Virus record (IMG/VR): IMGVR_UViG_3300025120_000324
Coordinates: 1-30,275 of that record
Length of the DNA: 30,275 bases
Reading direction: 5' to 3' (one strand)
DNA from: a virus
Position numbers and translations under genes: made by a program. The notes under the pieces are model-generated. The model was not told the DNA's origin. It ran no database searches and worked only from the letters and a program-made list of their open reading frames with translations. Shown piece by piece: positions 1-30,275 of this stretch. Each line of letters begins with the position of its first letter. Within the stretch, counting starts at the first letter, position 1.

Positions 1-36
1 TACCTGCTATATCAGCTCCGCTGAGTGTAGGTAAAT

Positions 37-58
37 AAAACAAAACCCTATGAGTAAA
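37..58 (+). repeat. Direct repeat copy 1, spanning the MazG-fusion start codon
   Basis: This 22-base stretch covers the A-rich leader and first codons of the gene starting at 50. It matches positions 277-298 in 20 of 22 columns (mismatches at columns 1 and 10). The two copies are exactly 240 bases, or 80 codons, apart and are in the same reading frame. They bracket the N-terminal GIY-YIG-like module. Positions 1-49 otherwise hold no gene I can assign; the end of an upstream gene may lie there, with stops in all three frames by position 38. Confidence 0.8.
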
Positions 59-898
59 ACAAAACCAATGTATTACGTTTATCATATACCTAAAGTAAAA
101 GTAGGTATGACAAAAGATCTAGGAGACCGAGTCTTTGAACAACAAGGATATGAGCCGGAAGAAGTTGAATTACTTTTTGTGTCTAGAGATTTAGAATCGG
201 CTTCTGCTAAAGAAATAGAATACCAAAAATTTTACGGCTATTCTGTAGATAGACAAAGCTATAAAGACTTAATGACTAAACAAAAACCTATGAGTAAATT
301 TAAAATTAATGTTACTGAAATGACCACAACCTTTCCATGTTATAATAGGGAGCTAGCAGGCTATCTTATGGACAATAGAGGAAGAGCTATCGAGTTAAAA
401 GATGGCCAAAAGTTTATAGTAAATGACAATTTAATTGATTGGTGTAAAGAAAACGCAAGAACTTCTATGTACAATGCAGATAGATGTTATGTGTACAACA
501 AAGCTTTAGCTAAGGCCATTAAAAAAGATATGCCAGCAAACTTAGCCGAGGCTATGGAAATGCAAGTTAATTATGAATATGTTACTACTGAATGCGGTAA
601 ATGCATATTTCCAGCTATAAGATCTTGGGCTCACGAGCGCGGTTTATATGACAAAGGAGATGTAAAAACACAATATGTTAAGCTGCAAGAAGAAGCTGGA
701 GAAGTTGCAAGGGCAATTATTAAGAATGATATATCTGAGTTAAAAGACGGCATTGGCGATATGGTTGTTGTATTAACTAACCTAGCGCATTTAGCTGGCT
801 TAGAGATTGAAGATTGTATACAAGCAGCCTATGACGTTATAAGTAAACGTAAAGGGTCTATGATTAACGGATCATTTGTAAAGAATGAAACGCTTTAA
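50..898 (+). CDS. GIY-YIG-like domain fused to MazG-type nucleotide pyrophosphohydrolase
   Basis: The C-terminal part (about residues 185-270) has the MazG signature. E214, E215 and E218 form EExxE, followed by E230 and D233 (ExxD) and D237; this metal site hydrolyses nucleoside triphosphates to monophosphates. The N-terminal 80 residues resemble a degenerate GIY-YIG/T5orf172-type module: YYVY at 8-11, KVGMT at 17-21, an R at 27 and a later E/Q-K-GY segment. The middle (81-180) is unrecognised; a CxxC lies at 182-185. An internal ATG (codon 81, position 290) has the same A-rich leader as the annotated start and could give a shorter MazG-only product. The gene lies upstream of nuclease and ribonucleotide reductase genes, so a role in nucleotide-pool management fits. 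MazG is confident; nuclease activity of the N-terminal module is inference. Confidence 0.8.
   Translation: MSKTKPMYYVYHIPKVKVGMTKDLGDRVFEQQGYEPEEVELLFVSRDLESASAKEIEYQKFYGYSVDRQSYKDLMTKQKPMSKFKINVTEMTTTFPCYNRELAGYLMDNRGRAIELKDGQKFIVNDNLIDWCKENARTSMYNADRCYVYNKALAKAIKKDMPANLAEAMEMQVNYEYVTTECGKCIFPAIRSWAHERGLYDKGDVKTQYVKLQEEAGEVARAIIKNDISELKDGIGDMVVVLTNLAHLAGLEIEDCIQAAYDVISKRKGSMINGSFVKNETL
277..298 (+). repeat. Direct repeat copy 2, at internal Met81 of the MazG fusion
   Basis: This is the second copy of the 22-base repeat at 37-58. It contains ATGAGTAAA in frame, preceded by the same A-rich leader. It probably marks the original start of the MazG gene before the GIY-YIG-like module was joined, or the product of a leader duplication. 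Confidence 0.8.
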
Positions 899-1334
899 AA
901 GATCAAAGAAAAAAGGTCCCGTTCGTGCTAAGAAAGCTACAGCGGACGGGATTGAATTTCGATCAGGTTTAGAAAAGCATACTTATTTAGCGTTGAAAGA
1001 TGCTAAGCTGTTTGAAAAGTATGAATATGAAGTGTTTCAAACCATGAAAGGTTTTAAATTTCCCAATGTGTCATTCGAGAAACAATCAAATGGCAAGGGT
1101 GATATGAAAGATAGAGGGCAGAAAAAAATACTAGGCATTAAATATACTCCTGACTTTACTGGTAAGGATTATATAATAGAATGCAAGGGTAGAGCTAACG
1201 AACAATTCCCTCTTCGCTGGAAGTTATTTAAACTCTGGTGTACATTAAATAATGAAACAAGAACTTTATATAAACCTCAAAACCAAAAAGATGTAGCATT
1301 AATGATTAAACTTATATTAGATGGTAGGAAATAA
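885..1334 (+). CDS. PD-(D/E)XK endonuclease (DUF1064 / phage endonuclease I-like)
   Basis: This 149-residue basic protein has the order of active-site residues of PD-(D/E)XK nucleases: E30 (SGLE), D90 (TPDF), then E99 and K101 (IIECKG). Length and layout resemble DUF1064 proteins and T7 endonuclease I, a Holliday-junction resolvase that debranches replicating phage DNA. The N-terminal 20 residues are almost all Lys/Arg, suiting DNA binding. It overlaps the MazG gene by 14 bases (885-898) and the next small ORF by 14 bases (1321-1334), so translation is probably coupled. The family is fairly clear. The exact substrate (junctions, branched DNA or host DNA for nucleotide salvage) is not decided by sequence. 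Confidence 0.75.
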   Translation: MKRFKRSKKKGPVRAKKATADGIEFRSGLEKHTYLALKDAKLFEKYEYEVFQTMKGFKFPNVSFEKQSNGKGDMKDRGQKKILGIKYTPDFTGKDYIIECKGRANEQFPLRWKLFKLWCTLNNETRTLYKPQNQKDVALMIKLILDGRK

Positions 1335-1470
1335 AAAACAATTAGCACGCAAAGCTTATGCAGAAAGGCAAATAGCTAAATGGGTTAAGTGGTCCTGGAG
1401 TAATAAAGGTAGAATCTCATGGAAAGAATTAGTAAAAAAACAAGATGAATTTAAAATTAGAGTATTATAA
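1321..1470 (+). CDS. Small basic, Trp-rich protein (49 aa), unknown function
   Basis: An ATG at 1321 opens 49 codons ending at TAA 1468-1470, directly abutting the ribonucleotide reductase ATG at 1471. It overlaps the nuclease gene by 14 bases. The product is rich in Lys/Arg and Trp, including a KWVKWSWSNKG segment. It fills exactly the only gap in an otherwise tightly packed operon, which supports it being a gene. I recognise no family. Confidence 0.6.
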   Translation: MVGNKKQLARKAYAERQIAKWVKWSWSNKGRISWKELVKKQDEFKIRVL

Positions 1471-3333
1471 ATGAACAAATCAAACAGAATATTAAGTGAC
1501 ATAACGGTATTTATGAAATACGCAAAGTATATACCAGAAACAAAGCGTAGAGAAACATGGGATCAGCTTGTGTTTAGAAATGAATCGATGCATATAAAAA
1601 AGTTTCCAAACTTAGAAAAAGAAATAAGATTAGCGTATGAAGATGTGTATAGCAAAAATATATTACCGAGTATGCGAAGCCTGCAATTTGGTGGTAAGCC
1701 TATCGAAATATCTCCTAATAGGATATATAACTGTGCTTATTTACCGGTAGAGTCTGTAGCCGCTTTTAGTGAAACAATGTTTTTGTTATTAGGCGGAACC
1801 GGAGTAGGTTATTCAGTCCAGAAACATCATGTGGCTAAGTTACCATCTGTTACTGTGCCATTTGAAAAACGTACTCGTAGATTCCTGGTAATGGATTCTA
1901 TAGAAGGTTGGGCTGATGCAATTAAAGTATTGATGAAGTCGTACTTAGGCAACAAAAGATCTTCAAGAATTGATTTTGATTATTCAGATATACGCGCTAA
2001 AGGAGCAAGACTTGTGACGTCAGGAGGTAAAGCTCCAGGACCCCAGCCACTTAAAGAGGCTATAGTAAAAATAACAGGGATATTAGATACATTAAAAGAT
2101 GGGGATTATTTAAGCACGGTACAAGCACATGATATTATATGTCACATTGCTGATTCAGTTTTAGCCGGGGGAATAAGAAGAGCAGCTTTAATCTCTTTAT
2201 TCTCATCTGATGATGTTGAAATGATTGGTTGTAAGTCAGGAGATTGGTGGGAACAAAACCCGCAGCGTGGTAGAGCTAATAATTCAGCTGTACTTATGCG
2301 ACAGAAGCTTACTAAGTCTTACTTTATGGATCTTTGGAAACGTATTGAGTTATCCGGGTCTGGTGAACCAGGTTTTTATTTAACTAATGACAAAGATTGG
2401 GGCACTAATCCTTGTTGTGAAATTGCACTTAGACCTTATCAATTTTGTAATTTATGTGAAGTAAATGGATCAGACTTAGATACGCAAGAAGCATTTGACA
2501 GGCGTGTAACTCATGCAGCCTTTATAGGGACGTTACAAGCATCATACACGAGCTTTCATTATCTTAGAGATATATGGAGAACTACAACAGAAAAAGATGC
2601 TTTAATTGGCGTCTCAATCACAGGGATCGGATCTGGCAAAGTCTTAAAATTAGACATGGACAAAGCAGCACTGCTTGTTAAAGCAGAAAATAAACGTGTT
2701 GCAAAATTAATTGGCATTAACCCATCAGCTAGATCAACAACGGTTAAACCGGCAGGGACTACATCATTGACGCTAGGAACGTCATCTGGTATTCACGCTT
2801 GGCATAATGATTATTATGTAAGAAGAATACGTGTAGGTAAGAACGAGTCAATGTACAAGTTCCTTGCTGAAAACCACCCTGAGCTAATTGAAGATGAATA
2901 CTTTAGACCTCATGATACTGCGGTAATATCTATACCTCAGAAAGCTCCGGAAGGATCTATGCTTAGAACAGAACATCCGATTGAACTTCTTGAACGTGTA
3001 AAATTTGTATCTGAGATGTGGGTTAAACCGGGTCATAGAGACGGTAGAAATACACATAATATATCAGCTACTGTATCTATTAAAGAAGATGAATGGGAAT
3101 TGATTGGCGATTGGATGTGGGATAACAAAGAATTTTACAATGGTCTATCTGTGTTACCTTATAACGGAGGTACTTATGTTCAGGCTCCTTTTGAAGATAT
3201 TACAAGAGAGAAGTATTATGAAATGATGGAAACGTTAAAATTAGTTGATATTTCTAGAATTGAAGAAGAGGACGATGAAACCGATCTATCCGGAGAACTT
3301 GCTTGTGCAGGGGGTGCATGTGAGATTACTTAA
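1471..3333 (+). CDS. nrdJ: Adenosylcobalamin-dependent (class II, monomeric) ribonucleotide reductase
   Basis: It reduces ribonucleotides to deoxyribonucleotides for phage DNA synthesis. The key residues of the Lactobacillus leichmannii RTPR type are visible: C88 in the IYNCAYLPV segment; C315 (thiyl radical), E317 and N313 in the NPCCEI motif; C326, exactly 11 residues after C315 as in RTPR (408/419); and a C-terminal CAGGAC pair (C612, C617) that shuttles electrons. The glycine-rich LLLGGTGVGYS segment (105-115) is also typical. No ATP-cone is seen. At 620 residues it is shorter than RTPR (739), with losses spread over all parts. The usual NPCGEI is NPCCEI here. The reaction needs vitamin B12 from the host or environment. 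Start follows the preceding stop without a gap. Confidence 0.93.
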   Translation: MNKSNRILSDITVFMKYAKYIPETKRRETWDQLVFRNESMHIKKFPNLEKEIRLAYEDVYSKNILPSMRSLQFGGKPIEISPNRIYNCAYLPVESVAAFSETMFLLLGGTGVGYSVQKHHVAKLPSVTVPFEKRTRRFLVMDSIEGWADAIKVLMKSYLGNKRSSRIDFDYSDIRAKGARLVTSGGKAPGPQPLKEAIVKITGILDTLKDGDYLSTVQAHDIICHIADSVLAGGIRRAALISLFSSDDVEMIGCKSGDWWEQNPQRGRANNSAVLMRQKLTKSYFMDLWKRIELSGSGEPGFYLTNDKDWGTNPCCEIALRPYQFCNLCEVNGSDLDTQEAFDRRVTHAAFIGTLQASYTSFHYLRDIWRTTTEKDALIGVSITGIGSGKVLKLDMDKAALLVKAENKRVAKLIGINPSARSTTVKPAGTTSLTLGTSSGIHAWHNDYYVRRIRVGKNESMYKFLAENHPELIEDEYFRPHDTAVISIPQKAPEGSMLRTEHPIELLERVKFVSEMWVKPGHRDGRNTHNISATVSIKEDEWELIGDWMWDNKEFYNGLSVLPYNGGTYVQAPFEDITREKYYEMMETLKLVDISRIEEEDDETDLSGELACAGGACEIT

Positions 3334-3340
3334 ATTAAAA

Positions 3341-3375
3341 AAAGCCGTTACTTAATTGTAGCGGCTTTAATTTTA
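3341..3375 (+). terminator. Intrinsic terminator after nrdJ, probably bidirectional
   Basis: An 11-base-pair stem (3341-3351 with 3358-3368, one G-T wobble) with a 6-base loop is followed by a T-rich run (AATTTTAAT). The other side is A-rich (ATTAAAA), so it may also stop - strand transcripts. It sits between the convergent nucleotide-metabolism and late modules, the expected place. Confidence 0.8.
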
Positions 3376-3474
3376 ATCATAATTTTTAAACATTAATAAA
3401 TAAAGAAATGAATTCCATTTTTTCATTAACACTATAAGTAATTTTCTAAATTTAGAATCTTTTTTGTTTCCCAT
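3373..3474 (-). CDS. Possible 33-residue basic hydrophobic peptide
   Basis: An ATG at 3474 (- strand) opens 33 codons ending in the right flank of the terminator. The peptide begins with charged residues and has a hydrophobic, Lys-interrupted stretch (LLIVLMKKWNSFLYLLMF). It follows the M15 peptidase by 10 bases and has an A-rich leader. A tiny membrane-active lysis peptide is conceivable, but the ORF is short and could arise by chance. Apart from this and the terminator, I see nothing in 3334-3484. Confidence 0.25.
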   Translation of the reverse strand: MGNKKDSKFRKLLIVLMKKWNSFLYLLMFKNYD

Positions 3475-3484
3475 AATTTTTGTT

Positions 3485-3811
3485 TTAATATAACCAAGTT
3501 ACTCGAGGATCTTTTTCGTTATCTCCATCGACGTGAATAAATGTTTTTGCAATACCTATTCTATTAAATCCAGCCGCAATTAATGACTGTAGTATAATAA
3601 ATCTTTGCCTGCTATTAGTTACTTTAATATCTACGGCTAGACCTTTTAAATGAGATGAATCTGTTTTACCGCCTACTTTTTCGTTGTGGTCAGCACTTCT
3701 CCAAGCAGAATTTATTATAAAAGGTATGTCAGCTATCACTCTAGCGTTGTCTAGTTTAGCTAGAAAATCTTCGTTCATGTTCTCCTCGCATTCTTTAAAA
3801 TATATACTCAT
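3485..3811 (-). CDS. M15-family peptidase (endolysin-like peptidoglycan hydrolase)
   Basis: This 108-residue single-domain enzyme has the zinc site of M15 (D-Ala-D-Ala carboxypeptidase / L-Ala-D-Glu endopeptidase) peptidases. The SSHLKGLAVD segment gives H54 and D61, and FIHVD gives H93 with D95. An SAWRS segment (35-39) is also typical of the M15_3 group. There is no signal peptide, so access to the wall needs a holin or another export route. The start overlaps the stop of the upstream gene as ATGA (3808-3811), indicating translational coupling. It is the last clear gene of the late unit and probably the endolysin, cutting peptide stems or cross-links. Confidence 0.85.
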   Translation of the reverse strand: MSIYFKECEENMNEDFLAKLDNARVIADIPFIINSAWRSADHNEKVGGKTDSSHLKGLAVDIKVTNSRQRFIILQSLIAAGFNRIGIAKTFIHVDGDNEKDPRVTWLY

Positions 3812-4131
3812 ATCCCTAATTTATTAGCTCTTTTAATTGCATCTCTTACTTCTTTCTCTGTAATTATTAGCTTAAGATCAATACCTGCTCTCCATTGAGC
3901 TACACTTTTTCCGTTGTTCATTAATATTAATGTTGGAACAGAAATCACGCTTTTTTGTATAGATGCTGGTTGATCTTCTAGCCAAGCAAATTGAATTTTA
4001 ATATCTGCGAGTTTGCTGACAGGTATATTATTATTTTTATTCCACTTAGCGTTTATTTCAAGTAAAGTGAACTTTTGACAATAAGAATTTAAAGATGTTA
4101 GTAATGCGATTAAAATTATAATTTTTTTCAT
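3808..4131 (-). CDS. Exported thioredoxin-fold protein lacking the CxxC motif
   Basis: Residues 1-19 form a signal peptide (basic start, hydrophobic core, CQ-type end common in Flavobacteriia). The mature part looks like a minimal thioredoxin fold: a beta strand leading to W30, where CxxC would follow but NKNN is found, then SVPTLILMNNG (64-74), which matches the cis-proline strand of thioredoxins. The only cysteine (C18) is at the signal-peptide end, so redox activity is unlikely. Cys18 could instead be a lipid anchor, but the preceding residues are a poor lipobox. The gene lies between a membrane protein gene and the M15 peptidase, so a periplasmic role in lysis or envelope targeting is plausible but unproven. 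Confidence 0.6.
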   Translation of the reverse strand: MKKIIILIALLTSLNSYCQKFTLLEINAKWNKNNNIPVSKLADIKIQFAWLEDQPASIQKSVISVPTLILMNNGKSVAQWRAGIDLKLIITEKEVRDAIKRANKLGI

Positions 4132-4133
4132 GA

Positions 4134-4415
4134 TTATTTCTTTTCAATTATTTCATACAGCTTTTCGTCTATTTTATCTAATTTATCACTATTTTCTTGA
4201 ACCTTTTCTTGAGTGTTCATAATTGTTTCTCGAACTAGCTGATCTTTAAGATCATATTCGGTTCTTGTAATAGTAGGTTTCGGTAATTCTTTAGCAAGAT
4301 CTATATCTTTTTGTAACGTAAAGTATAGAGTCGCTAAGGAAATGGCTCCGCCAACGACTATGCCTATAGTTTTTAAATCTAAGGTAATTTCTGTTTTTTC
4401 GCTTAGTTTTGTCAT
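4134..4415 (-). CDS. Single-pass membrane protein with coiled coil (holin- or spanin-like)
   Basis: The 93-residue product has a short charged N-terminus, one membrane segment (about 17-34, glycine-rich at its start) and a long charged helical tail (about 50-93) likely to form a coiled coil. Such proteins next to endolysins in Bacteroidetes and marine phages are often holin- or inner-spanin-like. It overlaps the upstream gene as ATGA (4412-4415) and is two bases from the next. Function is inferred from topology and position only. Confidence 0.55.
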   Translation of the reverse strand: MTKLSEKTEITLDLKTIGIVVGGAISLATLYFTLQKDIDLAKELPKPTITRTEYDLKDQLVRETIMNTQEKVQENSDKLDKIDEKLYEIIEKK

Positions 4416-4675
4416 TTTGATTTTTTATATTTAGTAACTCTTCCTTTTGTATTTTTTTCTTCCTTAGCAGCCGCTTTTTCTGCGTCGGTTAACTCGCTCC
4501 ATGTTGAAGGTGTTTTTGAGGACACTTTTCTAGTTGGTCTAAAAGTATTTTCTCCTTTTTTGTAGTCTTCATTACCCCTAGGTGTCTCCCATTTTTCTTT
4601 AAACCAGCGCTTCAAAGCTAATCCTTCTTTTGTTTTTCTTACCTTAAAAGGTGAAGATTTCATTATAAATCCCAT
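4412..4675 (-). CDS. Small basic W-x4-W protein of marine viruses (DUF5872-like), unknown function
   Basis: The 87-residue product contains RWFKEKWETPRG (W24 and W29), a middle RPTRKVSSKTPSTWSELT region (W59) and a Lys-rich tail. From memory, this WFKEKW...P...KTPxTW pattern recurs in small proteins of marine phages and algal viruses. Its start codon shares one base with the stop of the upstream gene (TAATG), and its own stop overlaps the membrane protein start. A second ATG at codon 5 is an alternative start. No function is known to me. Confidence 0.55.
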   Translation of the reverse strand: MGFIMKSSPFKVRKTKEGLALKRWFKEKWETPRGNEDYKKGENTFRPTRKVSSKTPSTWSELTDAEKAAAKEEKNTKGRVTKYKKSK

Positions 4676-5067
4676 TACTTCTTTGAATTACCCCAGTTAG
4701 CTACACCTACCTTTCTGCATTTTGCCATAGCTCCGCTTCTATACGCTGAGTTGCCTCCTGAATATCTTGCGGCAACCTTTTTATAACAAGCATCCTTTAA
4801 TTTAACGGGGGAATGATCGAATCCTTCTTTCTTTAAAGCTAAGTGCTCTTCGTTTGTGTCAGCCATTACTTCTCCACCAGATTTACCATACATTTTGTGG
4901 GCTTTAAATTTATTAGGAGAACCGCATCCGCAAGCATCTATAGGTCCGCCGCTGCCATCTGCATTCATAGTTACCTCTTGATTCATAGGATAAGAGGCTC
5001 CGCTTCTACTCTCTTTAATTCTAGTTGTTATAGGTTTCATAGTTTTATTGTTTAACGTTCTTTCCAT
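4675..5067 (-). CDS. Small Cys-containing virus protein (CYKKVAARY...SAYRSGA...CRKVG...NWG motif)
   Basis: The C-terminal 40 residues carry a motif I recall from many marine phage and algal virus proteins: a Cys-Tyr start, an SAYRSGA core, a CRKVG step and a terminal NWG. A second pair of cysteines (ACGCGSP) lies in the N-terminal half. Three starts are possible: GTG at 5082, ATG at 5067 and ATG at 5040. 5082 and 5067 overlap the giant gene's end; 5040 lies 11 bases after its stop with an A-rich leader. I chose 5067 without strong preference. Role unknown; the paired cysteines could form disulfides or bind metal. Confidence 0.6.
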   Translation of the reverse strand: MERTLNNKTMKPITTRIKESRSGASYPMNQEVTMNADGSGGPIDACGCGSPNKFKAHKMYGKSGGEVMADTNEEHLALKKEGFDHSPVKLKDACYKKVAARYSGGNSAYRSGAMAKCRKVGVANWGNSKK

Positions 5068-8000
5068 TTTCTTTTTTTCCACTTCATCTTTTCTCCAAAT
5101 TTAGTTTTCTTTTTATCTTTTTCTATCATATTAAGATCCCATTCGCTGAACCCTAGCAATAAAGAAACAGATTGCCAAAATTTAGTTTCTTGAGCAAATG
5201 CTAATCTAACATGGTTTGCTTTACGAACTGCTCTATCTAAAGGTATATTCGCGGTGGCAGAAGCTATTTGACCAATTGCATAATAAGCCGGATTGTCTAA
5301 GCCAAACCCAACCATTTTCTCTCTGGTGTTTTTATAACTAAACGCTCTACCTGCACTTCTACCTTTTCGTATTTTAGAAGATATAGGAGGAGATAAATCT
5401 AAAGCTTTTAATGCTGCTTCTGAATAGTCAGGACGATCTTTTTTAGATTGTTTGTCAATCTCTAACACAATATTTTTGACAGTAGAAGCCACGGCTCCGT
5501 AGATACCTAAACCTCTAAGCATTGAATCTAGCATAGTATTAGCTACCCTAACACCTTTCTTTTTAGTTTCTTCTTCTTCTTCATCATCGAACAACGTTGC
5601 AAACAAAGCTGCTTGTAAACCGCTGAATATAACATTTTGTATGGCTGCATAATAAAGCATCTTAGTAATGTTTTCTTTAGCGCTTCCACGGCCATTCTTA
5701 AGATCTAAGAAAGCTTTTTTAGTTAATCTCATGTATTGCATCGGAGTATTCGCAAAAGCTAATATAATACGTCCTAACGGACTAGCTTGTTGTTGTGATA
5801 CTCTATCAGGTCTAGAGGATTGCTGAGTAGCTTCAGCTATTTCTTGAAAATCTAAAAACGCTTGTTCCTCTGCTGCTAACCTACCCATACCTGGTTTACC
5901 TTCACCTTTTTGCATATAAGTATTAACTCTGTTCCTGTAAAAAGACGCTCCGCCCATTGCAATAGCAAAACTATCCGCTATTTGTGTAGGCAAGAAACCT
6001 GCTTTCAATATAACAGCCAATACCGCTTTAGCTTTATTTGTTTGAGTGGCTGCAGCATTAGCAATTTCATCGGCATTAACATCGTTCTTTAATCCGGTAC
6101 GTCTAGATTTTAAAAAGTCAGAATTGAATAACATTGAGAAGTCACCCCAAAATTGTTTTTGATTACCAAAAGCTTTAGCTGCTAATAACGGATTGTTATC
6201 ACCCCAGTTTATAAAGTTTACAGTTGACAATGTTTGTAGCAACGCTGATCTGGTATTAAAGAACATTATGGTAGCCACAGAATCATTAACCCAATTCATA
6301 AACTTATTAGTTAGCTTATTAGCTCCTACTGGTCTGTTACGACCAGATTTCATTCTATATAAAGAATCTTTTAAAGCCTCTACATAATCTTCTCCAAACG
6401 CAGCTTCTAGTTTATTTAGATTGTCTTCTGAAAATATTATATCTGCGTTTTGTTGCCAAGTTTCTAAAAACTCTTTTCTTTTTATGGTGTTAACCATATT
6501 TATAGCATCAGTTGTAATAGTTCCAGCTAACCAACTTTCTTGAGGGGCAGGGTAGCCGCCCATAGTTTTATTTAGTTGCCTTGCAAATCTTTTTAAGTTA
6601 GGAGAATTTTTAACAATATTTACTAAAGTTTTAATATCAGATTCAGATATTCCTTTTATTTCATGACCGTTTAATTGCCAAAGATATACTCTAACTGCAT
6701 CTTCATATTTAAAATCTGTCTTAGGGTCTCTTTTGCCTAATTCTTTAGGTATATCCTTTAAAGACTTTTTAAGTTGTCTGACAGCATTAGCCACTTGTAA
6801 CTTGTATGTATCAAACTCATTTATCCCTCTAGCAAAAGGATCGAACAATGATTTCTTAAACCACTCTTTTTGTTGTTCACCAAGCTTTCCTTTGCCTAAT
6901 AACTTGTACATTAAACCTTCAAAATCTTCAGCTCCTGGGGGTATAAAGAATTGGAATCGACCTTTCTTACGGCCCATTACCGATGCCTTGTATTTAGATA
7001 TAGTGCCTCTAGCATCAATACCACTTTTCTTTTCAATCATTTGATTGAACGTGCTGTTCATGCTTTTGGAAAATTGCACATTCGCTTGTCTAACCTTGCT
7101 CTTAACGTCTAGTACCTCCAATGCCTTGGCTACCGCTTTAACATTTTGAATGGCGTCGTCTGCAAAATAAAAATCGTTATAACCTTCTGCAGCTTTACCA
7201 ACAATCCAATCAGCTTTAGCTTGAGGTGAGGAGTCAGCTAAGCCAGTAATATTTGCTAAAGGTATGTCTAATCCAATACCTTTTAAAAACTCGTGTATAG
7301 CATTTGCGCTGTTTGCCGGTCTAGCTGTAAGTATGAAAACATTTTTGTTTCCAAACTTTTTATTTCTAGCCATAGCCTTTTCAAAGAAAGGACCCTTGCT
7401 TCCATTAACGACTTTACTAAATTCACTAAAGTCAAAATCAACACCCTCAGCCATTAGTCTATCACCTTCTTTCGCAAACTGTTCAGCATCTAGTTTATTT
7501 TGTTCCTGCACTACTTTCTTGTCAAATACCACAATGTTCTCAGTTTCTCTTCCCTCATTTTTACCTTGGCTAATATTGGTATCTGTAAATCGCGCAGCCT
7601 TTATCCCTTTTCTTTTAAGTGCTACTGCTAATTTTTTAAGATCTTTTTTAGAAAATGATTGTTCAAATCTAGGATCAATAAGTTCATATAAGTTAGATTC
7701 ATCTACCGCATAACCAGCTCTTGGCTTAATGTCTAAGTTGTTAATAACATCAAACACTTGATCCTCTGTTGCAATAGATGCTTCGTCTATCTTAAAACTA
7801 CTAACCTCTCCTTGATTACCCTTAGCGTATGCTGCAGCTTGTTTTTTATCTTCTGAAAAATATACAAATCCGTCAATGTCTTTGACTGATTTTATATCCC
7901 CGCCGTGGAATATTCTAATTTCCCCTGGCATTGTATATAATACATTACTTTTAGTCTTAGCTAATGTGTCGTCAAAATCCCAAACACTTATACCTTTAGG

Positions 8001-11000
8001 TTTAGCATTGATATTATTAGCGTTATTATAAGCGTCTATATTTACTTGAGTTTTAGAAAACATCATTTGCTTCTGAGTTTTCTCTAAAGCTTCTTTAAGA
8101 TCAGATATATATTGTAAATTATAAGAGCTTTTATTATTTAAAAGATCTGATTCCGCTGCATTCTGAAATTTAAAATTTATTCTTTGATAAAAAGTTACAA
8201 ATCCATCCGCGTCTGGCTTGCTATAATACTCCCATTTTGATTGAAGCCGTATTTTAGCGCCAGTATCTGTTAGGCTAGGTAAAAACCCAAAAGGATCCAT
8301 AGTGCTATCGCTTAAAGTAAAAGCTCCAACATCTCCAAAATTAATTATATTGCCTTTTTTAAAATTAGTATAATAATCAGACACTAAACTAATTGGCAAG
8401 TCTTTTAATTTATTATCACCTTTATAAGGAAACCATCCTCCTTTTTTATTTCTATTCTCTCTTAGCCAAGCAGCAGCTTCTTTTGTTATTTTTACTCTTT
8501 CTCTTCCGTTATCTAACTTTTGTGTTTTTACAGCAGAGTCGCCAAATTCTTTACGTAATTTAGATATAATATCTTTTCTTGCTTCAGAGTAAGTGTCAAC
8601 TATTTGACTTGACAGCTTTTTGCCAAAAATTTTATCATATTTTTTATCTAATTCAGTATTTAATTCGCTAGTCTTAAAATGAAGACCGAAACTTCCTAAT
8701 ATAGCATTAACCGACTTTTTCACTTCTAAATAGTAAACATTTCCATCTAAAGAAAATTTATAGTCTATAGTCTGGTTATCCTTATTTATTTCTTTTTGTA
8801 ATATTTTTAAACCTTTAAATCCTTCTCGTTTTAATTTTTTGAATACAGCTACCGTAAAAAGTTCTGATTCCGTCCAGCTAGAGCTATCCACTAGCTTTGC
8901 TCTACGTTCTTTTATTTTTAATAATACAGTTTTGTATTCATTAAAAATTTCTTTATCTTTTATTCTTTTCTTAAGTAATTGTTCGGCTGTTTTAAATGCT
9001 TTATTGGATTCTGTTTTAGTTCTAGAAATACCAACTTGTTTAAAAAGCTTATGTATTGCAGGGTATTTTGTTTTTATATAATCTACTTTTGATTGATCTA
9101 CTTCTGATAGTTGCTTTAAGGTTTTGCTAAATTGCAGATCTCCTTTCCCGGCCCCAACATTCATTTGCTGTTCAGATGTTAAGCCTAAGTCTGTTCTAAT
9201 AACTTCATTCATTATTAGCTTGCCTAAAAGTTTATAAGCAGAAGCTAATATAATACCTGATTTAGCTCTTTGGTAATTTAGTTTATTACCAGATGAATCC
9301 ATTCCAAAAGCTTTATGCACATCACTGTAGCGGATATTATCTTTCAATGTAAAAGGCGTAAGTCCAGCTTTTTTAGTAAATCTTTCTGTTCCTTTATTAT
9401 AAAAGTTTTTCAATATAGACCCGTCTAACTTAGTTGATTTGCCGTAATTAGAATCTTTAACCATAGCTTGGTTCTTACCTTTAGGCATTACTGCTCCTCT
9501 TGGTAAAAGGTTTATAAATAGTTCTATTAATTCTTGATCGTTCTCAGCTAATTTACCTAGAACAATAGAAGCTTCACCGCTGGTGAACATAGTACGACTA
9601 TCTAAAAACTTTTCAGGGTTAACGCCTGGAAACAACTCCTCTAATACTTCATTTAATATCTTAACATCTTTGCCATCTATTTTAATAGTAGCATTAGGAT
9701 CTACGTCTCCAAATTTAAACAAATCAAAATCAATATTATTTTGAAGCGCCCAAGCTCTTAGTTTTTCAGCAAAAGCATTTTTTACTCCGGGGCTTATTAC
9801 TTTCGATGCTTTTACAAGTTTATCTGGTGCAATTTGTTTTTCATCTGCAAAGTTTCTAATAACGCCTGCATCTCCAGCAACACTTTTAGCGTCAGTCACG
9901 TCCTCAGTAAATTCCGCTTCCGTAACCCTACCTGATTTAAGGGCACTACGCATTTTGTTTGAAAGTTGCGAGTTTAAATAACCATACAATGAATCGTTAA
10001 CTTTGGGATTAAACTTAGTAATCATAGGAGCTAAAAAAGCCAAAGTCTCCTGGATCATGTTATCCATTTCAAATTGGGGTAGTGTGGCTAAATTAACAAC
10101 ATTTCCACCAGCAGTTCTGAATGCTTTTGATTTCGACTTAATAATGCCCGATAAAACTTCATATATTTTAGGATTGTTTTTATTATACCCCTTAGGATCA
10201 TTACCTATATCATCTAATATTTTTTTAGACTTAGCAGTTTCTTTTTTTAATGGTGCTGTAGATTTTTTCTTTGTTGTAACCTTAGGTTTTTTCTTTTCTT
10301 TATTAGGTTTTGGAGCTACAACTTTAGGTTTTGGAGCACCAGATATAGCTCTTTCTTCAGCTTCGTCTAAAGCTTTTTCAGCTAGCTCTACATTTCTTTC
10401 CAATGTAGGATTATTTGGATCCGCGGCATAAGCGTCTTCTGCTGCGTCTAATGTGTCTGTTAAATCTAGTATTTCTTGATTAACGGATTTTTGCACAGCC
10501 CCTACTCTACCTATAGTGGCAGCCTTTACTTCAGGGGCATCCGCATTTTCTTTTCTAAGTTCAGCAGTACGTTTCGTTTCCGCGGCTTTAATAGCTTCAA
10601 CGGCTTTTTCACTTACTTGCCCGGTTTCTTTTAAGCTAGTGTTATATTCTTTCAAAAAGTTATATACTTCTCTACCACTATCAAAAGAAACATTATCAAA
10701 CCCTGCTCCTTTAAGCACTCTTAAGACAACATCTTTTAGTTTTTCAAATAGGTTCTTGTCGTAATTGATTTCATTTTTTAGGATTGCATCGGAAAAATAT
10801 GTTAAATATTCTGTATTCCATTTTTCCGCGGGAATTCCACTTTCTTTAAGTTTATTCCTAACAAATCTTCTTTGTTTAGAAGTCATTGCTTTTTTAAACT
10901 CTTTGACTATCTCACCTTGAGCGTTAGCGTCACCAAGAGCTGCATTAAATACGGGATGCAGAATTTCATGTGATGCTGCAGTTATAGCACCCGTCATTTT

Positions 11001-12842
11001 AGCTACAGATTCATCAATAAGCATAACTCCTTCCCCTAAAAATACACCGTCAGAATTTTTAACTAATTCTTTAGCTTCTTCAAATGATATATTTTCATTT
11101 TTAGCAACAGCATTTATATATCCATTTGTAGTTTTGTAAGTTTTAGGTTTTCTTTTATATCCAAAACCTAAATCTTTTGATAACTTAGTAGCTCCTTGCT
11201 TATATTTCTGAAATTCTTTATCTGTAAACTTTTTACCAGCTTCACTAATTAACGCATCATAAGATTCATATTCTCCTATAGATTCTCCAATAGCTTTTTC
11301 CACTAGTGTTCTATTAGCATCTTGTAATCTTTTTATCTCGTTTTCTATTTCAGTATTTGTTTCCCCATCTTTTAATCCAGCGATAGCATCGATGTTCTTA
11401 GCGTAGTCTTGAAGATCTTTTCCTTCTAACTTTTCTAAAACAGCTTTGTTGCCATTTCTTAACATTACTAAATCAGTATAATCTTTCTTTATAAGTTTAT
11501 CTAATGCTTCAGCTCTGGATTTTTTTCCTTCTTTTTCTGCTTGTACTTTTAGGCTATTATTATCAGCTATCTTAGTAATTATTTCTTTTTCTTTTTTTTG
11601 TACTTCTTCAGACTTTAAAAGTTGCTCTGCTCTATTTTTTAATGCTTTATTACCTTGAGCAGCGGTCGCTATAGAAGACATTCCTCCCCCGGTAAAAGCC
11701 CCTATTATACCTTCGTCCATAATACTGTACATATCTCTTACAATATTACTACCAGCATCAGTAGCCCAAGTGTCCTCATCTCCTAGCCAAGCTTCATCAT
11801 TAATTTTAGTGGCTATACTTTGTCCCATTTCAGTAAGCCCTTCTTTTCCTGCAATGCCTAATATATCTAAAGCTTTACGGCTAATACCTTTGTTCATTTG
11901 CTTTACAGCTTTCTCTGCCGTTTTAGCACTGCCTCCTTTTAAAAGCCCTTTACCTCTTAATAGTTTTCGAGAAATAAGAGCATCCACCATTTCAATACCT
12001 CCTGTTGTTATCGCATTTCCTAAAACGCTTCCCAAAGTTTTGTCTGGGTTTTCTCTGTATTCTTCTTCAAATTTATCAACGGATATAGCTGTTCCTAATA
12101 ATGCGGCGGAATATTTATTCATAGACGCTACAGTATAGGGTGCGCTACCAACAGCATCTCTTAATATTCTTCCAGCTATTTGTCCCCAATCAGCATCAGT
12201 TCCTTTTTTTAGCTCTTCTGTTATAGTGTTGTCAAAACGGGTTTGATATTCATCTAAATATTTATCTCCTTTTAATCCGGCTTTTCTTGCTTTGTCAATA
12301 CCAAGAAAATTGTCAGAAAGCTTAGCGATTACTGCTTTTTCCTCAGGAGTGGCTTCTCTTCCTTCGTTAGAAGCCACAACGAATTCCATTAAAGATGTAA
12401 CAGCAGCGTCTGCACCATCAACCATGAGCATGTCATAAGCTAGGTTTTTAGTTGTTTTTACAAAAGCAGGTATGCCTTCTATCGCTATGCTTAATGCCCC
12501 TTTAGCGTCGCCCTCGGCATAAGCCCTCCCTATAGCGTAACCTGTTTTTATTTTTTCGTCTTTTTTTATTTCGCTTTTTTGTAAACCCTTTATAAAATCA
12601 TACCCAAAAGTATTACTTAATTCAGTACCCCGAGAGCTAGTTGTAATTGGATCCATAGTAACCAAAGAACCATCTTCCGATATGGTAGATCTTTCTGATC
12701 CCGCGATTTTTGACTCCACACTTGGATCCACATTCGCAGAGTCGTTTGTCTTTCCCGTATATGATTTTATTACAAGGGCTATATTTTCTTCGCTCTCTCC
12801 AGCAGCTATCATATTTTGTACAATATCATTCAATTCGTCCAT
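5052..12842 (-). CDS. Giant multi-domain internal virion / DNA-ejection protein (polyvalent-type)
   Basis: The 2596-residue product seems to combine several enzymatic modules with a virion region. In order: helical N-terminus; zincin-like segment with H625-E626-x2-H629 and a possible third ligand E678; Lys/Pro-rich linker near 850; a helical stretch around 915-975; a PD-(D/E)XK-like nuclease segment (D1360, E1373, K1375); a HAD phosphatase core (D1622/D1624/T1626, T1839, K1876, D1895/D1896) interrupted by an ART-like domain (about 1640-1778: H1646, Y1672, E1768); and a C-terminal region (about 1925-2596) of the type conserved in marine podovirus internal proteins, with hydrophobic segments near 2420-2500. 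Motifs of the form [LMV][QM]FSK[ST] at 1236, 1593 and 1922 mark domain borders. It is the third of three genes resembling T7 14-15-16. Probably packaged and injected; domain calls are by eye. Confidence 0.75.
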   Translation of the reverse strand: MDELNDIVQNMIAAGESEENIALVIKSYTGKTNDSANVDPSVESKIAGSERSTISEDGSLVTMDPITTSSRGTELSNTFGYDFIKGLQKSEIKKDEKIKTGYAIGRAYAEGDAKGALSIAIEGIPAFVKTTKNLAYDMLMVDGADAAVTSLMEFVVASNEGREATPEEKAVIAKLSDNFLGIDKARKAGLKGDKYLDEYQTRFDNTITEELKKGTDADWGQIAGRILRDAVGSAPYTVASMNKYSAALLGTAISVDKFEEEYRENPDKTLGSVLGNAITTGGIEMVDALISRKLLRGKGLLKGGSAKTAEKAVKQMNKGISRKALDILGIAGKEGLTEMGQSIATKINDEAWLGDEDTWATDAGSNIVRDMYSIMDEGIIGAFTGGGMSSIATAAQGNKALKNRAEQLLKSEEVQKKEKEIITKIADNNSLKVQAEKEGKKSRAEALDKLIKKDYTDLVMLRNGNKAVLEKLEGKDLQDYAKNIDAIAGLKDGETNTEIENEIKRLQDANRTLVEKAIGESIGEYESYDALISEAGKKFTDKEFQKYKQGATKLSKDLGFGYKRKPKTYKTTNGYINAVAKNENISFEEAKELVKNSDGVFLGEGVMLIDESVAKMTGAITAASHEILHPVFNAALGDANAQGEIVKEFKKAMTSKQRRFVRNKLKESGIPAEKWNTEYLTYFSDAILKNEINYDKNLFEKLKDVVLRVLKGAGFDNVSFDSGREVYNFLKEYNTSLKETGQVSEKAVEAIKAAETKRTAELRKENADAPEVKAATIGRVGAVQKSVNQEILDLTDTLDAAEDAYAADPNNPTLERNVELAEKALDEAEERAISGAPKPKVVAPKPNKEKKKPKVTTKKKSTAPLKKETAKSKKILDDIGNDPKGYNKNNPKIYEVLSGIIKSKSKAFRTAGGNVVNLATLPQFEMDNMIQETLAFLAPMITKFNPKVNDSLYGYLNSQLSNKMRSALKSGRVTEAEFTEDVTDAKSVAGDAGVIRNFADEKQIAPDKLVKASKVISPGVKNAFAEKLRAWALQNNIDFDLFKFGDVDPNATIKIDGKDVKILNEVLEELFPGVNPEKFLDSRTMFTSGEASIVLGKLAENDQELIELFINLLPRGAVMPKGKNQAMVKDSNYGKSTKLDGSILKNFYNKGTERFTKKAGLTPFTLKDNIRYSDVHKAFGMDSSGNKLNYQRAKSGIILASAYKLLGKLIMNEVIRTDLGLTSEQQMNVGAGKGDLQFSKTLKQLSEVDQSKVDYIKTKYPAIHKLFKQVGISRTKTESNKAFKTAEQLLKKRIKDKEIFNEYKTVLLKIKERRAKLVDSSSWTESELFTVAVFKKLKREGFKGLKILQKEINKDNQTIDYKFSLDGNVYYLEVKKSVNAILGSFGLHFKTSELNTELDKKYDKIFGKKLSSQIVDTYSEARKDIISKLRKEFGDSAVKTQKLDNGRERVKITKEAAAWLRENRNKKGGWFPYKGDNKLKDLPISLVSDYYTNFKKGNIINFGDVGAFTLSDSTMDPFGFLPSLTDTGAKIRLQSKWEYYSKPDADGFVTFYQRINFKFQNAAESDLLNNKSSYNLQYISDLKEALEKTQKQMMFSKTQVNIDAYNNANNINAKPKGISVWDFDDTLAKTKSNVLYTMPGEIRIFHGGDIKSVKDIDGFVYFSEDKKQAAAYAKGNQGEVSSFKIDEASIATEDQVFDVINNLDIKPRAGYAVDESNLYELIDPRFEQSFSKKDLKKLAVALKRKGIKAARFTDTNISQGKNEGRETENIVVFDKKVVQEQNKLDAEQFAKEGDRLMAEGVDFDFSEFSKVVNGSKGPFFEKAMARNKKFGNKNVFILTARPANSANAIHEFLKGIGLDIPLANITGLADSSPQAKADWIVGKAAEGYNDFYFADDAIQNVKAVAKALEVLDVKSKVRQANVQFSKSMNSTFNQMIEKKSGIDARGTISKYKASVMGRKKGRFQFFIPPGAEDFEGLMYKLLGKGKLGEQQKEWFKKSLFDPFARGINEFDTYKLQVANAVRQLKKSLKDIPKELGKRDPKTDFKYEDAVRVYLWQLNGHEIKGISESDIKTLVNIVKNSPNLKRFARQLNKTMGGYPAPQESWLAGTITTDAINMVNTIKRKEFLETWQQNADIIFSEDNLNKLEAAFGEDYVEALKDSLYRMKSGRNRPVGANKLTNKFMNWVNDSVATIMFFNTRSALLQTLSTVNFINWGDNNPLLAAKAFGNQKQFWGDFSMLFNSDFLKSRRTGLKNDVNADEIANAAATQTNKAKAVLAVILKAGFLPTQIADSFAIAMGGASFYRNRVNTYMQKGEGKPGMGRLAAEEQAFLDFQEIAEATQQSSRPDRVSQQQASPLGRIILAFANTPMQYMRLTKKAFLDLKNGRGSAKENITKMLYYAAIQNVIFSGLQAALFATLFDDEEEEETKKKGVRVANTMLDSMLRGLGIYGAVASTVKNIVLEIDKQSKKDRPDYSEAALKALDLSPPISSKIRKGRSAGRAFSYKNTREKMVGFGLDNPAYYAIGQIASATANIPLDRAVRKANHVRLAFAQETKFWQSVSLLLGFSEWDLNMIEKDKKKTKFGEKMKWKKRKWKER

Positions 12843-12846
12843 ATAC

Positions 12847-14229
12847 CTAAGATTTTGCGTATTTATTAATTAATTCTTGAGCCTTTTCCTCGTCTGACAT
12901 TTCAGGGGTGGCACCGGGAGTGGCATCAGGGGTGGCATCAGGCGTTTCTTTTAACTTAAAGTTTTCTATAAAGTAATTTCTAGCCTGGCCGCCTAAATCT
13001 GAAGAATCTAAATACAATTCAAACGCTTTTTTAGGGTTTTTAATGTCAAATGGAACTGGAACAGTGGCATCTCCATCAAATTTAACTAATGCATATTTGC
13101 CATATCTTTTGTTAAAAACAGCTTCGTCAAAACCTTCCTGTTCTTTTGCTAGTATTTTAAATTCTTCTGTAGTCATATAATTAGACTTTCCAAGCTTATA
13201 ATTTAAGGTGTCGGCCATACCTTGTGCATCCATATTAATAAATGCATTGGCAGCTTCTAATATAGGCCCTGCTGTTCTAATTTCGTTAGCTACAGTTTTT
13301 GTAAAACCTAGGCCGCCATTATTAGAAGCCTTAGGCGCTTTATCTGCGGCCCCTTGGGCAGCGGATGCATCTAAAACATTCATATAACCATCCAATACAG
13401 CTTGTTTTAAAGCATCTTGATTTTCTGGCTCAAATAACATAGGATCTTGCAATCCTAAACCGCCCTCCATAATAAAATCATCTGATGCTAAAGACATAAG
13501 AGTATCTCTTCCTCCTTTACTTATTATATTTTTAAGCTTTTGTTCTATCATATTTCTTCTAGCTCCCTTTAATGATTTGCCTGAAGAATACAAAGATTCA
13601 TTCATTTGCATTATAGCGTCGGCAGAACCAAAATCTTTTAAAAAAGGCTTTTGAATATCTGAATAATTTTTACTAAGACCTGTCGCTTCATCAAAAAACT
13701 GCAATCCCCCTCCAGCTGAAACGCTAAAATTGCTACCCTCTGTATATATATTTGAAACCTCTCCTAGCGTGTTAACCTCATTACCTTCAGATAGCATGCC
13801 ATTATCAAAGTCTTCTAAAAAGCTTACTCTGTCTTTTTTATACATCTTTATATTCCCCGCTAAAGTTTGGAAACTCATTTGTATATCATTCATTCTACTT
13901 ACCGCATCCATGTAGCCGCCACTATCCGGATCCATCTTTGCAACTTGCCCCGCTAAACTAGCATATTCATTTCTTCCTTCGACTAAAAAATTAGTTACCG
14001 CTTGCTGCTGAGCCCCGTCTAAATTAGTTACATCTACAGTAGAGTTTAGCTTATTTATAAAGTTAGCTGTTCTATTGTTTATAACTGCTTTTTCCTGCTT
14101 TTTTGCCTGAGTGATTTGTTTAGCTTTAGCTATTCCTTTTTCTAAGCTTTTAGAAAACGAAGCTCCCATGTCAGTTGCTTGGCTAGCGTATAATGCTCCT
14201 GCTCCTTTTATTAAATCTGAATTTGCCAT
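12847..14229 (-). CDS. Internal virion protein (second of ejection trio), unknown function
   Basis: The 460-residue product begins with a helical, Lys-rich region (coiled-coil prone, about 20-60) and continues as an Asn/Asp/Gly-rich soluble protein with no motif I recognise. A short Thr-Pro-Asp-Ala repeat lies near the C-terminus (about 433-445), encoded by a 12-base tandem repeat. It lies between the 211-residue Gln/Ala-rich protein and the giant protein, with gaps of 10 and 4 bases, in the position of T7 gp15. A role inside the capsid or in the ejection channel is inferred from position. Confidence 0.6.
   Translation of the reverse strand: MANSDLIKGAGALYASQATDMGASFSKSLEKGIAKAKQITQAKKQEKAVINNRTANFINKLNSTVDVTNLDGAQQQAVTNFLVEGRNEYASLAGQVAKMDPDSGGYMDAVSRMNDIQMSFQTLAGNIKMYKKDRVSFLEDFDNGMLSEGNEVNTLGEVSNIYTEGSNFSVSAGGGLQFFDEATGLSKNYSDIQKPFLKDFGSADAIMQMNESLYSSGKSLKGARRNMIEQKLKNIISKGGRDTLMSLASDDFIMEGGLGLQDPMLFEPENQDALKQAVLDGYMNVLDASAAQGAADKAPKASNNGGLGFTKTVANEIRTAGPILEAANAFINMDAQGMADTLNYKLGKSNYMTTEEFKILAKEQEGFDEAVFNKRYGKYALVKFDGDATVPVPFDIKNPKKAFELYLDSSDLGGQARNYFIENFKLKETPDATPDATPGATPEMSDEEKAQELINKYAKS
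12904..12939. repeat. 12-base tandem repeat, three copies
   Basis: Three imperfect copies of AGGGGTGGCATC lie inside the 460-residue protein gene and encode its C-terminal Pro-Asp/Gly-Ala-Thr repeats. It is probably a flexible linker; copy number may vary by slippage. Confidence 0.7.
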
Positions 14230-14239
14230 ATTTTTTTTA

Positions 14240-14875
14240 TTATGCTTCTGCGTCAGTTATAAAGTTCCCTTTTAAAGCATTTTGTATACCTCCCATTCCC
14301 GAGGCACCTGAAACCATATCTCCAACCCCGCCTAGTATAGATTGTTTAGCTTGCTCCCTGGCAGCATTAGCAGCTCCTAATCTTTGCTGAGACATGCCAA
14401 ATAATGTATCAACTTTCTCTTTTTCAGCTGCCCTAGATTGTAATTCTCCTACTCGCTCTTGGTTTTGTAATTGACTTGCCATATTTCTTTCAGCCATCTG
14501 GTTAGCTTGTTCTTGCTGCCCTATAGATACACTAGCTTGTCGCATATTCTGAGCCTGTTGTCCTGCCATTGCTTGAGCCATAGCTGCAATACCACTACCG
14601 CCAGCTGCTCCTTGCATTGCATTCATAGTATTTGCAATACCTTGATTAGCTTGCTGTGCCTGAAAATCCGCTTGCTGCGTATTAACGGTTAAGTCTTCCA
14701 TGGTATTTTCCATGTCTTTATATACATTAGAAGTATCAGCCATTTCAAACTGAGCCTTTCTCATGTTCATTTCTTTCTGAGCTGCTCTTTGCTCAGCTTT
14801 TCTTTTCTTCGATCCGATAATTCCACCGGCTATTTTTGTAAGGCCTCCTACGATGCCTAGTGCTGATCCTAACAT
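14240..14875 (-). CDS. Gln/Ala-rich internal virion protein (T7 gp14-like)
   Basis: The 211-residue product has a hydrophobic, Gly-rich N-terminal segment (about 2-21) that could insert into a membrane. A Lys/Arg cluster follows, then long Gln/Ala/Met-rich helices and a Gly-rich C-terminus. This composition, size and position directly before two larger internal proteins match the first ejection protein (gp14-type) of T7-like phages, which forms a pore in the outer membrane. Sequence similarity to T7 itself is not evident. The leader upstream of the start (14876-14905) is A/T-rich with no Shine-Dalgarno. Confidence 0.65.
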   Translation of the reverse strand: MLGSALGIVGGLTKIAGGIIGSKKRKAEQRAAQKEMNMRKAQFEMADTSNVYKDMENTMEDLTVNTQQADFQAQQANQGIANTMNAMQGAAGGSGIAAMAQAMAGQQAQNMRQASVSIGQQEQANQMAERNMASQLQNQERVGELQSRAAEKEKVDTLFGMSQQRLGAANAAREQAKQSILGGVGDMVSGASGMGGIQNALKGNFITDAEA

Positions 14876-14905
14876 ATTTTCTGTTTTATATTATATTATT
14901 ACACA

Positions 14906-15259
14906 TTATTTACTGCTCTCAAATACTTCAGCGCCAACCGAAAACAATTCTGCATACTTGGTCTCTGTGTTTACAAATTGTGCCTCTGCAAAATACCCTT
15001 TTAAAGAGCTTACATATCCTATTGGGTTTTTCTTGTAGTAAACAAAATCTTCTGTAGTAGGAGCGGAAACACCCGCACCCGCATTTACTATTATATAGTA
15101 GGTAGAAGTTTCATCATTGTTTACTATTGTAGTTACCGGTCCCATCATTACGTCCTCTTCTGTAGAAGCGTCTAAGTACCATATTATATCGTTTAAATCC
15201 AACCCTATTGGAGTATGATTTGCAAAATTTATCTGTATAGGTATTGCCGGTGCTGCCAT
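14906..15259 (-). CDS. Small conserved phage structural protein, unknown function
   Basis: The 117-residue product is beta-rich, with YYIIVNAGAG near the middle and a C-terminal part ending KGYFAEAQFVN...AELFSVGAEVFESSK. I recall similar ~100-residue proteins with a KGYxAExxxxN...ELFSVxxEVxxSSK ending among late genes of marine phages, but no function. It lies between fibre-like proteins and the ejection trio, so a virion role is likely. Confidence 0.55.
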   Translation of the reverse strand: MAAPAIPIQINFANHTPIGLDLNDIIWYLDASTEEDVMMGPVTTIVNNDETSTYYIIVNAGAGVSAPTTEDFVYYKKNPIGYVSSLKGYFAEAQFVNTETKYAELFSVGAEVFESSK

Positions 15260-15270
15260 AGTTTATTTAT

Positions 15271-16764
15271 TTATATTGTACAATTTGCGTCAGGGCAGCA
15301 TACCTTAAACATTTTAGCTGCTTGAGTTCCAGGTGCATTTGAATTAGTTACTCTTAAAGTAGCTCTGTTTATTGCTGTATAATCTGCCGCGGTATATTCC
15401 CACCATATAACCTGATGATATGTCTCTCCTGCAATTGTCATGCTTGGAATACTAAAGGTAGTAGCAACATTAAAATCGCCTTGCCGTGTAGACATTTTAT
15501 TAGGATCGAAAGGGTTTACGATATATTGATTTATACCCCCCGTCGCTTGAGCATTCGTTGGTAAAGTGTTAGACGTTTCAGTACCGGTTACATTATCAAA
15601 AGGGCCGGCGTTAGTTAATCCTGGCGACAATGTGCCTGAAGTAGATTTTTTAGTCCCAGTAGCATCCCCGTGTATTATTTCAAATTTAGTAGCGGCTCCT
15701 GCTTTAACTAAAAATGTAAGTAATCCACCGCTTGATTCTAACGGTTCTACATAATCGGTTATAGCGTTTACGGGAGCGTTCGCTAGCGCGCCTCCACAAG
15801 GCACTACTGGATATGCCTGATCAAATGTTATAGTAGTAGGCACCCCAGCTTCTATATTTCCAGATATAGTTGCTGTCCATGCTATGTTCGAAGTGCCGGT
15901 ATTAGCGGGAACTATAAAACTATGTTGTGCATTACCGGCAGCTCCCATTACCGCGTTAGTAACTACAATAGTAGAAGTTGTTCCGTCACTCATAGAAATG
16001 CTATACGTAGCTCCGGAAGCACCTTGTACTGTCATTATATAATTAGTTCCATCAGCTGCTACAGTTCGGTTGTCCCCCAAAAATGCTGTGATTCCAGTAG
16101 CTGGGGCTAAGATTACTACTTGTTTAGGAACTACTATATCAAAACTATCACCAGACACATCTTGATCTGTAAATATATAAGTTACCGTATAGGTTATAGC
16201 TATAAGCTCATCGTTAGCTGTATACGTAGGTGTCTGAGTAATATTATATTGGCCTAAATTACCATTAGTAAGTTGTATGTTAGGTCCAGCATTACTAGGC
16301 CAGAAACTACCAGAAGCAGCGGTGTAAGTTCTGGTAAACAATGTTGGCGAAGTACTTCCTTCTGCTCCCGATGCACTATACGGGGTGTTAGTTTCAGACG
16401 GTGTAGTTGTTACTGTATTAGAATCCACTAATGTCGTTAATGTACCTGCTATATTTATTCCTGCTAAAACAGCGTCCCCTATTATACATAGACCTATATC
16501 CACATTATAGGCAGGCATCACAGACGTAGTATCATACGTAACTGTGCATAAAACAAACTCTCCGTCCTGAGTAAAAACCACACTAGTAACGCCTGCTAAA
16601 GGGCCATTCCAAGAAAAATCTCCTGCTGTTACTGTATATCCCGGATTAGCGGTTATTTTTATAACTGCCGTAGGGTAAAGGCTAGATATATTAGCCCCTT
16701 CTAATATAGTATATTGTACTACAGTAGCGGTGTAATTAAATTCTGATGATAAATCTTCTGCCAT
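15271..16764 (-). CDS. Beta-rich (Ig-like) surface or tail protein
   Basis: The 497-residue product is dominated by Thr, Val, Ala, Gly and Ser in alternating beta-strand patterns, with several segments resembling Ig/fibronectin-like repeats (for example around 10-110, 130-230 and 235-330). The C-terminal 170 residues differ and end in a CC...C cluster that could form disulfides. There is no signal peptide, as expected for a virion protein. It lies directly downstream of the DUF285 protein with an 18-base A-rich gap and probably forms part of a tail fibre or host-contact structure. Family not recognised. Confidence 0.55.
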   Translation of the reverse strand: MAEDLSSEFNYTATVVQYTILEGANISSLYPTAVIKITANPGYTVTAGDFSWNGPLAGVTSVVFTQDGEFVLCTVTYDTTSVMPAYNVDIGLCIIGDAVLAGINIAGTLTTLVDSNTVTTTPSETNTPYSASGAEGSTSPTLFTRTYTAASGSFWPSNAGPNIQLTNGNLGQYNITQTPTYTANDELIAITYTVTYIFTDQDVSGDSFDIVVPKQVVILAPATGITAFLGDNRTVAADGTNYIMTVQGASGATYSISMSDGTTSTIVVTNAVMGAAGNAQHSFIVPANTGTSNIAWTATISGNIEAGVPTTITFDQAYPVVPCGGALANAPVNAITDYVEPLESSGGLLTFLVKAGAATKFEIIHGDATGTKKSTSGTLSPGLTNAGPFDNVTGTETSNTLPTNAQATGGINQYIVNPFDPNKMSTRQGDFNVATTFSIPSMTIAGETYHQVIWWEYTAADYTAINRATLRVTNSNAPGTQAAKMFKVCCPDANCTI

Positions 16765-16782
16765 TTTTTATTTTTTAATTAA

Positions 16783-17979
16783 TTATGGAGTACAATTTGT
16801 AAAGTTAGGTTTTGCTAAGGTCCATTGGTCAGCTAAACGATCAAAATGGGTGCAACTTGTTACATTTGCTACACTCCACCCAGACAAATTTTGGTTAAAA
16901 CTATTTAGAGGATCTTGACCGGCGGGGTCGCGAGCAAACATCGATAACATATTAACCACATTACTAACATTCCATGAGCTTATGTCTTGATTAAAAATAC
17001 GGGTAGCATAAAACATACTTTGCATATTAGTTACACTACTGACGTCCCAAGAGCCAATATCTTGATCAAAAGCTATGGCGTCCTTAAACATTCGCTTCGT
17101 ATTAGTCACGCTGCCTACATTCCAGCCAGAGATGTCCGCGTTAAAAACAGTAGCACGTGTAAATATCTCCTCCATATTGGTTACGCTACCTACATTCCAA
17201 TTAGCTATATCCCCGTTAAAAGCACTAGCATCACTAAACATTCGCTTCATATTAGTTACACTAGAAACGTTCCAGGTAGATAGGGACTGATTAAAAGATT
17301 CTGCCATATAAAACATGTCTTCCATGGTGGTAACACTACTCACGTTCCAATTACCTATCGATTGATCAAAAGACTCCGCATCAAAAAACATACTATGCAT
17401 AGTGGTAACGCTGCTCACATTCCAGCTTCCAATAGGTTGGTTAAAGTTATTAGTTTGAGCGAACGTCCCAAACATGTTAGTTACACTACTAACATTCCAA
17501 TTATTTAAGGGTTGATTAAACGCCGATGCTAAATTGAACGTTTGTTGCATATTAATCACACTGCCCACGTCCCAGTTGGAGATGTCTCCGTTAAAAGCAT
17601 AAGCTTGAAGAAACATACCTTTCATATTCGTTACGCTACTCACATCCCAGCTATTAAGACTCTGGTTAAGACTTTCGGCGGAATTAAACATATATTCCAT
17701 GGTAGTAACGCTGCTTACGTTCCATGAATTTAAAGGCTGATTAAAATTCTCGGCGCCAGCAAACATCCCATACATATCAGTTACACTACTCACATCCCAA
17801 GAACTTATATCTTGATTAAAGGATGGGGTTTGACTAAACATAATCCTCATATCAGTCACACTACTCACATCCCAAGAGCTTAATGGCTGATTAAAATTAT
17901 CAGTTTTTGAGAACATGCTAGCCATATTAGTAACGTTGCTAACATCCCAGGAATCTATGTTTTGATTGAATATCTGCAT
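16783..17979 (-). CDS. DUF285 (BspA-like) leucine-rich-type repeat protein, probable host-contact protein
   Basis: The 398-residue product is built almost entirely of about 15 repeats of 25 residues with consensus FNQ-x-(I/L)-xxW(D/N)VSSVTNMxxMFxxAxx. This is the DUF285/BspA-type solenoid known from bacterial adhesins. It opens in the middle of a repeat, without an N-terminal cap. Repeat 14 carries a 7-residue insertion, and the last is followed by a cap-like end (CTHFDRLADQW...NFTNCTP). The start has an A-rich leader (AAAAAGTAAAAAATG) and no signal peptide. The preceding gene ends with the same repeats, so the two products may pack together. A role in binding a host surface is inferred from repeat type and position. 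Confidence 0.8.
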   Translation of the reverse strand: MQIFNQNIDSWDVSNVTNMASMFSKTDNFNQPLSSWDVSSVTDMRIMFSQTPSFNQDISSWDVSSVTDMYGMFAGAENFNQPLNSWNVSSVTTMEYMFNSAESLNQSLNSWDVSSVTNMKGMFLQAYAFNGDISNWDVGSVINMQQTFNLASAFNQPLNNWNVSSVTNMFGTFAQTNNFNQPIGSWNVSSVTTMHSMFFDAESFDQSIGNWNVSSVTTMEDMFYMAESFNQSLSTWNVSSVTNMKRMFSDASAFNGDIANWNVGSVTNMEEIFTRATVFNADISGWNVGSVTNTKRMFKDAIAFDQDIGSWDVSSVTNMQSMFYATRIFNQDISSWNVSNVVNMLSMFARDPAGQDPLNSFNQNLSGWSVANVTSCTHFDRLADQWTLAKPNFTNCTP

Positions 17980-18225
17980 TTTTTACTTTTTAAAGTTTAT
18001 ATGGGTTGATTAATGCCTCGGAACATGCCGTACATATTAGTAACACTACTCACGTCCCAATAATTCAAAGGTTGATTAAAAGACTGCGCCCCCGCGAACA
18101 TGTCGTACATAGTGGTAACATTACTTACATTCCAATTATTAATATTTTGATTAAAAGTCCTGTTCATATAGAAGCAAGCTCGCATACTAACCACATTACT
18201 CACGTCCCATGCTCCTATATTATTA
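16840..18225. repeat. 75-base coding repeat array (DUF285 units) spanning two genes
   Basis: About 18 diverged units of 75 bases run from the end of the stabilisation-protein gene through the DUF285 gene. They are interrupted only by one stop codon and a 17-base spacer (17980-17996). The conserved part encodes W(D/N)VSSVTNM; the rest varies. Repeats this long and similar are substrates for homologous recombination. Confidence 0.85.
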
Positions 18226-21200
18226 AAATCACTTGGGAATATTCCATTGTTTGGTTCCCATCCTGAAAACAAATAATCTATATTTGCGTTTGTTGCAAAG
18301 CTAGGAATATCTAGCACATCAGAAAAACTCATATTAGTTGCCCCATAATTTTCACTAGATATAGCTCCAAAGCTTAATCTTTCGAATGCCATAGAGAATC
18401 CAAATTGCACTAGCTTAGTATAAAGCGCAGCTATAGAGTTAGATAGATTACCGAATATTATTTTTGATGATCTACCAGATACTTCTATTGTGTAAACACC
18501 CGCTGTTGTATAAGTGTGTGTCCTATTAGCATAAGAGTTGACAGAAGTATTTCCGTCTCCCCAATTAATAATACCTGAGTATGTTCCTGTAGCATCATAA
18601 GGTAGCTCTACACTTGTAGAGGCTGCTGTAGTAGTAACTTCAAAAGTAAGCGGACCGGTGGGATCTGAACATGAAGCAACTATAGTATTATATTGTATAA
18701 TTTCTGTTATAACCCCACTAGAGTTGTATATTATTATATCGTAACTATCTGGAACAGTAGCAAGACTAGCGGGATCTAAGCTAGAGTCGTCCGGCTCACC
18801 TAGGTTACTGGGTACGTAAAGTCCCATTCCAGCAGAAGTTAAAGGCTGATCTGTGTTATAATCATACAATTGAGTACCCACAACTAATCCAGCTGTAGCA
18901 AAATATTTAAACTCAACTCCTGATTTAGCCACATTAGTGTAGTCGCTAAGTGAGGTATAAAAATTTTCTATTATACATTTAGCGGACGGAGCAGTTGTTT
19001 CATTGGCTATTGTAACATCATTATTACCTATAATCTCATCCCAATTAGTCCATAAGAATAAATCTGCGTCTGGGTCTGTAGTAGAACCTGTGTTGCTGCA
19101 GGTAAGATCTATAAACGTAGTTAATAAATAACTTTGAGGGTCGGAGTCTGTTTCTGTAGGATAACCTATACCAAAAGCTTCATCACATACCGCTAGTGCT
19201 TTTATATAGTTAAAGTATTTTCCTTCTTTATTTTCAAACTCTTTTACTTCACCGCCTTCTAAATTTGTTCTTATATAATTTACATACCAGCCTGGATTTT
19301 TTATTCTAAGCGAATTAGGCAGCCACCCACCCGCTGTAGTTTCAGCTATAGAATACCAATCTTCTGTGCCCGTTTTTTTGTATTCTAAAACTCTAGATTT
19401 TGTACCGGTATAATTTAAAGTTGTATAACCTTTTACTAAATTAGGTGATTCGTTTATAAGAACATTAAATGAACTAATGTATTGTTCTCCATAAAATTTG
19501 TTATATATAGGATTTTCATTGTGAGCCCACATCAACCCATTTTTAAAGGTAAAATATCTGTCGTTTAAAGAAACTCCAGATTCAGGAACGAATGATTTTC
19601 TACTAGTCCAACCATCTACGGACTCTTTAAAAGATACAGTGGTACTTATATAATTTTCTTGATCAGGTGGGTTTTGTATATTGTCCTCACAAGCAATAGC
19701 TAAGTTGTCCGCTTGAATAGGATTAAACTTAGTTTGCCAATCGGAAGTAAGATTAACTAGGGTTAAATTGTATAAACCTTTGTCGGCATCGTAAGATCCT
19801 ATTAGTTTATTGTTTGCTTTTAAATTATCCGCAAAGAAATCACCCATTCCTTTACTTGATATTTGTGTTAAGCCGTCTCTTGACAATCTCATAACACTGC
19901 CTCTATTTTTGTCTGTAAAATATAATCTAAAACCATAATCCGCAAAAGATTCCGGGTTTTTAGATATTCCAAACTCTCCCGCATAAGGCGTAGCCTGTCC
20001 TAAAACGTTGTTGTTCGAGGTAACATTGGCATTCCCATCTGCATTGAATAAAGCATCTTTATTAGCTAGCACTCTGAAGCATTTGTCTTCACAAAAAGTT
20101 ATAAGATCGGTGTCTCTAGCGTGCAATTTTTGAATAGTACCATATATAGGATTCAGATCTTTTGTTATAGGCAATGCCTGTATAAATTGATTTAATCTAT
20201 TTATTCCCGATGTAGAATTATATATTTGAGAAAATATATAACCACTACCTCTTCTCTCTTCTCCATAAGGATCTGCCAATATAGATGATACCGTAGCTCC
20301 TTTATCCATCGTAACCGCGTTGTAGTCATCTCTAATTCTATTTGACTCTACCCCATTGCCAAAGCTGAAACAGTTATGCCAATCTAATTCTACCGAGTCA
20401 TTATATCCAGATATAGGCAACGCGTTACTTGCTTGATAATATAAATCTAGATCTACCGCTTCTTTAGGCTCCGTCTCAAATATAGCTGGATTATTAGATG
20501 TAAGTAATCTATTTCCCTGAGGAACAACTGGTTTTACTGCTTGTATTACTATGTCTACAGCATCTGATAAATGTTCTGTGTATGAGGTATTCCCGTTAAA
20601 GCCTGGGGCATGCTGCCAAACTATTGGTCTATCCGTTTTGTATAGAGCTGTGTAAGAGTAATTTCGGTCATTCCCCTCATTACTCAACCCTCTACTATGC
20701 CAAAACCCAAATGCTTCAATTATAATATATATTTCTGACTGTTCTCCGCTTGGCTTGTGTAAAAATCTTACTGCATTTCCTGCTCTTAAAAGGCCGCTGG
20801 GAGCTACCGCTCTAGTTACTCTAGACTGCCCATTAAATGGATCGTCAGGAACAAGAGGTCCAGGAGCCACCCCAGACATAGCGTCTATATACGCAGGAGG
20901 TTGATTATCGGCAGGCCCTTTAAATTTAGCGTAACTATATCCAAAATAATCACTTCCGTTCGTTATAGGGTTAAAATTTTTAAAAAAAGGTTTTTGATCG
21001 GGTGGGTTAAATACACCATAACCCATAGGCCCCCAAGTCGGAGAAGGAGGTCCGTTCTCTATGTTTTCACCAGTCATCCAAACTCCCTTTCCTGCAACAT
21101 AATTATCTCTCCCTCCCCCGTTGTAAGGGTTACCCCAATCAATCCAATAATAACCTTTGCTACCAGAATTAGACCTTCCTCCTATTTCACCTACATATCT

Positions 21201-23726
21201 AGGCCCAGCTTCTGTAAAAGAAATACTTCCAAGTATAGAATACTGTGGATCAAGCGCTTGAAACGATTCGGTTATGTTAGCGTCAAACTCAATGTCCCTG
21301 GGTATTTTTACAAAAAATCTACCCTGATATTCCGGCTTCGTTTCTTCTTTATCTCCTATTACTCTTATAGAATAAGTTCCGCCTACTGATACATTTGTTA
21401 AAAAGTCAGCGTCTGCGCCTATTCCTCGGTCTATAGATAATTCATATATCATATAACCCGCATTACTAGAGGGGCCAACTACCTTGTAATCTTGGACCTC
21501 ATACTCTTCTGAGAAAAAATTACCCAAAGAAAAAACAACTTTATTTCCTGCAAAATTTGGAGCAAATTGGGGATTTGTTTCAGGAGAGGGGCCTTCAAAA
21601 GCAAACCCTAAGCTGCCCATTGCGATGTCAGCGTTACTAGTCACTGTTTCTGTACCTAATGATATACCTACTGTCTTTATAAACTCGGGAGCTTCGTTAG
21701 ATATAGACATAACTCTATACCTGGAAAGAGTTGGCACAGGAACGTCGTTATCGTGCTGTTTTTTGGGTATTAAGTATGACTCCTCCGATATTTTATTTCT
21801 TTCTGATGAAGGAAAAGATAACCACACGTTGCCATCTTCAGCGTCGTAATATCGGTCTAATGCTAAATTGTAGTATTCGTTAGAAGTTTCTTTTAAAAAT
21901 ATCTTATAATGCGTTGCAAAACTAGGAGGGGTATTTGTAGGCTGAACTATAAGCCTATTGAATGAGCTAGAAGAAGCAATGCTTAATTGCGCTCCCGCAT
22001 CTTTATTCGTAAAGACAGGAGTTTCTCTTCCGTATTTGTCTAAATATACCACTCCGGCTTGATAGGTCCTCATTGACTTTACAGAAAATAAAGGAGAACC
22101 AACGTTAGCTATATCGTATTCATTAGAAATAGAACTTAGAATTAAAGTGGTGGTTGGTACATTATAGTTTTGCAAGTAATTTCCATACACTATTCTGTTT
22201 CCAATTATTTCTTGGGCTTGAGCTTTTCTAGGCACATTATCCCAGGGTCTTAATATTTGATTGCCTTCTACTAATGCTCCTATTAATTCTGTTTTTACCT
22301 CAAACTCAGTTATGAGATTTCCGGACGTGTCGTACGATTCGTCTTTAACTAAAGTGTCTACAACGTATACTGCAGAGCTATTCGATTCTTTATAGAGTAT
22401 GTCAATTTCGGAAACGTCTACATGCCCCCAGTTTATGTTTTTTAATGTAAGGGCACGAATATTGTTTATCATACCTATATTATAACCCTCTCTAGATTCA
22501 TAACTAAATTCTGCTGCTAAAAAAGCCACTTCTGAAAAAGGTGAGAATGTAGAATATTCATTATCTATATATTTCCACCTGTAGGCAAATCTAGGGAAAA
22601 CATCTTTAAACATAGCGTCTTCTTCTTCTAATAACGCTTCCCAGGTAAATTCTATTATACCCCCAGTTCCATTTATAAACGTGCCAATATCGGAAGATAT
22701 AGCTTGTATCTCTGCTTTCCAGTTTAAGCCATTAGCGTTTAAATCCTCAACTAATCTAATAGATACTGTATATTCGTAATCTGTGAAATTAACATCTTGA
22801 AAATCTTCAGTTAACATAATAGTGTCTCCTACTTTCCAAGTGTTAGGCTGTAATCCTGTTGTAGCAAAATTTAAAAGCAAATACCCATCCCAGCCATTTA
22901 GGCTAGTGTTATCATAATAATTCGCATCACCTTCTATGTTAGCTTGCCAGTCGTATCTATTTGGCATCGACTGCCTAAGTTCAGGTAAAGTGCTGTCGGG
23001 AGCATAAGTAAAATTTACTCTATTGTCATTACCCCCCGGATTATATACGCCATAAAGTACAGAGCTTGTCCCTGTGCCAAGCTGATCACCTCTTGAACTG
23101 GCTGACATATCTAATGTAAGAGCGGTAAGAGGTGATTTTTTAATAACAGTTACATCTGCTTCATTAAAATCAGGTCTACCCGTTAAATTAGCGCTGTATG
23201 TTTGGCTTGTGCTGTCGTAAGCTGGTATCTTAGTATGTGTTACAAAATTTACCGAACCCCTTTTAAATTTATCAATATTTATTGTTTTCGGCTCAGAATT
23301 GTTATCTGTCCAGAACAATAGATTGTCAATAATATTTATGCCTGTAATTAAATATTGTGTAGAAAAATTTAAGACATTATTAGTGTCTACTATAACCGGC
23401 TTTATTTGCCCGCCTGCAAAGCTGTATTCAGCAATACAATCAGCTTCTGTAGAAGTTATAAACCAATATATTTTATCTGTTTTGTCATCAACAAAGGATC
23501 CTATACATCTTGGGTTAGTTAAAGAATCTATATAATTATTGTTCCATACAGGCTTGCCTCTTAGCTGTTGGTTACCCTTTACGTTCTGCAAAGAACCCAT
23601 GTTACCGTTATCTGAGTTTGCTAAATCTAAGTTTAATGCATCTCGGTATTCACCATTAGGAACAAGTCTTTCGTCAAGATCTTTGTTCATCTTTCCAGAT
23701 TGGAAAACATGTACAAATTCACCCAT
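17997..23726 (-). CDS. P22 gp10/T7 gp12-like stabilisation (nozzle/muzzle) protein with C-terminal PKD and DUF285 domains
   Basis: The N-terminal part (MNKDLDERLVPNGEYRDALN at 13-32, then beta-propeller-like strands with WFIT and LLFWTDN segments) matches the packaged-DNA stabilisation proteins that close the tail of marine and crAss-like podoviruses. At 1909 residues it is several times longer than P22 gp10 (about 470). The extra length is beta-rich. Near 1695-1760 lies a PKD-like domain (INWGDGN at 1720-1726, then THTYTTAGVYTIEV). Residues about 1840-1909 are three DUF285 repeats, the last cut short (RGINQPI, then stop). It overlaps nothing but follows the 301-residue gene by 3 bases. Probably a tail-tip protein combining DNA retention with host contact. 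Confidence 0.75.
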   Translation of the reverse strand: MGEFVHVFQSGKMNKDLDERLVPNGEYRDALNLDLANSDNGNMGSLQNVKGNQQLRGKPVWNNNYIDSLTNPRCIGSFVDDKTDKIYWFITSTEADCIAEYSFAGGQIKPVIVDTNNVLNFSTQYLITGINIIDNLLFWTDNNSEPKTINIDKFKRGSVNFVTHTKIPAYDSTSQTYSANLTGRPDFNEADVTVIKKSPLTALTLDMSASSRGDQLGTGTSSVLYGVYNPGGNDNRVNFTYAPDSTLPELRQSMPNRYDWQANIEGDANYYDNTSLNGWDGYLLLNFATTGLQPNTWKVGDTIMLTEDFQDVNFTDYEYTVSIRLVEDLNANGLNWKAEIQAISSDIGTFINGTGGIIEFTWEALLEEEDAMFKDVFPRFAYRWKYIDNEYSTFSPFSEVAFLAAEFSYESREGYNIGMINNIRALTLKNINWGHVDVSEIDILYKESNSSAVYVVDTLVKDESYDTSGNLITEFEVKTELIGALVEGNQILRPWDNVPRKAQAQEIIGNRIVYGNYLQNYNVPTTTLILSSISNEYDIANVGSPLFSVKSMRTYQAGVVYLDKYGRETPVFTNKDAGAQLSIASSSSFNRLIVQPTNTPPSFATHYKIFLKETSNEYYNLALDRYYDAEDGNVWLSFPSSERNKISEESYLIPKKQHDNDVPVPTLSRYRVMSISNEAPEFIKTVGISLGTETVTSNADIAMGSLGFAFEGPSPETNPQFAPNFAGNKVVFSLGNFFSEEYEVQDYKVVGPSSNAGYMIYELSIDRGIGADADFLTNVSVGGTYSIRVIGDKEETKPEYQGRFFVKIPRDIEFDANITESFQALDPQYSILGSISFTEAGPRYVGEIGGRSNSGSKGYYWIDWGNPYNGGGRDNYVAGKGVWMTGENIENGPPSPTWGPMGYGVFNPPDQKPFFKNFNPITNGSDYFGYSYAKFKGPADNQPPAYIDAMSGVAPGPLVPDDPFNGQSRVTRAVAPSGLLRAGNAVRFLHKPSGEQSEIYIIIEAFGFWHSRGLSNEGNDRNYSYTALYKTDRPIVWQHAPGFNGNTSYTEHLSDAVDIVIQAVKPVVPQGNRLLTSNNPAIFETEPKEAVDLDLYYQASNALPISGYNDSVELDWHNCFSFGNGVESNRIRDDYNAVTMDKGATVSSILADPYGEERRGSGYIFSQIYNSTSGINRLNQFIQALPITKDLNPIYGTIQKLHARDTDLITFCEDKCFRVLANKDALFNADGNANVTSNNNVLGQATPYAGEFGISKNPESFADYGFRLYFTDKNRGSVMRLSRDGLTQISSKGMGDFFADNLKANNKLIGSYDADKGLYNLTLVNLTSDWQTKFNPIQADNLAIACEDNIQNPPDQENYISTTVSFKESVDGWTSRKSFVPESGVSLNDRYFTFKNGLMWAHNENPIYNKFYGEQYISSFNVLINESPNLVKGYTTLNYTGTKSRVLEYKKTGTEDWYSIAETTAGGWLPNSLRIKNPGWYVNYIRTNLEGGEVKEFENKEGKYFNYIKALAVCDEAFGIGYPTETDSDPQSYLLTTFIDLTCSNTGSTTDPDADLFLWTNWDEIIGNNDVTIANETTAPSAKCIIENFYTSLSDYTNVAKSGVEFKYFATAGLVVGTQLYDYNTDQPLTSAGMGLYVPSNLGEPDDSSLDPASLATVPDSYDIIIYNSSGVITEIIQYNTIVASCSDPTGPLTFEVTTTAASTSVELPYDATGTYSGIINWGDGNTSVNSYANRTHTYTTAGVYTIEVSGRSSKIIFGNLSNSIAALYTKLVQFGFSMAFERLSFGAISSENYGATNMSFSDVLDIPSFATNANIDYLFSGWEPNNGIFPSDFNNIGAWDVSNVVSMRACFYMNRTFNQNINNWNVSNVTTMYDMFAGAQSFNQPLNYWDVSSVTNMYGMFRGINQPI

Positions 23727-23729
23727 ATA

Positions 23730-24635
23730 CTAGTGTTTTATAATTTTAGATTTATTACGCATAACTTGCGTAATCTCTTCTATTTTAATATTTGATAATC
23801 TTAATTTAGCATTTCTTCTGGTAGCTGCTAATTCTCTTTTGTATCTAGCTACTAAATATTCCGGAGTATTTGCTCGTGTAGATAAAACACCATAAGCTAT
23901 ATATTTGTATATTGCTTCTTCCGCGAACTTATGAACTACCATTTCTTCGTCGGTAGCTAATCCATCAGATATGTATTTTAGTGTAACAACTTGCCCTACA
24001 AAGCTAGAGTCAAAATATATTATACCGGCAACTCGGTCTATATAAAACACTCCGTTTGATTGTGCTTGCTCAGGAGAAAGCCCGTAGCGCCTGCCCCAAC
24101 CGCCCTGATTTAATCGATCACTTAAATCTTCTTTATTATTATCACCTGTATTGTTTTGAGCTTGAAATTTTTTTCTAGTTTCTGACTCTTCAGCTGTTAA
24201 CATCTCTCCTGTTTGTTCATCAAATAAATACTCAAATTGAGCGTCTTGAAGTATAGGTAGCGGATTAGAAGTCTTGCTGGTTGGGTATATGATCCGTTCT
24301 ATGCCCTTAGAATCAATCCAAACTAACTTTACATAGTTTACATAGTCTTTAGGTAAAATAAAGTTTAAGGTGGGCCCTATTTCGATTTCTTCAGATTTTA
24401 TAGAAGGCAACGTGTCAAAACTAAACTCCTGGATTCCTCTTTGTGCATGAAAAGCTACTTCAGTCCTTTTTACTTTAGATATGTTTTTTTCTAATCCCAC
24501 ATAAGAAATCATGAAATTATTTATTATATCTTTTATGGAAGTAAATTGGTAACTACCATAGTTTTCGTCGAAGCTATTCCATACTCCGTCAGGACCTAAG
24601 TAGTATTGTTCGTCAGTTTGTGTTATTAAGCCCAT
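23730..24635 (-). CDS. Head-tail connector / ring (tail tubular A-like) protein
   Basis: This 301-residue protein lies just upstream of the stabilisation protein, where P22 gp4- or T7 gp11-like adaptors and crAss-like ring proteins are found. The pattern fits: a helical start, a beta region with a PKDYVNYVKLVWID segment (95-108), a low-complexity Gln/Asn/Asp-rich insert (about 150-180), FYIDRVAGIIYFDSS, and a C-terminal helix pair ending in basic residues. It is an assignment by context and fold-like pattern rather than a strict motif. Confidence 0.6.
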   Translation of the reverse strand: MGLITQTDEQYYLGPDGVWNSFDENYGSYQFTSIKDIINNFMISYVGLEKNISKVKRTEVAFHAQRGIQEFSFDTLPSIKSEEIEIGPTLNFILPKDYVNYVKLVWIDSKGIERIIYPTSKTSNPLPILQDAQFEYLFDEQTGEMLTAEESETRKKFQAQNNTGDNNKEDLSDRLNQGGWGRRYGLSPEQAQSNGVFYIDRVAGIIYFDSSFVGQVVTLKYISDGLATDEEMVVHKFAEEAIYKYIAYGVLSTRANTPEYLVARYKRELAATRRNAKLRLSNIKIEEITQVMRNKSKIIKH

Positions 24636-24638
24636 ATA

Positions 24639-25328
24639 TTATGATTTTTGTTGTTGTATTGTTTCTTGATCTTCTTTGTCAAATATTTGGTATAGACCTA
24701 AATCTTTTATTAGTATACCACAAAGCTCTAATATTTTTATAACCAACTCCGTTTCTTCTGAAACGTCTAGCTCAAAATTTATACTATTTGTAGGGTCATA
24801 CAAAGGCTCGTTAAATATTGTTTTGTGTGCCCATATTACGGTGGCAGGTTTTTTAACGTATTGAGCGCTAACCCCGGATGTTAATACGGCATCGCCTTTA
24901 GCTTCTATCAAGTTAGTCCCTGATGTTTTGTATATAGGTCTATTATTATTAGGCTTAGCTAAGGGAGATTGATTTATTAATATCCATTCTTTAGGGGTAA
25001 TTCTTTCTACCTCTATATTGTTATATAAGATAGCTCCTAGCTTGTAGATGTCTAAAGGTAAAGTAAATTTACCCGCTGAGGCAACCAGGTCTGCAGATGT
25101 TTCGAATATAGCTAATTTTTTTTCTAAAAGATCCACCATATCTGAATATTCGGTTTCGTTTCCTGGTATTCTACCGAATTGATTAATGTCATAAAAATAT
25201 TGCTCAAACAAATCCAATTGTGCTTGGTTTGCAAACAGGTTAAATTCTTGAGGCGTAACATACCCTCGTTGTTCTTTGTTAAGTACAGCTAGCACTCTTT
25301 GATAAACAGTATTTATATTTACGCTCAT
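24639..25328 (-). CDS. Ring / tail adaptor protein
   Basis: The 229-residue product opens with a helical segment (INTVYQRVLAVLNKEQRGY, then TPQEFNLFANQAQ). I recall this pattern from connector or ring proteins of crAss-like and other Bacteroidetes podoviruses. The rest alternates strands and helices and ends in a Gln-rich tail. It lies between the head protein and the 301-residue connector and is 3 bases from the latter. A 65-base gap containing a hairpin precedes it. Confidence 0.55.
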   Translation of the reverse strand: MSVNINTVYQRVLAVLNKEQRGYVTPQEFNLFANQAQLDLFEQYFYDINQFGRIPGNETEYSDMVDLLEKKLAIFETSADLVASAGKFTLPLDIYKLGAILYNNIEVERITPKEWILINQSPLAKPNNNRPIYKTSGTNLIEAKGDAVLTSGVSAQYVKKPATVIWAHKTIFNEPLYDPTNSINFELDVSEETELVIKILELCGILIKDLGLYQIFDKEDQETIQQQKS

Positions 25329-25351
25329 TTTTCTTTTTTTATTATTATAAT

Positions 25352-25379
25352 AGTTAGGCCACCGTTAAGCAGCCTAGCT
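25352..25379 (-). other. Stem-loop between head protein and ring protein genes
   Basis: An 8-base-pair stem (25352-25359 with 25372-25379, one G-T wobble) with a 12-base loop lies in the 65-base gap 25329-25393. On the - strand it is followed by an A-rich, not T-rich, run, so it is not a standard terminator. It may be an RNA-processing, stability or translation-control element. Confidence 0.45.
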
Positions 25380-25393
25380 ACTATAAAAGTGAC

Positions 25394-26254
25394 TTAGTAA
25401 AGTCTTTTTAATATGGCTTTATATACTTCCATTCCTTCATCAGTTTTGAAGAATGCAGCTAAAGCACTATAAGGGTGTTCGTCAAAAGGCACAGTCATTA
25501 ATTTTCTGTTTCCTTCCCCGTAAGTGAACGTTCTTTGGTCAGCTGATAAATTTATTATTCTAGCTTCCACGGCTTTTATTCCTATATTACGCAGTTGTAC
25601 ATTGTCGTCATTGGCTAATTCTATAAATAATGCAGGTTGCCTTTTGGCAAATATCATTAGATCTCTTTTTAATTCACTAGATGATAAATCATTAACTGCA
25701 CTACCATATTCAGCTCTTAATATTCCTTCAGCTGTGTCAATTTCCATATCCTTAGCTAAAGTTAATGCCTCAAGTTCTAACTCAATCCAATCTAGCTCAT
25801 TTACAGAAACTTGCACTGGATCAAATTCGTAATATATTTTATCTTTTAATGGATGATATAAAGACAGTAATTTTTGTAAAGATACATCTTCTTTATTTAC
25901 CTTAATTATTCCATTCCTCATAGCTATTCTGCCTAATGTCGCAGGTCCTTTTTGTTCGTCCACAAAAGGAGACTTCTGATTAGTAGCATAACGTAATTCT
26001 CTTTGAAATCCTTTTTCTTGATCAAACCATAATAAAGGTTTTCTTTGAGAATGTTTGGATGGTAATGTGTATAAAAGTGGAGACTTACCTGTTTTTAAAA
26101 CATAAGTTCTGTCTCGGTATTCCCATGCTGGTTTTGCCGGCTTAGCTGGTTTAACTGCTACGGGTTCTACTTTTTCTATTTGTACTGGTAACCCATCTGT
26201 GATAGGTTCTTGTGGAGTAGCTTTTTTAGCTACGGGCTTTTTTTTGTTTGCCAT
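25394..26254 (-). CDS. Head-associated structural protein, unknown function
   Basis: The 286-residue product starts with a Lys/Pro/Ala/Val-rich disordered region (about 1-42). A compact domain follows with a DRTYVLKTGKSPLLYTLPS segment and Trp/Tyr-rich strands. The second half is helical and the C-terminus ends in YKAILKRLY. It follows the capsid gene after a probable terminator. Conservation of this position in related phages suggests a head-completion, decoration or adaptor role; nothing in the sequence decides between them. Confidence 0.5.
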   Translation of the reverse strand: MANKKKPVAKKATPQEPITDGLPVQIEKVEPVAVKPAKPAKPAWEYRDRTYVLKTGKSPLLYTLPSKHSQRKPLLWFDQEKGFQRELRYATNQKSPFVDEQKGPATLGRIAMRNGIIKVNKEDVSLQKLLSLYHPLKDKIYYEFDPVQVSVNELDWIELELEALTLAKDMEIDTAEGILRAEYGSAVNDLSSSELKRDLMIFAKRQPALFIELANDDNVQLRNIGIKAVEARIINLSADQRTFTYGEGNRKLMTVPFDEHPYSALAAFFKTDEGMEVYKAILKRLY

Positions 26255-26275
26255 GATATAATATTATAAAATTGA

Positions 26276-26308
26276 TAAAAATAGTGGCCAGGGACCAAAG
26301 ATCCCCAG
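26276..26308 (-). terminator. Probable intrinsic terminator or attenuator after the capsid gene
   Basis: Read on the - strand, a 7-base-pair stem (26302-26308 with 26288-26294, two wobble pairs) with a 7-base loop is followed by CCACTATTTTTATC. It lies 18 bases after the capsid stop. It could lower read-through so that capsid mRNA exceeds downstream mRNA. Confidence 0.45.
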
Positions 26309-26325
26309 CACACTAATAAAATTGA

Positions 26326-27762
26326 TTATCCTGCAGTGTTCTTCAATAATATGAAGTTATTTGCTGCTTGTACACATAAACATCTTTCTGATAAGAAGTG
26401 AACGTTCATTGCATCCTCGTCGCTTGTAAAGTTTCCACCTACAGATCCTGTGATCCAAGACTTCATTTTTCTATCATCTGCTTCAGAAGCTCTGTAACGG
26501 ATGTGTAAGAAAGGTCTTGAGATGTTTTTACCTAACATTTGATCGTAAACTGTTGAAGTTCCAGCAGGAACAACTACACCTTCAATATCTCCAACTAATC
26601 CTCTAGTTGTAGCGTCGTTTAAGTATTTCCAGTCTGTCTTGTAGAAATCGTAAGATCCTCTACGGAATCCGCTGAATCCTAAGTTAAGTGCCATGTCTTC
26701 AGAATTTTCGAATACACCGTAAGATGTTCCTCCAGTTCCATAAGAATTTTGAGCAGCTAACATATTATCAATACCCAAAGAAGTTGAACGATCTAAGAAT
26801 AACATATTTTCTTCGATAGCTCCTTGCTTATCAAGCTCTCCTAAGATAGCGTCAAAATCGCTTAATCCTAAGTCTCCTCCAGTTCCAAAATCAGCGTCTG
26901 TGTAAACAAGACCTCTGTTTTCTAAAGCAGCGAAAAGTCCGTCAGAACCTGTGATCTCTGTTCCTCCTCCTAATCCAGCAGCCGGCGTAATTGGTGCAGC
27001 AGCTGTTTCAGCTTCGATCATAGCCATTTCTAAATGATCTTCAAAACGTATACGAGATTCGTGCTCAGACTTTAAATACCATAAGTATCCAGAAGTTCCA
27101 GCTTCAGTAGTTACTTCTACCCATCCAATCTGTGCCGTATCAGACCCGTTTACCGCGTACTTGTTACGTAAAATGATTGGCTTATTGCTGAACTGCTCGA
27201 AAGCGGCATCAACAGAAGTCCCTGCATTTGAAGTTCCTTTTGCATATTCAGATCCATATACGAATACTTTTACATTTCCAGTACCGGTAACTGTAACAGC
27301 ACCTGCGTATCCTGCAATTGTTAAAGTAGCTACTCCTGCTCCCGAAACAGCCACAGCGCTAACGTATGCTTTTTCCACTGTTAATCCAGTGGTGTCAGCG
27401 ATCACGATAGTGTCTCCAGGTCCGATTAGGTTTTTGCTAGTAGCTCCAGCAGCAGCTGGAATTGTTATTGACGTTGCCGATACAACAGTAACGTCATCAT
27501 AAGCAATGTGTAAACGCCCTTGCTCAGACCATACTACTTGGTCGGATGCCATAGGCATTTCAGCTCCTACCATACGTAAGAATCCAGAGATTGTACGGTT
27601 TCCGTAACGCTCTACTTCTTTTTCGTATACTTCTGGTAAGAATTGTTGTGTAAAATCCATGTCCCCAAGGGCCAGGTAGTTGTCGTTAAACAACGTTTGT
27701 GTTGGTCTAGGAGTTAAGTGCGCTAAAGCCGCTGCACTCCCAGTAAATGATCCATTTGCCAT
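26326..27762 (-). CDS. Major capsid protein
   Basis: The 478-residue protein lies directly after a scaffold-like gene and carries the N-terminal region typical of podovirus capsid proteins in marine Bacteroidetes phages (DFTQQFLPEVYEKEVERYGN at 36-55, then GFLRMVGAEMP). A Thr/Val/Ala/Gly-rich beta segment at about 90-175 looks like an inserted domain. The rest has features of an HK97-type fold. Base composition is less AT-rich than its neighbours, and codons such as GCT, GTA and TCC recur, consistent with a highly expressed gene. A long A/T-rich leader precedes the start. Confidence 0.8.
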   Translation of the reverse strand: MANGSFTGSAAALAHLTPRPTQTLFNDNYLALGDMDFTQQFLPEVYEKEVERYGNRTISGFLRMVGAEMPMASDQVVWSEQGRLHIAYDDVTVVSATSITIPAAAGATSKNLIGPGDTIVIADTTGLTVEKAYVSAVAVSGAGVATLTIAGYAGAVTVTGTGNVKVFVYGSEYAKGTSNAGTSVDAAFEQFSNKPIILRNKYAVNGSDTAQIGWVEVTTEAGTSGYLWYLKSEHESRIRFEDHLEMAMIEAETAAAPITPAAGLGGGTEITGSDGLFAALENRGLVYTDADFGTGGDLGLSDFDAILGELDKQGAIEENMLFLDRSTSLGIDNMLAAQNSYGTGGTSYGVFENSEDMALNLGFSGFRRGSYDFYKTDWKYLNDATTRGLVGDIEGVVVPAGTSTVYDQMLGKNISRPFLHIRYRASEADDRKMKSWITGSVGGNFTSDEDAMNVHFLSERCLCVQAANNFILLKNTAG

Positions 27763-27784
27763 TATTTGTAAAGTTTAGTAATTA

Positions 27785-28966
27785 TTATTTTCTCTTTTTA
27801 ATTCTAAGCTTCGTAGTTGAGTCATTACTTCCCGGCACAGATCTAACTTTCCACCCGTTAGGCGGCTTAACATCTTCATGCGTCCCTCTCGGATTCATGT
27901 CAATATTTTTAGCTTTTTCCATACTTGTTTTCATTGCGTCAGCTTTACCTTGCTGGTAAAAGTGATTTGCAATTGCGTCGGGGTTCATTGCTGTAAATAA
28001 AGATTTATGATAACCTTTAGCATCTGCCATTTCGTTTTTATCGTTTAAGAACTTCTTAACAAAATTTGAAATGTCTCCTTGCTTAGATTTCACTCCTTCT
28101 ACATCATTAACCTTATACCTGAATTTTTTTTCTCCAACTTCGAAATCAAAACCTTTGAATTCATTAGAAAATACTTTTTCAGTTTTTTCGTTAAATATAG
28201 AAACTTGCTTTTCTCTATCCCCTGTCAACTTCTCGCTATCTTGGTTATAACGATTGAAAAATTCAACCGCCTTTTTTTGTTCTGGGTTTAACCGGGACCC
28301 AGCTTTTATTTCTTCGTAATATTTGCCCTTTAAACTTTCTAGGTGATTTTTAGCTTTTGCTAACTCCTCTTTCCTAGCTAATTTTTTTCTACGTATATCT
28401 CTATCCTCGTCCATGTCTTCATCAAAGCTAAATCTGTCTTCCATGACAAACCCTATTTCTTCAGAATCCAAATGAGGCTTAGTGTTTTCGTAATACTCTC
28501 GTAGCAACTGATCTTCATTTAAGGAGGCATAGTCTGTGTTTAGATTAACATAGTCCTTTAAGCTTCCCCCTGTGTCATTCATAAAGTCTACAACTTTTTG
28601 AATATTTTCAGGTAGTTCAACGCCTGGTTCCTGATTTTTAATAGCTTCCGCAACTTGTTCTTGTGCGTCTTCTACTCGTTCTTGTACCTCCTCGTCCGTT
28701 ATTTCTTGTAAAACAGATTGTTCTTCATTTGGAACGGAGTTCTGTACTTCTGGAACCACTTCTTTGCTACTTTCCGCGTCTTCGGATTCTCTGACAGGAA
28801 CATCGCTTGCATTTGTTTCTTGCTCTGGAATGGCATTTGCTTCTACTTTGTTTAATTGACCTAAGTCTACTTTGATTAGTCCACTATCCTCCTGTGTAAT
28901 AGGAGCAGCTTCTTGAGGTTGAGTTTCTTCAGTTTTCTCGACCTCGGTTTTTACTTCTTCTTCCAT
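27785..28966 (-). CDS. Scaffold-like protein
   Basis: The 393-residue product is very rich in Glu, Asp, Lys and Gln. The N-terminal 120 residues are acidic and disordered, the middle (about 165-260) is strongly helical and coiled-coil prone, and the C-terminus is basic (TKLRIKKRK). This acidic-helical-basic layout, with position between portal and capsid, is that of phage scaffolding proteins, whose basic end binds the capsid protein. No protease domain is seen. Assigned by composition and context. Confidence 0.7.
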   Translation of the reverse strand: MEEEVKTEVEKTEETQPQEAAPITQEDSGLIKVDLGQLNKVEANAIPEQETNASDVPVRESEDAESSKEVVPEVQNSVPNEEQSVLQEITDEEVQERVEDAQEQVAEAIKNQEPGVELPENIQKVVDFMNDTGGSLKDYVNLNTDYASLNEDQLLREYYENTKPHLDSEEIGFVMEDRFSFDEDMDEDRDIRRKKLARKEELAKAKNHLESLKGKYYEEIKAGSRLNPEQKKAVEFFNRYNQDSEKLTGDREKQVSIFNEKTEKVFSNEFKGFDFEVGEKKFRYKVNDVEGVKSKQGDISNFVKKFLNDKNEMADAKGYHKSLFTAMNPDAIANHFYQQGKADAMKTSMEKAKNIDMNPRGTHEDVKPPNGWKVRSVPGSNDSTTKLRIKKRK

Positions 28967-28998
28967 GATAAAATATTATATAATTATTACTACTATTA

Positions 28999-30275
28999 TT
29001 ACCTAGGATCACCGGATCCTAAGTTAAAATTGCCGTTAAGCACATCATTACCGGATGATTCAAAGTTTTTGGGCATTGAATCGTTTTGTCTTTGATCTAT
29101 TAGCTCACTTTGTTGTGTCGCTTGTATTTTGGTTCTTTCGTCTTTTCTATCTTCTCTTTCTGCTAGCTCGGATTTTTTGCCTTGTACTTCCATCCCTTTT
29201 AGCTGCATGTTCATTTGAAACTCGAGACTCATTAATTCTTTCTTAGCCGCTACCTCAGCTTGCATTTTCTGGGAATCAATTTGAGCTTGCATTTGAGCTA
29301 ATTCCATTTTTTGTTGAGTTAATGCTTGCTGTTTTTGCACCTCAGCTTGAGCAGCAACTTGTTGAGCTTGAGCGTTAGCCTGAGATTGTGCCTGAATGTT
29401 TTGCTGTTGCATTTGCTGATCTCTTTCTTGTTTCTCAACTCTTCTTATTTTTAAAAGCTGGTTAGCCAAGTTTATGTTTTTTATTTCCCTTATATCTATA
29501 GCATCGGTAAGATCTATTAAGCCTGCTTGTAATGCTGTTTGTATATTATTTTCTAGAACTGCCTTTTGTTCCTCGTCTGGTTGCAATTCTATAAATATAC
29601 CAAAATCATATAAATACAAATCGCTCATCTCCTCTAGTACAGCTACATTTTGATTACCTATCTTATGTATAAAAGCCTCTTTAGTAGGTGAGTATTCTAA
29701 TATGTCAGATATACGTAATGATAAATTTTCACATAAATCTTTTGCTAAAAATAAAGTAGCGTCCAATATATGTCTTGTGGCTGTATTAGAATTAGCTGCT
29801 GCTAATTTCTGCACTCCCACTAAAGCCCTAGCGTCCGGAGTACTTCCATCTCTTGCTTCATTCAGCCCAGTGACGTCTCTAATCATCTGCATATAATAAT
29901 TATATGTTTGAATTAATGATTGCATTTTAGCGCCACCAGATCCAGACTGTAATTCTTGAATAGGTACTTTACCAGGATTCATATCTCCTTCTTGTGTAAA
30001 TGATCTACCTATTACAGAACCTGTTTGGAAAAACATATTTAATGCTTCTTGCGGGTTGTAGTTTGTTCCATTGCCTAAATCTACTTCAGCTAGTCCATCG
30101 GCATCTAGATAAACACCATCTGGTACCATTCTAGATAATACCTGTTGCAGTTTTAAATGAGTAAGCTGAATCATATCAGCAAAACCTGTTATACGAGAAA
30201 CAATACTTTCTATACGGCCTTTGTACATTCTAGGCGCGACAATACTATAATTCATTTTAACTTTAGTATAGTCAC
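28999..30275 (-). CDS. Portal protein, C-terminal part (5' end outside window)
   Basis: The frame is open to the window edge (codons before the Met at 30255 read DYTKVK without a stop), so the true start is beyond 30275. The visible part carries a portal-like region: YKGRIESIVSRITGFADMIQ, helical segments, a QTYNYYMQMIRDVTGLNEARDGS motif as in podovirus portals, and an SDLYLYDFGIFIELQPDEEQ segment. It ends with a long Gln/Ala-rich helical tail (about 270-360 of the visible part) like the barrel of P22-type portals, then a short disordered end. Position upstream of scaffold and capsid agrees. Confidence 0.75.
   Translation of the reverse strand, partial: DYTKVKMNYSIVAPRMYKGRIESIVSRITGFADMIQLTHLKLQQVLSRMVPDGVYLDADGLAEVDLGNGTNYNPQEALNMFFQTGSVIGRSFTQEGDMNPGKVPIQELQSGSGGAKMQSLIQTYNYYMQMIRDVTGLNEARDGSTPDARALVGVQKLAAANSNTATRHILDATLFLAKDLCENLSLRISDILEYSPTKEAFIHKIGNQNVAVLEEMSDLYLYDFGIFIELQPDEEQKAVLENNIQTALQAGLIDLTDAIDIREIKNINLANQLLKIRRVEKQERDQQMQQQNIQAQSQANAQAQQVAAQAEVQKQQALTQQKMELAQMQAQIDSQKMQAEVAAKKELMSLEFQMNMQLKGMEVQGKKSELAEREDRKDERTKIQATQQSELIDQRQNDSMPKNFESSGNDVLNGNFNLGSGDPR

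Follow-up and report, generated by a model that had tools for sequence, protein, structure and literature searches.

The gene at positions 50-898 of this viral DNA is, judged from its sequence, an old fusion in which a T5orf172-type GIY-YIG module is joined to a middle domain and a MazG pyrophosphohydrolase. We propose, with a probability of about 0.7, that it is also a gene within a gene, which would yield a 282-aa nuclease-MazG protein and, from an internal ATG encoding Met81, a 202-aa MazG-only protein whose likely role is to set the subunit ratio of mixed oligomers. The window, by which we mean the whole 30,275-nt stretch analysed (IMGVR_UViG_3300025120_000324), opens with the following features.

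1-38, + strand: 3' end of thyA (thymidylate synthase), encoding LPAISAPLSVGK and ending in the stop codon TAA at 36-38; read by comparison with the relative L001
37-58, + strand: repeat copy 1 (end of the thyA stop codon, spacer, fusion codons 1-3)
50-898, + strand: full-length fusion ORF, 282 aa (GIY-YIG module, linker, middle domain, MazG)
50-265, + strand: GIY-YIG module of the T5orf172/MUG113 kind, residues 1-72, assigned from Pfam scores of relatives, invariant residues and predicted fold
266-289, + strand: variable, Lys/Asn-rich linker, predicted to be disordered; also the A-rich leader of the proposed internal start
277-298, + strand: repeat copy 2, encoding K-Q-K-P-M-S-K
290-292, + strand: Met81, the proposed internal start codon
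290-898, + strand: proposed short product, 202 aa (middle domain and MazG), suggested by the conserved start
302-529, + strand: family-specific middle domain, residues about 85-160, starting KINVTExTTTFP
608-895, + strand: MazG nucleotide pyrophosphohydrolase domain, residues 187-282, with EExGE and DxxGD motifs (Pfam MazG, E 3.4e-8, over the cut-off)
885-1334, + strand: DUF1064/phage endonuclease-like gene, sharing 14 nt with the end of the fusion
1471-3333, + strand: ribonucleotide reductase gene

The fusion gene thus sits within a nucleotide-metabolism cluster, with thyA upstream and ribonucleotide reductase downstream. In L001, the complete thyA gene matches Pfam Thymidylat_synt (E 6.8e-81), and its end reads as it does in the window. 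A small gene carrying LQEELxDAxxYxEKA lies upstream of thyA in L001 (1957-2169) and immediately 3' of the fusion in other clades (L008, L010, L239); it resembles a second small pyrophosphohydrolase and has no Pfam match. Elsewhere in the window, a single 2,596-aa ORF (5052-12842, - strand) is very large for a 30-kb stretch and is possibly a polyvalent internal protein. At 16783-17979 and 17997-23726 (- strand), a 1909-aa ORF ends in NQPLNxWDVSSVTNMxxMF-type repeats and its neighbor opens with the same repeats directly after it; the pair resembles a single repeat protein interrupted by a frameshift or stop.

An old fusion of a GIY-YIG module to MazG

Scans of viral contigs gathered several hundred related loci, and one scan across bacterial genomes returned 12 more, in metagenome bins assigned to Bacteroidetes, Saprospiraceae, Flavobacteriaceae, Flaviramulus and a few other groups. 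From all of these together we obtained 270 distinct fusion ORFs (127 clusters at 80% identity, 66 at 70%; minimum pairwise identity 45%), every one of which carries the module, the middle domain and MazG in a single frame. The bins, together with A-rich gene starts, suggest that the hosts of these marine phages are probably Bacteroidota.

The first-pass annotation had likened the N-terminal module to GIY-YIG nucleases, and comparison with relatives bears this out. The module of the window falls below its Pfam cut-off (16.7 bits versus 22.3), whereas aligned relatives pass for both T5orf172 (32.3 bits versus 20) and MUG113 (28.4 versus 22.3), and 29-30 of 35 modules match at E <= 0.1. Residues Y11, K17, G19, T21, R27, E55, Q59, Y64, D67 and Y71 are invariant. 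R27 and E55, constant across the 35 modules, are presumably the catalytic Arg and Glu expected of the GIY-YIG superfamily, and their invariance suggests an active nuclease. Modeled alone, the module is predicted to fold as beta-beta-alpha-beta-alpha (pLDDT 87). Foldseek found no clear match to this model in the PDB, and a profile of the module found no credible match among PDB sequences. Via a second-look alignment of the predicted fold, I-TevI came first, with a modest Z of 5.5 (rmsd 3.0 over 66 residues); Slx1 and UPF0213 stood further down the same list.

A search for the module outside the fusion, as the first-pass annotation had advised, found stand-alone 80-aa copies near a terminase-like gene in another group of viral contigs (L086-L089 and L224-L233; e.g. 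L087:3001-3243). In several of these contigs, where it was read, the module stop overlaps the next start (ATGA). Among the isolated phages searched, neither the module nor the middle domain found a match.

By profile and by residue, the C-terminal part is a member of the MazG nucleotide pyrophosphohydrolase family. Pfam MazG (PF03819) scores 32.8 bits with the full protein and 34.1 bits with the C-terminal part, against a cut-off of 22; the acidic residues E214, E215, E218, D233 and D237 are invariant in 69 sequences; and PDB MazG folds lead the Foldseek list for the whole-protein model. That model predicts disorder in linker residues 76-82 (pLDDT < 50) and in a second stretch, residues 165-181, between the middle domain and MazG. 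The MazG domain belongs to the same families as other phage MazG enzymes, including MazG-like PHROGs 1992, 715 and 1994 and the cyanophage MazG, which hydrolyses dGTP and dCTP but not (p)ppGpp (PMC6850273). Unlike the fusion, the MazG proteins of the isolated phages searched lack the N-terminal module and the middle domain. A combination of GIY-YIG with MazG was not described in the literature searched, as judged by title and abstract. Vibrio phages 1.176.O and 1.134.O were considered as carriers of a split module and MazG and were rejected, as the upstream ORF is unrelated and the tblastn alignment crossed a stop. A frameshift downstream of the middle domain seemingly disrupts the fusion gene in L362; this could be a real pseudogene or an assembly error.

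The fusion does not look like a recent event. It had been proposed that a mobile module was added to MazG, and recent insertion finds no support in the relatives. Tree distances of the module and the C-terminal part correlate at r = 0.45 (mirrortree), beyond all of 2,000 permutations (maximum 0.30), and the two parts therefore share a history. Relatives with the middle domain and no module were not seen, except where a contig ends; MazG genes without the module exist, and these also lack the middle domain. The presence and absence at one site in close relatives that marks a homing endonuclease or other mobile module was not found.

No stand-alone gene beginning at the position equivalent to Met81 was found among the relatives, all 270 of which are full-length fusions. 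The first-pass annotation had held that such a result would count against two products. We argue that internal initiation is still compatible with this result, and that the conserved and movable ATG described below speaks for it.

A movable ATG is kept at the domain joint

Of the 270 distinct fusion ORFs, 268 have an ATG at the joint, 7-13 residues ahead of a conserved T-x-T-F anchor. The spacing between Met and anchor is 8 residues in 214 ORFs, 9 in 26, 7 in 10, 10 in 8, 11 in 7, 12 in 2 and 13 in 1, and the tree of the C-terminal part implies no fewer than five changes in it. The surrounding linker is Lys/Asn-rich and varies among relatives in both length and sequence, and Met accounts for 24 of 2,042 linker residues outside the junction position. 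The joint reads MKINVTEQTTTF in most relatives, MSKFKINVTEMTTTF in the window, MSKKINVTDQTTTF in L113 and MIKKTNHTVTF in L309. The Met is kept even where the KINVTE motif of the middle domain is lost (MNKYSSSDATTTF in L218, MLPRATEATTTF in L354). A fold residue would be expected to keep its place, and a Met that moves yet is kept thus suggests a start codon rather than a fold residue.

Alternatively, the Met may be kept for the protein itself, to which it would contribute a hydrophobic residue at the strand that opens the middle domain, with the Lys/Asn linker as a flexible tether and a single protein as the only product. In the 214 relatives with a spacing of 8, the Met adjoins the folded region, where some side-chain role is possible, and in the window clade its usual place is taken by a hydrophobic F. 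We consider this explanation rather unlikely. Clades with F (the window clade) or K (L113) at the usual position still carry a Met in the linker, 2-5 residues further upstream; in other Met columns Leu, Ile or Gln comes to replace the Met, whereas the junction Met stays; and in the window protein Met81 falls within the predicted disordered residues 76-82, where the model gives no sign of a structural need for Met. In addition, two relatives dispense with both the Met and a Lys/Asn linker, and internal Mets in equally Lys/Asn-rich surroundings do not score as starts (see below).

These two relatives, L377 and L390, are the only ones of 270 to lack the junction Met, and no GTG or TTG alternative start was found at the joint of either. 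The L377 linker, QVTRPKQPYAGDKPN, is not A-rich, nor is that of L390, and KQPYAGDKPN is common to both. Loss of the Met together with the Lys/Asn linker shows that the fusion can exist without either, and is expected if both serve initiation. L377 and L390 look like one lineage, a small sample of n = 2. Synonymous-site constraint at the joint is only weakly raised, and we do not count it as support for internal initiation.

The joint resembles a translation start

A start-site matrix was built from 768 other gene starts of related loci and 5,057 internal Met codons. Median scores are 3.44 for true starts, 3.10 for junction ATGs and -3.23 for other internal Mets. In the window, the ATG at 290 scores 3.07, above 97.9% of internal Mets, and the first start, at 50, scores 3.40. 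The A-richness of the joint partly follows from its Lys/Asn-rich coding content. When internal Mets were matched for this property (three Lys/Asn in the preceding seven residues), junction ATGs scored 2.77 versus 0.11 for control Mets.

Upstream of junction ATGs, A occupies position -3 in 80% of cases and position -6 in 86%, and 1% have T at -3. Both positions, and these preferences, agree with measurements in Flavobacterium johnsoniae, in which initiation is raised by low structure and by A at -3, -6, -12 and -13, and U is unfavourable at -3 (PMC6847099). Mean folding energy over the 50 nt around the junction ATG is -0.76 kcal/mol, versus -5.37 kcal/mol at other in-frame Mets of the same genes. 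The joint therefore combines a conserved start codon with a start-like context, as would a gene within a gene. The idea of the first-pass annotation that Met81 may still serve as a start, giving two proteins, gains strong support from this context and from the conservation of the ATG in 268 of 270 relatives.

The 22-bp repeat is younger than the fusion

The joint first drew attention through an in-frame 22-base repeat, which direct comparison confirms. Positions 37-58 (AAAACAAAACCCTATGAGTAAA) and 277-298 (TAAACAAAAACCTATGAGTAAA) are identical at 20 of 22 positions, and the ATGs at 50 and 290, both in the open frame 50-898, are spaced by exactly 240 nt, or 80 codons. Copy 1 takes in the last bases of the thyA stop codon and the 12-nt spacer that separates thyA from the fusion. 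Positions 55-70 hold another partial copy, which reads TAAAACAAAACC and then ATG. Among all 22-mer pairs of the window at distances of 10-400, seven reach 20/22; six are within the repetitive protein gene at 17,084-17,854, and the other is the pair at 37-58 and 277-298. No 20/22 pair appeared in 20 dinucleotide shuffles of the window, and the base composition makes a chance match unlikely. We considered whether the repeat could be explained wholly by a generic start motif. The motif ATGAGTAAA occurs at 1 of 768 gene starts and at 0 of 5,057 internal Met codons in related loci; the match is therefore not that of a common start motif, and we rejected this explanation.

The repeat had been read as a gene-start duplication that records the addition of the module, and this part of the earlier interpretation did not hold. 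At the same place, a 20/22 match occurs only in the window and in L005; other close relatives match at 17 (L001, L006), 16 (L002, L004) or 15 (L003) of 22 positions. Over 167 genes the mean match is 10.7, about the same level as the 10.3 of mismatched pairs. The window is closer in identity to L001 (85%) than to L005 (74%); nevertheless, the short linker form is common to the window and L005, and the remaining relatives have extra linker residues in comparison (KPKTMNKF, KPKPMSEF). Because the 20/22 match is restricted to these two viruses, we regard the repeat as a local and unstable likeness and not as a mark of the fusion. The fusion is present in all 270 relatives, at identities down to about 45%, which rules out the repeat as a fusion scar and makes the fusion the older of the two. 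We take the repeat to be a by-product of an unusual likeness, in this virus, between two A-rich start regions. The likeness of the two starts in the window and L005 may reflect short AAAACC slippage together with a shared start preference, or a local copy event.

The ATG itself could still be a relic, namely the start of an old MazG gene that a mobile GIY-YIG module joined, perhaps via the 22-bp repeat, and that simply persists. Fusion through loss of a stop would leave a start codon at the domain border, the module is found alone elsewhere, and the window does contain the repeat. However, an unneeded ATG in so variable a linker would not survive in 268 of 270 relatives at divergence down to 45% identity, the repeat is missing outside two viruses, and the module and C-terminal domains share their history. 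We therefore judge a persisting relic to be highly improbable.

Probably two proteins from one gene

The reading that we prefer is the production of two proteins from one gene. Initiation at 50 would yield the 282-aa nuclease-MazG protein. Initiation at 290, within an A-rich, unstructured stretch whose codons also specify the disordered linker, would yield the 202-aa MazG-only protein. MazG enzymes function as oligomers, and for this reason we infer that the short form may supply an excess of MazG subunits and form mixed oligomers with few nuclease arms. This oligomer model, like the nuclease activity assigned to the module, draws on general knowledge of MazG and GIY-YIG enzymes. The ratio of subunits could set the balance of nucleotide hydrolysis versus DNA cleavage during infection, by analogy with gp4A and gp4B of phage T7. 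The joint task might be turnover of DNA and dNTPs to feed phage synthesis, which is a guess from the dGTP and dCTP hydrolysis of the cyanophage enzyme.

Gene 4 of T7 has an internal in-frame start that gives a second product without the N-terminal domain, and gp4A and gp4B oligomerise together. Gene 4 (primase-helicase) is likewise a replication-related phage gene, and its layout, with a start inside the frame, resembles the one that we propose. The two differ in that their domains are unrelated, that the internal start of the fusion is a proposed one, and that translation of the fusion in its host likely proceeds without a Shine-Dalgarno sequence. The 56-kDa form of gene 4 is referenced in PMC9198812. 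Type I-D CRISPR systems offer another case: the large and small complex subunits Cas10d and Cas11d come from one gene by internal initiation (PMC10327210). Unlike the fusion, Cas10d/Cas11d has no nucleotide-metabolism or GIY-YIG part.

A similar arrangement is known for RpnL/RpnS, in which a protein with an N-terminal nuclease has its C-terminal part translated separately from an internal start (PMC10327210). By analogy, the short product of the fusion might bind the full-length protein and restrain its nuclease, as RpnS does with RpnL. The shared layout of an N-terminal nuclease, an in-frame internal start and a C-terminal oligomerising product would fit this variant of the gene-within-gene arrangement (PMC10327210), as would the active nuclease that invariant R27 and E55 suggest. 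The differences are considerable. RpnL/RpnS is a bacterial defence gene and the fusion a phage gene; the RpnL nuclease is of the PD-(D/E)XK type, and RpnS is a small variable helical domain, whereas the fusion scores as a GIY-YIG module joined to MazG. Its short product would be a conserved enzyme with catalytic residues, and for this reason an inhibitor role like that of RpnS is less likely than a ratio-setting role like that of T7; on its own we rate it as decidedly unlikely.

Odn (Gp88) of phage ICP1 joins a T5orf172/MUG113-type GIY-YIG domain to a RepA_N DNA-binding domain (PMC8263062). Like the fusion, it belongs to the same domain superfamily, has the conserved Arg and Glu, and is fused to another phage domain. 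Unlike the fusion, it has the nuclease at its C-terminal end, RepA_N as its partner and no MazG.

Because annotation allots a single protein to each frame, genes within genes are likely to be under-counted. The present case was found by sequence alone: at a disordered joint between domains, an ATG changes position and is almost never lost, in phages whose likely hosts initiate by A-rich context rather than by Shine-Dalgarno pairing. L377 and L390, in which the start is lost, provide a natural comparison lineage. One could envision, though we think it unlikely, that this widespread family of uncultured marine phages has a nuclease that is set or restrained by a MazG translated inside the same gene, which would link the clearing of nucleotide pools to DNA cleavage. 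If true, phages would have, in this fusion, their own counterpart of intragenic nuclease-inhibitor genes, one built on an enzyme.
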